Shown one piece after another: positions 1 through 64,000 of a stretch of 64,000 nt of DNA. The notes under the pieces were generated by a model, which was given only the letters and a program-made list of their open reading frames with translations, was not told the origin of the DNA and did no database searches. Every line of letters begins with the position of its first letter. The first letter of the stretch is position 1. The position numbers and the translations under genes were made by a program. Source of the stretch: Pedobacter riviphilus (lineage in GTDB: Bacteria; Bacteroidota; Bacteroidia; Sphingobacteriales; Sphingobacteriaceae). The stretch spans positions 930,001 to 994,000 of the forward strand of contig NZ_CP061171.1 in the NCBI RefSeq assembly GCF_014692875.1, written 5' to 3'.

Positions 1-969
1 GCTGTGGGAAATATCGGTAAAGAAATCGGGCTGAAGAACGGTGATCGGATTTTAGCAGTGAATGGTAGTAAGCTGATCAAATTCGAAGATGTTATCTCTA
101 GCAAGGTATTATTTGATGGCGCTCAATTAACCATTTTAAGGAATAATAAAACCTTATATATTTCGGTTCCAGATACCATTTTGAATAAAATATCGAAAAA
201 CGATAAAGAGAATTTTATTGCGCCCCGTGTTAAGATGGCCAGCATTAAAATGGTAATTGCTCCGGATAAAAACGGGGATAAGCCATCATTTTTTGATCGT
301 ATTGCAGGTTTATTTGGGAAAAAATGGGAAAAGCCTGTTTATCCTGCTTATGTGGCTGGAATTAAGCCTGGCGACAGTGTTTTAACCGTAAATAATAAAG
401 CAATTACTTTTTACGACGAATTTGTTAGTGAGGTTTCAGGTAATAAAAATAAAACAATTACTATTTCTGCACTTAGGAATGGTAAGCCGATCACTTTTAC
501 GCCAAAAGTTGCAGATAATGGCACAATCGGTGTAGCTGCTAATTCTAAAGAACTTCCAAGCGCGCACGTAGATTTTGGCTTTATACAATCACTTCCAGTT
601 GGAGCAACCATGGCGTGGAGCACTTTTGTAGATAATGCAAAAGGTATTGGGAAGATGATAACCGGGAAGTTAAGTGCGCGTAATATCAGCAGTCCGATTG
701 GAATTGCCAAGGTATATGGAAGCACTTTCGATTGGGTTAAATTCTGGACTTTAACGGGGTTAATTTCGATGGCATTGGCATTTATGAATTTATTGCCTAT
801 TCCAGGCTTAGATGGAGGCCATGTGGTGTTTCTTTTAATTGAGATGGTACAACGTAAGCCTGTAAGTGAAAAAGTGCTTGAGAAGGCACAAATTGTTGGC
901 TTTGTAATCTTGATCTGTTTAATGGTGTTTGCTTTTGGTAATGATATTCTAAAATCTTTCGGTAAGTAA
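1..969 (+). CDS. rseP: RseP-type site-2 zinc metalloprotease, 5'-truncated by the window edge
   Basis: The reading frame is open from base 1, so the true start and the N-terminal HExxH zinc motif lie upstream of the window. What remains (about 322 residues) has two PDZ-like domains, near residues 1-60 and 110-175, and then a C-terminal membrane part. The segment NLLPIPGLDGGHV near residue 265 carries the LDG motif whose Asp is the third zinc ligand of S2P proteases, followed by a last transmembrane helix (VGFVILICLMVFAFG). The family cleaves membrane-embedded anti-sigma factors and leftover signal peptides within the inner membrane. Two PDZ domains ahead of the LDG helix is the usual RseP order. 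The product call is firm; substrates here are unknown. Confidence 0.9.
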   Translation, partial: AVGNIGKEIGLKNGDRILAVNGSKLIKFEDVISSKVLFDGAQLTILRNNKTLYISVPDTILNKISKNDKENFIAPRVKMASIKMVIAPDKNGDKPSFFDRIAGLFGKKWEKPVYPAYVAGIKPGDSVLTVNNKAITFYDEFVSEVSGNKNKTITISALRNGKPITFTPKVADNGTIGVAANSKELPSAHVDFGFIQSLPVGATMAWSTFVDNAKGIGKMITGKLSARNISSPIGIAKVYGSTFDWVKFWTLTGLISMALAFMNLLPIPGLDGGHVVFLLIEMVQRKPVSEKVLEKAQIVGFVILICLMVFAFGNDILKSFGK

Positions 970-1051
970 AACCAAATTTATATAATTGCCGCAGATGCGC
1001 AGATTTGACGAGTCAATCTGAACATCCGCGGCTTTTTAATTTTTATACATC

Positions 1052-1591
1052 ATGAGCGAAGCGAAACCAGCGACCAATTATTTCGATTTTTACGGGTTAC
1101 CGATCCAGTTTAATCCAGATCAAAATGTGGTTAAAACAAAATTTTATGCATTTAGTAAGCAGTTTCATCCCGATTTTTATGCCAATGAAAGCGAAGAGAA
1201 GCAACAAGAAGTGCTCGATCTGTCGACATTGAACAACAAGGCCTATCAAACATTAAGCAATGCTAAAAAACGCTTAAAATACGTGCTCGAATTAAAAGGG
1301 ATTGTAGAAACTGATGAAGCCTACCAACTGCCACAATCTTTTTTGATGGAAATGATGGATGTAAATGAGGCCTTAATGGATTTGGAATTTGAGCCAGATA
1401 TTGAAAAATTACTTCAAGTAAATAGTGATGTAGATTCGATTGAAAAACAATTGAATGATGAGTTAAGCGAACTGGTTAAAAAATTTGATGAAAATCCATC
1501 AGAATCTGATCAAACATTACCTTTGATTAAAGATATTTTTTATAGGCAAAAATACATTAGCAGAATAAGAGAGCGTTTACCCAAGCAATAA
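1052..1591 (+). CDS. hscB: HscB-like J-domain co-chaperone for Fe-S cluster assembly
   Basis: This 179-residue protein begins with a J domain (about residues 10-75) that has the diagnostic HPD tripeptide in QFHPDFY, which stimulates the ATPase of an Hsp70 partner. The C-terminal half is acidic and helical, as in the HscB oligomerisation domain that holds the IscU scaffold. Length matches the HscB family (about 170-180 residues), much shorter than DnaJ and with no zinc-finger region. It lies 82 bp after rseP on the same strand. No isc or suf gene is visible nearby, so its partner HscA must be elsewhere. Confidence 0.85.
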   Translation: MSEAKPATNYFDFYGLPIQFNPDQNVVKTKFYAFSKQFHPDFYANESEEKQQEVLDLSTLNNKAYQTLSNAKKRLKYVLELKGIVETDEAYQLPQSFLMEMMDVNEALMDLEFEPDIEKLLQVNSDVDSIEKQLNDELSELVKKFDENPSESDQTLPLIKDIFYRQKYISRIRERLPKQ

Positions 1592-1745
1592 GAAATAGGA
1601 AATGAAAAATGAATGGTGAAATAAGTTCTTTGCACTAACGTATAACATTCCATTCCGATCATCATCCTGAATTTATTTCAGATCTTGCATTGCATTTTTC
1701 TGTGACAAAAAATATGAACACCCAATTGTAAAATCATTTTTTAGT

Positions 1746-1777
1746 TTTTGATAGGCAGAAGCTTTATTCTACTTTCG
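1746..1777 (+). promoter_or_regulatory. Bacteroidota-type promoter of the DUF3817-like gene
   Basis: A TTTTTG box ending at 1750 is followed after 19 bases by TACTTTCG at 1770-1777, close to the -33 TTTG and -7 TAnnTTTG elements of the Bacteroidota primary sigma factor. The start codon follows 18 bp later, giving a very short leader. The last two bases of the -7 box deviate from consensus. Confidence 0.45.
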
Positions 1778-1795
1778 GAAAAAACAATCGCATCA

Positions 1796-2107
1796 ATGAA
1801 TAGTTCTCTTTCAATTTTTCGCAAAGTGGCTGTGGCAGAAGGTATATCCTATCTGCTTTTATTATTTGTAGCTATGCCGTTAAAATATTTTGCCAACATG
1901 CCGCTATATGTAAAGTATACCGGCTGGGCACATGGTTTGTTATTTGTACTCTATGCCGCTACTTTAGTGCTGGCCTGGCAGGAACAAAAATGGAAATTTG
2001 GCAAAACAGTCCTTATTTTTGTGGCTTCTCTACTACCTTTTGCCCCTTTTATTGTAGATAGGAAGCTGAAAGATGAACGGCCTGAAAATGCAAGCAACAA
2101 ACTATAA
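1796..2107 (+). CDS. DUF3817-like small integral membrane protein
   Basis: The protein has about 103 residues when started at the ATG at 1796. An upstream TTG at 1748 in the same frame would add 16 residues but lies on the promoter boxes. It has three hydrophobic stretches (EGISYLLLLFVAMPLKYF, WAHGLLFVLYAATLVLAW, VLIFVASLLPFAPFIV). The pattern of an early EG-S-LLL helix, a G-AHG motif in the second helix and a final P-FAPF helix matches the DUF3817 family of small membrane proteins. Its biochemical role is unknown. It stands alone between hscB and a tRNA gene. Confidence 0.7.
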   Translation: MNSSLSIFRKVAVAEGISYLLLLFVAMPLKYFANMPLYVKYTGWAHGLLFVLYAATLVLAWQEQKWKFGKTVLIFVASLLPFAPFIVDRKLKDERPENASNKL

Positions 2108-2186
2108 GCCAGTTGCAGGTTATTTTAAAATATTTTTTGCATTTCAAGTTTCATTATCTACATTTGCAACCCCGTCCAACAAGAAT

Positions 2187-2266
2187 GCCCGGATGGCGGA
2201 ATTGGTAGACGCGCTGGTCTCAAACACCTGTGGGAAACCGTGCCGGTTCGACTCCGGCTCCGGGTA
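2187..2266 (+). tRNA. tRNA-Leu (anticodon CAA)
   Basis: The cloverleaf can be folded by eye. The acceptor arms are GCCCGGA and TCCGGGT with A as discriminator; the pair 1-72 is a G-T wobble. The D region is GGCGGAATTGGTAGACGC, the anticodon loop CTCAAAC places CAA at 34-36, a short extra arm typical of class II tRNAs follows, and the T arm is GCCGG-TTCGACT-CCGGC. The anticodon stem CTGGT/ACCTG has one T-T mismatch. CCA is not encoded. It would read UUG codons. Confidence 0.93.
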
Positions 2267-2271
2267 CTTAA

Positions 2272-2307
2272 GGAAACAACTCTAATCGGTTGTTTCCTTT
2301 TTTTTTT
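2272..2307 (+). terminator. Rho-independent terminator after tRNA-Leu
   Basis: GGAAACAAC (2272-2280) pairs perfectly with GTTGTTTCC (2289-2297) around an 8-nt loop, and a run of ten T follows directly. It begins 6 nt after the tRNA. Confidence 0.9.
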
Positions 2308-2551
2308 ATGTTCTAAATCGCTGTTTATCAGATAAAAAAATCGGTGTTTTAAGGGGATTTTGATTGAAGATGAGCCGGAGATGGCTTTAGGTGCAAATTT
2401 CAGTGGTTCGATTTTTCCTTAGGGATATGTTGTTTTTGATTTGCTCTGATATGCCTAATCACAAAAAAACTGAAAAAACTATCTTAATATCTTTATATAA
2501 AAATAACGATTTTTCTTTGTATGATCTTGTATTGCGATCCGCGAAAAAGAC

Positions 2552-3076
2552 TTATCCCTTTTGCATATTGAACAGTTTTATGAACAATGGGATAAGACCT
2601 AGCGAGACCATCATAAATATTGCTACCCTAAGGTAGTTGAGGGTTTGCCATAGCGAAACCCTTTTAGTTAGGTCTTTTGCTAAGCCAGGCGCATTCGCTA
2701 TTTTTTGAAAGTCGATGATATTAGGAGCGAAGTATGAAAGTGTCCAAACGCGGACCATAAAATGGATGGCGAACAAAACAAGGAGCCAATTTCTTACCGG
2801 ATCAATTTTCCAGCAAAAGATAATCGCAAGAATAAATGTAAGCTCATGCAATGAATGAAAAACTATCCAGAACACTTTTAGACTTGTTCCTTGGCCATCA
2901 GACAGCAACTTAAAATTATCTGGAGGGGAGGAAACCCATTTGGGAACAAAAACCAATGTTTCAAAAATCTGTGCCCCATTCATTAAAAAGTAGATCAATG
3001 TAGTAACACAAACCCATATCTCAGCACGATGCAGGTAACCTGTTGTTATATTTTCCATTTTAGTCATTTTTTTCAT
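2552..3076 (-). CDS. Four-helix membrane protein of unknown function
   Basis: This 174-residue protein has about four hydrophobic segments (IWVCVTTLIYFLMNGAQIF, FHSLHELTFILAIIFCW, NWLLVLFAIHFMVRVW and VAIFMMVSLGLIPLFI), so it is an inner-membrane protein. The ending with W-TLNYLR before the last helix resembles DUF1772-type small membrane proteins, but this is only a loose resemblance and I do not assign a family. Its start overlaps the end of the MarR gene upstream by 17 bp, so the two are almost certainly co-transcribed and translationally coupled. A regulator-plus-membrane-protein pair is a common MarR arrangement, and this gene is probably the target or partner of that regulator. Confidence 0.75.
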   Translation of the reverse strand: MKKMTKMENITTGYLHRAEIWVCVTTLIYFLMNGAQIFETLVFVPKWVSSPPDNFKLLSDGQGTSLKVFWIVFHSLHELTFILAIIFCWKIDPVRNWLLVLFAIHFMVRVWTLSYFAPNIIDFQKIANAPGLAKDLTKRVSLWQTLNYLRVAIFMMVSLGLIPLFIKLFNMQKG

Positions 3077-3536
3077 TATTTAATTTATCAGCCGTTTCCT
3101 TCATTATAGACGAAGCCTCCGTAAAGTAGCGCTGGATAGTTTGTATTTCTTCACTGGTGAAAGTAGAGATCAGCTTTTCTGTCTTCTGTTGTAGTTCTGT
3201 GAAAAAAGGCTGTAACAATTTCAGACTATTTTCTACATGAGGAATGATCAGGACCTTTCGCCTGTCCAGCTTGGTAGACTGTCTTTTTAACAATTTCTTT
3301 TTTTCCAATCGGTCTATCAGGCCTGTAACTGCCCCTGTGGTTAACCCCGTTAGTTTTGAAAGTTCCCCAGCTGTAAGCTCCTTATACTGAAGGATAATAC
3401 CTAAGTATTTATGGTCTGCACCTGAGAGCCCTGCTTTTCTGGCAATAGCTTCATGCATAAATATAGATCTATCTGAGTATTCCCTGCTTGCCCTTCTGAA
3501 GAGCTGCAACGTATCGTTATCAATTTTTAATCTCAT
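3060..3536 (-). CDS. MarR-family transcriptional regulator
   Basis: The 158-residue protein has the winged-helix layout of MarR: an N-terminal helix, then YKELTAGELSKLTGLTTGA (recognition helices, about residues 50-75), IDRLEKKKLLKR, and the wing with conserved LDRRKVLIIP. The DR-K wing motif is the family hallmark and contacts the minor groove. The C-terminal helices (about 110-150) would form the dimer interface. It is the first gene of a two-gene minus-strand unit with the membrane protein at 2552-3076. The ligand is not predictable from the sequence. Confidence 0.88.
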   Translation of the reverse strand: MRLKIDNDTLQLFRRASREYSDRSIFMHEAIARKAGLSGADHKYLGIILQYKELTAGELSKLTGLTTGAVTGLIDRLEKKKLLKRQSTKLDRRKVLIIPHVENSLKLLQPFFTELQQKTEKLISTFTSEEIQTIQRYFTEASSIMKETADKLNNEKND

Positions 3537-3807
3537 TATCTAAATATCTTAGTTACAAAGATAAATTAATAAACAGAAAAAGCAATAGCGTACTTTGGGA
3601 AAAAACTTCAGATCAAGTGTATGGCTTGAAGACAGTAAGCGTTGGACAATCATCTAGTAGCTGTTTTTTGGATGTGTGCAGGGGCTGGAGCGGAAATATA
3701 ATGATATGGAGTACCGAGACATGGAAAAAACATTTAGGATGGATGGTTGTTTAAATTAAAAAAGTAAATTGGATGGGTCTTTTCTATGGATATAATTCTC
3801 AACAATT

Positions 3808-5781
3808 ATGATAAAATCAACTCATCTTCCTGACTTCTTCACCCTGCAATCCATTTTCGAAGGCATTCAAGATGCGATATATTGTCATGACCTTGAATTC
3901 AGAATAACCAATTGGAGTCCTGCCGCAGAACGCATGTTCGGCTATACTGTACCAGAGGTATTGGGCCAATCTGTTTTTCTACTGATTCCAGAAGACAAGT
4001 ATTCGGAGAAGGAAAAGATCATGAAGGAGGTTTTAAACAATAAGCGTATCAGCCAGTACAAAACCATTCGTCTCACCCGCTCAGGCAAGCAGATCCCTGT
4101 TGCCTTATCCATTTCGCCAATCAAAAACGAAGACGGACAAATTATTGGCACGTCGCAAATTGTCCATGATGTTTCCTTTGAGCAATTGGCCGAGGAAAAA
4201 CAATCTAGGCTTGCTGCTATTATAGAAAGTTCTGAAGACGCCATTATCAGTAAGACTCTTGATGGAATTATTACGACATGGAATAAAGGAGCAGAGCATA
4301 TTTTTGGCTATACGGAAGAAGAGGCTGTCGGCCGCCCGATTACCATATTGCTCCCTGCTGATCGTTTGGGTGAAGAAGAAACCATAATTGCAAGCTTGCG
4401 GCGAGGAGAAAAGGTAGACCACATACAGACCATTAGAAAAACAAAAGATGGACGCCTGGTAAATATTTCACTAACCGTATCGCCTATTAAAAACCGTGAT
4501 GGAGTTGTTATTGGGGCATCCAAGGTTGCCCGTAATATTACCGCTCAAAAGGAGTCCGAAATGTTAATCGCCAAGCACATGGAACGCCTGGAACTGTTGA
4601 ATGCTGTGGGCAGGAGCATTAACGAATCTTTGGACCTTCAGCAGATATTACAGCAGGTAACTGATGCGACTACAAAGCTTACCGATGCAGAATTTGGGGC
4701 GTTCTTTTATAATCAAGTCAACCAGGAAGGGGAGTCTTATTGGTTGTATACCATATCAGGCGCTCCAAGGGAGGCTTTTGCCAACTTCCCAATGCCACGT
4801 AATACCGATGTATTTCACCCAACTTTCAGCGGAGAAGGGGTGGTACGCTCGGATGATATCACCCAGGATTCTCGCTATGGTAAAAATGCGCCATATTATG
4901 GAAAACCTTCGGGACATTTACCTGTGATCAGCTATCTGGCAGTTCCAGTTAAAACTAAATCAGGTGAGGTGATAGGCGGGCTGTTTTTCGGCCATCAGGA
5001 TAAGGCAATTTTTAAAGAAGAGCATGAGGAACTTGTCCTTACAGTAGCCTCCCAAGCCGCTATTGCTATAGAAAATTCCAGGCTTTTTAAAGAGGTGCAG
5101 GAACTAAGTGCTAAAAAAGACGAATTCATTGCAATGGCTTCTCATGAACTAAAAACACCGATGACTTCTCTTTTCGGTTTTTTGCAATTGGCCCATCGTA
5201 GCGCAGGTGAAAGTGCTGCAAAAAACCTCCTCGAAAAGGCGATCAGACAATTAGAGAAAATGACCGTTCTGGTTAGTGATCTTTTTGATATCTCAAAAAT
5301 CCAGTCGGGGAAACTACAACTCAATATAGAATACCTTAACCTGGCCATACTGATCAGGGAAATGAAAGAATCTTTTTTGCAAGCTCATCCAGACCATATT
5401 TTAACTATTGAAATGCCGGAACAAAGTTTCGTTAACGCTGATCGGATGCGCCTTGAACAGGTAATGACGAATTTACTGAACAATGCTGTTAAATACGCAC
5501 CTGCTGCAAAGACAATCGAATTAAAGGTTCAACATCAGGATAAAGAGATACTTACTTCAATTAAGGATTTTGGCCCCGGTATTAGCGAAGAAAACCAGCG
5601 CCATATATTCAGCCAGTTTTACCAGGCGAAGGAAAGTAAGGATGGTTCGGCAGGATTAGGCTTGGGTCTTTTTATATCGAAAGATATCATTGAGCGCCAT
5701 GGTGGCCGGATTTGGGTTGAAAGTGAGCCCGGTAACGGTGCTACCTTTAAATTTTCTTTACCATTGGCACAAAAACATTAG
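3808..5781 (+). CDS. Cytosolic PAS-PAS-GAF sensor histidine kinase
   Basis: The 657 residues read as PAS (about 12-125), PAS (about 130-245), GAF (about 265-425), HisKA and HATPase. The phospho-acceptor is His446 in MASHELKTPM. The N box is NNAVKYAP, the G1 box DFGPGIS and the G2 box GLGLGLFIS, so the kinase core looks complete. There is no signal peptide or transmembrane segment, so it should sense a cytoplasmic cue such as redox state, light or a small ligand; neither PAS shows an obvious haem or flavin signature. No response regulator gene adjoins it, so it is an orphan kinase. It converges on the susD gene downstream, with a terminator between. Confidence 0.9.
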   Translation: MIKSTHLPDFFTLQSIFEGIQDAIYCHDLEFRITNWSPAAERMFGYTVPEVLGQSVFLLIPEDKYSEKEKIMKEVLNNKRISQYKTIRLTRSGKQIPVALSISPIKNEDGQIIGTSQIVHDVSFEQLAEEKQSRLAAIIESSEDAIISKTLDGIITTWNKGAEHIFGYTEEEAVGRPITILLPADRLGEEETIIASLRRGEKVDHIQTIRKTKDGRLVNISLTVSPIKNRDGVVIGASKVARNITAQKESEMLIAKHMERLELLNAVGRSINESLDLQQILQQVTDATTKLTDAEFGAFFYNQVNQEGESYWLYTISGAPREAFANFPMPRNTDVFHPTFSGEGVVRSDDITQDSRYGKNAPYYGKPSGHLPVISYLAVPVKTKSGEVIGGLFFGHQDKAIFKEEHEELVLTVASQAAIAIENSRLFKEVQELSAKKDEFIAMASHELKTPMTSLFGFLQLAHRSAGESAAKNLLEKAIRQLEKMTVLVSDLFDISKIQSGKLQLNIEYLNLAILIREMKESFLQAHPDHILTIEMPEQSFVNADRMRLEQVMTNLLNNAVKYAPAAKTIELKVQHQDKEILTSIKDFGPGISEENQRHIFSQFYQAKESKDGSAGLGLGLFISKDIIERHGGRIWVESEPGNGATFKFSLPLAQKH

Positions 5782-5791
5782 CGCTTAAAAT

Positions 5792-5822
5792 AAATAGGGT
5801 GTCCTTTTGCGACACCCTATTT
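5792..5822. terminator. Bidirectional terminator between histidine kinase and susD
   Basis: AAATAGGGTGTC (5792-5803) pairs perfectly with GACACCCTATTT (5811-5822) around a 7-nt loop. Being AT-flanked on both sides, it can serve both convergent genes. Confidence 0.75.
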
Positions 5823-5893
5823 AGAAATTAAACCGGAATAACAGAAGCAAGTGTTATTTTACAATGTTAGTTATGCAAATCAATATGTACTGT

Positions 5894-7489
5894 CTAATTC
5901 CAATCATTATTGATATCCTTGCCAACATTTGGATTTGCGTTCTTTTCAGATAAGGGAATAGGCAATAACACATTTTTTTCTAAAAAAGGTTGCGTGCCAT
6001 CTTCAACCTGTCTTTGCGAATTAATCGTCTGCCTTGCGATGCCCCAGCGGATCAGATCAAAATAACGGGATTGTTCTCCGGTTAGTTCTAATTGTCTTTC
6101 GCGCATAAGTATGGCCATTGCCTGAGACTGGCTTCCCAAACTGATATATAGCGGCGCATTAACACTTGGCCTGCTACGCACTTGGTTAATCAGTGCCAAT
6201 GGCTGCGAGCCGGTATTACCCTGTTGTATATAAGCCTCGGCAAGCATAAGTAACACATCAGCATAACGGATTACCTGCCCGTTAATGCCACTTTGTGGAC
6301 CACCATAACTTGCTACCTTATTATAGTACTCATACTTTAAGTATTTGTAACCTGCTGTTGCATAAGGAAATGCTACTGGCCCAGTTGAGCATTGCTGGCA
6401 ATATTGAGTTTGTCCCCCGCTTGCTGCGTCTCCATAAAAAGTATAAGCCGCGCGTGGATCAACATAAACACCATTAGTTTGTGGGTTAGTGTAGGTAAAA
6501 GCTTTAACAGCCGTAGTGGTAATAAACACATTATTCCAATCGTTAAAACCATATTCCTGAGCACGGGCAGAGTGGCTTGCTTTCCCACCCCATGTTTCTT
6601 GACCGCCAAATGGGGCATACTGGTTACCGATACCCCAATCGGTCCAGGCCTGGTTCATTACCTGGAAAATGGTCTCCGGATTGCTGGCGGAATTATTCTG
6701 ATTGGGATCATCAAACAGGTTATTGTATACAGGAGCCAGTGCATAGTTATACGGAGCCTGGGTCAGTTTGCTCAATTCAGTAACAGCATCTCCCCATTTT
6801 TTTTCGTAAAGGTATGATTTACCAAGCAATGCAACCGCAGCACCCCGGGTAGTACGCCCAAAATTGGCTGCCGCATATGAAATAGGAAGGTCAGTCTGTG
6901 CGTCTTTTAAATCCTGTTCAATAAAAGCCCATACATCTGCTACAGCGGCACGGGGCAGGTTAATTTCTTCTGGTGTTGGCAGCGGGATATATGCTTTGCG
7001 TAAAGGTACACGTCCGTACAGATTAACCAGATTGAAGTAGGCATAAGCTCTCAAAAATTTAGCCTCGGCAATATATTGCTTTTGATTAGCCTGTTCGGTT
7101 GCATTGGCGGGCGCCCATGCCTGGGCGCGGTTAATTACAACGTTCGACCGCATAATTAACCGGTACAGCGAAGACCACATAGACTCTAGCTGTGGTTGGT
7201 TCGGAGCAAAATTATACTGTGCCAGGGCCAATAGGTCACCCTGGAGTGGTTGGGCATTTTTTGCATCATAACCCAGCAAGTCAAAAATATAATACCATTC
7301 GCGGGCCCACAAGCCTGAATGCAATAAAGTAGCGTAGCTGGCTATCACAGCCTGATTTATAGCTGCATCACTTGTAAAATAGGTATCGTAAGTGTATGCG
7401 CTTTTATTTTGTAAGTCCAAACTTTTCTTACATCCTCCGGTTGCAATTATTAAAACTACAACAATCAGATATTTTATATATTTTTTCAT
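5894..7489 (-). CDS. SusD/RagB-type outer-membrane glycan-binding lipoprotein (first locus)
   Basis: The 531-residue protein starts with a lipoprotein signal ending at Cys20 (IATGGCKKSLDLQ). Helical TPR-like segments such as AEAKFLRAYAYFNLVNLYGRVPL and the C-terminal RERQLELTGEQSRYFDLIRWG are hallmarks of the SusD family. SusD proteins sit on the outer surface as a lid over a SusC transporter and capture oligosaccharides. The gene follows susC by 26 bp on the same strand, as expected for a SusCD pair. The sequence does not show the sugar bound; the divergent fucose operon suggests a fucose-containing glycan. Confidence 0.92.
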   Translation of the reverse strand: MKKYIKYLIVVVLIIATGGCKKSLDLQNKSAYTYDTYFTSDAAINQAVIASYATLLHSGLWAREWYYIFDLLGYDAKNAQPLQGDLLALAQYNFAPNQPQLESMWSSLYRLIMRSNVVINRAQAWAPANATEQANQKQYIAEAKFLRAYAYFNLVNLYGRVPLRKAYIPLPTPEEINLPRAAVADVWAFIEQDLKDAQTDLPISYAAANFGRTTRGAAVALLGKSYLYEKKWGDAVTELSKLTQAPYNYALAPVYNNLFDDPNQNNSASNPETIFQVMNQAWTDWGIGNQYAPFGGQETWGGKASHSARAQEYGFNDWNNVFITTTAVKAFTYTNPQTNGVYVDPRAAYTFYGDAASGGQTQYCQQCSTGPVAFPYATAGYKYLKYEYYNKVASYGGPQSGINGQVIRYADVLLMLAEAYIQQGNTGSQPLALINQVRSRPSVNAPLYISLGSQSQAMAILMRERQLELTGEQSRYFDLIRWGIARQTINSQRQVEDGTQPFLEKNVLLPIPLSEKNANPNVGKDINNDWN

Positions 7490-7515
7490 AACGATCTCTT
7501 TAATATTATTTATCC

Positions 7516-10500
7516 TTAAAATCCAACTTGTACACCTGCCAAAAATGTACGTGGCTGTGGTATCTGCCCATCATCAATTCCGCGATTAAATATATAATCG
7601 GCAGCTCCTCCATTTGCTCCACCATTGGTTTGTGTACTAATTTCTGGATCGTACCCCTTGTAACCAGTAATGGTGAATAAATTTTGTGCAGCTACATACA
7701 CCCGAAGATTGCTTAATACATTACCTGAGAAGGCTTTCAAAGCCTTTTTGGTGAAGGTGTAACCTAAGGTCACGTTACGTGCACGTAAATAGGCTCCATT
7801 CTCAACAAAAAAGTCTGACGGCCTCAAATTGCCTGTTGCCGTTACATTCTGCCCAGCTCTTGGCAAAGCAGCAATATCTCCAGGATTTCTCCACCTGTTT
7901 AAGATTGCTGTAGATGCATTATGCCCGGTTGAAGCATTTTCGGTACTGAATTTAAGCGAGTTAACCAGTTGAACACCCTGAACACCAGAGATAACGATAT
8001 TAAGATCAAAGTTTTTGTAAGAGGCCCCAGCGTTAAAACCATATATAAACTTAGGAATGGCGCTGCCAAGCATCTTTTGATCTTTATCATCAACAATACC
8101 ATCGTTGTTCAAATCCTTGAATATAAAGTCGCCCGGTAACAATCCAGCCTGATAAACTGCGTTAGGATTGCCTGTTTTTTGACGTGCAGCCGCATTTAAC
8201 GCGTCTATCTGTGCCTGGGTAGAAGCTACATGATCTACATTATAACCGTAAAATGCACCAATGGGCATTCCTGGCTGTGTTAAAGTGATTCCATTTAAAC
8301 TGTTAAAATATCCTCCTATTATCGGCGTTTGCGATTGGGCACCCAGTGATAATGTTTTATTTTGGTTATAAGCACCATTAACACTTATATTATAGCTAAA
8401 GTCAGTACCTTTACGTTGATAGCCAACCTGAAATTCGAAACCTTTATTTTGAGCATCTGCAGCATTAGTAATTAAGGTACTGTTATATCCGCTCAAACCG
8501 CCAACGCCTACGCTGGTTGGTATTGGAATAGCCACCAGCAAGCCACTGCTTTTTCGGTTATAATAATCGAGGGCTACAGTAAGCTGATTGTTCAAGAAAC
8601 CAAGGTCAAGCCCAATATCAGTTTGATCTGTTTGTTCCCACCTCAACTGTGGGTTTGCAATAGAAATTACCGTTGTTCCGTTTACAAATCCTTTATTCTC
8701 ACCAAGCGAATAAATCAGATTACCAGTTGGTGAACCTCCAAAAGTAAATACTTGTGTTGTGGTTAAACCAAACTTGTTATTGCCTGTACGACCCCAGCCT
8801 ATGCGAAATTTTGCGTCGCTGATAAACGGAAGCGCTGATTTTACAAAACTTTCTTCACTGATCCGCCATGCAAAACCAACTCCTGGAAAATTACCATAAC
8901 GGCTTTGAGGACCAAAGTTTGAGGAACCATCTCGACGGATACTTCCTGATAAAGTATAACGGTCATTAAACGTATATACCAAGCGGCCATAATAAGAAAT
9001 TGCCCGGCCAAACTGGGTATAGTAACCAGATGTGTTCGCCTGACTGGTTATTGTTGGCGCTACACCAATATCTTTCACATTATCGTTTAACATTCCTGTA
9101 CCCAGTACACTCAGGTATTTGCTCGATCCGGCATCAATGTAACTGGTACCGGCAGTTGCCGATATATTATGTTTACCAAACGCACGGTTAAAAGAAAGGT
9201 AGTTTTCGAAAGTATAATTAGAATAACTGTTAAATGCGCGGCCTGCCTGACGGGTAAAAGCCAAGTTATTTGAGGTAACATAGGGTATCTGATACGAATC
9301 ATCCGTAGAATTACCATATACACCAGCAAGTTGCGATCTTAATGTAAGGCCCTTAATAATGTTTACTTCGCCAAAAATTTGCGGATATAACACTAAATCT
9401 TTACTTGAAAGAGTTTTAACACCCAATGCCTGTAGTGGATTTATGGCATTACTGTTATCATCAACATTGGTTAGAATGGAGTAGCCGCCCAAAATAGCTG
9501 GATCATATACTGGCTGGTATGGTGCATAAGTAATCGCGTTGCCTATACTTGCCGTTTGCCCTGTTGTATTGGTATAACGGATATTAAGGCTTTGGCCGAA
9601 ATGAAAACGCCCTAGCTTTTCATCAAGTGAAAAACGGCTGTTTAATCTTTTTAGGTTATAATCTTTAACAATTGCTTGCTGGGTTAAATAACCTAAAGAC
9701 AGGTTATAGGTTACCTTTTCACTGCCACCGCTTACAGTTGCATTATTTTGGGTAGATAGGGCTGTTCTAAATATCTCTTTTTGCCAATCGGTACGATCAA
9801 CAGATACATAAGGGGTATTGAGTTTAGCAGGAACTGCGATATTAGTGCTGGCCGCAATGTCTTTCAGCAGATTAACATAATCGCTTGCATTGAGCAGATC
9901 AAGTTGTTTCCGCACCGTAGAGACACCAACCTGCGAGTCAAACAATACCTGTGGCGAACCGCTTTTACCTTTTTTAGTGGTGACGATAACCACACCATTG
10001 GCAGCAGCAACACCATAAATGGCTGTAGAGGCTGCATCCTTTAAAATAGTAATGTTATCAATATCCTGCGGATTGATGGTATTAAAAAGATTAGCATCGC
10101 TCTGTATGCCATCAACTACATACAATGGCTCCACATTGGTAAATGAGCCTGTACCGCGCACAATAATCTGGGCATTTGAACCAGGAGTTCCGTTTGAATT
10201 TGTTACCTGTACGCCAGGCGCCTTACCAATAAGGAGCTGCGCTGCACTGGTATTGGTGTTAGCACCTGCATCCTTGGCTGCTATAACGTTTACCGAGCCT
10301 ATCAGATCCTTTTTTCGGGCCGTTCCATAACCTATAACCACAACCTCGTTGAGGGCGCTAATGTCACTCTGGAGTTTTACATTCAAAACCGTTTTGCCGT
10401 TTACTTGTATCTCCGTCTTTGCAAATCCTATAGAAGAAAATATTAGCGTGGCATTTGTAGCAGCATTAAGGCTATAAGAACCATCGGCGCCAGTAACTAC

Positions 10501-10695
10501 ACCGTTTTGCTTTCCTTTCTCCATTACTGTTACTCCAGGGAGTGGATAGTTGCCATCTGCAGCTGTTACAGTTCCTTTGATGTTAACCGTTTGCGCCATC
10601 ACTGGGAAGACACCGGAAGAAACAAACAAGAATAGTAGGAGCCTTATTTTGGCTGCTATTGAAAGCCGCGTTAAATTGGTAATTTTCGTGCTCAT
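7516..10695 (-). CDS. SusC/RagA-type TonB-dependent outer-membrane transporter (first locus)
   Basis: The 1059-residue protein has a signal peptide ending near VMAQ, a carboxypeptidase-D-like regulatory domain (IKGTVTAADGNYPLPGVTV, about 35-120), a TonB-box-like NEVVVIGYGT segment, a plug domain with LYVVDGI and ILKDAASTAIYG, and a 22-strand barrel ending in aromatic F. These are the ordered features of SusC transporters, which import oligosaccharides using TonB energy. It forms a two-gene operon with the susD downstream. The promoter region carries a TTAACAT direct repeat shared with the GH31 promoter at 48.6 kb. No anti-sigma or sigma pair is present, so control is probably by the AraC regulator encoded just upstream. 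Confidence 0.95.
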   Translation of the reverse strand: MSTKITNLTRLSIAAKIRLLLFLFVSSGVFPVMAQTVNIKGTVTAADGNYPLPGVTVMEKGKQNGVVTGADGSYSLNAATNATLIFSSIGFAKTEIQVNGKTVLNVKLQSDISALNEVVVIGYGTARKKDLIGSVNVIAAKDAGANTNTSAAQLLIGKAPGVQVTNSNGTPGSNAQIIVRGTGSFTNVEPLYVVDGIQSDANLFNTINPQDIDNITILKDAASTAIYGVAAANGVVIVTTKKGKSGSPQVLFDSQVGVSTVRKQLDLLNASDYVNLLKDIAASTNIAVPAKLNTPYVSVDRTDWQKEIFRTALSTQNNATVSGGSEKVTYNLSLGYLTQQAIVKDYNLKRLNSRFSLDEKLGRFHFGQSLNIRYTNTTGQTASIGNAITYAPYQPVYDPAILGGYSILTNVDDNSNAINPLQALGVKTLSSKDLVLYPQIFGEVNIIKGLTLRSQLAGVYGNSTDDSYQIPYVTSNNLAFTRQAGRAFNSYSNYTFENYLSFNRAFGKHNISATAGTSYIDAGSSKYLSVLGTGMLNDNVKDIGVAPTITSQANTSGYYTQFGRAISYYGRLVYTFNDRYTLSGSIRRDGSSNFGPQSRYGNFPGVGFAWRISEESFVKSALPFISDAKFRIGWGRTGNNKFGLTTTQVFTFGGSPTGNLIYSLGENKGFVNGTTVISIANPQLRWEQTDQTDIGLDLGFLNNQLTVALDYYNRKSSGLLVAIPIPTSVGVGGLSGYNSTLITNAADAQNKGFEFQVGYQRKGTDFSYNISVNGAYNQNKTLSLGAQSQTPIIGGYFNSLNGITLTQPGMPIGAFYGYNVDHVASTQAQIDALNAAARQKTGNPNAVYQAGLLPGDFIFKDLNNDGIVDDKDQKMLGSAIPKFIYGFNAGASYKNFDLNIVISGVQGVQLVNSLKFSTENASTGHNASTAILNRWRNPGDIAALPRAGQNVTATGNLRPSDFFVENGAYLRARNVTLGYTFTKKALKAFSGNVLSNLRVYVAAQNLFTITGYKGYDPEISTQTNGGANGGAADYIFNRGIDDGQIPQPRTFLAGVQVGF

Positions 10696-10859
10696 AATTG
10701 TGATTTATTAATGGTTAGTTTAATTTTTATTATAAAATTGGGGTATTAGCAACTTTTTGGAATAACCAATCGGTTGCAGCGAGGCTGCTCATAAGGGGAT
10801 GACTTTGGTTATAGGTGTAAGAATGATTATGGATTTGTATGATTAGTGTTTCTCATAGT

Positions 10860-10867
10860 CAAAAATA
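10860..10867 (-). promoter_or_regulatory. -7 box of the susC promoter (first locus)
   Basis: On the minus strand the octamer reads TATTTTTG, an exact TAnnTTTG match. No TTTG-type -33 box sits 19-20 bp upstream; that space is occupied by a C7 tract and CCTAGG. This suggests the promoter needs an activator. The leader to the susC start is about 160 nt. Confidence 0.6.
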
Positions 10868-10896
10868 TCCATTAGTGATCTCCTAGGGGGGGACAT

Positions 10897-10925
10897 ATGT
10901 TAACAGATAGCGGTACAAATGTTAA
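10897..10925 (-). promoter_or_regulatory. TTAACAT direct repeat, candidate activator site upstream of susC
   Basis: On the minus strand TTAACAT occurs twice, starting at 10925 and 10903, so the half-sites are 22 bp apart, about two helical turns. The distal copy lies in TGTTAACATTTGTAC. The proximal copy begins exactly 36 nt before the -7 box. The same arrangement occurs before the GH31 gene at 48.55 kb. AraC-type activators commonly bind such direct repeats. The AraC regulator at 11043-11930 is the nearest candidate; the hybrid regulator at 44.3-48.4 kb is the other. Confidence 0.55.
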
Positions 10926-11042
10926 CAGTTGCAAAGAAAGTTTTAAGTAGATTCCACTGATCGGCCCGAAAACCTCTCGCTATTGTTTAATTAAGCAGGT
11001 AGATTTGGGAGGATAAGCCTTACGTTACTCGGGATGATGTGT

Positions 11043-11930
11043 TTATAATGTGAAACCTACCATGTAAACCTGTTTTTTATAGGCACTGGGAGACATGCCT
11101 GTAAGTTTTTTAAAGGATTTTGAAAAGTAGGAGAGATTATCGAATCCGGTTTGTGTTGCAATATCTGAATAGGCAAGCCGACTGGTGGCCAATAAATACT
11201 GTGCCCGCTCAATCCGTTTTTCAAGAATGTAGGTAACCGGGCGTTGGCCGGTAAAAGTTTTAAATAAACGAGAGAAATAATCGGGGTGCTGATTAACACG
11301 GGAGGCAAGACTGCTTACAGATAATTCCTGCTGCAAATTTACAAGGATATAACCAACCGTTTCAATTATTTTGGCTGGGGCATGCCGATCCTCATGTTTA
11401 CGGTGTAACTGGGGTTGGAGCAAACGTCCCATCAACTGGAGCAGTATGCCCTGGGTTTCAAGGTAACTGGATAAACCCTGCATATTGTTCAACTCCTGAT
11501 ATTCTTTGTAGAAAATATTTTTCTCATAAATTTTTGGGTCATCAGACCGATTAATGCCACGGCCGGGGTTTATCTCAAGCAGTCGCTTAAAAAGGTCAAT
11601 GTCCATCTGTGTAGCCTTAATTTTTGAAACATTGCGGTTTCTCGCAAATAGAGAAGTCCCGTCTACAGATTCTTCAAAAAACTGCACAAAATACTGGCTT
11701 AAATATCCATTACAATGTAGATTACAAAGCGTAAAGCTGGGAATAATATATAAATATCCAGGCTCAAGCTTTAAAGACCCCGATTGATCTGATACCTCAC
11801 CACTTCCATCGTCTATATAGTAAATCCGGAAATAAGGACTGATCACATTTAGGTAATTCCATTTTGCCGTTAATTTCACATAATCTACATTGAGTAGTGA
11901 AAAGGTATTTTGCAGTACTCTTTTAATCAT
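11043..11930 (-). CDS. AraC-family transcriptional regulator with N-terminal sensor domain
   Basis: The 295-residue protein has an N-terminal cupin-like part (LEPGYLYIIPSFTLCNLHC, about 55-75) typical of sugar-sensing AraC proteins. Its C-terminal double helix-turn-helix (about 190-288) includes LASRVNQHPDYFSRLFKTF and IATQTGFDNLSYFSKSFKK followed by GMSPSAYKK, the family signature. It lies upstream of susC on the same strand and is divergent from the fucose operon, so it is well placed to control both. A TAATTTTG box at 11973-11980 lies 43 bp before its start. The ligand is probably a fucose-related sugar, by context only. Confidence 0.88.
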   Translation of the reverse strand: MIKRVLQNTFSLLNVDYVKLTAKWNYLNVISPYFRIYYIDDGSGEVSDQSGSLKLEPGYLYIIPSFTLCNLHCNGYLSQYFVQFFEESVDGTSLFARNRNVSKIKATQMDIDLFKRLLEINPGRGINRSDDPKIYEKNIFYKEYQELNNMQGLSSYLETQGILLQLMGRLLQPQLHRKHEDRHAPAKIIETVGYILVNLQQELSVSSLASRVNQHPDYFSRLFKTFTGQRPVTYILEKRIERAQYLLATSRLAYSDIATQTGFDNLSYFSKSFKKLTGMSPSAYKKQVYMVGFTL

Positions 11931-11972
11931 TTTCTAAATGTCGGATTTTTACAATAAAAAGTCTAATTTATT

Positions 11973-11980
11973 CAAAATTA
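11973..11980 (-). promoter_or_regulatory. -7 box for the AraC gene
   Basis: Minus-strand TAATTTTG matches TAnnTTTG and lies 43 bp upstream of the start codon. No clear -33 box is visible at the expected distance. Confidence 0.4.
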
Positions 11981-12147
11981 GATCGGATAACATGTTTAAT
12001 TTTGATCATAACCAATTATAAAACCGTATGGGAAGGCAGGTTCTTGCAACTGACTACACTTTTGGTCGTTGCTACTGAATATTCCGCCCCGGTTCTTAAC
12101 TCATTACATATAGAAACTGGAATAGTAGCGTTTAAATTATCACACAA

Positions 12148-13664
12148 ATGAAAAAAAGAATATTCGTAAGCATTATTGCAATTTCCACGTTGTTAAATGC
12201 ACAAGCGCAGCAAAACACAGCTAATCATGAGCAGGGTAAATTCAGCCCCACCGATGAATCCTTAAAACAGTATAAATATCCCGATTGGTTCCGTGATGCC
12301 AAATTTGGTATCTGGTCGCATTGGGGCCACAGGCGGTTCCAAGACAAGGCGATTGGTACGCCCGGAATATGTATATCCAGGGCAGTGACCAAAACAAATA
12401 TCATGTAGCACATTACGGAACGCCTTCTAAGTTTGGTTATAAAGATATCATCCCGTTATGGAAGGCAGAAAAATGGAACCCTGAGCAATTGATGGCCCTT
12501 TATAAAAAAGCTGGTGCAAAGTATTTTGTGAGTATGGGTTCACATCACGATATGTTCTTTTTGTGGAATTCTAAAATCCACAGGTGGAATTCAGTAAACA
12601 TGGGCCCCCATAAAGATGTGGTAGGATTGTGGCAAAAGGCAGCTAAAAAAGAAGGCCTTCGTTTTGGCGTTTCGGAACACCTTGCAGCCAGTTTCAACTG
12701 GTTTCAACCCAGCCATGGGGCAGATAAAACCGGCGAATTTGCAGGTATCCCTTACGATGGGCATGATCCTCAATATTCAGACCTATATCATTTGCCTGCT
12801 GATTCGAGCAACATTAAAGAATGGATTACCAACAATCCGGGCTGGCAAAAAAAATGGCTGGAAAATGTAACGGAACTCATTGATAATTATCATCCTGATT
12901 TACTTTATTCTGATAGTAAACTTCCTTTTGAAGAAATTGGCCGCACTATGGTCGCACATTACTATAATCAGGATATGGCTAAAAATAAAGGTAAGCTCGA
13001 AGCCGTTTATACCCCTAAAGAGCCATCAGAAGGTAAATGGGCACAGGATGTTGAGCGAGGGGTGCTTGATTCGATCAGCCCTTTCCCGTGGCAAACCGAT
13101 ACCTCAATAGGCGATTGGTATTACAGAACCGGACAGAGATACAAAAGTGCAAATGAAATTGCACAGCTTTTAGTAGATATTGTGAGCAAAAACGGCAATT
13201 TATTAATTAATGTTGTACAAGCTCCTGAAGGTGATCTGGAGCCTGATGTGGTTAAAATTGTAACAGAAATAGGCGAATGGACCAAGATTTATGGAGAAGG
13301 AATTTATGCAACCAGGCCTTGGAAAGTATATGGAGAAGGTCCTTCTACCATTAAGTCGAACCAGACGAAAGGCCATTTTGGTGGCTTAACCGATACACGG
13401 GAATACCAATCTTCAGATATCCGATACACCACCAAAGGGAAAGACCTGTTTGCATTTTGTTTAAATGTTCCACAAGCGGATATAAAAATGGAATTATTGG
13501 GAAAAAATTCTAAATATCTCGATAAACCGATTAGCTCCGTTACCCTCTTGGGCACTAAAGAAAAGCTAAACTGGACGCAAACTGATGGTTCACTGGTGAT
13601 CAAAAAGCCAAAAAATTACCCTACCTGGTTGGTAACAGGATTTAAAATAGAATTTAAAAAATAA
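12148..13664 (+). pseudogene. GH29 alpha-L-fucosidase, interrupted by a one-base deletion
   Basis: A signal peptide (start 12148) leads into [14 protein letters not shown], the conserved GH29 N-terminal block. The frame then fails at GGGGCC (12323-12328) and continues in the -1 frame as [17 protein letters not shown]. One missing G or C restores a 505-residue protein. Further GH29 features are the GAKYFVSMGSHHDMF block, GVSEHLAASFNWF, and HPDLLYSDSKLPF, where the Asp is the likely nucleophile. The enzyme would release L-fucose in the periplasm. It heads an operon with a fucose transporter and catabolic genes. As written it is a frameshifted gene; a sequencing error, a true mutation, or less likely recoding could explain it. 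Confidence 0.85.
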
Positions 13665-13688
13665 TAGCATAATATTTAATCCTCTTTG

Positions 13689-14957
13689 ATGGAAACTAAG
13701 CGCTCCACACTGGCGGTAATATTGATTACCTCACTGTTCTTTTTATGGGGATTTGCCCATAACCTTGATCCAATATTGATTCCGCATTTAAAACGGTCAT
13801 TTACCCTTACTACTGTGCAGGCAACACTTGTAGATTCGGCTGTTTTTATTGCTTATTTCATTATGGCCCTGCCTGCAGGTATCATCATGAAAAAATATGG
13901 CTATAAAAGCGGAATCATTATCGGCCTTTTGATATTTTCGGTCGGGTGTTATCTATTTTTACCTGCCGCTCAGGTACAGTCTTACAATTTTTTTCTGGCT
14001 GCACTTTTTATTATTGCATGTGGACTAACCATTCTGGAAACGGCGGCGAACCCCTATATTACACTAGTTGGAAAACCAGAAACCTCTACTTTCAGATTAA
14101 ACCTTGCTCAGTCTTTTAATGGTCTTGCAGCTTCACTGGCACCCATCATTGGAGGTAAATTGATATTGGTAGAGGGCGTGTCTGATGGTGCACTTGCAAA
14201 GATGGATCTGGCCGCAAGAAAATCGGTACTGGCATCAGAAGCAGCTTCCGTACAGGGACCCTATTTTGTACTCGGAAGCATATTAGTCATACTGGCTGTT
14301 ATATTCTATTTTATCAAATTGCCAGATATCCGAACAAATAATGAAGGGCGCACTAAACGAAGTTTTTGGGGTGTTTTCAAGCATAAACAATTGTCGTGGG
14401 CAATAGCCGCACAGTTTTTTTACGTCGGGGCGCAAGTATCTGTATTTAGTCTGTTTATTCTTTATGCAACCAAATCGGCAGGTATTACCGAAAAAGAGGC
14501 AACATATTATTTAGGTGTATGCGGTTTTGCGTTTCTGATAGGGCGTTTTTTTACCACTTTTCTAATGCGCTTTTTTAAGGCCCACCATTTACTGGTTACC
14601 TATGCTTTTATCAGCATACTACTCTGCTTTGTTGCCATAATGGCTTCTGGCATCACAACGGTGTATGCTGTTATTGGCATCTGCTTTTTTATGTCAGTTA
14701 TGTTTCCCACTATCTTCTCTTTGGGTATAAAAGATCTTAAAGAGGATACGGAACTGGGCAGTAGTTTAATTATCATGTCAATTGTGGGCGGTGCAATACT
14801 CCCGCGCTTTTTTGGATATTTAAGCGATGGAACAGGCAATATCCAAAATGGATATTATATACCGCTTGCTTGTTTTGCTGTGATTATGCTATTTGGTTTA
14901 AAAGGGCAAAAAATTACAAGAAACGATATAATTAATCAACCTAACGAAATTTTATAA
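13689..14957 (+). CDS. fucP: L-fucose:H+ symporter (major facilitator superfamily)
   Basis: The protein has about 422 residues and twelve predicted membrane helices. It starts at ATG 13689; a TTG three bases earlier is also open. It has the FucP/NagP-type opening LFFLWGFAHNLDPILIPHLK, in which the acidic residue of helix 1 takes part in proton coupling, and the conserved ETAANPYI motif of helix 4 around residue 120. The length agrees with the E. coli FucP family (about 430). It lies 24 bp after the fucosidase and 6 bp before the mutarotase gene, so the operon links fucose release to uptake across the inner membrane. Related members carry N-acetylglucosamine or glucose; the neighbours favour fucose. 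Confidence 0.82.
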   Translation: METKRSTLAVILITSLFFLWGFAHNLDPILIPHLKRSFTLTTVQATLVDSAVFIAYFIMALPAGIIMKKYGYKSGIIIGLLIFSVGCYLFLPAAQVQSYNFFLAALFIIACGLTILETAANPYITLVGKPETSTFRLNLAQSFNGLAASLAPIIGGKLILVEGVSDGALAKMDLAARKSVLASEAASVQGPYFVLGSILVILAVIFYFIKLPDIRTNNEGRTKRSFWGVFKHKQLSWAIAAQFFYVGAQVSVFSLFILYATKSAGITEKEATYYLGVCGFAFLIGRFFTTFLMRFFKAHHLLVTYAFISILLCFVAIMASGITTVYAVIGICFFMSVMFPTIFSLGIKDLKEDTELGSSLIIMSIVGGAILPRFFGYLSDGTGNIQNGYYIPLACFAVIMLFGLKGQKITRNDIINQPNEIL

Positions 14958-14963
14958 TTACAA

Positions 14964-15299
14964 ATGAAAAGATACTGTTTGGCCCTTGATCTAGTTGATG
15001 ATGAGAAACTTATCGCAGAATATGAAGCTTACCATGTTAATGGATGGCCTGAAATTAAGCGTAGCATAACCGATTCGGGCATACTAGACATGGAAATCTA
15101 CCGCATTTCCAACCGCTTGTTTATGGTGATGGAAACATGCGACGATTTCAGTTTCGAAAAAAAGGCGCTTATGGATGCTTCCAATCCGCGGGTAGAGGAG
15201 TGGGAAACGCTGATGTGGAAATACCAGCAGGCACTGCCCTTTGCAAAACCAGGAGAAAAGTGGGTGTTAATGAAAAATATATTCCAGTTAAATGGTTAA
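14964..15299 (+). CDS. Sugar mutarotase of the L-rhamnose mutarotase (RhaM, DUF718) family, probably for L-fucose
   Basis: This 111-residue protein matches the small dimeric RhaM fold: MKRYCLALDLVDDEKLIAEYEAYH at the start, the WPEI segment with YRISNRLFMVME in the centre, and WETLMWKYQQALP near the end. The His in YH and the W-MWK aromatic cluster belong to the active-site pattern. The family interconverts alpha and beta anomers. The position between fucP and an aldo/keto reductase suggests L-fucose as substrate rather than rhamnose. The gene overlaps the next by 8 bp, indicating coupled translation. Confidence 0.8.
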   Translation: MKRYCLALDLVDDEKLIAEYEAYHVNGWPEIKRSITDSGILDMEIYRISNRLFMVMETCDDFSFEKKALMDASNPRVEEWETLMWKYQQALPFAKPGEKWVLMKNIFQLNG

Positions 15300-16323
15300 C
15301 GATAATAAAAACCAACAGCCAACCCAAAGCCTGCCTCCGGTTATCTTCGGAACCAGTAGTTTGGGGAATCTTTATCAGGCGGTAGACTATAGTGTTAAAC
15401 TAGAGGTTGTAAAGGCATGTGTGGCCTCATCAAAACCCGTTGTATTTTTTGATTCTGCCGGAAAATACGGGGCAGGCCTCGCGCTAGAGTCGCTGGCGAA
15501 ATGTTTAGCAGATTTAAAGGTAGATCCTCAGCAAGTCGTGATCAGTAATAAACTGGGCTGGTACAGAACACCGCTTTTAACCCCCGAACCTACATTTGAA
15601 GCAGGTATTTGGAAGGATATTGAACATGATGCTGTGCAGATGATTAGCTACGATGGGATATTAAAGTGTTTTGAACAAGGTAACAAACTGCTGGGCAATT
15701 ATCAGGCGCAAATGGTTTCGGTGCATGATCCAGACGAATACCTTTCTGCAAGCGATAGCCAGGAAGATTATAAAGAACGTTATCAGCAAATTCTTGATGC
15801 CTACATGGCATTGAACGAATTAAAATCTGCTGGTTTAGTCTCATCCATTGGGGTAGGCGCAAAAGATTGGAAAATTATCCAGGCAATAACGGAAGATGTT
15901 GAGCTTGATTGGGTGATGATTGCGAATAGTTTGACTATCAAATCGCATCCTGCAGAACTGATTGCATTTATAAAGAAACTTAACCAAAAAAATATTAAAG
16001 TAATTAACTCGGCCATATTTAACGGCGGGTTTTTAACAGGCGGAGATTTTTACAATTACCAGCCGGTTGAAGCAGGCAGTTTAACCGGGAAAGCGCTTTT
16101 GGATTGGAGGGATAAATTTTTCCAGATCTGTGATCAGTTTAATGTACTCCCGGCAGAGGCCTGTTTCAGTTTTTCTGCAAATTTTTCCGGTGTAAAAAGT
16201 ATCGCATTAAATACTACACGGCCAGAGAAAGTGGCTATTAATGCTGCACTGGCCCAAAAAGAAATTCCTGCTGGGTTTTGGCAGGAAATGCAAGCGCAAG
16301 GATTGATTGAATTATTAAAATAA
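15292..16323 (+). CDS. Aldo/keto reductase, probable L-fucose (aldose) 1-dehydrogenase
   Basis: The 343-residue protein is an NAD(P)-dependent aldo/keto reductase. The catalytic tetrad can be traced: Asp and Tyr in FFDSAGKYG (about residue 55), Lys in VISNKLGW (about 85), and His in VSVHDPDEYL (about 145). It belongs to the subgroup that oxidises L-fucose or D-threo-aldoses at C1 to the lactone, the first step of the non-phosphorylating fucose route. It is embedded in the fucose operon, overlapping the mutarotase gene by 8 bp and ending 2 bp before the alcohol dehydrogenase gene. The lactonase and dehydratase of that pathway are not seen in this window. Confidence 0.78.
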   Translation: MVNDNKNQQPTQSLPPVIFGTSSLGNLYQAVDYSVKLEVVKACVASSKPVVFFDSAGKYGAGLALESLAKCLADLKVDPQQVVISNKLGWYRTPLLTPEPTFEAGIWKDIEHDAVQMISYDGILKCFEQGNKLLGNYQAQMVSVHDPDEYLSASDSQEDYKERYQQILDAYMALNELKSAGLVSSIGVGAKDWKIIQAITEDVELDWVMIANSLTIKSHPAELIAFIKKLNQKNIKVINSAIFNGGFLTGGDFYNYQPVEAGSLTGKALLDWRDKFFQICDQFNVLPAEACFSFSANFSGVKSIALNTTRPEKVAINAALAQKEIPAGFWQEMQAQGLIELLK

Positions 16324-16325
16324 CT

Positions 16326-17345
16326 ATGAAAGCATTAGTATGTAATACGCCAGGAGAATTTGGCTATATCAATAAGGAAATACCTTTTGTTGAAGAAGGC
16401 ATGGTGTTACTCAGGATGAAAAGACTGGGGATTTGTGGTACCGATTATCATGCATTTGAAGGAACACAGCCATTTTTTGAATACCCAAGAATCCTTGGTC
16501 ACGAAATTGCGGCTGAAGTAGTAAATGCCGGTACAAGCTCAGACTTTAAACCTGGAGATCTGGTTACTGTTAGTCCATATTTTTCTTGCGGAACCTGCAT
16601 TGCATGCCGCAGTGGCAGAACCAATTGTTGCGTAAACATAAAGGTTTTCGGTGTTCATATTGATGGGGCCATGCAGGAGTACATCACTGTTCCGGCATCA
16701 GCAATTGTTAGTGGGGAAGGATTAACTGTAGATGAACTGGCATTGGTAGAACCATTGGCCATTGGCGCGCATGGCGTTAGCCTGGCACAGCTGAATAAAG
16801 GAGATACCGTGGTTATACTTGGAGCGGGGCCAATTGGCCTTGGCACTATCGCTTTTGCTAAAATAAGCGGTGCTAAGGTTATTGTTATAGATGTTAATGA
16901 TAACAGATTGTCTTTTTGCCGTGAACGTTTTGGTATTGCACATACCATAAACCCATTAAAAGAAGACCCATTGGAGCAACTATCGCTTATTACCAATGGT
17001 GAGTTTGCAAAAGTGGTGATTGATTGCACAGGAAACTTAACAGCCATTAACAACGCCTTTAGGTTTTTGGCACATACAGGTAAATTTATCATGATAGGTC
17101 TTCAGAAAGGGACTATTGAGGTGGTACATCCGGAGTTTCACAAGCGTGAAGCGGTACTGATGAGCAGTAGAAATGCCCTGCCGCATGATTTTGCTTATGT
17201 GATTGATTGCATCAGAAAGGGGCTGATTAAACCTTTGGATTTTGTTACCCATACTGTCTCATTTATGCAGGTAAAAGAACAGTTTAATCAGTTGCTCACT
17301 GCAAATGAGTCCCTGATAAAAGCATTAATCCTTTTCGACGAATAA
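16326..17345 (+). CDS. Zinc-dependent alcohol dehydrogenase of sugar metabolism
   Basis: The 339-residue medium-chain dehydrogenase has catalytic zinc ligands in GICGTDYHAFEG and PRILGHEIAAEV. Four cysteines in the CGTCIACRSGRTNCC region (about 90-104) bind the structural zinc. The NAD-binding motif is GAGPIGLGTIAFAK (about 165). It resembles the family containing L-galactonate/L-gulonate 5-dehydrogenases. In this operon it probably oxidises a fucose-derived acid, such as fuconate or a keto-deoxy intermediate. The exact substrate is an inference from position. Confidence 0.78.
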   Translation: MKALVCNTPGEFGYINKEIPFVEEGMVLLRMKRLGICGTDYHAFEGTQPFFEYPRILGHEIAAEVVNAGTSSDFKPGDLVTVSPYFSCGTCIACRSGRTNCCVNIKVFGVHIDGAMQEYITVPASAIVSGEGLTVDELALVEPLAIGAHGVSLAQLNKGDTVVILGAGPIGLGTIAFAKISGAKVIVIDVNDNRLSFCRERFGIAHTINPLKEDPLEQLSLITNGEFAKVVIDCTGNLTAINNAFRFLAHTGKFIMIGLQKGTIEVVHPEFHKREAVLMSSRNALPHDFAYVIDCIRKGLIKPLDFVTHTVSFMQVKEQFNQLLTANESLIKALILFDE

Positions 17346-17394
17346 AACACAAATAAATCTAGTCCTGAACGTGGGCTTTAAGCATCTCATAAAA

Positions 17395-19341
17395 ATGAAT
17401 AAAATGAAAGGCATTGTAATTACAATTGTCACACTGATTTTGGTTAGTAATTTTCTGTATGCTCAGGAATATAAAATACAATCGCCAAACAAAAAGATCG
17501 AATTGTCTTTGGCTTCAAAAACTGATGATGCTTCAAAGAAGTGGTATCTTAAGGTAGACTACCTCCAGGGAGATGCTTATCAGAATGTGATTCCATCTAT
17601 TGAATTAGGGCTTAAGGCCGGGGCGGTTGATTTTGCTTCCAGCATTAAATTCGACCGGGCAGATAAAGCGAAATTAATTAAAGAAACATATACTGCGGTA
17701 CACGGTAAACGTAAATATTGTGCTAACGACGCAACAGAACGCAGTTTCTATTTTAAAGGCAAACAGGGAAAAGGACTCAGTATTACCTTGAGGGCATATA
17801 ATGATGGGATAGCTTTCCGTTATGGCCTGACCGGAAAAAATGGTGAAATTATAGAATTGACCGATGAGCTAACCAGCTATAAAATGCCGGTAAGTGCTGA
17901 AAGATGGTTGCAGCCTTTTAAAACGAGTTACGAGAGCTATTATCCGGTTCAAAGCGGTTCTGTAGCAAAAGGAGAGTGGGGGTATCCTGCATTATTTAAA
18001 AAATCACTTGGAAAGGCTGATTGCTGGATGCTAATAACCGAAGCCGATGTGAATGGTTCATATTGCGCTACCAAACTTGGTAATAAGAACGATCAGGACA
18101 ATTATAAATTGTTATTTCCTGCAGCTTCTGATGGAAATAAGGTGGGTAAGGTAAATCCAACAGTAAGTCTTCCATTCACATCCCCATGGAGAACGGTTAT
18201 AATCGGAGAACTGGGGCAGCTGGTCGAATCTACGCTGGTTGACGATGTTAGTACTCCTACTAAGATAAAGGATGTATCATGGGTACAACCAGGGGCAAGT
18301 TCGTGGATTTACTGGGCATATAACCATGGTACGAAAGATTTTAAAAAGGTGTGCGATTATATCGATCTGGCCGCCCGGATGAACTGGCCTTACACGCTCT
18401 TCGACTGGGAATGGGATGCTATGGGCAATGGTGGAAAATTGGAGGATGCCGTGCGTTACGCCAACAGCAAAGGCATAAAACCCATGATGTGGTATAACTC
18501 TGGTGGTCCGCATAACGGAATATCAGCTACGCCACGTGATAGAATGTTGACCCATGAGAACAGGATGAAGGAGTTTCGCTGGTTAAATGAACTTGGCGTA
18601 TATGGGATTAAAGTAGATTTTTTTGAGAGTGACAAACAAGATATGATGAAATATTATATCGATATCCTGGAAGATGCAGCAAAATTTAAATTGATGGTAA
18701 ACTTTCATGGCGCAACTATTCCCAGAGGCTGGAGCAGAACCTACCCGAATTTAATGAGTATGGAGGCCGTACTCGGTGCAGAGTGGTATAATAACGGGGC
18801 CGAGCTAACAGGAAAAGCCGCTGAGCACAATGCAACCCTGCCTTTTACGCGTAACATCATTGGCCCGATGGATTATACCCCGGTAACCTTTACCAATTCG
18901 CAACATCCTCATATCACAACTTTTGCACATGAGCTCGCCCTGTCTGTGATATTTGAATCTGGTATCCAGCACATGGCCGACAGGCCAGAGGGATTTGATA
19001 ACCTTCCTGATGCGCCTAAGGCATTTTTACGAGAAGTACCGGTGGCCTGGGATGATAGCCGGTTTATATCAGGATATCCCGGGAAAAACATGATTATGGC
19101 CAGGCGTAAGGGAAATGACTGGTATCTGGCTGGCATAAATGGCCTGAATAAACAAGAAGAATTTCAGATTCCGCTCGAATTTTTGAAGACGGGAAAGCGA
19201 TACAAAGCAGTGCTGATTGCAGATGGCGACTACGATTCGGCATTTAACACCACTTACCTTAGCCTAGCTAAAGAAGACCATATTAAGCTGAAGTGGCTTC
19301 CGAGAGGCGGCTTTACCTGTGTGCTTAAGGAAATACAATAA
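17395..19341 (+). CDS. GH97 glycoside hydrolase, retaining type (alpha-galactosidase-like)
   Basis: The 648-residue protein starts at ATG 17395 with a signal peptide ending at LYAQ. It shows the GH97 domain order: N-terminal beta-sandwich (QSPNKKIELSLA), central TIM barrel and C-terminal sheet. The barrel motif YGIKVDFFESD carries an Asp where retaining GH97 enzymes have their nucleophile (inverting SusB-type members lack it), and LMSMEAVLGAEW supplies a Glu suited to acid/base. Retaining members are alpha-galactosidases or beta-L-arabinopyranosidases. It is the last gene of the fucose operon, 49 bp after the dehydrogenase, and is followed by a terminator-like hairpin. A second GH97 lies at 36.4 kb. 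Confidence 0.87.
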   Translation: MNKMKGIVITIVTLILVSNFLYAQEYKIQSPNKKIELSLASKTDDASKKWYLKVDYLQGDAYQNVIPSIELGLKAGAVDFASSIKFDRADKAKLIKETYTAVHGKRKYCANDATERSFYFKGKQGKGLSITLRAYNDGIAFRYGLTGKNGEIIELTDELTSYKMPVSAERWLQPFKTSYESYYPVQSGSVAKGEWGYPALFKKSLGKADCWMLITEADVNGSYCATKLGNKNDQDNYKLLFPAASDGNKVGKVNPTVSLPFTSPWRTVIIGELGQLVESTLVDDVSTPTKIKDVSWVQPGASSWIYWAYNHGTKDFKKVCDYIDLAARMNWPYTLFDWEWDAMGNGGKLEDAVRYANSKGIKPMMWYNSGGPHNGISATPRDRMLTHENRMKEFRWLNELGVYGIKVDFFESDKQDMMKYYIDILEDAAKFKLMVNFHGATIPRGWSRTYPNLMSMEAVLGAEWYNNGAELTGKAAEHNATLPFTRNIIGPMDYTPVTFTNSQHPHITTFAHELALSVIFESGIQHMADRPEGFDNLPDAPKAFLREVPVAWDDSRFISGYPGKNMIMARRKGNDWYLAGINGLNKQEEFQIPLEFLKTGKRYKAVLIADGDYDSAFNTTYLSLAKEDHIKLKWLPRGGFTCVLKEIQ

Positions 19342-19346
19342 ATTTA

Positions 19347-19391
19347 AAGAGCAGGGCTAAATTTCATCTATCTATTTAGTAGCCTGCTCTT
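19347..19391 (+). terminator. Hairpin at the end of the fucose operon
   Basis: AAGAGCAGG pairs with CCTGCTCTT across a loop that contains a second CTAAA/TTTAG pairing. The following sequence (ACCTTTTG) has only a weak T tract. It is positioned 6 bp after the GH97 stop. Confidence 0.55.
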
Positions 19392-19549
19392 ACCTTTTGA
19401 TTTTGCTCACATTTGAGTGGCGGATTAATCCAGATGATTTAACCTAAATACATGAGGCATTGATCCTGGTAGCATTCAATTGATCACATGATAGTACTTG
19501 TGCCACTAATTTTTTGAGGAAACTGTTGTTGCTGCCTTGCTGTCAATTT

Positions 19550-19897
19550 TCAATCATTTCCTTGCTTTATCCAGGTATTTGTAAACCGTATTTTCAATTG
19601 GGTAGCTGTTCCTCCTTTATCTTTAGATGGAAATTCAGTTTCCGAAATATGCTGCTTTCTTTGAGTATACCCCAAAACAAGCCTTTGGGTAACCATTTTT
19701 CCATTTGCATTGTTTACCACATATGTTGGCATCTAATATCTTTTTTAAGCGCTATTGTCTCTTTTTCTCCAGCAGTAAAGTCTAGTGTTTTTCCAGTCTC
19801 TTATTTTTTATCCGCCTCACTTACGGCGTTGTGTTTAACCGTAAATGCGGTTATCGCAACAAGAACAATCGGCAATAGGTATATGTTTTTTCCATAA
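19550..19897 (-). pseudogene. Remnant of a small secreted protein gene
   Basis: On the minus strand three adjacent frames together read as one small exported protein. An ATG at 19895 needs one extra A to join KNIYLLPIVLVAITAFTV (a signal-like helix). That frame runs through an in-frame stop into ETGKTLDFTAGEKETIALKK. After a further one-base shift it continues as PTYVVNNANGKMVTQRLVL and ends at 19550. Two frameshifts and a stop codon mean it cannot be expressed as written. I do not recognise the ancestral family. A plus-strand open frame across the same bases looks like noise. Confidence 0.4.
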
Positions 19898-20181
19898 GTT
19901 TAAAGATGATGCCGCTTCACAAGCAATTTTATGATTCAGATCATCAATAATTTTTTAAAACAAAGATTTTATCTTATTATTTCTAAATATCAACCAATAT
20001 TTATGTGTTTGTCTATACCCCACAAAGTGATTTTTTTTTGTTTTGTAATGTTTTGGTTATTAGAGTCTTGTGTATTTTTTTTCGTGATTTTAAGTTTAAT
20101 AATTTGCCGTCTGAAGCAATATAGTTAACAAAATTTCTCTTCTCTTTATCATTTGAAGCATCCCCAGGTTTCATCTGAAAC

Positions 20182-20189
20182 TATATTTG
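20182..20189 (+). promoter_or_regulatory. -7 box of the second susC promoter
   Basis: TATATTTG matches TAnnTTTG exactly and lies 120 bp before the susC start. No -33 TTTG is found at 19-20 bp; a TTTG at 20152-20155 is too far away, at 26 bp. The TTAACAT repeat of the other susC promoter is absent here, so a different activator is likely, presumably the hybrid regulator downstream. Confidence 0.45.
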
Positions 20190-20309
20190 ATATTCATAAA
20201 GCCAGTAATTAATGGTATACCACGGACTTATTAATGTAATAAAATAAGTGTATGGTAGCTAATAAGTAAATATCATTTTACCGGTCAAACAAACCAAAAT
20301 AAACCAAAT

Positions 20310-23300
20310 ATGAACCAAACAATTTTTATCAGAAAATTGCCAGCTTTTATGCTCTTGGTAATTTTCTTAATGCTCCTGCATTTAAAAGGTTATGCCCAGG
20401 ATCGATTAATTACCGGAAAGGTAGTGGCTAACGAAGATTCCTCTCCTTTATCGGGAGCAACTGTACTACTAAAAGGAAAGAATAAATCAACAGTTACAAA
20501 TGAGCAAGGACTATTTTCCATACTTGCAAAAAAAGGAGATGTTCTCATTTTTAGAGTAGTCGGCTTTAAACAGCAGGAGCTAACGGTAGGTGATGTCAAT
20601 ATCATGAATGTGACCCTAAAGGGTGAACGTACCAATTTGGATGACGTTGTTGTTATCGGTTATGCTAAGATAGCAAGAAAAGATGCGACGGGTTCAATAG
20701 GTTCAATATCTGGAGATGAGTTACGTCAAACACAGCCAACTACTTTTGATCAGGCCCTGCAAGGTAAAGTTGCCGGGGTTGTGGTTCAACAGGTATCGGG
20801 TCAGCCTGGTGGTGGTGTATCTATCCAGATCAGGGGCGTGTCGTCAATAAGCGGTTCTAATTCACCATTGTTCGTTATAGACGGTGTTATTATCCCGCCC
20901 GTAAACGATCCTGGTAATGGGTCGAATCCTTTAAATGCCATCAACCCTGCCGAAATAGAATCAATAGATGTATTAAAAGATGCTTCGGCTACTGCTATTT
21001 ACGGTTCGCAGGCAACCAATGGCGTGGTGGTAATTACCACGAAAAGAGGTAAGGTAGGGGCACCAAGCATAAGTTATGATGTTTATGGAGGTTACCAGGA
21101 AATACCTGGGCGATTACCTACAATAGACTTGCAACAGCTTGCAACATTTATTAACGCCAGGGCTGCAGTTTGGGGTTTCGACGCAAGACCAGAATTTGCC
21201 AATCCACAATATTTAGGTAAAGGTACCGACTGGCAAAAGGAATTGTTCCGTAGAGCACCGATGCAGAATCATACTATTACTCTAAAAGGAGGTGATACAA
21301 GAACGCAATATTTACTGTCAACCTCTTATTTCGACCAGGAAGGTATAGCCCTTGGATCTGATTTTAAAAGGTATTCGGTAAGGTTGAATTTGGATAATAA
21401 AACTACAAACTGGCTAAAAATAGGAACCAGTCTTCAATTGGCCCACGTAGATGAAAACGTAGCGGCAACGGGTAGCAGTGTAATTCTTACCGCGCTAAAC
21501 AATACACCTGATATACCGGTAACCAACTCTGATGGTACCTGGGGTGCGGTTACAAACAACAGTGGCTGGGTACAGCCTTCAGCGAATCCGGTTGCACTGG
21601 CTACCATTATTAAAAACCTGAGAAAGCGAAATCAGATTTTTGGAAATGTGTATGCCGAAATACAAATAGCTAAAGGATTATCATTGAGAAATGAGCTATC
21701 GGGTAATTTTGATTTTACCACCGAAGATTATTTCTCTCCGAGTTATACTTTTGGTAAAGGTACGCCAAGTCAGAATAGTGGTTCTACATCAGCCGGCCAA
21801 AATTTCTATACCGTAATACGTAATTTTCTGAATTACAACCATACTTTCGGAAAAATCAGATTGGATGCCTTGGCTGGGCATGAGTCGCAGGAAAGCACAT
21901 TTCATAATGTTAGTGCCGGCCGTATCAATTTCCCTTCAAACAATGTACAGGCCATTAATGCCGGCGATCCAACCACAGCTACTAACGGAGGCGATAATTC
22001 ATTATCAAACCCGAAAGGTGGTAGTGCGCAGGAATCATACTTCGGCCGTATCAATCTTTCATGGGATGATAAATACCTGTTAACCGGTAATATACGGAGA
22101 GATGGTTCTTCTAATTTCCCTGCTTACAACCGTTGGGTAACTACCTATTCGGGTGGATTTGCCTGGAAAATTAAAAATGAGAAATTTTTGAAAGATGTTG
22201 AAAGTATTAACGACCTGAAACTGAGGTTAGGATATGGACTGACCAACAACCAGGGTATACAGGGAAATACTTTTATCACTCAGCTTACCTCAGTGCCCAA
22301 TGGCCTGTCGGGTACGGCACAATTCCAGAGCAATTTGGCCAACCCGAATGTAACCTGGGAAAAAACAGATTATTACAGTGCAGGAATCGACGCTTCATTT
22401 TTTAATGGCAGGTTAAGTTTTGTACTGGATGTTTATAACCGCCAAACTGACGGACTTTTATTAAAGGTGCCACTTCCTTTATATAGTGGAACTTCGGCAG
22501 GTTATTCGCCTGGAAGTATGGCGGCTCCTTATGTGAATGTTGGTAAGGTGAGCAATAAAGGAGTCGATTTCCAGATCAGTTCTACCAACATCAGTACTGA
22601 AAAATTCAATTGGAAAACTAATTTTACCATCTCCAGAAATGTCAATAAAATAATCTACTTAGGCTCTGGTGGTGATCAGGCCAACTTAAGTACATCATTT
22701 AATAACGATATCATTCAAACAACAGTGGTAGGTCAGCCTATAGGCCAGTTTTATGGTTATCTGTTTGATGGGGTTTTTGCAACGCCACACGATCTTCAAA
22801 CTCATGCCAGGCCAGTTAACTCAACCGGTAATCCTTATCCGGTATCTGCAGCGGGCGGAGGAATCTGGTATGGCGACCGTATGTTTAAAGATTTGAACGG
22901 CGACGGTATTATAGACGCTAAAGACAAAACTTTTCTGGGCTCTCCATTGCCAAAATTCCAGTTTGGTTTCAATAATACATTTACCTACAAAAATTTTGAT
23001 CTGAATGTTTTCTTCAGCGGAAGCTATGGCAACAAAATATTCAATCAGTTAAAGGTATCTCAAACCGATCCGCAAAACAATTCAAGCTATTTTTCGGCAA
23101 TATTAGATTATTCGAGACTGGCTTTAGTAGATCCAAACGGCTCTGCAACAGATGTTAATAACGTGTATGTTACCAACCCGAACACCACTATTGTAAGTTT
23201 GAGAAACGATAACACCAATGGTAATAACCGTCCAAACAGTTTGTTCATTGAGGATGGTTCATTCATAAAATGTAAAAACATTACATTGGGTTACCGCTTG

Positions 23301-23498
23301 TCTGAAAAACTCTTGTCAAAAATACACATCCGTTCGGTGCGGGTATACGGTACAGTGACCAATGCATTTATCATTACGAAATATTCGGGTATGGATCCTG
23401 AAATAGGTTCGTGGAATCCCCTTGCGGCAGGATGGGATAATGGTTATTATGCTCAGCCAAGAGTGTTCACTCTGGGAGCTAATATAACCTTAAATTAA
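20310..23498 (+). CDS. SusC/RagA-type TonB-dependent transporter (main locus)
   Basis: The 1062 residues start with a signal peptide (ending KGYAQ), then the carboxypeptidase-like domain (ITGKVVANEDSSPLSGATV), the NLDDVVVIGYAK box, and a plug domain with LFVIDGVI and VLKDASATAIYGSQAT. The outer-membrane barrel ends in TLGANITLN. It should import oligosaccharides, probably xyloglucan fragments judging by the downstream enzymes. It is the first gene of a long plus-strand unit in which the next gene, susD, starts 30 bp later. Its sequence is clearly different from the susC at 7.5-10.7 kb, so the two loci take up different glycans rather than being recent copies. Confidence 0.95.
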   Translation: MNQTIFIRKLPAFMLLVIFLMLLHLKGYAQDRLITGKVVANEDSSPLSGATVLLKGKNKSTVTNEQGLFSILAKKGDVLIFRVVGFKQQELTVGDVNIMNVTLKGERTNLDDVVVIGYAKIARKDATGSIGSISGDELRQTQPTTFDQALQGKVAGVVVQQVSGQPGGGVSIQIRGVSSISGSNSPLFVIDGVIIPPVNDPGNGSNPLNAINPAEIESIDVLKDASATAIYGSQATNGVVVITTKRGKVGAPSISYDVYGGYQEIPGRLPTIDLQQLATFINARAAVWGFDARPEFANPQYLGKGTDWQKELFRRAPMQNHTITLKGGDTRTQYLLSTSYFDQEGIALGSDFKRYSVRLNLDNKTTNWLKIGTSLQLAHVDENVAATGSSVILTALNNTPDIPVTNSDGTWGAVTNNSGWVQPSANPVALATIIKNLRKRNQIFGNVYAEIQIAKGLSLRNELSGNFDFTTEDYFSPSYTFGKGTPSQNSGSTSAGQNFYTVIRNFLNYNHTFGKIRLDALAGHESQESTFHNVSAGRINFPSNNVQAINAGDPTTATNGGDNSLSNPKGGSAQESYFGRINLSWDDKYLLTGNIRRDGSSNFPAYNRWVTTYSGGFAWKIKNEKFLKDVESINDLKLRLGYGLTNNQGIQGNTFITQLTSVPNGLSGTAQFQSNLANPNVTWEKTDYYSAGIDASFFNGRLSFVLDVYNRQTDGLLLKVPLPLYSGTSAGYSPGSMAAPYVNVGKVSNKGVDFQISSTNISTEKFNWKTNFTISRNVNKIIYLGSGGDQANLSTSFNNDIIQTTVVGQPIGQFYGYLFDGVFATPHDLQTHARPVNSTGNPYPVSAAGGGIWYGDRMFKDLNGDGIIDAKDKTFLGSPLPKFQFGFNNTFTYKNFDLNVFFSGSYGNKIFNQLKVSQTDPQNNSSYFSAILDYSRLALVDPNGSATDVNNVYVTNPNTTIVSLRNDNTNGNNRPNSLFIEDGSFIKCKNITLGYRLSEKLLSKIHIRSVRVYGTVTNAFIITKYSGMDPEIGSWNPLAAGWDNGYYAQPRVFTLGANITLN

Positions 23499-23528
23499 TA
23501 AAACGATTACCGATTTAAAAATAGGTTC

Positions 23529-25124
23529 ATGAAATCAATTAACAAAACGATTATAACCATCCTGTTATTTGCAGTAGCAATTGCAGGGTGTAAAAAGAGT
23601 TTCTTAGACCGTCCGTCTAACTCGCAGATCAGTTCTAATAACTTTTATAAATCAACTTCCGACTTACGGCTTGCCACTGCGAGCTTATATGCTGGTGCGC
23701 AATGGTCGAGATGGAACAGAAGTGGGATGTTGCCGTTTGGCGATGTGCTGGCAGGTACCGGTAGTTTTGCATATAGCCAGGATTTGGTTCAGCTTTTTAC
23801 GCGTACCATTACTGCTCAGAACAGTTACGTTTCAGAAGCCTGGATTAGTTTATACAATGTTATAGGACAATCCAATACGGTTATTAATGCCATAAAGGAG
23901 CAGGCTGATGCGTCAATCCCACAAGCGGATAAAAATGCGGCTATAGCCGAGGCAAAATTTATCCGTGCCATGGCTTATTATTATTTGGCTATTTATTACG
24001 GTGCTGTGCCTATTATTGAAGATAATAGGAAATTGATCGACAACCCACTGCTTAACCGCAATATTATGTCGGATGTTTACAAATTTGCAACTAACGACCT
24101 GACTTATGCGGCACAATACCTGCCTAAAACAGATCAAAAAGGCAGGCTAACAACCTGGTCGGCACAGGGTATGCTGGGTAAAGTATATCTGACGATGGCA
24201 GGTGTAGGCAAAAGTGGTGGTGTACGCAACCAATCTTTGTTAGACAGTGCTAAAAAATATGCAGGCAATGTATGTAAAAACAGTGGATTGACATTATTTC
24301 CAAGCTACTATGATCTGTTTAAGGCGCAAAATAACGATAGTCCGGAATCACTGTTTGCGCTTCAATGGACTGCAGGGGTTGGCTATGCTACGGGTAACGA
24401 TTTGCAAACATGGTATGCACCAACCGGCGAAGTACTTCCTCAAAAAACAGGTGGATGGCAATCTTTAGCGCCAACTTACGATTTATACCGGATGTATTCG
24501 CCTAAAGATACGGTGAGACGAAAAGCGACCATTATGCTTAACGGAGATTTTTATCCTGAATTGAATCAAGCCGCTGGTGGCTATAAGGCCACTGGTACAG
24601 GCATGAAAAAACATATTATTGGTAACGAAAAAGACAACAACGCACCAACTATGGGATCATGGTCTTCTATAGAGCACAACTCGCTACTGAGGTTGGCCGA
24701 TGTGTACCTGGTTTATGCCGAAGCTATTTTGGGTAATAATACCAGCACAAGTGATGCAGATGCGTTATTGTATTTTAATAAAGTGCGTACAAGGGCCGGT
24801 GTAGATCCGGTAACTTCGATAACCCCAAATATGCTGCGGATTGAACGGAGAGTTGAGCTGGCTTACGAGGGCCAATATTGGATAGACCTTGTGAGGTTTT
24901 CTTATTATGATCCAACCAATGCGGTGAAATGGCTTAATGATCAGGATGCTACTCACGGACGGATTGGGTTTACGTATGATCCTGTAACGAAAATAGCGAC
25001 AAGGGATACTACTGCACTACCGTCTACACTTCCGGCCACTATAAGTTCATTTACGTTGCCAATCCCGGCATCAGAGATGACCAGTTCGCCGAAACTTGCA
25101 GAGCCACCCGTACCATATTATTAA
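23529..25124 (+). CDS. SusD/RagB-type glycan-binding lipoprotein (main locus)
   Basis: The 531-residue protein has a lipoprotein signal ending at Cys21 (AVAIAGCKKSFLDRP). AEAKFIRAMAYYYLAIYYGAVPI (TPR region, about 135-160), LADVYLVYAEAIL and RRVELAYEGQYWIDLVRF near the C terminus are typical SusD motifs. It would pair with the preceding SusC as a lid that captures oligosaccharides at the cell surface. It is 30 bp after susC and 23 bp before the glycan-binding protein, an unbroken operon order of susC, susD and accessory binding protein. Confidence 0.93.
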   Translation: MKSINKTIITILLFAVAIAGCKKSFLDRPSNSQISSNNFYKSTSDLRLATASLYAGAQWSRWNRSGMLPFGDVLAGTGSFAYSQDLVQLFTRTITAQNSYVSEAWISLYNVIGQSNTVINAIKEQADASIPQADKNAAIAEAKFIRAMAYYYLAIYYGAVPIIEDNRKLIDNPLLNRNIMSDVYKFATNDLTYAAQYLPKTDQKGRLTTWSAQGMLGKVYLTMAGVGKSGGVRNQSLLDSAKKYAGNVCKNSGLTLFPSYYDLFKAQNNDSPESLFALQWTAGVGYATGNDLQTWYAPTGEVLPQKTGGWQSLAPTYDLYRMYSPKDTVRRKATIMLNGDFYPELNQAAGGYKATGTGMKKHIIGNEKDNNAPTMGSWSSIEHNSLLRLADVYLVYAEAILGNNTSTSDADALLYFNKVRTRAGVDPVTSITPNMLRIERRVELAYEGQYWIDLVRFSYYDPTNAVKWLNDQDATHGRIGFTYDPVTKIATRDTTALPSTLPATISSFTLPIPASEMTSSPKLAEPPVPYY

Positions 25125-25147
25125 TTAGAACATTAAAAATAAATATT

Positions 25148-26596
25148 ATGAAAAAGATAATATACCAAATCTTTTCTTTGTTGGCGCTTTGTCTTATAGT
25201 TACGGCTTTACTGCCGGCCTGTAAAAAAGATGCAAAAGACAAAGGAGCTCCTGTTATTACGAATATCAGGAGCTACGTAGCCTCACCTAATGATACGGTT
25301 TTGAAGAGCGCAGTGGCAAATGGCCAATACGTGGTTATAACCGGCGAAAATCTCAGGTACGCTACCCGGATAAGCTTTAACGGGGTTGATGCCACCTTTA
25401 ATACTGCGCTATTTGCATCTAACAGTGCAGTGGTGCAGATACCTGCCATGGAATATTCAAAACTTGATACGACTAAACTCTATACGGTAGATTATGTAAC
25501 AACAAGTGGTTCTACCACATTTTCGTTTAAACTGGGGCCTGCAGCACCTAAAGTTACAGGCGTATCTAACTTGTATGCTAATCCGGGCGATTCAGTATAT
25601 GTTTTTGGTACAGACTTCTTTTTTGTGAAGCGCTTTTCGTATAGGGGCACAACTATTCAATCGTTTAAATTGAATCCTCTCGGAACTTCCATTGGTTTTA
25701 TTATGCCGGCTACAACAAGCAATGATATCATATCTGTAAGCACTAAAAGTGGCGACGTAAATTTCAAAATAGTGGCAACACCAATTATCGCCAGTGTTTC
25801 GAATGAAAATGCCAACCCGGGCGATTCGGTATATGTTTATGGTACTTATCTAAAAAATATCCAAACGCTAAACTATGCCGGTACTGCAATTACTTCTTTT
25901 AAATCAGCTGCTAACGGAAGTTCGGTAGGATTTATTTTACCTACGCTTACGCATAGTGGACCGGTATCCATTACCACCTCGTTTGGTTCAACCAGTACCA
26001 TATACAATGTAAACGATACAGAAACCGGCTCTATTTCAAATTGGGACAGTAATTTCAACTGGCAATATTGGGGAGCCGGAAAACAGACTCAGGGAGACTC
26101 ACATTTCGCTGGAAATTCAAGTACCTATATGGCTATGGATATTAGCGGGCTATCTCAGGGTGATGGCATGCCATGGACAACCAATATACCAATGAACGGC
26201 GCACAATGGGTGCCGGCAGCGAATATTGCCGATTCGGTTAGTCACTGGGCATTTAAGTTTGAAACCAATATCCCACGAGCATGGAATGGCACTACAGTGA
26301 ATATTGTAACCGGAGTGGGTGGCTTTATAGCCCGGTGGGAGCCATGGCAAAAAACGGCTACTACCACCGCGCCTTATACCACTAAGGGTTGGGTAACGGT
26401 AACTATTCCGTTAACATCATTCCGTAAATCAGATCCAACGCTTGGTGAGGGTAAAGGCGATTCCATCGCTAAAATCGCCGATTTAACAGGACCATCAGGA
26501 AATACCTCATGCATCTTGTATGTACATAACTATGGAACTGCTGCAGGGAGTTTTTACGGGGCCTTCGATAATTTGAGGGTGGTAAGGATTAAGTAA
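25148..26596 (+). CDS. Surface glycan-binding lipoprotein with IPT/TIG repeats (SGBP-B-like)
   Basis: The 482-residue protein has a lipoprotein signal with Cys25 (LLPACKKD). Three Ig-like IPT/TIG units follow (about 35-120, 125-205 and 207-285). Units two and three share the near-identical segment ANPGDSVYV-GT, evidence of internal duplication. The C-terminal 190 residues are rich in Trp and aromatics (WGAGKQTQGDSHFAGNSS, IPRAWNG) and should be the carbohydrate-binding domain, as in the xyloglucan-binding SGBP-B of Bacteroides ovatus. The protein extends this domain from the outer membrane. Its place after susD agrees. Binding specificity is inferred from architecture. Confidence 0.82.
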   Translation: MKKIIYQIFSLLALCLIVTALLPACKKDAKDKGAPVITNIRSYVASPNDTVLKSAVANGQYVVITGENLRYATRISFNGVDATFNTALFASNSAVVQIPAMEYSKLDTTKLYTVDYVTTSGSTTFSFKLGPAAPKVTGVSNLYANPGDSVYVFGTDFFFVKRFSYRGTTIQSFKLNPLGTSIGFIMPATTSNDIISVSTKSGDVNFKIVATPIIASVSNENANPGDSVYVYGTYLKNIQTLNYAGTAITSFKSAANGSSVGFILPTLTHSGPVSITTSFGSTSTIYNVNDTETGSISNWDSNFNWQYWGAGKQTQGDSHFAGNSSTYMAMDISGLSQGDGMPWTTNIPMNGAQWVPAANIADSVSHWAFKFETNIPRAWNGTTVNIVTGVGGFIARWEPWQKTATTTAPYTTKGWVTVTIPLTSFRKSDPTLGEGKGDSIAKIADLTGPSGNTSCILYVHNYGTAAGSFYGAFDNLRVVRIK

Positions 26597-26602
26597 ATTA
26601 AT

Positions 26603-26752
26603 GAAGCTGTATCATAAGTATGAATTGTCATCCTTGAACTTCCCGAAGTTTCGGGACAAGTAATCGAAGGGCCTCTTTTAAATATCTTAAGGCATTTCGA
26701 CAGGCTCAATGTGACAGATATGGTGGGAAACTACAACTTATGATACAGCCTC
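26603..26752. repeat. MITE-like element with 17-bp terminal inverted repeats
   Basis: The ends GAAGCTGTATCATAAGT (26603-26619) and, inverted, GAGGCTGTATCATAAGT (26736-26752) match at 16 of 17 positions and bound about 150 bp with no open frame. Inside is the perfect palindrome TCCCGAAGTTTCGGGA (26641-26656). A decayed copy of the left end appears at 53787-53821. It lies between the glycan-binding protein gene and the first GH5 gene, within the operon. No target duplication is clear. Confidence 0.6.
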
Positions 26753-26790
26753 TTGTAAGCAATAATGGTGTACTTGTTTAAACATAACAT

Positions 26791-28308
26791 ATGACAATAA
26801 TAAAGACGCAGAATATATATAAGGTTTTGGGAATATTTCTCGGGATTTTACTGGCAACATCCTGTAAGAAATCGCAAACAGAATCTGCACAATTAACACT
26901 TTCTAATATAACACAGGCGATCTCAGAAGAAGGCGGTACGGTGGGGTTGAGCTTTACAAGTGACGCCGATTGGAGTGCTACAAAAGAAGGTGCTGAATGG
27001 TTAAGCTTAAGTCAAACTTCGGGCGGTAGCGGAGCAGGTACCATTAATTTAACCGCTTCATCAAACTCAACAGGGGCTAGCCGTTCAGTAGTGCTAATCA
27101 TAAATTCAACCAATGGACAAAGAAGACGGATTACAGTAACACAAAATGCCAAAATTTATCCATCATATAATATATCCCCTAAAGCGGCAGATGCAGCTGG
27201 TATGAATAGTACAGCGATGGAATTGTGTAATAAAATGACTATGGGATGGAATATTTATAACACTTTGGATGCGCCAGGATGGGAAACCGGGTGGGGACAG
27301 CCGCCGGTTACCCAGCAACTGATTGATTTGGTAAAATCAACCGGCATGAATGCAATAAGGATTCCTGTTACTTGGAGTAATCACATCATAAATAAACAGA
27401 CTCAGGAAATAGACCCGCTTTGGCTCGCCCGGGTAAAAGAAGTAGTTCAATATTGTTTTAATGCTAAGATGTATGTGATACTTAATACCCATCACGATGG
27501 TTATATAGATTGCAAAGTTACAGGTGCTAAACAGGATACTGTTAATGCCAAGCATAAGGCGATCTGGCAGCAAATAGCCACAACTATGCGCGATTTTGAC
27601 GAGCATTTGATATTTGCCAGCGCAAATGAGCCTGAAGCAACAACTGACCAGGAAACCGCTACTTTAATGCGTTATCATCAGTCATTTATTAATGCAGTAC
27701 GTTCTACCGGTGGTAAAAATGCCTATCGTGCATTAGTGCTTCAGGCGCCTAATACATCACTTACGTTGATGAACGAACAACTTAACCCGGCTAATGTATA
27801 TAAAAGAGCAACATTGCCTAGCGATGCTGTTCCTCAAAAAATGATATTGGAATTCCACTATTACAGTCCGCCAAATTTTTGCATTATATCTGAGGATGCA
27901 AGTTGGGGAAAAGCATGGTATTTCTGGGGATCCGGTTTTCATACTAAAAATCCGCTCTTCCTGGATCGTAACTCTTCGCCTGCATCAGAAGAAGCTTCTG
28001 TTGACGCTGCAATGCGCTCTGTGAAAACAAATTTTACGGATAGGGGTATCCCAGTTATTATGGGCGAATATGATGTATCGTACCACGCTGATAAATTAAA
28101 AGGATACCCGGCTGATTCATTATTGGCATTAAAATCGGGTTGGCATTTTTATGCTTATGTTACAAAACAAGCCAAAGTGAATGGTATAGTGCCATTTTTA
28201 TGGGCCAGCGGTATCTTCCAACGTCCATTTAAAAATGGTGTAGCCGCACCAGCTTATATAGGAGATCAGGTAGCATTAGATTCGCTGAAAAAGGGCGCAG
28301 GATTTTAG
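26791..28308 (+). CDS. BACON-GH5 endo-beta-glucanase lipoprotein (first copy)
   Basis: The 505-residue protein has a lipoprotein signal (Cys25 in LLATSCKK), a BACON domain (about 33-125, with WLSLSQTSGG and RRRITVTQNA) and a GH5 barrel (about 145-500). The catalytic acid/base is Glu in FASANEPEA and the nucleophile Glu in PVIMGEYDV. BACON-GH5 subfamily 4 proteins are the surface endo-xyloglucanases of known xyloglucan loci, so the likely role is cutting the glucan backbone outside the cell. The segment MGWNIYNTLDAPG deviates from the usual WNIGNTL. A paralogue follows 188 bp later, showing tandem duplication. Confidence 0.87.
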   Translation: MTIIKTQNIYKVLGIFLGILLATSCKKSQTESAQLTLSNITQAISEEGGTVGLSFTSDADWSATKEGAEWLSLSQTSGGSGAGTINLTASSNSTGASRSVVLIINSTNGQRRRITVTQNAKIYPSYNISPKAADAAGMNSTAMELCNKMTMGWNIYNTLDAPGWETGWGQPPVTQQLIDLVKSTGMNAIRIPVTWSNHIINKQTQEIDPLWLARVKEVVQYCFNAKMYVILNTHHDGYIDCKVTGAKQDTVNAKHKAIWQQIATTMRDFDEHLIFASANEPEATTDQETATLMRYHQSFINAVRSTGGKNAYRALVLQAPNTSLTLMNEQLNPANVYKRATLPSDAVPQKMILEFHYYSPPNFCIISEDASWGKAWYFWGSGFHTKNPLFLDRNSSPASEEASVDAAMRSVKTNFTDRGIPVIMGEYDVSYHADKLKGYPADSLLALKSGWHFYAYVTKQAKVNGIVPFLWASGIFQRPFKNGVAAPAYIGDQVALDSLKKGAGF

Positions 28309-28349
28309 TAGAAACGTGATAAATTACCTCTCAACTACCCAGGTTCGGT

Positions 28350-28392
28350 TTTATCGTGCAAAGAAGCGAAAGCTTAAGTGCGATAAAAACTG
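28350..28392 (+). promoter_or_regulatory. Inverted repeat in the leader between the two GH5 genes
   Basis: TTTTATCG (within GGTTTTATCGTGC) pairs with CGATAAAA about 24 nt later, and a small hairpin CACGAT-CCT-ATCGTG follows near 28422-28436. There is no T tract, so it is more likely an mRNA processing or stability element than a terminator. Confidence 0.35.
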
Positions 28393-28496
28393 CACTTGGT
28401 TTATATCTCGAACCTATTGACACGATCCTATCGTGCCACCGCAATTTTTTGTTGATGTGCCGATCCTATAATTTAAAAACAATAAAAGACAGACCT

Positions 28497-29975
28497 ATGA
28501 ATCATTTAAAAAAAATAAATATTAAAGGACCTCAGCCCATTTTAGTATTTATGATTTTATTTAACTTTTTTACTGCATCCTGCAAAAAGAAGGAAAACGT
28601 TGAACCACAGCTCAGCATTTCTTCATCCGAAATTGCTTTTCAGCCAGAAGGCAGTGTCTCAAACGTAACAGTTGCCAGCAATGGTAAATGGAGCACTAAA
28701 AATCCTGCCGACTCCTGGTTACAGTTAAACCAGGTGGCTGGAAATGAAGGAAATACAGAACTGAAATTAACTGCGGTACCTAATACCACTGGTTCTTCCC
28801 GTTCCGTTATACTGACGGTTACTTCAGACAATGGCCAGGCCAGAAGGCTTACACTCTCGCAGGCCAGCGTTTTGTATCCTTCGTACAACACATCGCCTAA
28901 AGCGCCAGACCAAACAGGCATGAGCAGTAATGCTGTGCAATTGGCAGCTAAAATGAAATTGGGATGGAATATCGGCAATACAATGGAATCACCCGGAGGT
29001 GAAAGCGGTTGGGGTAACCCACAGATTACTGAATCGTATGTTAAATTTTTAAAGCAGACTGGTTTTAATGCGGTAAGGCTTCCATGTTCGTGGGATTGGT
29101 ATCACTTAAGCGATCGGTCAAAGGCTACAATAGATCCTGCCTGGCTTAACCGCGTTAAGGAAGTGGTTAAATACTGTGTTGATAATGATATGTATGTATT
29201 GCTTAACATCCACTGGGATGGTGGCTGGTTGGATCATAACATCAATGCGGCTAAAAAAGACTCGGTTAATGCCAAACAGAAAGCATATTGGGAGCAGATT
29301 GCCACCACGATGAGAGATTTTGATGAGCATTTAATGTTTGCAAGCGCAAACGAGCCGCCTGCTGAGAATGCTGAACAGATGGCGATACTCAACAGTTATC
29401 ACCAAACCTTTATCAATGCAGTTCGTTCTACCGGTGGCAGAAACAGTTATCGTGTGCTGGTTGTTCAGGGGCCTGGTACCGACATAGATAAAACCAACAA
29501 TTTAATGAATAGTCTGCCTACCGATCAGGTTCCTAATCGCTTAATGGTAGAAGTGCATAATTATACGCCTTCACAATTCACAATTCTGGATAGTGACGCA
29601 AGCTGGGGTAAAATGTTTTATTACTGGGGAACAGGTCATCATTCTACTATTCAGCCCGACCGTAACGCCACCTGGGGCGAAGAGAGCGAACATATCCGGA
29701 TATTCGGTCTGATGAAATCTAAATTCATTGATAAAGGAATTCCGGTAATATTGGGCGAGTACGGTGCTTATAAAAGGGGAGGCAGCAGAAACGTTCCTTT
29801 AGACCTGGCTGCACATAATGCTTCGGTAGATTATTGGAATAACTATGTAACCAAACAAGCTATTCAGTTTGGCCTTAAGCCTTTCTTTTGGGATACCGGT
29901 GGTGCATTAGACCGCAGAAACAATACAGTGCTCGATCAAGGTACCATAAATGCCCTTGTAACAGCAGGTAAATAG
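28497..29975 (+). CDS. BACON-GH5 endo-beta-glucanase lipoprotein (second copy)
   Basis: Starting at ATG 28497 gives 492 residues with a lipoprotein signal (Cys29 in FFTASCKKK); an open upstream extension has no signal character. A BACON domain (about 40-130) with WLQLNQVAGNEG precedes the GH5 barrel. The barrel has the standard MKLGWNIGNTMESPGGE, Glu acid/base in FASANEPPA and Glu nucleophile in PVILGEYGAY. It shares long stretches with the previous gene (VNAK-KA-W-QIATTMRDFDEHL, TFINAVRSTGG), so the pair arose by tandem duplication. Probable endo-xyloglucanase. Unlike its neighbour it keeps the standard GH5 motifs. Confidence 0.87.
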   Translation: MNHLKKINIKGPQPILVFMILFNFFTASCKKKENVEPQLSISSSEIAFQPEGSVSNVTVASNGKWSTKNPADSWLQLNQVAGNEGNTELKLTAVPNTTGSSRSVILTVTSDNGQARRLTLSQASVLYPSYNTSPKAPDQTGMSSNAVQLAAKMKLGWNIGNTMESPGGESGWGNPQITESYVKFLKQTGFNAVRLPCSWDWYHLSDRSKATIDPAWLNRVKEVVKYCVDNDMYVLLNIHWDGGWLDHNINAAKKDSVNAKQKAYWEQIATTMRDFDEHLMFASANEPPAENAEQMAILNSYHQTFINAVRSTGGRNSYRVLVVQGPGTDIDKTNNLMNSLPTDQVPNRLMVEVHNYTPSQFTILDSDASWGKMFYYWGTGHHSTIQPDRNATWGEESEHIRIFGLMKSKFIDKGIPVILGEYGAYKRGGSRNVPLDLAAHNASVDYWNNYVTKQAIQFGLKPFFWDTGGALDRRNNTVLDQGTINALVTAGK

Positions 29976-30143
29976 TAATGTTATACTGTAAATGTAAGGC
30001 CCAAATAAAAGATCCAGTGCCTGATCAATCGCAGTTTAATAAAGAAAATAAATTTTCTGAAGATACGGAAGCTCAACTACTGATGAAAATCAGGACGTAG
30101 AGCTTCCGCCTTTACGCAAATAACAATACACACAAACACACAA

Positions 30144-31736
30144 ATGCAAAAAAATCTTTGGTTATTAGTCTTATTACTTTTTTCATTTTCGGGTAGATTA
30201 ATCGCCCAGAATTCTAAAAAAAACAAGCCAATTATTCAGGAACGGATAATAAATGCCGATTTCAGCCAGGCTGCCGGCAAATTGAACACCATGTTTAATG
30301 AGTGCGTGGGAGCAGGGCGCGCAAATGAAGGCCTTCGGGCCGATTGGCAGCAACAGCTTGCCTATGTAAAAAAAGAGTGCGGTTTTAGATACATCCGCAT
30401 GCACGGGCTGTTAACAGACGATATGGCGGTATACACCGAAGATAATAAGGGTAATCCACAATACAATTATATGTATGTAGATGCTTTATTCGATTTTCTA
30501 CATAGTATAGGCATCAAACCTTTTGTTGAACTTGGCTTTATGCCCGGAAGGCTTGCCAGTGGAAATGCAACCATTTTCTGGTGGAGAGGAAATGTAACCC
30601 CGCCAAAAGATTATGATAAATGGGCTGCTTTGGTAAAAAATCTTACAGAACATTTTACAGAACGTTATGGTGCAGATGAAGTGAAAACCTGGTATTTTGA
30701 GGTGTGGAATGAACCCAACCTTTCTCCCGGATTCTGGACAGGAACACAGGAAGATTATTTTAAATTATACAAATATTCTGCACAGGCAGTTAAAAGTGTA
30801 AACAAAGCATATCGCGTTGGCGGCCCGGGAACTGCGGGAGCAGCCTGGGAACCTGAAATGATCGAATATTGCCACAAAAATAATGTGCCTATAGATTTCA
30901 TAAGCACCCATGCGTATGGCGTGGGACAAGGCTTTCTGGATGAATACGGACAGGGGGGCACTGTACTTGATAAAAATCCGATGAGCGTGAGCAAAGAGGT
31001 ACTCCAATCCAGAAAGGAGATAAAAGAATCGGTAATGCCAAATTTGGAGTTGCATTATACAGAATGGAGTTCATCATACACACCAGCCGATGCCATTCAT
31101 GATAGCTACCACAGCGCGGCATATGTACTGCAAAAACTGAAGCAGGTGGGAAATGCTGCCAATTCCATGTCTTATTGGGTTTTTACTGATATTTTTGAAG
31201 AGCCGGGTCCGCGTTACACCCCATTTCATGGTGGTTTCGGAATGTTGAATACCCAGGGAATTAACAAACCGGTATTTTATTCCTACCAGTTTTTAAACCG
31301 TTTGCGGAATATCGAACTGGTAAATAAAGATCTGGCTTCATGGATCTGCAAAGATTCGTCAGGAAACATACAGGGGCTTGTATGGGACTATACCTATACG
31401 CTTCCCGATTCAACCAATAATCAACAATATTATAACCGCGATCTCCCATCAAAACCGAAAGGGAAACTGAAGATCAATATTGCGAATGTGCCTGATGGTA
31501 ATTATGCGCTGGAAGTTTATAAGGTAGGTTACCGTGATAACGATGCTTATTCAACCTATCTTTCCATTGGAAAACCATCGCAACTTTCAAAACAGCAGGT
31601 AGAACAAATAAAGAGACAGAATGATGGTTCACCATTTTCTAAAGAAATCATCACCATAAAAAATGGGAATGCTTTTTCGAAAGCCTTGGATCTTCGTGAA
31701 AATGATGTTTTCTTCCTCAACATGATCAAGCTTTAA
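30144..31736 (+). CDS. GH39 glycoside hydrolase (beta-xylosidase-like), secreted
   Basis: The 530-residue protein has a signal peptide ending at LIAQ. Motifs of GH39 are FRYIRMHGLLTDDM near 85, FVELGFMPG, VWNEPNLSPGFW with the acid/base Glu, and LHYTEWSSSY with the nucleophile Glu near 303. The known activities are beta-xylosidase and alpha-L-iduronidase. In a polysaccharide locus xylosidase is most likely. Direct xylose in xyloglucan is alpha-linked, so either the glycan also has beta-xylose or this member has another specificity. It lies between the second GH5 and an acetylesterase, same strand. Confidence 0.83.
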   Translation: MQKNLWLLVLLLFSFSGRLIAQNSKKNKPIIQERIINADFSQAAGKLNTMFNECVGAGRANEGLRADWQQQLAYVKKECGFRYIRMHGLLTDDMAVYTEDNKGNPQYNYMYVDALFDFLHSIGIKPFVELGFMPGRLASGNATIFWWRGNVTPPKDYDKWAALVKNLTEHFTERYGADEVKTWYFEVWNEPNLSPGFWTGTQEDYFKLYKYSAQAVKSVNKAYRVGGPGTAGAAWEPEMIEYCHKNNVPIDFISTHAYGVGQGFLDEYGQGGTVLDKNPMSVSKEVLQSRKEIKESVMPNLELHYTEWSSSYTPADAIHDSYHSAAYVLQKLKQVGNAANSMSYWVFTDIFEEPGPRYTPFHGGFGMLNTQGINKPVFYSYQFLNRLRNIELVNKDLASWICKDSSGNIQGLVWDYTYTLPDSTNNQQYYNRDLPSKPKGKLKINIANVPDGNYALEVYKVGYRDNDAYSTYLSIGKPSQLSKQQVEQIKRQNDGSPFSKEIITIKNGNAFSKALDLRENDVFFLNMIKL

Positions 31737-31777
31737 ACCGGATATTTTTTTGACAGAATTATCTTACTAATCAATAC

Positions 31778-33742
31778 ATGAAAAAAATAATGAGAACAGG
31801 GATGCTAAGATTTTTTACATTTTTTGTACTACTCTTCTCCGTTCAGGTTCAAGGTTATGCTCACATTACATTGCCAAAAATGTTTGGCAATAACATGGTA
31901 TTACAAAGAGGGATTAAAATTCCCATCTGGGGAAAATCGGTACCGGGAGCAAATATAAACGCAATACTTGGAGAAATCATGGTGAAGGCCACTGCAAACG
32001 GACAAGGAGAATGGAAAGTATTTTTTCCAGCCTTTAAAGCTGGCGGGCCATATAAACTCAGTATTTCTGAATCGGGAAGGCCAGGATCAGGAGTCGAATT
32101 ACAGGGAATCCTTATTGGCGATGTATGGCTGGCTTCCGGGCAATCTAATATGGAGTGGTCTGTACAGCAGGCACAAAATGCAGTTAATGAAATTGCCAAA
32201 GCAGATTTTCCAAAAATACGGTTATTTCAAGTCGAACATGTTAAGAAATTAAACCCTCAACAGGATGTAGCAGGAGGAAAATGGAAAATTTGTAATCCAG
32301 AAAATGTGGCTCAGTTCTCGGCTGTTGCCTATTATTTTGCGAAAAAAATACACCTAGATCAGGGCGTTCCGATTGGTATTATACAAAGCACCTGGGGTGG
32401 GACTCCGGTTGAATCGTGGACGAGCCGTGAAAAACTGCTTTCCTCTCCAATTACCAAAGCAAAAACATTGGCAAATGATACTCTGGCTGAGCGGCATTTT
32501 GTAAAGGATAGCCTCGATCAGGTGCGTTCATGGGATATTCTTTATCACCCATATCAAAATGCTGATAAAATAATTCCGCAACCAGATTACAATGATTCTG
32601 GATGGGCGGTAATCGAAATGCCTAAGCTGTTAAAAGATTTTGGGATCGGGCATTATGAAGGAATGATTTGGATGCGCAAAAAGATCATTTTGCCAGAAAC
32701 TTTTTTAAAATCCGACGTAACCCTTTACATCGGACGGCCAGATGTGAATTATTCGCTTTACGTAAATGGTACCGAAATTTGTAAGACGGTATGGAACACT
32801 AATCCCGGGCAACACTATACTATTCCTGCCAGAATCTTGAAAAAAGGTGAGAATACGGTTACGCTAAGGTTGGCCATGTTATGGGGAATTGGTGGATTAA
32901 ACCCACCAGCAGATGAAATGTATATCACAAATGGCAAGGCAAGAATATCATTGGCCGGTAGCTGGAAATATCAAAAAGATTTAGAGCCGGCTATGGCCAA
33001 AAACCGTAATTACCAATATTATCCTTCCTTACTTTTCAATTCAATGATCAACCCGCTTGTCCCATACGGAATTAAAGGATTTCTATGGTACCAGGGTGAA
33101 GCGAATGATACCGCGGCCTACAATTACCGTAAGTTATTTCCAATGCTGATCAAAGATTGGCGCGAACGTTGGAAACAGGGGAACTTACCATTCCTGTATG
33201 TCCAGCTGCCAAATTTTAAACAAATACAACCTCTTCCTTCTGAAAGTGAATGGGCTGAGCTTAGAGAAGCCCAGGCGCTAACTTTATCGCTACCCAATAC
33301 CGCTATGGCCTGTACCATCGATATCGGGGAGGCTGACAATATTCACCCGGGCAATAAACAGGAAGTTGCACGCAGGCTTGCCCTTGCTGCCAATAAACTC
33401 GTGTATAAACAGGATAATATAGCTTCAGGACCATTATTAAAAAGTTTTTCGAAAGAAGGTAGTCGTATGCGTATCCGTTTTACAAATGCCGGTAATGGAC
33501 TCATATCAAAAGATGCCAAAGCATTAACCGGTTTTGCCGTTGCAGGAGAAGACAGGCGCTTTCACTGGGCCGAGGCCAAAATAGAAGGGAATGAAGTGGT
33601 GGTTTATAGTGAGAAAGTGCCCCATCCTGTAGCTGTACGCTACGCCTGGGCAGACTATCCATCATGTAACCTGGTGAATTCAGATGGGCTACCCGCTAAT
33701 CCATTTAGAACAGACAACTGGAAAGGAATTACCCAGAAGTAG
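31778..33742 (+). CDS. SGNH carbohydrate acetylesterase, sialate O-acetylesterase-like (possibly CE20)
   Basis: The 654-residue protein has a signal peptide. SGNH motifs are VWLASGQSNMEWSV (catalytic Ser), WYQGEANDTAAY (oxyanion Asn region) and IHPGNKQEVARRL (catalytic His with nearby Asp in IDIGEADN). Between the first and third blocks, about residues 265-375, a beta-sandwich is inserted (DYNDSGWAVIEMPK, MIWMRKKIILPE, YSLYVNGTEI). This SGNH-plus-inserted-sandwich arrangement is that of CE20 acetylesterases, which deacetylate galactosyl residues of xyloglucan. The locus content supports this role over sialic acid. The CE20 assignment is an inference from architecture. Confidence 0.8.
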   Translation: MKKIMRTGMLRFFTFFVLLFSVQVQGYAHITLPKMFGNNMVLQRGIKIPIWGKSVPGANINAILGEIMVKATANGQGEWKVFFPAFKAGGPYKLSISESGRPGSGVELQGILIGDVWLASGQSNMEWSVQQAQNAVNEIAKADFPKIRLFQVEHVKKLNPQQDVAGGKWKICNPENVAQFSAVAYYFAKKIHLDQGVPIGIIQSTWGGTPVESWTSREKLLSSPITKAKTLANDTLAERHFVKDSLDQVRSWDILYHPYQNADKIIPQPDYNDSGWAVIEMPKLLKDFGIGHYEGMIWMRKKIILPETFLKSDVTLYIGRPDVNYSLYVNGTEICKTVWNTNPGQHYTIPARILKKGENTVTLRLAMLWGIGGLNPPADEMYITNGKARISLAGSWKYQKDLEPAMAKNRNYQYYPSLLFNSMINPLVPYGIKGFLWYQGEANDTAAYNYRKLFPMLIKDWRERWKQGNLPFLYVQLPNFKQIQPLPSESEWAELREAQALTLSLPNTAMACTIDIGEADNIHPGNKQEVARRLALAANKLVYKQDNIASGPLLKSFSKEGSRMRIRFTNAGNGLISKDAKALTGFAVAGEDRRFHWAEAKIEGNEVVVYSEKVPHPVAVRYAWADYPSCNLVNSDGLPANPFRTDNWKGITQK

Positions 33743-33851
33743 ATGCCTGGATTTTAAATGAAATTAGCTAACGATTTTAAGACTGGAAACTACTTTGGTA
33801 AAATAGAAGTAAAGGATTTAAATGATTAATAAACAAATACTTATTGAAATA

Positions 33852-36278
33852 ATGATCACCGTTGGAAAGAAAATATTGATATCCTTTGTGCTTTTAACGT
33901 ACTGTACGTTTACACATGCGCAAAATATACCTGGTACTGAACGTAAACAATTGTTTGATTATAACTGGAAATTTAACCAAGCGGATAATACCACAGCCCA
34001 ATTGCGCGATTTTGACGACAAGGCCTGGCGTAGTTTAGATTTGCCGCATGATTGGAGCATTGAAGGGAAAATAAACCCTAAAAACCCAACCGGAGGTGGC
34101 GGTGGATATTTTCCTGCCGGAATTGGCTGGTATCGGAAAACTTTTAAAGCCCCTGCAGATTGGAAAGGCAAAAAGATTTCCATCTATTTTGAAGGCGTTT
34201 ATATGAATACCGAGGTTTTTATTAATGGAAAATCACTTGGAACATATCCTTATGGCTATTCTTCATTTAGCTATGATCTTTCGCCTTATTTAGACCTTAA
34301 TCACGAAAATGTGATCGCAGTGCGCGTAGATAATTCGCAGCAAATGAACAGTAGGTGGTACAGCGGTTCTGGTATTTATCGCCATGTTTGGATGACGGTT
34401 ACTGATGCAGTGCACATCGCCAACTGGGGAGTCGCCATTACAAGCCCTGAGGTATCTTCAAAAAAGGCAACCGTTCTGGTGAAAACGTTGGTGAAAAACG
34501 AAACGGGCCAGGCGCAAAGCATTGTTGTTAATACAAGGTTACTGGGTGCAAACCCTAAAAGTATAGGAAATGGTCAAATCAAGATTAATCTGGCGGCCAA
34601 TACTGAGAAAGAAATTGCACAAACGATAACTGTTGCTAATCCTTTGTTATGGACACCCGAAACACCTCATTTATACAAGGCCGAAATAGAGATTATTCGG
34701 AATAAGAATGTTGTGGATAAAACGGTAACAGGTTTTGGTATCCGTTCTATAAAATTTACCCCCGAAAATGGGTTTCAGCTTAATGGGAAAACAGTAAAAT
34801 TAAATGGCGGATGTGTGCACCACGATAACGGTTGCCTGGGCGCTGCCGCTTTTGATAGGGCCGAGGAGCGTAAGGTTGAGCTGCTCAAAAAAGCCGGATT
34901 TAATGCAGTAAGAACTTCTCATAATCCACCTTCCGAAGCTTTTTTAGCCGCATGCGACAGGTTAGGCCTCTTGGTGGTTGATGAATCATTTGATTGTTGG
35001 AAAGTTGGAAAAAACAAACAGGATTATGCAAAATATTTTAACGAATGGTGGCAACGCGATTTAGACGCAATGGTTTTGCGCGATCGCAATCACCCTTCAA
35101 TTATCATGTGGAGTATTGGTAATGAAATAGTAGAAAGAGGTACCCCTGGGGCAGTACAAACAGCAAAAATGCTTTCTGATGCCATCAAAAAAATAGATAC
35201 TACCCGTCCGGTTACATCAGCCATTGTAGATAATGGAAAAGATTGGACAGTGATGGATTCATTGATGGCCGCACATGATGTGACCGGTTATAATTATCAT
35301 TTATCGAGTGCACCGGCTGATCAGAAACGGGTGCCGTCACGGATAATCTTCCAATCAGAGTCGTATCCCAAAGATGCTTTCGCAAATTGGCAGCTGGTTA
35401 AAAACAATCCGTTTGTGATTGGTGATTTTGTTTGGACCGCCATAGATTATCTGGGAGAATCGGGGATAGGCCGTTGGTATTATTCGGGTGATGTACCAGG
35501 CGAACACTGGGAACATGATTTTTTTCCATGGCATGGTGCCTATTGTGGTGATATTGATCTTTTGGGGTGGAGGAAGCCGATTTCGCACTACCGAAACCTG
35601 TTATATAACAACACCGAAAAACTTTATATGGCTGTTCGCGAACCTAATCCCGAACCACTTGAAATCAAAACAACATGGTGGGCTGTATGGCCAACCTGGG
35701 AAAGCTGGAACTGGTCCGGCTATGAAGGCAGGAATATCGACGTGGAAGTATATTCAAAATACAAAAAGGTAAGGCTCTACCTAGAGAATAAACTGCTTGG
35801 AGAAAAACCTACCGGACTTGAACAAGAGTTTAAGGCTACCTTTTCGGTTCCATATGCACCGGGAACACTTAAAGCAGTTGGTGTAGAAAATGATAAGGAA
35901 GTAGAATCGTCCGTTTTGCAAACTTCCGGAAATGCTGAACAGCTTAAATTAACGGCCGATCGTAAAGAAATATTATCAAACGGACAGGATTTAGCCTACA
36001 TAACCATCGAAGTAACAGATAGAAATGGGATAATTCAACCAAATGCTGCAAATCGTTTGAATTTCAAAATTGAAGGTCAGGGTGTTATGGCCGGAATAGA
36101 TAACGGTGATATTAAGGATGTTGATCAATATACCGGTAACTCACGTAAGGCATGGCATGGGCGGGCATTGGTAGTGATCAAAAGTACACATAACGCAGGC
36201 GAAATTAAGCTTACGGTTACATCAAATAACCTGGAACAGAAAAGCATAATCATTAAATCAATACAAAGTAATTTATAA
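33852..36278 (+). CDS. GH2 beta-galactosidase with C-terminal DUF4982/Ig-like domains
   Basis: The 808-residue protein starts at ATG 33852 before a good signal peptide (FTHAQ); an in-frame ATG at 33822 would add ten residues. The sugar-binding domain has WRSLDLPHDWSIEG (about 40-55). The Ig-like and TIM barrel parts have KLNGGCVHHDNG, FNAVRTSHNPPS, IMWSIGNEIVERG (acid/base Glu) and RIIFQSESYP (nucleophile Glu). C-terminal to the barrel are DUF4982-like and immunoglobulin-like modules (LKLTADRKEILSNGQD). GH2 enzymes of xyloglucan loci remove beta-1,2-galactose. Beta-glucuronidase or mannosidase is possible but less likely here. Confidence 0.87.
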   Translation: MITVGKKILISFVLLTYCTFTHAQNIPGTERKQLFDYNWKFNQADNTTAQLRDFDDKAWRSLDLPHDWSIEGKINPKNPTGGGGGYFPAGIGWYRKTFKAPADWKGKKISIYFEGVYMNTEVFINGKSLGTYPYGYSSFSYDLSPYLDLNHENVIAVRVDNSQQMNSRWYSGSGIYRHVWMTVTDAVHIANWGVAITSPEVSSKKATVLVKTLVKNETGQAQSIVVNTRLLGANPKSIGNGQIKINLAANTEKEIAQTITVANPLLWTPETPHLYKAEIEIIRNKNVVDKTVTGFGIRSIKFTPENGFQLNGKTVKLNGGCVHHDNGCLGAAAFDRAEERKVELLKKAGFNAVRTSHNPPSEAFLAACDRLGLLVVDESFDCWKVGKNKQDYAKYFNEWWQRDLDAMVLRDRNHPSIIMWSIGNEIVERGTPGAVQTAKMLSDAIKKIDTTRPVTSAIVDNGKDWTVMDSLMAAHDVTGYNYHLSSAPADQKRVPSRIIFQSESYPKDAFANWQLVKNNPFVIGDFVWTAIDYLGESGIGRWYYSGDVPGEHWEHDFFPWHGAYCGDIDLLGWRKPISHYRNLLYNNTEKLYMAVREPNPEPLEIKTTWWAVWPTWESWNWSGYEGRNIDVEVYSKYKKVRLYLENKLLGEKPTGLEQEFKATFSVPYAPGTLKAVGVENDKEVESSVLQTSGNAEQLKLTADRKEILSNGQDLAYITIEVTDRNGIIQPNAANRLNFKIEGQGVMAGIDNGDIKDVDQYTGNSRKAWHGRALVVIKSTHNAGEIKLTVTSNNLEQKSIIIKSIQSNL

Positions 36279-36357
36279 CTGTTTAATTGCTCATTTCTGA
36301 AAAACTGAAATAGCTGTCAAAACACTCAGATAATAATTTTAACAACCAATATCACTA

Positions 36358-38343
36358 ATGAATAAATTCTTTTTTCGTGTAATCATTTTTACAGTTTTAT
36401 TGCCAGCTCTTGGAAATGCCCAAACATTGCACCTTAAATCTCCTAACGGAAAAATTGAAATGGCTTTGGAAAACGGAGCGAAAATATTATGGTCTGTAAA
36501 ACATGAAAATACAGAAGTTATTGCCCCTTCAGTTATTTCACTAATACTGGGTAACGGGCTGGTTTTAGGAAATCATGCAAAAGTTATAGGTACTAAAAAA
36601 TCAAGCGTTAATACCGTTTTTGATACACCTGTTTATAAAAAGAAAAGGGTGACTGATGAGTACAACCAGCTAACAATAAACTTTAAGGGCGATTTTGGTT
36701 TGATTTTAAGGGCCTATAACGATGGTGTGGCTTATCGTTTTTTTATCAGGAAAAAAGGAGAGATTATTGTTGAGGGCGAAGAAGCCAATTTTAACTTCAG
36801 CAAGGATCATAAAGCTTTTATTCCCTACGTACGCGATTTAAGGGAGAATAATCAATACATATCTGCTTTTGAATCTACATACGATGAAATCCCACTTTCG
36901 AAAGTTGTGAAAGATTCGCTGGTCATTTCTCCGCTTCTTGTCGATTTGGAAAATGGAAAAAAAGCAGCTATAGTAGAAGCCGAACTGGTTGATTATCCTG
37001 GTATGTTCCTGACCAGGAACAACCAGGGAGAGCACAGTTTACACGGAACTTTTGCCCATTACCCTAAAACAGAACGTTTAGGCGGATTTAATAAAATGAA
37101 TTACATGGTGACAGAAAGGGAAGCTTACCTTGCCAAAACCATTGGTAACCGCAATTTTCCCTGGAGGGCCGTTATCATAAGTGAGAATGACAGAGACCTT
37201 TTAAACAATGATATGATGCAAAAGCTCTCTAAACCCTCGCAAATCGCCGATATAAGCTGGATAAAGCCTGGCAAGGTAGCCTGGGACTGGTGGAATGACT
37301 GGAATATATCAGGAGTTGATTTTAAGGCCGGAATTAATACAGAAACCTATAAATATTATATAGATTTTGCCGCTAAAAACCACATTGAGTATGTGGTGTT
37401 GGATGAAGGATGGAGTGAAGAAACCGATCTCCTAAAAATTTCTCCCCATATAAACGTCAAAGAACTGATCAGTTACGGAAAGCAGAAAAATGTGGGCATT
37501 ATACTTTGGGCATCGTGGTATGCCATAAATAAGGTTTTAGATGATGCTTTTACCCAATATTCGAAGATGGGAATTAAAGGTTTCAAAATAGATTTTATGG
37601 ATCGCGACGATCAGAAAATGGTAAATTCTATTTATAACATCGCCAAAAAAGCCGCAGATTATAAACTGCTCATTGACTATCATGGTATGTATAAACCCAC
37701 AGGGATACAGCGTACCTATCCTAATGTTATCAATTTTGAAGGGGTAAAAGGATTGGAAAATGCCAAATGGACACCAAATGATGATATGCCCCATTATGAA
37801 ACCACAATCCCTTTCATCAGGATGCTGGCCGGCCCCATGGATTATACTCCGGGAGCAATGCGTAACGCCACAAAAGCAGATTTTCGTCCAAGTAATTCCA
37901 TGCCGATGAGCCAGGGTACAAGATCACACCAGTTAGCCATGTATGTGGTGTATGAAGCACCATTACAAATGATGGCTGATAGCCCAACAGCATATATGAA
38001 AGAGCAGGAGAGTACCAGTTTTATTTCAAAAATACCGACCACCTTTGATGAAACAATTGCTTTGGATGGAAAAGTGGGCCAATATGTCACTATAGCCAGG
38101 AAAAAGGAAAATAACTGGTATATAGGTGGATTGACAAACTGGTCTGCGAGAGTAACAACCATCGATTTATCATTTTTGGGCAAGGGTAAATTTTCAGCAG
38201 AAATTTTTAAGGATGGAATGAATGCAGATAAGGATGCTGCTGACTATAAACGCGAAATAGTTAAAGTTACCAGTGCTGATAAGCTTACCATTAATATGGC
38301 AAATGGAGGGGGCTTTGCAATCATCATTAATCCAGAAAAATAG
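36358..38343 (+). CDS. GH97 glycoside hydrolase, retaining type (second in window)
   Basis: This 661-residue protein has a signal peptide ending at GNAQ and GH97 motifs throughout: LKSPNGKIEMAL at the start, LRAYNDGVAYRFF, WWNDWNISGVDF, IKGFKIDFMDRDD with the Asp expected as nucleophile, QRTYPNVINFEGVKG with a candidate acid/base Glu, and GPMDYTPGAM. It shares these with the GH97 at 17.4 kb but is divergent, so the two are old paralogues with probably different substrates. Possible reactions are removal of alpha-galactose or beta-L-arabinopyranose. Its role in a xyloglucan pathway is not obvious and may indicate an unusual side chain. Confidence 0.87.
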   Translation: MNKFFFRVIIFTVLLPALGNAQTLHLKSPNGKIEMALENGAKILWSVKHENTEVIAPSVISLILGNGLVLGNHAKVIGTKKSSVNTVFDTPVYKKKRVTDEYNQLTINFKGDFGLILRAYNDGVAYRFFIRKKGEIIVEGEEANFNFSKDHKAFIPYVRDLRENNQYISAFESTYDEIPLSKVVKDSLVISPLLVDLENGKKAAIVEAELVDYPGMFLTRNNQGEHSLHGTFAHYPKTERLGGFNKMNYMVTEREAYLAKTIGNRNFPWRAVIISENDRDLLNNDMMQKLSKPSQIADISWIKPGKVAWDWWNDWNISGVDFKAGINTETYKYYIDFAAKNHIEYVVLDEGWSEETDLLKISPHINVKELISYGKQKNVGIILWASWYAINKVLDDAFTQYSKMGIKGFKIDFMDRDDQKMVNSIYNIAKKAADYKLLIDYHGMYKPTGIQRTYPNVINFEGVKGLENAKWTPNDDMPHYETTIPFIRMLAGPMDYTPGAMRNATKADFRPSNSMPMSQGTRSHQLAMYVVYEAPLQMMADSPTAYMKEQESTSFISKIPTTFDETIALDGKVGQYVTIARKKENNWYIGGLTNWSARVTTIDLSFLGKGKFSAEIFKDGMNADKDAADYKREIVKVTSADKLTINMANGGGFAIIINPEK

Positions 38344-38524
38344 TTAGTACCGAACTCAATTAATAAAATGCCTTTAAAGATCTTCAGATAATATTTTCAA
38401 CTCCTTGTCGTCAGCCTGAACCGAGCATTAGCGAGCTCACCGAAGGTAATTTATTTCAGGGGCTATCTGGCAAGAAGGATGCTGACCAAGATTAGCCATT
38501 AGGCCTTTAAAAAAATAGAAAAAT

Positions 38525-40093
38525 ATGAAAAGAATAATTACCCTTTTAATCATTGTTTTGGGTTGCTATCACAGCGCAGACGCCCAGGGATATAAAAACC
38601 CGGTGATTTCCGGTTTTCATCCCGACCCGAGTGTATGCAGGGTTGGCGACGATTATTATTTAGTTACCAGCAGTTTTGAATACTTTCCTGGGGTTCCGGT
38701 TTTTCACAGTAAAGACTTAATTAACTGGACAAAAATCGGCCATTGCCTTACCCGTCCTTCGCAGCTTAAATTAGCCAAATGCGCTCCTTCGGCAGGTATT
38801 TATGCCCCTACAATCCGTTATCACGAAGGGCGCTTTTATATGGTCACCACGAATGTATCCGGCGGCGGAAATTTTTATGTACATACAGATAATCCAGCGG
38901 GCGAGTGGTCTGAACCTGTTTTTGTAGAACAGGGTGGTATTGACCCTACTTTGTATTTTGAAGAGGGCAAAAGCTACTTTATATCAAACGGTAAAGGCAT
39001 TACAATCAGTGAAATAGATATTAAAACGGGAAAAAAACTTACCGAAGGCAAAATTGTATGGAATGGTACAGGTGGGCGGTATCCGGAATCACCGCATCTT
39101 TATAAGAAAGATGGTTGGTACTATCTGCTTATTTCAGAAGGAGGTACCGAATATGGACATAAAATGACCATCGCCCGTAGCAGATCTATCTATGGACCTT
39201 ATGATCCAAACCCTTCTAACCCTATTTTAACTCACATTAATGAAAATGCACAAAGTAATCCCATCCAGGGCACAGGACATGGCGATTTTGTTCAGGCACA
39301 CGATGGTTCATGGTGGGTAGTATTTCTGGGCTTTCGCCCTCAAAGTTTACTGCATCATGTATTAGGGCGTGAAACTTTTTTAGCTCCTTTAAGATGGGAT
39401 GTAAATGCCTGGCCAGTAATAAATGGTAATGGCACGGTAGATATCGATATGAATGTACCTACCTTGCCTTTAAAACCCGTTAGGCCACCGGATTATTCGA
39501 CCAATTTTGATGAAAACAAATTAGGTGTTAATTGGAACTACCTGCGAAACCCATTTATGGAGAATTATTCTCTTACCGAGAAAAAAGGTTCATTGAGGTT
39601 AAAAGCAAGCCAGGTTTCTTTAGATGAGCATGATTCGCCCACTTTTGTTGGACGCCGGCAGGAGCATATTAATTTTTCGGCTACTACTTTACTTTCGTTA
39701 AATGAGGCAAAAGAAGATGACCGGGCCGGAATGACGGCTTACTATTCACCTCAGGCACATTATGATATTTTTTTAGAAAAATCGAAAAATGGCAAATATA
39801 AGGTGTCTTTAAATTATAAAATGGGCGTACTGAACCATGTTGCACAAGAAGTCGAAATCCCTGGCGATCGTGTTTATTTACAAGTAAAAGGAGATAGAGA
39901 CTTTTACTCATTTTACTATTCTGTAGATGGTAAAGAATTTAAATTTTTAGATAAGATAAACGTATGGTACCTGAGTTCTGAAACGAATGGAGGTTTCACT
40001 GGCGTTTTAATTGGGTTATATGCCCAATCTAAAAATAAAAATACCAAAGCCTATGGCGATTTTGATGAATTTATATACAAACCAGCGCTTTAA
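38525..40093 (+). CDS. GH43 beta-xylosidase / alpha-L-arabinofuranosidase
   Basis: The 522-residue protein has a signal peptide and an N-terminal five-bladed propeller. GFHPDPSVCRVGDDYYLV supplies the catalytic base Asp (about residue 32), EQGGIDPTLYF the pKa-modulating Asp, and RYPESPHLYKKDGWYYL the acid Glu. The C-terminal beta-sandwich (about 325-520) is of the type seen in GH43 xylosidases (DUF1349-like). Known relatives in xyloglucan loci remove alpha-L-arabinofuranosyl groups, while others cut beta-xylose; the sequence alone does not separate them. It is co-directional with its neighbours, 182 bp after GH97. Confidence 0.86.
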   Translation: MKRIITLLIIVLGCYHSADAQGYKNPVISGFHPDPSVCRVGDDYYLVTSSFEYFPGVPVFHSKDLINWTKIGHCLTRPSQLKLAKCAPSAGIYAPTIRYHEGRFYMVTTNVSGGGNFYVHTDNPAGEWSEPVFVEQGGIDPTLYFEEGKSYFISNGKGITISEIDIKTGKKLTEGKIVWNGTGGRYPESPHLYKKDGWYYLLISEGGTEYGHKMTIARSRSIYGPYDPNPSNPILTHINENAQSNPIQGTGHGDFVQAHDGSWWVVFLGFRPQSLLHHVLGRETFLAPLRWDVNAWPVINGNGTVDIDMNVPTLPLKPVRPPDYSTNFDENKLGVNWNYLRNPFMENYSLTEKKGSLRLKASQVSLDEHDSPTFVGRRQEHINFSATTLLSLNEAKEDDRAGMTAYYSPQAHYDIFLEKSKNGKYKVSLNYKMGVLNHVAQEVEIPGDRVYLQVKGDRDFYSFYYSVDGKEFKFLDKINVWYLSSETNGGFTGVLIGLYAQSKNKNTKAYGDFDEFIYKPAL

Positions 40094-40198
40094 ACCAATG
40101 CAGGGTATGCTATTTTACCTGTGCAATATAACAGAAAAGGCTTATTATCTGAAAAGGCGAAAGAAAAAAGCTTGGTTTATTATGGAACAATATTATAA

Positions 40199-41989
<1,791 letters not shown>

Positions 41990-42051
41990 GGGTACTGAAG
42001 AATGTAGAGAGAACAAACACATTAACAATTAAGTAGATATTGGAATAAATT

Positions 42052-44135
42052 ATGAAAAAGTATTTAATAGCGCTCTTGTTATCAACGCTCTGTGGAATCA
42101 CAGTAAAATCGCAAACTACAGGGGCCTATTTTCCTGAAAAAGATTTAATTACCACAGGAATATATTATTACCCAGAACATTGGAAAGAAAATCAGTGGGA
42201 ACGCGATATTAAAAAGATTGCAGATATGGGGTATGAGTTTGTCCACCTTGCCGAGTTTGCCTGGTTTAAAATGGAGCCAGAAGAAGGGCATTTTGATTTT
42301 GCCTGGTTAGATAAGGTGGTTGATCTCTGCACAAAATACAAGCTTAAAGTGATCATGTGCACCCCATCAGCAACTACACCGGCCTGGATGCGCGTAAATT
42401 ACCCCGAAACTTTTATCATGGATGGGCATTATATCCGCGCAGAACATGGTACGCGGGGCCTGGCATCAATTGTTAGCCAGAAATACCGCCTGTTTGTTGA
42501 AAAAATAGTGCGTGAAATGGGAAAACGTTACGGGAAAAATAGTCAGATAACCGGATGGCAGCTTGATAATGAGCCTGATGCCAAACCCGATTATAGTCCG
42601 TCTTCTCAGGAAGCTTTCAGGCAATGGCTAAAAACCAGGTACAAAACCATTGATGCCTTAAATAATGCCTGGGGTACAGCTTTCTGGAGCCAGTGGTATA
42701 ACAGTTTTGATCAGATTATGATCCACAATACCAACCTGGTGGGATGGTGGGGAAATAACCCACATGCATTGCTCGATTTTAAGCGCTACTGTGCTGATGC
42801 ACAGGCCGAGTTTCTTGATTTTCAGGCAGGCCTGCTAAGAGATCATATTTCGAAAGCACAATATATTACTACGAATTACACAGCTGTTTCTACCGGAGCT
42901 GATCCTGGCAGAACAAAGAAAGTCGATTTTGCAGCCTACACGGCCTATCCTAATGGCGGCAGCGATAATATCGGTGAACTTGGCTTCAGGCTGGGCGATA
43001 GCAGGACATTATTATTTGCATCTTCATATTATCAGCAACTCGGAGGATTATCTGGTGTGATGGAGATTCAACCCGGTCCGGTAAATTGGGGGAGTTATAA
43101 TCCGCTGCTTTTACCCGGAACGGTACGCATGTGGTTATACCATTCATTTGCAGCAGGTGGAAAACTGGCTTGTTCTTACCGTTTCAGGCAGATATTGTAT
43201 GGTGCCGAACAATATCATTCCGGGGTGATAAAAACCGATGGTACAACACCTTCGCCAGGAGGAGAGGAGTATATTCAGTTTAATAAAGAAATAAAACAAT
43301 TGCGAAAATTGTACAAACCAGGCAAAGCAATGCCCGAAAAACTGGCTGCACGATCTACAGCTATTCTCTGGAACCTGGAAAATTACTGGACAATAGACAG
43401 GCAAAGGCAGACCAACCAATGGGATACCTGGGGATATCCTGTTAAATTTATGGAGATTGCAAAATCGCTTGGCGCACCTGTAGATATCATTAATGAAACA
43501 ACAGATTTTTCGAAATATAGCGTTGTCATCGTACCTGCTTACGAAATGGCTGATGCTGCACTGATTAAAAAATGGGAGAAATATGTTGCTGACGGGGGCC
43601 ATTTAATAATCACCTGCCGCACTGCAACCAAGAATAGGATGGGGCATTTCTGGAAGGCAAAACTGCTGCGCCGATATCAGGCCTGTTAGGAGCTGAAATC
43701 CTGGCTACAGACATGCTTTCAGGGCGTACCAGGGGCGATGTTCAGATTGGTTCAAAGCATTATGGCTGGAATAGTTGGGCAGATTTGCTTGAGGCCGGAC
43801 AAAATTCGGAGGTTACCGGCGTTTATCAGGATCAGTTTTACAAAGGCAAGTCGGCTGTAGTGAAACATAAAATTGGTAAAGGAGAGGTAACTTATATTGG
43901 CGTAGCCACAGCTGACTTTGAATTGGAAAAGGATATTTTAGCCAATACCTATACCAGTGCAGGTGCTACAACCGAAAACTACCCTAAAGGAATTTACGTA
44001 TATTGGAGAGATGGCTTTTACATGGTTGTAAACTATTCTTCAACCGATTATACATTTAATCTTCCTAAAACTGCGCAGCTTGTTATCGGAACGAAAACCC
44101 TGAGCCCTGCTGGTGTACTGGTTTGGACCGAATAA
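42052..44135 (+). pseudogene. GH42 beta-galactosidase, interrupted by a one-base deletion
   Basis: The first 540 residues (start 42052, signal ending VKSQ) are a GH42 barrel with TTGIYYYPEHWKENQWE, WQLDNEPDA (acid/base Glu) and SGVMEIQPGPVNWG (nucleophile Glu), then a trimerisation-like domain (VVIVPAYEMAD). At CTGCTGCG (43663-43670) the frame breaks: the written frame stops at 43689, while the -1 frame continues as APISGLLGAEILATD into the C-terminal domain and ends at 44135. Adding one base restores 694 residues. The truncated form keeps both catalytic residues and might still fold. Role: removal of beta-galactose in the periplasm. Sequencing error and true mutation cannot be separated here. 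Confidence 0.85.
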
Positions 44136-44206
44136 ACATGCCACAGAGCTGAGTATATCCCGGATTTTATTGTAAATTAGCAATATTAACGTTAACTAAA
44201 CGATTA

Positions 44207-44214
44207 TAAATTTG
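44207..44214 (+). promoter_or_regulatory. -7 box of the hybrid two-component regulator
   Basis: TAAATTTG fits TAnnTTTG and lies 57 bp before the start codon. A palindrome TTAACGTTAA is found about 12 bp upstream of it, near 44186-44195, possibly an operator. A -33 box is not evident. Confidence 0.4.
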
Positions 44215-44271
44215 TGCTTTAGTAGAAAGGTATTTCGTCTAAACAGACATGCCTGGTTTTAATAAAAAAAT

Positions 44272-47200
44272 ATGTTTCGGTTTTTAGCCCTGATCTGTGC
44301 GCTGGTCTGGTGTAATTTGCTTTATGCCCAGGATGATCGCTATCGGTTTTCCCGTATTGATATCACCAATGGTTTATCGGATAACCAAACAAATGCAATA
44401 TATAAAGACCATAAGGGATTTATGTGGTTTGGAACCATGTCTGGACTGAGTAGGTTTGACGGGCATGATTTTAAGATTTTCAGGCACAATTCAAAAGACA
44501 GTTCTAGTCTGCCAAATGGTTATGTGATTGGCATTTTTGAAGGGCCAGAGCAGGAGTTGTGGGTTAAATCAAACGAAGGTTTCAGTATTTATGATCATAC
44601 CACAGAAAAGTTTGAACGCTTTCAGCAGAAACATGCTAAAAAATATAAAATTCCCAACGGATACCTCAAAGATGTAAAAACAGATGGCCGGGGAAAGTTA
44701 TATTTTAACATTCAAAACCAGGGTATTTATTGTTACGATTTGAAAACTCGCTCAACTAAAGCTTTTATCCTAAAGGGGAGCTGATAGGCGAACTTAAGAA
44801 TGCTCCGATAAGCGATTTTATTGACGACTTAAAGGGTAATTTATGGGTTATTTATGCTAATGGTGTACTTGATAAATTTAACTTAAAACAATATCGGGTA
44901 ACTCATCGGTTTAATGCCGTAAATGAGCATTTTTCTGGTCAAACAAATGCTTACAACCTCAGCTGCGATTCAGCAGGCGATATCTATATTTTTAGTGGAC
45001 CCAATCCTTTTGGTCTGGTTTATCTTAATACAGCAAGCGGGGAGCTTCATTATTTTGGGAAAAAGCAAGACCATACAGGTTTAAGCTCGAAAAATGTAAG
45101 CCGTGTAATTGAAGGAGACGATGGAAATATCTGGATTGGTACCGATCATGGTGGAATTAATATCCTGGATAAAAAGACCAACCGGTTAACCTATATTTTA
45201 AATAAAGAGAACGATCTACGGAGCTTAAGCGATAACAGTATTTCTGCATTGTACAAGGATAACAATAATATTATATGGATTGGCACCTTTAAAAAAGGAA
45301 TCTGTTTTTACCATAACAGCGTTTATAAGTTTCCCGCCAATCGTTATCTGGCCGGGAAAAGTACAATAAAGAAAGATATTAATTGTTTTGCAGAAGATAA
45401 CAATGGCAATTTATGGATTGGTACCAATGGGGAGGGCTTATTGCGTTTAAACAAAACAACTGGCGAAATTACAACATACCGCAATAACCCTGAAAATAAC
45501 AACTCTTTAAGTAGTGATATTGTAGTGAATCTTGAAATAGACTATGAAGGTGTATTATGGATTGGTACTTATTTGGGGGGGCTTGATGCTTTTGATGGGA
45601 AATCTTTCAGGCATTTTAAGCCTGGCCACGACCCTGCAAGTTTGTCTGATAATCGCATTTATGCCTTGTTGGAAGATTCATACAATAGGCTTTGGGTAGG
45701 TACTTTAAATGGCGGACTCGATTTGTTGGATCGCAAGACCGGAACATTTAAACATTTTAATCCGAATATTAAAAATACACTGAATTCTTTTGTTGTTTCT
45801 TGTTTATACGAAGACAGGAATAAAAATATCTGGATTGGCACCACAGGGGGTGTTAATATTTTTGATCACAAAAGCGCTACCTTCAAATACCTGAAAAACA
45901 ATCCTGCAGATAGCAACAGTTTGATTCAGAATGATGTAAACTCCATTTTGCAGGATGCACGTGGATGGATGTGGATCGGTACAAAAGAAGGAATCAGTAT
46001 ATACGATCCGGTTAAGGGTACATTTAAAAACCTGAATGAAGCTGTAGGGCTGCCTGAAGATATGGTATTCGAACTCTTGGAGGATGAGCATCACCACATC
46101 TGGTATAGCTCACGAAAAGGTCTTTTCAAGATTTCGGTAAGCCATAACGGAAAAAATTACCATTTCAGATATAGTAAATACAACCAGTTAGATGGGCTTG
46201 AAAGTACCCAGTTTAACATCAATGCTGCGGGTAAAACCAAAGCGGGTGAACTGATTTTTGGAGGACCAAGCGGATTTAATATATTCAGGGCCAGCGAAAT
46301 CAAAAACAGCAGTGTCTCTGCTGCCTTGGTGATGACCGACCTCGAAGTGTTTTATCATAAAGTTCGTGTAGGTGAGCGGATAAACGGACATGTTGTTTTA
46401 CCCGAAACGATAACCTCGCTCAGCAATTTAAATCTCACCTACAAGGAAAATATCTTTTCAATCCAATTCGCGTTGCTCAATTATTTAAATCCGGATAAGA
46501 TCACCTATAAATATAATCTCGAAGGTTTTGATAAACGCTGGCTTACCGTTTCATCCGAACTGCGTAAGGCTACCTTTACCAACCTCGACCCGGGAAATTA
46601 TACCCTTCATGTGAGGGCTTTTAACGAAAACGATGCTGTTCCCATAGCAGAGTCGCACCTAAATATTACTGTTTCACCTCCTTTTTGGAGAACTACCTGG
46701 GCATATGTCCTGTACCTTGCAGTGATAGGATTTGCGCTACTGTATATACGCAGGAGGGGCATTAATAAACTTAGGCGGGAATTTGCTTTGGCACAGGAAA
46801 GGGCAGAAGCACGGCAGTTGCGGGAGCAAGACCGTAAAGAAGCAGAAAGATTGCGGGAACTTGATTTATTAAAGATCAAATTTTTAACCAATCTAAGTCA
46901 TGAATTCAGGACACCAATTTCCTTAATTCTTGCCCCGGTTGATAAACTATTAATTGCCGCGAAAGAAAACGAGCGTTACGGGCAATTGGCGATGATTAAA
47001 AGAAACGCAAGGCGTTTATTAAACCTGGTAAATCAGTTGCTCGATTTCCGTAAAATGGAGGAACAAGAACTGCGCCTAAACAATACCGAGGGCGAAGTGG
47101 TGTCTTTTATTAAGGATGCCACAGATTCTTTTTATGATCTGGCAGAACGTAAGCAGATAAAACTGACTTTTGCCAGTCCAATCGAAAGCCTATATGCTTA

Positions 47201-48443
47201 TTTCGATCAGGATAAAGTAGAACGTATAGTATTTAATTTGCTTTCCAATGCATTTAAGTTTACTCCGGCCGGCGGAAAAGTAGAGGTTATGCTGCATAAG
47301 CGGTTAAATAAAACGGAAGATGGTAAAATTCTACTGGAATTAAAGATACAGGATTCTGGAATAGGTATTCCGGCAGAAAAACAAGCACAAATTTTTGATC
47401 GCTTTTTTCAACATGAAACCTCTGCATCCATTCTTAACCAGGGGTCTGGAATTGGCCTTTCCATTACCAAAGAATTTGTGAAAATGCAGGGCGGTGAAAT
47501 AACTGTAGAAAGTGAACCTGGTCAGGGTACCTGTTTTACGTTACAGCTCCTGTTATCGCCTGTCGTAGAAGAACAGTCGGTTCACAGCAATGCTGAAGAT
47601 TTATCCCTTCAATATGATACGGATGAAAAGGAAAAAACGGAGAAAGAGCCTGCAGATAAACGTGTGCTAACAAAAAATACCCCGGTGATTTTGTTGGTAG
47701 AAGATAATGAAGATTTTAGATTCTACCTTAAAGATAATCTGAGTACCTATTACAAAATAGTAGAGGCCTCAAATGGAAGGGAAGGCTGGCAAAAAGCATT
47801 GGCATTGCATCCGCATTTGATTGTTTCGGATATCAGTATGCCAGAAATGAGCGGTACAGAACTTTGTGCGAAATTAAAATCAGACGAGCGGACAAAACAC
47901 ATCCCGATTATCCTGTTAACGGCTTTAACAGCTGAAGAAGAACAATTGAAAGGATTGGAAACTGGGGCAAACGATTATATGACCAAGCCCTTCAATTTCG
48001 AAATTCTGCACTCAAAGATCAAGAATCTCCTTACGCTGCATCAAACCTTTAAAAAAACCTATTCCAGACAGGTTAGCATGTCGTCGCCAGAAATGGAAAT
48101 CGAATCAGAGGATGTAAAATTCCTAAATACTGCATTGTTATACATTGAAGAGAACCTCCATAATTCCCAGTTATCTGTTGAAGATCTGAGTAGCCATATG
48201 GCGATGAGCAGGGTTTCGCTCTACAAAAAATGCCTGAGGGTTACCGGTAAAACCCCTGTTGACTATATCAGATCCGTTAAACTCGAAAAGGCGGCAATTC
48301 TACTGGAAAAAAGTACTAAAACCATATCCGAAATATGTTACATGGTTGGTTTTAGTACGCCAAATTATTTTGCAAAAGCATTTAAGGCAAAATACAATGT
48401 ACTCCCTTCAGAATATATAGCAGAAAAAAGGAATTTGAGCTAA
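44272..48443 (+). pseudogene. Hybrid two-component system regulator, interrupted by a one-base deletion
   Basis: The gene encodes a signal peptide, a periplasmic beta-propeller with many two-component regulator repeats (WIGT- and LWIGTN-type motifs), a Y_Y_Y domain (YKENIFSIQFALLNY), a membrane helix (YVLYLAVIGFALLYI), HisKA (His in TNLSHEFRTPI), HATPase (SGIGLSITKEF), a receiver (Asp in IVSDISMPEMSG) and an AraC-type HTH (ISEICYMVGFSTPNYFAKAFK). The frame breaks near GCTTTTATCC (44761-44770). An added T gives KAFYPKGELIGELKN and a 1390-residue protein. Such regulators sense a signature oligosaccharide in the periplasm and activate the adjacent locus. As written, the 3' part from about 45249 lacks the signal peptide. 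Confidence 0.88.
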
Positions 48444-48460
48444 AAACAAATTCCTTTTTT
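48424..48460 (+). terminator. Terminator at the end of the hybrid regulator gene
   Basis: AAAAAAGGAATTTG (48424-48437) pairs perfectly with CAAATTCCTTTTTT (48447-48460). The stop codon sits in the loop, and the T run forms part of the arm. It separates the regulator from the GH31-GH3 unit. Confidence 0.8.
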
Positions 48461-48551
48461 AAATATATTCTTTTATCACAAAACAATAAATAAAGTGAAT
48501 TACGCTTCCAACACGATTTAAAGGGCTAAAATGGCTTAAGGTTGCATGGTG

Positions 48552-48580
48552 TTAACATTTCTACTTACATATTTAACATT
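48552..48580 (+). promoter_or_regulatory. TTAACATT direct repeat upstream of GH31, candidate activator site
   Basis: TTAACATT occurs at 48552-48559 and 48573-48580, 21 bp apart. The upstream copy lies in TGTTAACATTTCTAC, nearly identical to TGTTAACATTTGTAC before the susC at 10.9 kb. The second copy begins exactly 36 nt before the -7 box, the same distance as at susC. The two genes probably share an AraC-type activator. Confidence 0.6.
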
Positions 48581-48608
48581 ACTGCTCTGTGTCCAAAATG
48601 TGGTATTG

Positions 48609-48616
48609 TAGTTTTG
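48609..48616 (+). promoter_or_regulatory. -7 box of the GH31-GH3 operon
   Basis: TAGTTTTG matches TAnnTTTG and lies 53 bp before the GH31 start. There is no TTG at the expected -33 position, consistent with activator dependence. Confidence 0.55.
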
Positions 48617-48669
48617 AAACATAAAAATCAAACAACATTATTCTAACCATTTAACACACTATCCCTTTT

Positions 48670-51486
48670 ATGAGACGATTCTCTTTTTTTATACTATTGT
48701 TGCTTGTTACAACAAAGCTACTTGCAGTAGATACTGTTGAAACACTACAGGATGGTATAAAGGTTCATCCAAAGACAGGAGCAGCTAAGACAATTGAAAT
48801 AAATGTTGTGAACAGCCAGATTATACGGGTGCAGGCTTCACCCGAAAATACTATTCCCCAGGTTACCAGCCTGTGCGTGGTGCCAGGGCTTAAACCAACA
48901 GTTCCCTTCAAGGTAACAAAAACTACATCATTTGCACAACTGTCCACTAAAGATATTACTGTAAAAATTTCTCTGATTTCGGGTAAGATCTCTTTTACTG
49001 ATAAGTCTGGAAAAGTATTGCTTCAAGAGGCTAAAAGAACCTTCAGCCCTTTAACCGTAGAAAACGATAAAGGCTATACTTTTCAGCAAGTTTTTTCGGG
49101 TACATCTGGCGAGGCAATTTATGGTCTTGGACAGCATCAGTCTGATGATTTTAATTATAAACATAAAAGCGAAGATCTTTTTCAGTACAATACCAAAGTT
49201 TCGGTGCCTTTCATAATATCGACAAAAAATTACGGCATCCTATGGGACAATTATTCGCAGAGTAAATACGGTGATCCCAGAGATTACAAAGACCTAAATC
49301 AGTTTAGCCTTTTCGATAAAGACGGCAAAGAAGGTGCACTGACGGCAACCTATACCAACAAAGGGAGCGCAACTATTGTTCGTCAGGAGTCAGCTATTGA
49401 TTATGAAAATCTGACAACAGTAAAGAAATTTCCAGTAGATTTTAATTTTAATAACGGGTCTGTGGTTTGGGAAGGATCGATCCTTTCCAATAATACAGAT
49501 ATTTATAAATTCAGCCTTTATTATGCTGGCTATACCAAAGTATGGCTTGATGGAAAATTGGTGGTACCAGAGCGTTGGAGAACTTCCTGGAACCCGAACA
49601 CTTTCAGGTTTTCTTTTCCGCTAACAAAGGGAAAACGCACCAAAATAAGATTGGAGTGGAAACCCGATGGAGGTGTTTCTTATGTTGGCCTTAAAGCACT
49701 TTCTTCCTCTCCGATAGAGAAAAATGGTAATATATCTTTTTGGTCAGAAATGGGCGATAAGATGGACTATTATTTCGTATCTGGTAAAAACATGGATGAG
49801 GTAATAAGTGGTTATCGAACGCTGACAGGCAAGGCGAGCATTATGCCAAAATGGGCCATGGGCTTTTGGCAAAGCCGTGAGCGTTATAAAACTCAGGATG
49901 AGCTATTAAATGTGGTAAGTGAATACCGGAAGCGTAGGATTCCGCTTGATAATATTGTACTGGATTGGAGTTATTGGCCCGAAAACGCTTGGGGAAGCCA
50001 TCAATTTGACCTGAAAAGGTTTCCAGATGCCAAAGGAATGGTAGATTCGGTACATAAAGAAAATACGAATATCATGATATCGGTATGGCCTAAATTCTAT
50101 ACCACAACAGCACATTTTAAACAGTTTAATGATAAAGGATGGATGTACATGCAGGCCGTGAAAGATAGCATACGTGATTGGATTGGCTCTGGATATGTAG
50201 GATCTTTTTATGATGCCTATAACCCCGATGCACAAAAACTCTTTTGGAAACAGATGAAAGACAACCTATACGTAAAGGGTTTCGATGCCTGGTGGATGGA
50301 TGCTTCTGAACCCAACATTCGCGATTGTACCGATATGGAATACCGCAAAAAACTGTGTGGCCCTACTGCACTGGGCTCTTCCACAAAATACTTTAACGCC
50401 TATGCCCTGATGAATGCCAATGCTATTTATAACGGGCAGCGTGAAGCAGATAATAACAAGCGGGTATTTCTGTTAACTCGATCTGGTTTTGCCGGTTTAC
50501 AAAGGTATTCTACCGCTACGTGGAGTGGCGATATTGCATCAAGGTGGGAAGACCTTAAAGCACAGATCCCTGCAGGATTAAATTTTGCTATGTCTGGTAT
50601 TCCCTTCTGGACGATGGACATTGGTGGCTTTTGCGTAGAAAAAAGGTATGGTGATAGCCAGCTTCTTTTTGATAAAACAGGAGAAGAGAACGAAGACCTT
50701 AAAGAATGGCGCGAACTGAACCTGCGTTGGTTTCAGTTTGGAGCATTCTGCCCGCTATTCCGCAGTCATGGCCAGTTCCCTTACCGCGAAATTTACAACC
50801 TGGCCCCAGAAGGTCATCCGGTTTACAAAAGTTTGGTTTATTACGATGAACTACGCTACCGCCTGATGCCTTACATTTATTCGCTGGCAGGAATGGCCTA
50901 CCATAAAGATTATACTTTAATGCGATCGCTTGCAATGGATTATACTGCTGATCAGCAGACCTATGGCATAAGTGACCAATTTCTTTTTGGTTCCGGGCTA
51001 ATGGTTTGTCCCGTTTATAGCTACAAAGCGCGTAGCCGCGAAGTTTATTTCCCTGCAGGAAACCGTTGGTATGATTTCTACAGCGAAAAACAGATTGAAG
51101 GTGGGCAGAAGCTGAATATTGAAGCCCCACTTGAACGCATCCCGTTATTTGTTCCTGCTGGTACTATTTTGCCTGTTGGAGAGGTAATGCAGTATAGCTC
51201 GGAAAAGAAACCTGATAACATTGAGATTCGCGTTTATAAAGGCAAGGATGGAAAGTTTAGTTTATACGAAGATGAAGGCAATAACTATAATTACGAAAAA
51301 GGTGCTTTTTCTACCATCGATTTCGAATATTCAAACAATAAAGACATCCTTGTAATCAATAAACGCAAAGGTAATTTCCAAGGCATGTTAAGCAACAGGA
51401 CTTTCCGAGTAGTTGTTATTGGCAAAACAAATGCAGCGCCTAAGATCGTTCGCTATGATGGTACCAAAACAATAGTAAGGCTTTAA
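48670..51486 (+). CDS. GH31 alpha-xylosidase with PA14 insert
   Basis: The 938-residue protein has a signal peptide (KLLAV), an N-terminal beta-sandwich, a PA14-like insert (about 225-345, VVWEGSILSNNTDIYKFSLYY and VWLDGKLVVPERW), and a GH31 barrel. Catalytic motifs are WWMDASEPN (nucleophile Asp) and the acid/base Asp in WSGDIASRWEDL. GIPFWTMDIGGF and a C-terminal domain follow. PA14 inserted in GH31 is the layout of alpha-xylosidases that remove the non-reducing-end xylose of xyloglucan oligosaccharides, strong support for the proposed substrate. It forms an operon with the GH3 gene 46 bp downstream and has its own activator-type promoter. Confidence 0.9.
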   Translation: MRRFSFFILLLLVTTKLLAVDTVETLQDGIKVHPKTGAAKTIEINVVNSQIIRVQASPENTIPQVTSLCVVPGLKPTVPFKVTKTTSFAQLSTKDITVKISLISGKISFTDKSGKVLLQEAKRTFSPLTVENDKGYTFQQVFSGTSGEAIYGLGQHQSDDFNYKHKSEDLFQYNTKVSVPFIISTKNYGILWDNYSQSKYGDPRDYKDLNQFSLFDKDGKEGALTATYTNKGSATIVRQESAIDYENLTTVKKFPVDFNFNNGSVVWEGSILSNNTDIYKFSLYYAGYTKVWLDGKLVVPERWRTSWNPNTFRFSFPLTKGKRTKIRLEWKPDGGVSYVGLKALSSSPIEKNGNISFWSEMGDKMDYYFVSGKNMDEVISGYRTLTGKASIMPKWAMGFWQSRERYKTQDELLNVVSEYRKRRIPLDNIVLDWSYWPENAWGSHQFDLKRFPDAKGMVDSVHKENTNIMISVWPKFYTTTAHFKQFNDKGWMYMQAVKDSIRDWIGSGYVGSFYDAYNPDAQKLFWKQMKDNLYVKGFDAWWMDASEPNIRDCTDMEYRKKLCGPTALGSSTKYFNAYALMNANAIYNGQREADNNKRVFLLTRSGFAGLQRYSTATWSGDIASRWEDLKAQIPAGLNFAMSGIPFWTMDIGGFCVEKRYGDSQLLFDKTGEENEDLKEWRELNLRWFQFGAFCPLFRSHGQFPYREIYNLAPEGHPVYKSLVYYDELRYRLMPYIYSLAGMAYHKDYTLMRSLAMDYTADQQTYGISDQFLFGSGLMVCPVYSYKARSREVYFPAGNRWYDFYSEKQIEGGQKLNIEAPLERIPLFVPAGTILPVGEVMQYSSEKKPDNIEIRVYKGKDGKFSLYEDEGNNYNYEKGAFSTIDFEYSNNKDILVINKRKGNFQGMLSNRTFRVVVIGKTNAAPKIVRYDGTKTIVRL

Positions 51487-51496
51487 TAGATTTTGT

Positions 51497-51530
51497 CGCA
51501 AACACACACACACATATATACACACACAAT
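51497..51530 (+). repeat. CA/TA microsatellite in the GH31-GH3 spacer
   Basis: A pure run of CA units is interrupted by TATATA and then continues with CACACA until two bases before the GH3 start region. Such dinucleotide runs can slip. A shorter CACACAAACACACA stretch also precedes the GH39 gene (30125-30141). Confidence 0.6.
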
Positions 51531-51532
51531 TA

Positions 51533-53731
51533 ATGAAATCAATATTATTAACGATAACAGTAATATGCACTTCTTTGTTGGCGCGCGCACAGCAAAAACA
51601 GCCAGTTTATCTTGACTTGAGCCAGCCGATTGAGAGGCGCGTTGAAAATGCACTTTCGCTAATGACTACCGAAGAGAAAGTGTCTCTCTGTTATGCGCAA
51701 TCAAAATTCAGCTCGAAAGGTGTACCCCGCTTGGGTATACCTGAAGTATGGACCGACGATGGACCTCATGGAATCCGTGAGGAAGTTTTATGGGATGAAT
51801 GGGGAGGAGCAGGCTGGACGAATGATTCTTGTACCGCATTTCCGGCACTTACCTGTCTGGCGGCTTCCTTTAACCCTAAATTATCTTTGCTTTATGGCCA
51901 ATCAATCGGAGCGGAAGCCCGTTATCGGAATAAAACGGTACTGTTAGGGCCTGGTGTAAATATTTACCGTACCCCGTTAAACGGACGTAATTTTGAGTAT
52001 ATGGGAGAAGATCCCTATCTCAGTTCCAGAATGGTGGTTCCTTACATTCAGGGCGTACAGTCTAACGGAGTGGCTGCCTGTGTAAAACATTTTGCACTAA
52101 ACAATCAAGAAGAGTGGCGTGGCCATATCAATGTTGATTTAAGCGACCGTGCACTAAATGAAATTTATCTGCCAGCTTTCAAGGCCGCTGTACAGGAAGC
52201 CAAGGCATGGTCTATAATGGGTTCGTATAACCAGTTTAGAGGTCAGCACTGCTGCCATAACGATTTACTTTTAAACAAGATTTTAAAGAAAGATTGGGCA
52301 TTTGATGGGGTTGTAATTAGCGATTGGGGTGGCGTTCATAGCACGTACGAGGCTGTTAACAATGGGCTCGACCTTGAAATGGGTACCTATACCGATGGTT
52401 TAACTACCAAGGGGAAATTTCCTTACTCATCATATTATTTGGCTAACCCCTTCCTTAAAGGGATTAAAGAAGGGAAATATGATATCGCTTTGCTCGACGA
52501 TAAAGCACGCCGTATACTTAGATTGATTTTTCGTACCACAATGAGCCAAAATAGGCCTTTTGGTCGTTTCGTTTCTCCAGAACATAGTGAGGCAGCCCGC
52601 AAAATCGCTCAGGAAGGAATTGTACTTTTAAAGAATGAAAATAAGTTTTTCCCTGTTCCAAACGGAAAATTCAAAAAAATTGCAGTCATTGGAGAAAATG
52701 CTGACCGGAGCCTGGTAATCGGTGGAGGGTCATCGTCACTCAAGGTGGCTTATGAAAAATCACCTTTGGCAGGATTGATCGATAAATATGGCAAAGATCA
52801 TATTGTTTACAGCCTTGGTTATGCTTCCGGGCCATCACTTTATGGGCGCGAGGAACCATCCAAGCTAAATGCCGATTCTTTAGCGTCTGCTGCAATTGAG
52901 GTGGCGAAACAAGCAGATATAGTATTTTTTATCGGTGGACTTAATAAAAATCATTTTCAGGATTGTGAAGGTGGCGACCGTCGTTCGTTAAGCCTCCCTT
53001 TTGGACAGGATAAACTAATTGATGCTTTGCTGAAAGTTAATAAAAATACGGCTGTAGTGCTGCTCAGCGGTAATGCAGTTTCAATGCCATGGATAAACAA
53101 TGTACCCGCTATTATTCAAGGATGGTATCTTGGCTCTGAAGCTGGAAATGCATTGGCAGATGTGATTTCGGGCGAGGTAAATCCTTCTGGCAAACTGCCG
53201 TTCTCTTTTCCTAAAAAATTAGAAGATAATGCAGCACATTTTTATGGTAAACTTTCCTATCCTGGTGATAGTATCAACCAGTTCTATAAAGAGGATATTC
53301 TGGTAGGATACCGCTGGTTTGATACCAAAAAAATATCACCTCAATTTTCATTCGGTTATGGTCTTTCCTATACCAGTTTCGATTTAGGGCCGTTATCATC
53401 AGATAAAAAAAAATACAGCAAAAGTGATACTGTACGGATTTCATTTACCGTAAAAAATACCGGTGCAAAATATGGTGCCGAGGTTGCTCAATTGTATGTA
53501 CATGATCCTGTATGTACCGTAACGCGGCCTGTAAAGGAACTTAAAGCCTTTGAAAAAGTTTTCTTGAAGCCTGGAGAGACTAAAACAGTTGAACTTCGGT
53601 TAAAAGTAGCAGATTTGGCCTTCTACGATGAAACTAAAAAGAACTGGAACGTGGAAGCTGGTGATTTTATACTGCAGCTAGGCAACTCATCAAATCATAT
53701 TTCTCAAAAATTGAAAATTACGGTTAAGTAG
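51533..53731 (+). CDS. GH3 beta-glucosidase
   Basis: The 732-residue protein has a signal peptide (LLARAQ) and the GH3 order. The TIM barrel (about 30-330) has LGPGVNIYRTPLNGRNFEYMGEDP, CVKHFALNNQE (substrate-binding KH) and GVVISDWGGVHS with the nucleophile Asp. The alpha/beta sandwich (about 345-570) has GGGSSSLKV and the likely acid/base in the DCEGGDRRSLSLP loop. The C-terminal fibronectin-III-like domain (RWFDTKKISPQFSFGYGLSYT, VKNTG) ends the protein. It would hydrolyse cello-oligosaccharides released after side chains are stripped, yielding glucose. It is the last gene of the large locus. Confidence 0.92.
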   Translation: MKSILLTITVICTSLLARAQQKQPVYLDLSQPIERRVENALSLMTTEEKVSLCYAQSKFSSKGVPRLGIPEVWTDDGPHGIREEVLWDEWGGAGWTNDSCTAFPALTCLAASFNPKLSLLYGQSIGAEARYRNKTVLLGPGVNIYRTPLNGRNFEYMGEDPYLSSRMVVPYIQGVQSNGVAACVKHFALNNQEEWRGHINVDLSDRALNEIYLPAFKAAVQEAKAWSIMGSYNQFRGQHCCHNDLLLNKILKKDWAFDGVVISDWGGVHSTYEAVNNGLDLEMGTYTDGLTTKGKFPYSSYYLANPFLKGIKEGKYDIALLDDKARRILRLIFRTTMSQNRPFGRFVSPEHSEAARKIAQEGIVLLKNENKFFPVPNGKFKKIAVIGENADRSLVIGGGSSSLKVAYEKSPLAGLIDKYGKDHIVYSLGYASGPSLYGREEPSKLNADSLASAAIEVAKQADIVFFIGGLNKNHFQDCEGGDRRSLSLPFGQDKLIDALLKVNKNTAVVLLSGNAVSMPWINNVPAIIQGWYLGSEAGNALADVISGEVNPSGKLPFSFPKKLEDNAAHFYGKLSYPGDSINQFYKEDILVGYRWFDTKKISPQFSFGYGLSYTSFDLGPLSSDKKKYSKSDTVRISFTVKNTGAKYGAEVAQLYVHDPVCTVTRPVKELKAFEKVFLKPGETKTVELRLKVADLAFYDETKKNWNVEAGDFILQLGNSSNHISQKLKITVK

Positions 53732-53786
53732 TGTTTATAAGGTGATTGAAAATTGATGATGTTAAAGGTTCTCCTTTAAATCAAAA

Positions 53787-53821
53787 GAGACTGTACCATA
53801 AATATATAATTGTCAACCTGA
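53787..53821. repeat. Decayed copy of the MITE left end
   Basis: GAGACTGTACCATAAATAT followed by AATTGTCAACCTGAG aligns with the left end of the element at 26603 (GAAGCTGTATCATAAGTAT and AATTGTCATCCT). I find no matching right end. Confidence 0.45.
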
Positions 53822-53870
53822 GAGGTTAGCTTTTAACTGAAGAACATTGAAGTGATAAATTAAGATAAAT

Positions 53871-53904
53871 CGTCATTTCCTTTGCTTAACCAAAGGAAAT
53901 GATG
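53871..53904. repeat. REP-like palindrome, copy 1
   Basis: CGTCATTTCCTTTG and CAAAGGAAATGATG face each other around CTTAAC. A nearly identical palindrome is present at 61514-61546. Downstream, GGTCGGTG-TCCT-CACAGACC (about 53930-53951) is an imperfect relative of the hairpin at 59988-60010. Confidence 0.65.
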
Positions 53905-54059
53905 CCCGATTTTTGGCATCTTTTCCGTGGTCGGTGTCCTCACAGACCATCATTGTCATCATCAAATTTCTGCCTGTTGTAGATATGGACCTATATTGAG
54001 ATTTCTTAAAAATGCCAAATCGAATCCAATAAGCTTAATTCAGAGAGAGAAGATTTTTC

Positions 54060-54953
54060 TTAAGTGTTAATTTCGAGTCTATATCCTTTAGCCCGTATAA
54101 CAACAATGTTGATGTTGGGATCGAGCTCCAGTTTTTTTCTAAGTTTTGAGATGAACATATCCAGACTACGCCCTACAATAACACCTTCGTCTTCCCATAT
54201 CTCTTTTTGCAGTCGGCTTCTCTCTATCGTTTCATTGGGAGAAAGTGCGAAGATGAGCAATAAACGTGTTTCAGTACCGGTTAGGTCTATCACCGTTTCA
54301 TTTTTGGTGAGCTTACGATTTTTTGCATCAAACAGAACTGAACCCAAAGCAATTATGTCTGCATGCTGATCATCACGAGGTAAAACGCTTCGCGGCTTAA
54401 TAGATCTAAAAAAAATAAAACCAACTAAGGCTAAAAAAGGTAGGCTGCCCAAAAGATATCCGTTCTTTGCTGTATTTATGCCGGTCTCTTTCAATTTAAT
54501 GTTGATCATGTAACGTGCCCTCGGTTGTTTTCTTCCTATGCATGTTATAATCTCATCTTTTTTATTTTTGGATATAGCATATCCATAGACTACACTGGAG
54601 TTGTCAGAGTTCAGAACTTTAACAACGTAATCACCTGCCATCGGGTCTTTGGCCAACAAATGCCTCGTTGTATTCACCAGTAAGTTGGATTGAAAAGTAA
54701 ACTCATTCTCAAATTCGATCTGGTACTCATTTTCAGCAATCTTTTTTATCGGGAGTACCCTCGATGTACTGTCGCCCGACTGTAGGAGTAGTTCATGTCC
54801 GATCCGACGGAGCAAAACTTCTCTTCGGTCGAAATCAAAATCCTCACTGCCGGTCATGCCGAATGTCACGCAAATTACAGAGATAAACAAAACTAGCATG
54901 AATCCAAAAAGGTATTTACCTTTTCCAGAGAAATGATTTCGACTATTAAGCAT
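54060..54953 (-). CDS. Membrane-anchored winged-helix transcriptional regulator
   Basis: The 297-residue protein has a transmembrane helix near the N terminus (YLFGFMLVLFISVICVTFGM, about 14-33), an extracytoplasmic domain (about 35-165), a second helix (GYLLGSLPFLALVGFIFF, about 165-182), and a C-terminal OmpR/PhoB-type winged helix (about 200-297) with VIDLTGTETRLLLIFAL, LQKEIWEDEGVIVGRSLDMFISKLRKKL and the final IRAKGYRLEI. It lacks a receiver domain, so it acts as a one-component sensor like ToxR or CadC but with DNA-binding at the C terminus. The divergent gene at 55134, 180 bp away, is the obvious target. Confidence 0.85.
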   Translation of the reverse strand: MLNSRNHFSGKGKYLFGFMLVLFISVICVTFGMTGSEDFDFDRREVLLRRIGHELLLQSGDSTSRVLPIKKIAENEYQIEFENEFTFQSNLLVNTTRHLLAKDPMAGDYVVKVLNSDNSSVVYGYAISKNKKDEIITCIGRKQPRARYMINIKLKETGINTAKNGYLLGSLPFLALVGFIFFRSIKPRSVLPRDDQHADIIALGSVLFDAKNRKLTKNETVIDLTGTETRLLLIFALSPNETIERSRLQKEIWEDEGVIVGRSLDMFISKLRKKLELDPNINIVVIRAKGYRLEINT

Positions 54954-55133
54954 AGTGTCAAGTTTTTATTTACAAAGTTTACATTTTTATTTACAATTCT
55001 GGTTCTTCATACGGAAAGATATCAAAGTATTTTTGTTGCACCAACTTTAAAAAGATATGAAAAATAAAAAAAACGTCTTAAATGTATCTGATTTATCAGT
55101 AGATAGATCAACGTTAATTAAACCTGCAGAAAT

Positions 55134-55673
55134 ATGAAAAAAGTTATTTATGTGCTGATCTTACCGCTGGTTGTGGTAAGCGGACTAGTATTTGCCAATC
55201 ATGAAATTAAAAATGAAACATCTAAAAGAGCAAGCCCAAAAAACCGCTCTGCTGCCGAAAGGGAAGCCGAACTGAAAAAATGGGAGGCCAGCCCTGATGG
55301 TGTAAGGTTCAAAAAATGGGAAGCGTCTCCCTCGGGTAAAAAAGTGCATGTCGGTGCTGCTAAAATAAGGGAGCATATAAGTGCTTTTACCGATATGGAA
55401 GCCGTTATAACCTCTCTTTCTCTTCCGCCAGGATCAAGGCTAGGTTTTGGCGTAATGGCTAGGATTAATGGTGCCGATTACATTGTAAAATTTGAGCCGG
55501 AAAAGTCTCAGCTCGAGCAATTGCATAGCCTGAAAGTTAACGACAAAATAATTATAAGAAGCCATGTCGTATCATCTGCGCCAAAGTATTCATACCCAAT
55601 AGTATCTGCCGAGTATGTAGAACGAGATGGTAAAGTGATTTTTAAACGTATTCCTCGCAAAGGCGGTTGCTAA
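55134..55673 (+). CDS. Small secreted protein of unknown function with KKWEASP repeat
   Basis: This 179-residue protein has a signal peptide (VVSGLVFAN), a charged segment with two close copies of KKWEASP-G (about residues 48-70), and a C-terminal folded part of about 90 residues (GFGVMARINGADYIVKFEP, VNDKIIIRSHVVSSA). It ends in a lone Cys. I do not recognise the family. It is divergent from the membrane-anchored regulator and may be controlled by it or serve as its signal partner. Export is clear; nothing indicates enzymatic activity. Confidence 0.72.
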   Translation: MKKVIYVLILPLVVVSGLVFANHEIKNETSKRASPKNRSAAEREAELKKWEASPDGVRFKKWEASPSGKKVHVGAAKIREHISAFTDMEAVITSLSLPPGSRLGFGVMARINGADYIVKFEPEKSQLEQLHSLKVNDKIIIRSHVVSSAPKYSYPIVSAEYVERDGKVIFKRIPRKGGC

Positions 55674-55829
55674 ACAAATAAATTATAAAATACGTTGTAT
55701 GCTTTTGCCTTGTGCCTATATCTTATCGTTTTTGTAGAAGGTAAAACAAGACACGTTTACTAAAAGAAAATACCAGGCACGTATTGTATATCGGGAAGAA
55801 AGTTTTTAGTAACATTCTTCCCGGTTTTC

Positions 55830-56453
55830 TTACTCATAAGTCTTATCAATCAGAAAACTCAGCGCATCTTCAATTTCCGATCTTCCTGCTGTGGTTGTTA
55901 GGTCTAGTCCGCAGAAAGTGCAGTCGTTTGTTGTGGCGTATATGTCCAAATAATAAATTCCCGATATCAGCAATGCGATAATGGCCCTATATCTTTTGGC
56001 GTTTTCTTTGAAATGAGGGTCGGTAATACTTTCAAATAAGCGTGCACCATTTTCTTCACGATCGTTTGCGAGTTTTTTTAGCGATTTACGGTTTTCTATT
56101 AAGCCCCAGAGCAAAATTTTCTGTAAATCCTTATTTTTGAAAACATAATCAAATTGGGAGAGGAGCATTTTTTTACAGAATGTTTTCCCTCCATCATTAA
56201 TTACAGGGCCTCCCGACTCATCTTTTACATTGCTCCAAAAATCCTGGGAGCGGATATATTCGTCAATGAGTTCGTCCTTTCCACCGAAATAGTTATAGAT
56301 CAATTTTTTGTCCAGGCCTGCAGTACGTGCGATATCGTTAATCTTAAGGCCTGAGAAACCTTTAGTATGGAGTATTTTCTCTACTGCATTTAAAAATTTC
56401 TGTTTGCTTTTTTCTTTGTTTCTTAACGATTTAACCCCTGTTTTCTGCTCCAT
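55830..56453 (-). CDS. TetR-family transcriptional regulator
   Basis: Starting at the ATG at 56453 gives 207 residues with the helix-turn-helix ILHTKGFSGLKINDIARTAGLDKKLIYNYFGGKDEL (about 20-60 as one block). This is the canonical TetR N terminus, including the YNYF motif at its end. The remaining helices form a ligand and dimer domain. An 18-bp perfect palindrome (56506-56523) lies 53 bp upstream of its start and is the likely operator. Its natural inducer is unknown. The divergent AraC gene may share this control region. Confidence 0.88.
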   Translation of the reverse strand: MEQKTGVKSLRNKEKSKQKFLNAVEKILHTKGFSGLKINDIARTAGLDKKLIYNYFGGKDELIDEYIRSQDFWSNVKDESGGPVINDGGKTFCKKMLLSQFDYVFKNKDLQKILLWGLIENRKSLKKLANDREENGARLFESITDPHFKENAKRYRAIIALLISGIYYLDIYATTNDCTFCGLDLTTTAGRSEIEDALSFLIDKTYE

Positions 56454-56780
56454 GTGATGAAAAATAATCGTGTGGGAAAAATACACAATCAATTTTAATT
56501 ATTTTTATCACCAATTGGTGATATATTGTATATTTGTTCTGTGGAAGAAATATATAAATCGATTGTATACATCTTCACTATAATCAAACTGTATTAACTT
56601 ATTTTAGTTTTGTGACGCTCATCCTGCTCATTCTGAGGGTATCAGGTCTCATTGCGCCGTATATACACGGCAACATGTCTGGTCTGATACTTCAGGGAAG
56701 CAGAATAATGATGAATTCCTTTCATTCGCTTTCCATCTTCTTTTTTCGTAACTTCTATACAAAAATGGTATTTTTCATCG
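56454..56780. other. Divergent intergenic region between TetR and AraC genes
   Basis: The 327-bp region contains the palindromic operator and one TAnnTTTG box. The remaining part (56540-56780) shows no further motif or gene that I can support. Confidence 0.45.
56506..56523. promoter_or_regulatory. 18-bp palindromic operator between the TetR and AraC genes
   Basis: TATCACCAATTGGTGATA is a perfect inverted repeat. Its length and place upstream of a tetR gene fit autoregulation by a TetR dimer. A TATATTTG box (56529-56536, plus strand) directly follows, so bound repressor could also block rightward transcription toward the AraC gene. Confidence 0.6.
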
Positions 56781-57623
56781 ATGGATGTGATTGCAAATTT
56801 TCCTACGCTTGATATTAGTGAGTTTTGGCCTGATCAAGATTCGGGAAATAATTTGCTTTATCATGAAATAATTGGGAAAAGATCCATTGAAAAACCACAC
56901 AAACACGATTTTTTTCTTTTTATGCTTTTTGAGCAAGGTAGTGGTATACACACCATCGATTTTATAGATCATCAGGTTACTGGAGGTCAGTTGCATTTAT
57001 TGTTTCCTGAACAGATCCATAAATGGGAGCTAGGCGAAGAAACCCATGCCCATCAACTTATGATTAGCAGGAGCATATTCGAAACCCTGGCTAACTCTTT
57101 GCGCTTTTCATTAATCTTATATCAAAACTATCCCGTTATTAATCTGAGTGCCGACGCTTACGAGAAAATTTTGTACGAATTTCGGAGTATCAGATCTGAA
57201 CTCGCAAAACCTGCCATACTTTGGGAAATTATCAATGCCAGGATCAGGCTTATTGCGCTAATGGTTAGTGAAGAGGCACAAACATTGTTCAATAACCAAA
57301 CGGTTTACCAAACCAAACCGGTGTTGTTTAAATACCGTTCGCTTATCGATATGCATTATAAGAAGGAAAAACTTGTTGCATTTTATGCCGATCAGTTAAA
57401 TATTTCAGCAAATTACCTGAATATGCTATGCAAAAGGCATTTTCATGTGTCAGCCACAGCACTGATCCACGAACGTTTAATTCTCGAAGCAAAGCGGGTT
57501 TTACTGACAACCGAAAGGCCTATTAAAGCAATTGCTTTCGACCTCGGTTTTTATGATGTGGCTTATTTTTCTAAATTCTTTAAAAATCAAACCCGGATTA
57601 CCCCACGTGCATTTCGAGGTTAG
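56781..57623 (+). CDS. AraC-family transcriptional regulator (cupin type)
   Basis: The 280-residue protein has an N-terminal cupin-like sensor (KPHKHDFFLFMLFEQGSG, GGQLHLLFPEQIHKWEL, about 35-85) and a C-terminal AraC HTH pair (about 180-278) with YADQLNISANYLNMLCKRHF and IAFDLGFYDVAYFSKFFKN followed by RITPRAFRG. It lies 134 bp upstream of the amidohydrolase gene, same strand, which it probably activates in response to a small aromatic or heterocyclic ligand; the ligand is a guess from the neighbour only. Confidence 0.87.
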   Translation: MDVIANFPTLDISEFWPDQDSGNNLLYHEIIGKRSIEKPHKHDFFLFMLFEQGSGIHTIDFIDHQVTGGQLHLLFPEQIHKWELGEETHAHQLMISRSIFETLANSLRFSLILYQNYPVINLSADAYEKILYEFRSIRSELAKPAILWEIINARIRLIALMVSEEAQTLFNNQTVYQTKPVLFKYRSLIDMHYKKEKLVAFYADQLNISANYLNMLCKRHFHVSATALIHERLILEAKRVLLTTERPIKAIAFDLGFYDVAYFSKFFKNQTRITPRAFRG

Positions 57624-57757
57624 TAGTGAATTGCACAAAATTTAGTGCTTAAATTCGATAAATAATTACGGGTAGTTATAAATGATACAATTTTTAATAT
57701 AAATCCTACTATTCATAAACATAACAGAATATTATTTTTGTGATAAAGAATCCTGTT

Positions 57758-59083
57758 ATGATAAACCCAAATTCGATTTCGAGAAAAGATTTTATTAAAA
57801 GCTCATCCATTTTGCTTGCGAGTACCTGTTTACTATCAGCAGAACAGGCCATTGCAGATGGAAATGTAGACCGTTTCTCAGGAAAAACTTTAACATTAAA
57901 AAATGTTAAGCTCGAAACGGGATTCGAATATGATCAGGATGAGGTAATTAAAACAAAAACCGAACTTTTCATTATTGAGATTGAAGATGGTAAGTTGAAG
58001 CAGGTGCTACCTAATAACCCAAATGCAAAAGCTATCGACGCAAAGGGACTGTTGATGCTTCCAGCTTTCAGGGATATGCACATCCACTTGGATAAAACCT
58101 ATTATGGATTACCATGGCAGGCACATTTGAAAAAGAACAGATCTGTAAAAGATATGATCGCTTTTGAGCAACAGGTAATCCCAGAGCTTTTAAAAACTTC
58201 TATACCACGTTCAGAAAAATTGATTGAATTGCTTCAGTCATACGGAACCAGTTACGCAAGGTCGCATGTGAATATCGATCCTACTTCTGGATTAGATTCA
58301 TTGAAGCATTTAGAAACCGCATTGTTGCATAAAAAGAAATCTTTTCAGGCAGAGTTAGTAGCTTTCCCTCAGCACGGCATATTTTATACCAAATCTGCAG
58401 AACTGTTAAAAGAAGCAGCCAAAATGGATATAGACTTTATTGGTGGCCTTGATCCAACTTCTATTGATGGCGGTATTGAGAAACACATGGATTTTGTAGT
58501 ACAGTTAGCTTTAGATAATGGAAAAGGGATTGACATTCATCTTCATGAGTCTGGTGAATCTGGCCTAAAAACAATCGAATACCTGATCGATAAAGTAATG
58601 GAAAATCCAGTATTAAAAGGAAAAACCTATGTGAGTCATGCTTTTGCACTAAGGTATCTCGATAAAACTAAAACGGAAGAAATAGCTGAAAAACTTGGTG
58701 CGGCAAAAATGGGAATAGCTTCAACCATTCCACTTTCTGGTAATCCGATGCCTGTTCCTGTACTGTACAAACATGGTGTAGAAGTAGTAGCAGGTAATGA
58801 TTGTATTGTTGACCATTGGAATACTTTTGGTACAGGAAGCATTTTGCAAAAGGCAAATATTGCCGCTCAAATTTACGGCTATCGTACAGAATTTGAACTT
58901 TCTAGAATATTGAAATTGGCAACGGGTAATATTCTTCCTTTAGATGACCAGGGAAAAAGGCAGTGGCCAAAAGCAGGAGATAAAGCTAATCTGGTACTGG
59001 TTGATGCCAGTTGTTCTGCAGAGGCTGTATCACGTGTATCTCCTGTTAAATCATTGATCCATGAAGGGAATCTGGTTTTCTGA
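57758..59083 (+). CDS. Cytosine-deaminase-like amidohydrolase
   Basis: The protein starts at ATG 57758, giving 441 residues; a GTG six codons upstream is also open. It belongs to the metal-dependent amidohydrolase superfamily: MHIHLDKTYYG carries the first His-x-His pair (about residue 108), HLHESGESG and VSHAFALR provide further metal ligands, and VVAGNDCIVDHW supplies the catalytic Asp. The order resembles CodA-type cytosine or isoguanine deaminases. An N-terminal segment SRKDFIKSSSILLASTCLL looks like an export signal related to Tat motifs but has RK rather than RR. Substrate unknown. The AraC gene upstream is likely its regulator. Confidence 0.8.
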   Translation: MINPNSISRKDFIKSSSILLASTCLLSAEQAIADGNVDRFSGKTLTLKNVKLETGFEYDQDEVIKTKTELFIIEIEDGKLKQVLPNNPNAKAIDAKGLLMLPAFRDMHIHLDKTYYGLPWQAHLKKNRSVKDMIAFEQQVIPELLKTSIPRSEKLIELLQSYGTSYARSHVNIDPTSGLDSLKHLETALLHKKKSFQAELVAFPQHGIFYTKSAELLKEAAKMDIDFIGGLDPTSIDGGIEKHMDFVVQLALDNGKGIDIHLHESGESGLKTIEYLIDKVMENPVLKGKTYVSHAFALRYLDKTKTEEIAEKLGAAKMGIASTIPLSGNPMPVPVLYKHGVEVVAGNDCIVDHWNTFGTGSILQKANIAAQIYGYRTEFELSRILKLATGNILPLDDQGKRQWPKAGDKANLVLVDASCSAEAVSRVSPVKSLIHEGNLVF

Positions 59084-59126
59084 TTTATGTACACGTAATT
59101 GGTTCATATTTTGCTAGCTTAAAGTT

Positions 59127-59594
59127 ATGATTAATGTTAGTCCCGAAGCAAAGCAAAAAGCATTGTTATTTCTCTCACGGAACCAGAAAGTAGCAGCTGT
59201 TAAGGTAGTTAAAGATCATAGTGGCTGCGGTTTAAAAGAAGCCAAAGATTATGTAGATGCCTTAGAAGAAGGAGTAAATCAGCCTGTAACCAATCTGGCA
59301 GATCTGGATGCAGAGCTATTGGTTATTTTAGATCAGGGCAATAAGTTAAATGCCATTAAACACTATAAGGATGTTAGGGGCCTAGGGCTGGCAGAAAGTA
59401 AAGATTATATTGAAAAACTGATACAGTTTAAGGTTAGCGGCAATATGATGCAACAAAGCAGGGATACCGATGTTAAAAATATCGTCTCTGCGAATGTTAC
59501 AAATAGCCAAAATCCACCCAAAAATTTTTTGATTAAACTGTTGATCATTATTTTGATTGCAGCAGCTTTAGCCTATTTTATGTTTAAAATTTAG
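59127..59594 (+). CDS. Membrane protein with two ribosomal-L7/L12 C-terminal-like domains
   Basis: The 155-residue protein has two copies of the L7/L12 C-terminal motif. The first is KVAAVKVVKDHSGCGLKEAK at about residues 18-40; the second is KLNAIKHYKDVRGLGLAESK at about 74-95. A linker and a C-terminal transmembrane helix (FLIKLLIIILIAAALAYFMF) follow. It is not the ribosomal stalk protein itself, which lacks a membrane helix and is encoded with rplJ. The L12 domain in the stalk recruits translation GTPases, so the protein might tether such a factor to the membrane; this is speculation. The next small gene follows 89 bp later. Confidence 0.78.
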   Translation: MINVSPEAKQKALLFLSRNQKVAAVKVVKDHSGCGLKEAKDYVDALEEGVNQPVTNLADLDAELLVILDQGNKLNAIKHYKDVRGLGLAESKDYIEKLIQFKVSGNMMQQSRDTDVKNIVSANVTNSQNPPKNFLIKLLIIILIAAALAYFMFKI

Positions 59595-59683
59595 CGACAA
59601 ACATATTGCAATATTTCTGATAGAATTAGAATGTAGGAAGTAGAATTCTTAACTTGATTTTACACACAAAAAATCTTAAGAAT

Positions 59684-59959
59684 ATGAAAATTACATTAGA
59701 TGCAAAATCCCTTTTGTTGGGATTTTTAGGCGCTGGATTGATGTTCACCGCCATCAGTTTTAAAAACGGACAAGACCAAACCGGCAGAAGGTACCACACG
59801 GAAGTAAATGCCAACAACATGGTGGTAATCCTTGATAGCGAAACCGGAAATTACATTGTTGCACCATCTATACCTTTGAGCGGAAAAGTACAGTGGATAA
59901 AAGGTGAATTTAATAAGACTTTTAATACTGCAATTGATAATAAAAAAGAGCCGAAATAA
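59684..59959 (+). CDS. Small single-helix membrane or secreted protein
   Basis: Starting at ATG 59684 gives 91 residues with one hydrophobic helix near the N terminus (LLLGFLGAGLMFTAISF, about 9-25) and a short polar domain (NMVVILDSETGNYIVAPSIP). No cleavage site or known family is evident. It lies after the L12-domain gene on the same strand and before a strong hairpin terminator. Confidence 0.65.
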   Translation: MKITLDAKSLLLGFLGAGLMFTAISFKNGQDQTGRRYHTEVNANNMVVILDSETGNYIVAPSIPLSGKVQWIKGEFNKTFNTAIDNKKEPK

Positions 59960-59987
59960 TCAATTGTGTCATAAACGAGGTGAATCA

Positions 59988-60010
59988 ATGGTCTGTGTCT
60001 CACAGACCAT
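59988..60010. terminator. Hairpin terminator between convergent genes
   Basis: ATGGTCTGTG pairs perfectly with CACAGACCAT around TCT, and CTTTGTTTTT follows on the plus strand. It lies between the 91-aa gene and the convergent DUF4833 operon. A degenerate relative is found near 53930. Confidence 0.7.
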
Positions 60011-60106
60011 CTTTGTTTTTACCATAAGAAAAGTCTCAAGAGGTTGTCATCCTGAGCAGGGTAGAAGGACCTTATTACAAGATAACTAAATATAATGAAG
60101 AATAGT

Positions 60107-60688
60107 TTACTTTACACTTATCCGCTCAACTATTGGTTTACCCGTTGCTTCATCAATACCTTCAACCTCTGCATACTTCACATTTGGGAGCCAGAAACTG
60201 CCACCCTGTATCCTGATAAATAATCGGGCAACCCTAATGGTTCGGTTGTTTATGGTCACCGAGACGTGATAGCTTTTATCGCTATACTTTTGCAGGTAAA
60301 ATGGTAATTTTTTGTGTGATACAAACCTAAATTCATATTTATCGGCGCCAAGGGCCTTCGTGTCGATACCGTAGGCAAACTTGCGTTGGATATAACCGAG
60401 ATCCTTTTTCTGTCCTTTTTCACCGTACCGGATCCAATAAACCTGAATAGGAGCATCGCTATTGATAGTCCCGTTTTCTTTGAGATTTAATGCATAAATT
60501 AAAGTGTTTGTATTCGGATCACGCTGGAGGTAAAACAGCATATGATCTATATTTTTAGGTGTTGGAAAACTGAGCGGGGATGGATCTTTCGACTGTGTCC
60601 ATGCTAGAGGTGAAAACAAGAAGAAGGTTAAAACTATAATGAACGAGGTTTTAAGTAGAATGAGTAGTCTAGGTGGTGTTAAATACAT
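60107..60688 (-). CDS. DUF4833 domain protein, exported
   Basis: The 193-residue protein has a signal peptide (FIIVLTFFLFSPLAWTQ) and one domain that matches the DUF4833 pattern: NIDHMLFYLQRDPNTNTLIYAL, PIQVYWIRYGEKGQ, LGYIQRKFAYGI and the C-terminal VARLFIRIQGGSFWLPNV. The family is widespread in Bacteroidota and has no known function. It begins 47 bp after a 59-aa gene on the same strand, and both lie downstream of a SAM-I riboswitch. This implies that it belongs to an S-adenosylmethionine-responsive transcription unit, if no terminator intervenes; I see none. Confidence 0.8.
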   Translation of the reverse strand: MYLTPPRLLILLKTSFIIVLTFFLFSPLAWTQSKDPSPLSFPTPKNIDHMLFYLQRDPNTNTLIYALNLKENGTINSDAPIQVYWIRYGEKGQKKDLGYIQRKFAYGIDTKALGADKYEFRFVSHKKLPFYLQKYSDKSYHVSVTINNRTIRVARLFIRIQGGSFWLPNVKYAEVEGIDEATGKPIVERISVK

Positions 60689-60735
60689 TTTAGGCTTGTT
60701 TATTTAAGAGAGCTTTTAAAAGATTTGAGTACTTT

Positions 60736-60915
60736 TTAAGTGTCGGTTTTGGGTTGATCATGCAGAATTTCTTCATCGATCTCATTAAGCTGTTCATTAT
60801 AAAGCCGGTCTGATTCTGCCTTACAATGTTCATAATCATCTAATTTTTCGCAGGAAGTGTTTCCGTGGATCTCGAAAAAATCCCTGATGGATGGATAATC
60901 AAAATAAACTGACAT
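60736..60915 (-). CDS. 59-residue acidic protein downstream of the SAM-I riboswitch
   Basis: An ATG at 60915 opens 59 codons ending at 60736. The product is soluble and acidic with two Cys (GNTSCEKLDDYEHCKAESD) and a helical C-terminal part. No family is recognised. It starts 10 bp after the stop of the 24-codon leader ORF and is followed 47 bp later by the DUF4833 gene. Coding is supported by the compact gene spacing and by its position behind a riboswitch rather than by homology. Confidence 0.55.
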   Translation of the reverse strand: MSVYFDYPSIRDFFEIHGNTSCEKLDDYEHCKAESDRLYNEQLNEIDEEILHDQPKTDT

Positions 60916-60925
60916 ATTATTAAGT

Positions 60926-61000
60926 TTAGGTTACCAATTTGAAGGGGATGGCCATTGATTGTTCGCCGAAAACAGTTAAGAAATCTGCTTTCAAACTCAT
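60926..61000 (-). CDS. 24-codon leader ORF starting inside the SAM-I riboswitch
   Basis: The ATG at 61000-60998 sits in the 3' strand of the closing helix P1 (GATGAG). The product is 24 residues with no Cys and one internal Met. With SAM bound, P1 forms and the start codon is paired, so translation would be off. It ends 10 bp before the 59-aa gene. It could be a regulatory leader peptide or a chance frame; the coincidence with P1 favours the former. Confidence 0.4.
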   Translation of the reverse strand: MSLKADFLTVFGEQSMAIPFKLVT

Positions 61001-61091
61001 CTTTTCTGCCATTGCAGAAGGAATTAGCACCTTGTTACACAACAGGTTGCTAAGACATCAAAGGGCCATTCCCTACGTCTTTCTTGATAAG
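60996..61091 (-). promoter_or_regulatory. SAM-I (S-box) riboswitch
   Basis: On the minus strand the S-box core is clear: CTTATCAAGA opens helix P1, GTAGGGAATGGCCCTTTGATG carries the conserved GGGA-TGGCCC-TGA core, CTTAGCAACC and GGTGCTAATTCC form P3 and its junction, TTCTGCAATGGCAGAA is P4, and GATGAG closes P1. All expected elements are in order. It binds S-adenosylmethionine. There is no following terminator, so the control is probably translational or through an alternative pairing: GGCCATCCCC downstream (60944-60953) can pair at 9 of 10 positions with GGGAATGGCC in the core. Confidence 0.92.
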
Positions 61092-61097
61092 TATTAG

Positions 61098-61168
61098 ACG
61101 TCATGGACGGAATCGAACCGCCGTACTAGGTTTTGCAGACCTTTACCTAACCACTCGGCCACATGACT
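61098..61168 (-). tRNA. tRNA-Cys (anticodon GCA), divergent
   Basis: The 71-nt minus-strand sequence folds as a tRNA with anticodon loop CTGCAAA, giving GCA at 34-36. The D arm (GGCCGAGTGGTTAGGT) and T arm (GGCGG-TTCGATT-CCGTC) are standard. Irregularities are an A1-G72 mismatch, A27-A43 mismatch, and G-T pairs in the D and T stems. It ends only 6 nt before the SAM-I riboswitch on the same strand. It may be functional or a degenerate copy. Confidence 0.75.
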
Positions 61169-61404
61169 ATATGGTCTTTTCAAGTAGCTTTAGATTCACT
61201 TTTTGAAGAAGACTCAGCAAAAGTAAAAATTAATTACTATAATTTCTATAGAAATAGTAGTTTTTTTGTGAGATTTCTGATTGTTGAGCTTGTTTTATGG
61301 TGTAATTTATTGGTTTTTAGTTGTTTGTGTATTTAAAATAAATTGCAGGTAGATCCTGAAACAAGGTGAGGATGATGATTACTCGCATACAACTCGCCAT
61401 CGTG

Positions 61405-61422
61405 ATCCGATAGTTATCGGAT
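61405..61422. repeat. REP-like palindrome ATCCGATA-GT-TATCGGAT
   Basis: Perfect 8-bp arms around GT. It has the same shape as TCCCGAA-GT-TTCGGGA inside the MITE at 26641-26656. Flanking text with GATCCTGAAACAAG resembles the scattered GATCC/CATCCTGA repeats seen at 1660-1690 and 60046-60072. Confidence 0.5.
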
Positions 61423-61513
61423 GCAACTAGATTTACAAGATGACTTTAGTATTCAATAAATTAAGGTTAAAGATTCTTGACTGCGTTAACAAAGACTGAT
61501 TTAGAAAATCGGT

Positions 61514-61546
61514 CGTCATTTCCTTTGCTTAGCGAAGGAAATGACG
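61514..61546. repeat. REP-like palindrome, copy 2
   Basis: CGTCATTTCCTT and AAGGAAATGACG are perfect arms around TGCTTAGCG. It is a near-identical relative of the palindrome at 53871-53904. There is no gene on either side within 300 bp. Confidence 0.65.
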
Positions 61547-61724
61547 ATTCGCCTATACCTATCATCACTACTCTTTTGCTTTCTTGTTAAGATACCTGCC
61601 TCTCCGAACGGCCTAATGCTACGCCCTTGCATAATTCCCTCAGTCCAATTTCTTCTTTAATTGTAAATTATATTTCTGTAAATCAATTGTTTACTGATAA
61701 AGTCTATAAAATCTATAGGAATAC

Positions 61725-61755
61725 TTGTTTAAATTAAACGAAGTTTATACCTTTA
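61725..61755 (+). promoter_or_regulatory. Promoter reading into the structured intergenic region
   Basis: TTG at 61725-61727 is followed after 20 bases by TACCTTTA (61748-61755), a one-mismatch TAnnTTTG box. Spacing fits the Bacteroidota consensus. Transcription would begin near 61762, about 170 nt before the paired region and 565 nt before the next coding gene. Confidence 0.45.
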
Positions 61756-61930
61756 CAAAAAAAATAATAGTTCACTAGCAAATTTACGTTCAAGATGAAA
61801 CTCCGCAGACAACCTCAGCCATATCCCCTGATCAATTATTCAGATCAGTATAACTGCTGTTGCCGCTAATATAAGCTAAGATACAGATCACCTGTTAAAG
61901 GTTTTCATTCAGATATTCTTATTTAAAAAT

Positions 61931-62074
61931 CCTGGTACCCCGGGGCCTTTTGATAGAATATTATGGTGGTCATGTATTTAAGTCAATAAGTTGCCGGGGT
62001 ATCAGGAACAGCCCAAACTAATCACCACCACTAGTTTAGGTTATTACTCTAATTAATTCACCACCATTAATTAG
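61931..62074 (+). ncRNA. Candidate structured RNA with matching loop motifs
   Basis: Hairpin A pairs CCTGGTACCCCGG (61931-61943) with CCGGGGTATCAGG (61994-62006) over 13 bp with a single G-U. Its tip ATG-GTGGT-CAT exposes GGTGGT (61965-61970). Hairpin B has stem AAACTA/TAGTTT (62015-62037) and hairpin C a 9-bp stem CTAATTAAT/ATTAATTAG (62049-62074). Loops of B and C both contain TCACCACC, complementary to GGTGGT. This could form alternative loop-loop contacts. It is either a small RNA or a leader element of the downstream gene. 6S-Flavo RNA is an alternative to test. Confidence 0.5.
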
Positions 62075-62326
62075 TTGATTTATACAGAAGAAGGGAGAGT
62101 CAGTACTCGTTGAACTTCTAGCAACTTTCCATAGGAAAAAGTGCTCAAACTGATCTAGCAATAGATTATAAATTAACCAATAACAAGTAAACTCACGTTT
62201 CCTGTTAGGGATTTCATTAAAAGCATAACAGTTGTTTAAACAGCCTGTATCTGTGCTATATGGTTTTCTGTGGGAGAAATCGTGCCTTGTTATTAAAAAC
62301 TCTAAAACGATAGTGTTTAACTAATA

Positions 62327-63637
62327 ATGATGATTATGAAAATGAAAATTTCCTCAAGAATTGCATGCCTAACCACCTCAGTCCTGTTACTGGGAGGCAT
62401 TGCATCCGCCAAGGTGGCAAAACCATTCCCAAAAGAAGGGATTTGGAGGGGCGAGTTTAATGTAAGCGAATCAAAAGTGCCATTTAACTTCGAATTAAAA
62501 GGTAAAAATCCTCAAACGGCCATCTTAACTTTAATTAATGGCTCCAGACGTGATGATTTTCATGTAGAAAGACGTGGTGATGATTCCATCTATGTAAAAA
62601 TGAATACCTACGATGCTGCTTTGGTGGCAAAAATAGAAACTGATGGCACTTTATCGGGCGAATACCGCAGTCTGGTACCTGGTTTCAGGGGCAATTCACT
62701 TCCCTTTGTAGCAGAGCATGGTAAAAATTACCGCTTTGTAGAACCTGGAAAAGATATCGCACCAAAACACAATATCTCTGGCAAGTGGGAAATAAAAACC
62801 TATACCAAAGAAGCTGTACCAGCATCTATTGCTTTATTAAAGCAGAATGGAAATAAACTTACCGGAGTAATCATGACTGTTGTGGGCGATACACGGGAGC
62901 TTGAAGGTACTGTACAGGGTGATGAATTTGAGTTGTCTGGCTTTACCGGACCAAGTCCTTTTATTGTAAAAGGAAAAATTAACGACGATAACAGCATTAC
63001 TGGTGAACAGGGTTTCGGAATTTATAAAAACCTGAAATTTGATGGCCAGCGCAACGAAAATGCCGAGCTTCCTGATCCTTACAAGCTTACTTTTCTTAAA
63101 GAAGGTTATAAAAAACTTGATTTTACCTTTCCAGATCTAACAGGAAAAAATGTTTCCTTAAGTGATGATAAATACAAAGGTAAGGTCGTAATTATTGAAA
63201 CGATTGGTACCTGGTGCCCAAATTGTACCGATCAAACGGTTTTTCTTTCGCCATGGTTTAAAAAGAACCAAAAACGAGGCGTGGAAGCCATTGCGATTGG
63301 TTTCGAACAAAAAGATGATCTCGAATATGCCAAATACACGTTGGGTAAATTGAAAGAGAAATATGGTATCACTTACGATATCCTGTTTGGTGGCATTGCC
63401 GATAAAAAAGTAGTGGCTGAAAAACTGCCTGCGCTAAATAAATTCATTGCTTTTCCAACAACCATCATTATCGATAGAAAAGGAAATGTAAGAGAAATTT
63501 ATACCGGCTATACAGGCACCGTAACCGGAAAATACTTTAACGATTACGAAACCAAATTTAACAAAGTGCTCGACGAGCTGATTGCTGAACCAGTACCCGA
63601 AAAACTGGCTTCAGCAGAAACACTAAAAAGTAAATAA
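62327..63637 (+). CDS. Exported TlpA-family thioredoxin-like protein
   Basis: The 436-residue protein has a signal peptide ending near GGIASAK, an N-terminal beta-rich domain (about 35-255, GIWRGEFNVSESKVPFNFEL) of unknown role, and a C-terminal TlpA/thioredoxin domain (about 265-420). The CxxC active site lies in IETIGTWCPNCTDQT, followed by AIAIGFEQKDD and the cis-Pro region KFIAFPTTIIIDRKG. It should work as a periplasmic thiol-disulfide oxidoreductase. ATGs at 62330, 62336 and 62342 are alternative starts. A close paralogue follows 79 bp downstream, with a hairpin between. Confidence 0.85.
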   Translation: MMIMKMKISSRIACLTTSVLLLGGIASAKVAKPFPKEGIWRGEFNVSESKVPFNFELKGKNPQTAILTLINGSRRDDFHVERRGDDSIYVKMNTYDAALVAKIETDGTLSGEYRSLVPGFRGNSLPFVAEHGKNYRFVEPGKDIAPKHNISGKWEIKTYTKEAVPASIALLKQNGNKLTGVIMTVVGDTRELEGTVQGDEFELSGFTGPSPFIVKGKINDDNSITGEQGFGIYKNLKFDGQRNENAELPDPYKLTFLKEGYKKLDFTFPDLTGKNVSLSDDKYKGKVVIIETIGTWCPNCTDQTVFLSPWFKKNQKRGVEAIAIGFEQKDDLEYAKYTLGKLKEKYGITYDILFGGIADKKVVAEKLPALNKFIAFPTTIIIDRKGNVREIYTGYTGTVTGKYFNDYETKFNKVLDELIAEPVPEKLASAETLKSK

Positions 63638-63662
63638 CCTAAACTAAGTATAAACAAAATAT

Positions 63663-63686
63663 TAGGCTGTATTTCATTGCAGCCTA
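63663..63686 (+). terminator. Hairpin between the two TlpA-like genes
   Basis: TAGGCTG (63663-63669) pairs with CAGCCTA (63680-63686), followed by TATTTT. The short T run means weak termination at best, so partial readthrough into the second gene is likely. Confidence 0.5.
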
Positions 63687-63716
63687 TATTTTAACCTACA
63701 CTTAAAACTATACAAG

Positions 63717-64000
63717 ATGAAAACTTACTTTGCTAAAATGCAGGTGCTGGCACTGGCATCGCTCATTTCTACAACAGCCTTTGCTGTAAATAAGGTGCAT
63801 GAAGAACCGAAAACAGCCAAAAAATTTATAAAAGAAGGAATTTGGCGTGGTGTTTTTAAGGTAGCTGAAACAGAAGTGCCTTTTAATTTCGAACTGAAAG
63901 GAAAAGATGCAGCGCATGCCACGTTTACACTGTTAAACGGTACGCGGAGAGACGATTTCCACATCAAATACCTGGGACAGGATTCACTATTTATCAAAAT
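63717..64000 (+). CDS. Second TlpA-like exported protein, 3'-truncated by the window edge
   Basis: An ATG at 63717 opens a frame to the window end (94 complete codons). It has a signal peptide (LALASLISTTAFAV) and then GIWRGVFKVAETEVPFNFEL, nearly identical to the N-terminal domain of the previous gene (GIWRGEFNVSESKVPFNFEL), and LLNGTRRDDFH. It is thus a tandem duplicate. The thioredoxin part is beyond the window, so its presence is inferred. Confidence 0.8.
   Translation, partial: MKTYFAKMQVLALASLISTTAFAVNKVHEEPKTAKKFIKEGIWRGVFKVAETEVPFNFELKGKDAAHATFTLLNGTRRDDFHIKYLGQDSLFIK

Follow-up and report, generated by a model that had tools for sequence, protein, structure and literature searches.

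A SAM-I riboswitch directly behind an accessory tRNA-Cys gene: a candidate sulfur-responsive composite operon in one Pedobacter clade

S-boxes (SAM-I riboswitches) of the genus Pedobacter lie mostly upstream of metH, metY and SusC-type genes. The 5.8 Mb, single-contig genome of Pedobacter riviphilus contains six S-boxes in total, and one of them is followed by genes of another kind, which raises the question of what this riboswitch controls and to which signals the unit responds. Throughout, the window denotes the whole stretch of 64,000 nucleotides that was analysed (contig NZ_CP061171.1, positions 930,001 to 994,000); coordinates are those of the window, and the operon is read from its minus strand. 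The aptamer (61093-60994) matches the Rfam SAM model RF00162 over the full length of the model (positions 1-108 of 108), with 79.6 bits against a gathering score of 44.4 and an E-value of 4.3e-17 for the window, which bears out the complete S-box core of the original prediction; relatives scanned with the same model scored 69.0 to 84.1 bits. As had also been claimed, the genes behind it are not known methionine or SAM genes: the outputs are a gene for a 59-amino-acid (59-aa) protein with two Cys residues (60915-60736) and a gene for a DUF4833 protein with an N-terminal hydrophobic helix (60688-60107). The aptamer is a known one and the arrangement is new, namely its place behind an accessory tRNA-Cys gene, an AUG within helix P1 and unusual output genes.

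The 59-aa gene was collected from 30 sources: the window, 19 of 145 genomes of the genus and 10 named contigs that encode relatives of the protein, all ten from Pedobacter. One of these, L064 (36% identity), is without the start pattern used and was dropped from the leader set. The remaining 29 sources yielded 18 distinct leaders, 17 with an S-box, recognized in every case by the covariance model, and one without (L016 = L063, Pedobacter chinensis). Covariance model scans placed an S-box in 17 of the 19 genus genomes with the 59-aa type and found none in L016/L063 or in L064. L016/L063 has the tRNA-Cys and the 59-aa gene, without the S-box and without the strict operator described below. The arrangement is confined to one Pedobacter clade, a much narrower range than the Sphingobacteriaceae-wide one proposed at the outset.

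The main feature of the locus is one that the original prediction lacked. In the window, a tRNA-Cys gene (61168-61098; RF00005 51.9 bits; called tRNA-Cys by ARAGORN) ends 4 nt before the aptamer, and the gap is 4-25 nt across all 17 distinct S-box loci. The consensus of the Bacteroidota promoter -7 element is TAnnTTTG. An element of this type (TACTTTTG, 61218..61225, minus strand) precedes the tRNA in the window; it recurs about 55-60 nt upstream of the tRNA in 17 of 17 loci, and none was found between the tRNA start and the aptamer in any of them. Because the sole promoter element lies upstream of the tRNA, the tRNA, the S-box, the 59-aa gene and the DUF4833 gene look like a single transcription unit. 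A pattern scan of the minus strand from 60736 to 60688, between the two protein genes, found no terminator-like site, the scan being a weak one (3 sites per 2.5 kb vs 1.8 in shuffles).

Used as a query, the tRNA gave two matches in its own genome, the accessory copy itself and a housekeeping copy (L269:485-558). The window tRNA folds as a tRNA-Cys with a GCA anticodon but lacks the housekeeping-type G1-C72 end pair, having instead an A1/G72 mismatch followed by U73. These ends define the accessory class (A1, with G1 in one member, G72 and U73), whereas the housekeeping copies of the genus have G1-C72 (20 of 20). The 15 distinct accessory sequences have 19 variable columns and identities down to 83%; the A1/G72 mismatch has therefore been kept while the rest of the molecule changed. 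The strict A1/G72-class pattern occurs in 38 of 301 family genomes, all of them in Pedobacter (1 of 25 genera). Six genomes (G034, G025, G012, G006, G031 and G153) also have a related tRNA whose anticodon is CAU and whose ends are those of the accessory class; the operator-like repeat described below precedes some tRNAs of either kind.

Some accessory tRNA loci have further features of their own. In 15 of 42 (L246, L247, L249-L255, L257, L258, L308, L311, L314 and L315), a conserved TTAGATCTAAG stretch lies 3' of the tRNA; a terminator-like hairpin accompanies it in the loci read by eye, and it is perhaps a small RNA. A short-chain dehydrogenase gene and a PhyH gene follow the accessory tRNA at L270 (G034) and L248 (G020). 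In G034, where the accessory tRNA has the CAU anticodon and is oriented away from a cysteine desulfurase S-box, a fatty acid hydroxylase gene is found further on. A weak match to the small-protein profile (E 4e-4; G113:C5:491531-491721) lies about 40 nt 3' of an accessory tRNA-Cys.

The operator-like repeat is an inverted repeat of the form CTAY-N7-RTAG. In the window it lies upstream of the tRNA (CTACTATTTCTATAG, 61260-61246) with an overlapping second copy (CTATAGAAATTATAG, 61251-61237), both on the minus strand, and all 17 distinct S-box loci have the strict form ahead of the tRNA. Within 200 nt upstream, the strict form was found at 26 of the 42 distinct accessory tRNA promoters vs 0 of 20 housekeeping tRNA-Cys promoters of the genus, and a looser form at 41 of 42 vs 1 of 20. 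When the 42 were split by type (150 nt), the repeat was present in 8 of 8 with an S-box, 16 of 29 other GCA tRNAs and 2 of 5 CAU tRNAs. The repeat was absent (0 of 11) from a first control set of G1-C72 tRNAs, seven of which belong to other families. We also scanned 450 nt upstream of S-boxes whose classes were set by sequence motifs and clusters. Family models gave a name to one example per class (metH, O-acetylhomoserine sulfhydrylase, SusC and MetX; the example of the cysteine desulfurase class is NifS-like and below cut-offs, and that of the TlpA-like class is AhpC-TSA). The repeat preceded the S-box in this operon (6/6) and in TlpA-like units (6/6), in 19 of 30 SusC/other sites, all 19 having a copy at position -58 or -59 relative to the aptamer, in 3 of 9 cysteine desulfurase-like sites, in 1 of 33 metH sites (at -411) and in 0 of 32 metY sites, compared to 4.2% of base shuffles. 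Among the 13 small-protein loci outside the tRNA unit, it lies 86-121 nt upstream of the gene in all 12 loci of 53-aa paralogs and is absent at L064.

Counted over the whole genome, the matches are less distinctive. A 21-mer operator pattern had 2 matches in the window vs 0.01 expected from shuffles and, with up to 3 mismatches, 4 in the whole genome vs 1 in the control; this was the sole pattern above control. A 19-mer with up to 2 mismatches gave 128 genome-wide matches vs 173 in the reversed control, and the operator combined with a -7 element showed no excess (10 vs 11). The case for an operator rests on its position at S-box, tRNA and paralog promoters, not on its genome-wide number, and we regard the repeat with moderate confidence as a candidate sulfur-linked operator. 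The shared DNA signals suggest that the whole unit is responsive to sulfur supply.

CymR-type Rrf2 proteins are cysteine regulators, and the Pedobacter Rrf2 gene (G000:C1:1059849-1060295) stands beside sulfate assimilation genes, at the head of a run that comprises sulfite-reductase-like, siroheme synthase, cysH, cysD and cysN genes. The encoded protein exceeds the cut-off of the Rrf2 superfamily model (112.7 vs 73.3). CymR (NCBIfam NF047409) is the best among the specific models, but the score of 87.2 bits is below its cut-off of 195, and the repeat is a putative target. In the genome of P. riviphilus the repeat also lies upstream of a tetrapyrrole methylase gene about 11 kb from the Rrf2 gene; the Rrf2/sulfate gene run itself has no strict operator at its head. 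In open-licence PMC we found no paper on Rrf2 and sulfate assimilation in Bacteroidetes. The Rrf2 protein is a candidate reader of the repeat, and we name it with low confidence.

How might SAM act on the genes behind the aptamer? The 3' strand of P1, GATGAGT (60995..61001), is invariant in 17 of 17 loci and holds an ATG (61000-60998); the predicted position of the first start codon within helix P1 holds at every locus. In a comparison set of 116 S-box sites from 35 genomes (110 fetched and six own), GATGAG occurred in the P1 strand of 6 of 6 S-boxes of this operon vs 0 of 110 others, three of which had an ATG at the P1 edge. The ORF that starts here (61000-60926; 24 codons in the window, none of them for Cys) had been put forward as a conserved gene and proved not to be one: its length varies from 6 to 53 codons across the 17 loci with no fixed frame, and it stops before the 59-aa gene or overlaps it out of frame.

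Two pairings follow from the aligned leaders. The strands GAAAGCAG and CTGTTTTC (60968..60992) form a hairpin directly after the aptamer, with 97.8% of cells paired in 17 sequences and two pairs changed on both sides. A candidate anti-aptamer strand (GGCCATCC, 60946..60953), with the consensus GGCYAUCC, is complementary to the aptamer core (61072-61064); 93.4% of its cells are paired and none of its pairs changed on both sides, because the core strand is invariant. This pairing occurs in the free minimum-energy fold of the window sequence. For the whole structure, the shuffle controls were mixed: of 500 shuffles, 0 reached the observed fraction of paired cells and 1 the covariation score, whereas as many further pair types turned up in 47 and as many pairs with changes on both sides in 89. 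In free folding, the mean pair probability of P1 did not exceed 0.13 in 16 of the 17 sequences and came to 0.54 in L061, and the leader ATG had an unpaired probability of 0.32-0.84; in the aptamer fold, it was the constraint that forced the ATG to pair. The start region of the 59-aa gene is about equally open in both folds (change in mean unpaired probability -0.08 to +0.11). Since P1 is open in free folding and the 59-aa start is unchanged between the folds, the ATG in P1 appears to be the best candidate for the control point, acting through coupling or polarity.

The order and conservation of the parts, the lack of a second promoter element, the shared repeat, and the conserved ATG and hairpin can be read from the sequence. 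What we infer beyond this is one transcript, SAM binding, the OFF direction, coupling, a CymR-like Rrf2 reader, tRNA processing and the functions of the genes. Together these make up our explanation: in one Pedobacter clade, the parts would form a sulfur-responsive composite operon with a single promoter that the CTAY-N7-RTAG operator overlaps and that would drive the tRNA-Cys, the SAM-I riboswitch, the 59-aa protein and the DUF4833 protein. RNase P and RNase Z would presumably excise the tRNA and leave an mRNA beginning 4-25 nt before P1. When SAM is scarce, GGCYAUCC in the leader would pair with the aptamer core, P1 would be open and its AUG exposed, and ribosomes loading at this AUG would sustain expression of the genes downstream. 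When SAM is abundant, the aptamer would form and bury the AUG in P1, and the 59-aa and DUF4833 genes would be silenced through lost translational coupling or Rho polarity. The tRNA would respond to the operator alone and not to SAM. Because the unit begins with the accessory tRNA-Cys under a shared operator-like promoter, SAM is probably one of two inputs. Taken with all of its steps, we consider this explanation modestly probable. We count against it the genome-wide number of operator plus -7 element combinations, which is that of the control (10 vs 11), the lack of a strict operator at the head of the sulfate cluster, and L016/L063, which lacks the S-box and the strict operator. Further points against it are the unchanged accessibility of the 59-aa start between the folds, the constraint that imposes the ATG pairing, the variable length of the leader ORF, and changes on both sides of pairs that were no more frequent than in shuffles for the whole structure (89/500).

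The conserved hairpin directly 3' of the aptamer would suit transcriptional control, in which SAM binding stops transcription after the aptamer, through Rho or a weak hairpin, and the presence of an ATG in P1 is an accident of inheritance. An S-box in the same genome (L001) is followed by a hairpin with a long T-run. The pattern scan found no terminator-like site in the present leader, however, and GATGAG is kept in 17 of 17 loci and absent from 110 other S-boxes, which common descent could partly explain; on balance we judge this mode of control somewhat unlikely. SAM might instead be an ON signal, if the SAM-free fold ties up the leader near the 59-aa start and formation of the aptamer frees it. 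In the free minimum-energy fold, the P1 strand UUAUCAA does pair with UUGGUAA (60937-60931) near this start. Yet the start is about as accessible in one fold as in the other, the UUGGUAA strand is altered in several species, and S-boxes usually repress, so that an ON switch seems quite improbable.

The short distance between tRNA and aptamer (4-25 nt) leaves room for the idea that the tRNA is part of the sensor, with charged or uncharged tRNA-Cys altering aptamer folding in cis and one RNA integrating cysteine and SAM. According to an excerpt of PMC7270179, the expression platform of a Xanthomonas SAM-I riboswitch binds uncharged tRNA-fMet. Here the gap varies in length, and processing would part the tRNA from the aptamer, which makes such a sensor very improbable. 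Lowest of all we rate the chance that the S-box drifted behind the tRNA without a regulatory effect on the two genes: although the arrangement is confined to one clade and L016/L063 manages without an S-box, the aptamer core is invariant over the 17 loci while other parts of the leader vary. The composite operon with its control point in P1 remains our preferred explanation.

Both output genes are conserved. Comparison of the window with each of the other 16 distinct S-box loci gave dN/dS values of 0 to 0.11 for the first 43 codons, and of four further pairs three gave 0.03, 0.06 and 0.11 and one was uncomputable. By these ratios the 59-aa protein is real, conserved and under purifying selection, in line with the small gene that had been predicted. 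Its description as a protein with two Cys stands for the window ORF, not as a hallmark of the family, some members of which lack the Cys. The family has two branches, one of 59-63 aa, mostly from this operon, and one of mostly 53-aa proteins, and M-S-x-Y/H-F-x-Y-P-x-I is common to both with few exceptions. A profile of both branches found members in 57 of 145 genus genomes (E <= 0.01), the weakest of which are doubtful. The predicted structure of the 59-aa protein is one helix with a loose N terminus.

The proposed synteny of this gene with DUF4833 also held: a DUF4833 motif follows the 59-aa stop codon at 92-170 nt in 17 of 17 distinct S-box loci. In L016, no DUF4833 motif stands at that place; the gene is in another part of the locus, preceded by GtrA-like and other genes. 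The window protein matches PF16117 with 168.2 bits against a gathering score of 23.1, and its structure model (mean pLDDT 81.8) has a helix at residues 6-32 followed by strands. Elsewhere in Pedobacter, DUF4833 forms part of a fusion with a CDP-alcohol phosphatidyltransferase, next to which a fatty acid hydroxylase and a PAP2 protein are encoded, or comes after such a transferase and a GtrA gene. Since these neighbours recall the inositol-lipid cluster of Bacteroides thetaiotaomicron, which has CDP-diacylglycerol-inositol phosphatidyltransferase and GtrA genes (PMC9246714, in excerpt), analogy suggests a lipid or envelope role for DUF4833. No paper on DUF4833 was found in open-licence PMC.

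Compared to known systems, the aptamer is an ordinary SAM-I (RF00162), full-length and well above the gathering score, but it lies directly behind a tRNA gene and its outputs have no known role in sulfur metabolism. SAM-I riboswitches whose P1 contains the ribosome binding site, and which attenuate translation directly, are described in a passage of PMC2258182. The likeness is a translation start signal in the 3' strand of P1; here, however, the putative signal is an ATG that opens a short ORF, variable in length, and not the start of the conserved gene. In Xanthomonas campestris, as far as the same excerpt of PMC7270179 goes, a SAM-I riboswitch linked to a sulfur amino acid tRNA senses uncharged tRNA-fMet in trans through its expression platform, whereas the tRNA-Cys gene in Pedobacter lies in cis. 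Mycobacteria have attenuators with poly-cysteine leader ORFs (Canestrari 2020, as mentioned in part of PMC13236596), which resemble the Cys-rich leader ORFs at neighbouring Pedobacter S-box units but not the leader ORF of the tRNA-Cys/S-box operon, which has no Cys codon; a leader ORF with CC was found at none of the 6 sites of this operon. In the open-licence PMC literature on riboswitches and tRNA, we found no report of an S-box fused to a tRNA gene. The arrangement was likewise not found in titles and abstract openings of open-licence PMC papers on SAM riboswitches with Bacteroidetes or tRNA-Cys, on accessory tRNA-Cys or on cysteine leaders, nor among the matches listed for P1 start codons and for SAM riboswitches or TonB in Pedobacter and relatives.

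The neighbouring units are of interest in their own right. A TlpA-like unit (61704-63637, plus strand), oriented away from the tRNA-Cys operon, consists of an operator-like repeat (CTATAAAATCTATAG, 61704-61718), a leader ORF ending NCCCR (61795-61869), a second S-box that the original prediction also lacked (62077-62174; RF00162 54.2 bits) and the gene for a TlpA/AhpC-TSA-like protein (62327-63637). At TlpA-like S-box sites, the upstream ORF with CC and the repeat are each present in 6 of 6. The metY S-boxes have a short downstream ORF with CC in 29 of 32 cases vs 0 of 33 for metH, often ending CMCCCI plus one residue, and these sites, including L005, likely combine a cysteine attenuator in tandem with the SAM riboswitch. 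A short ORF ending MRMCCCCA lies behind a repeat and upstream of a sulfatase-modifying-factor-like gene (L282:1565-1657). On the reverse strand of L281, a repeat is followed by a short ORF ending YLSCCC, a hairpin with a T-run and then a SusC-like gene. At L001, the S-box of the SusC-type receptor has behind it, besides the T-run hairpin mentioned above, a leader ORF that ends in SAYFRMRMPC, and an MPC ending occurs in 4 of 30 SusC/other sites.

A wider reading would be that Pedobacter has a second, sulfur-regulated tRNA set, consisting of the accessory tRNA-Cys and the CAU tRNA, which would share the A1/G72 mismatch and the operator-like repeat, with a role outside bulk translation, for example in sensing tRNA charging or as an aminoacyl donor in a non-ribosomal process. 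One clade would have made such a tRNA-Cys part of the transcript of a SAM riboswitch, alongside a new small-protein family and DUF4833, so that one RNA would report on cysteine and SAM. We put this forward as a speculation that is, as a whole, unlikely to be correct. If the composite operon is real, a riboswitch and a tRNA gene would share one promoter and answer to different signals, and the supply of tRNA-Cys would be part of sulfur control. The operator and the riboswitch would then be two testable inputs that tie a small-protein family and DUF4833 to sulfur metabolism.
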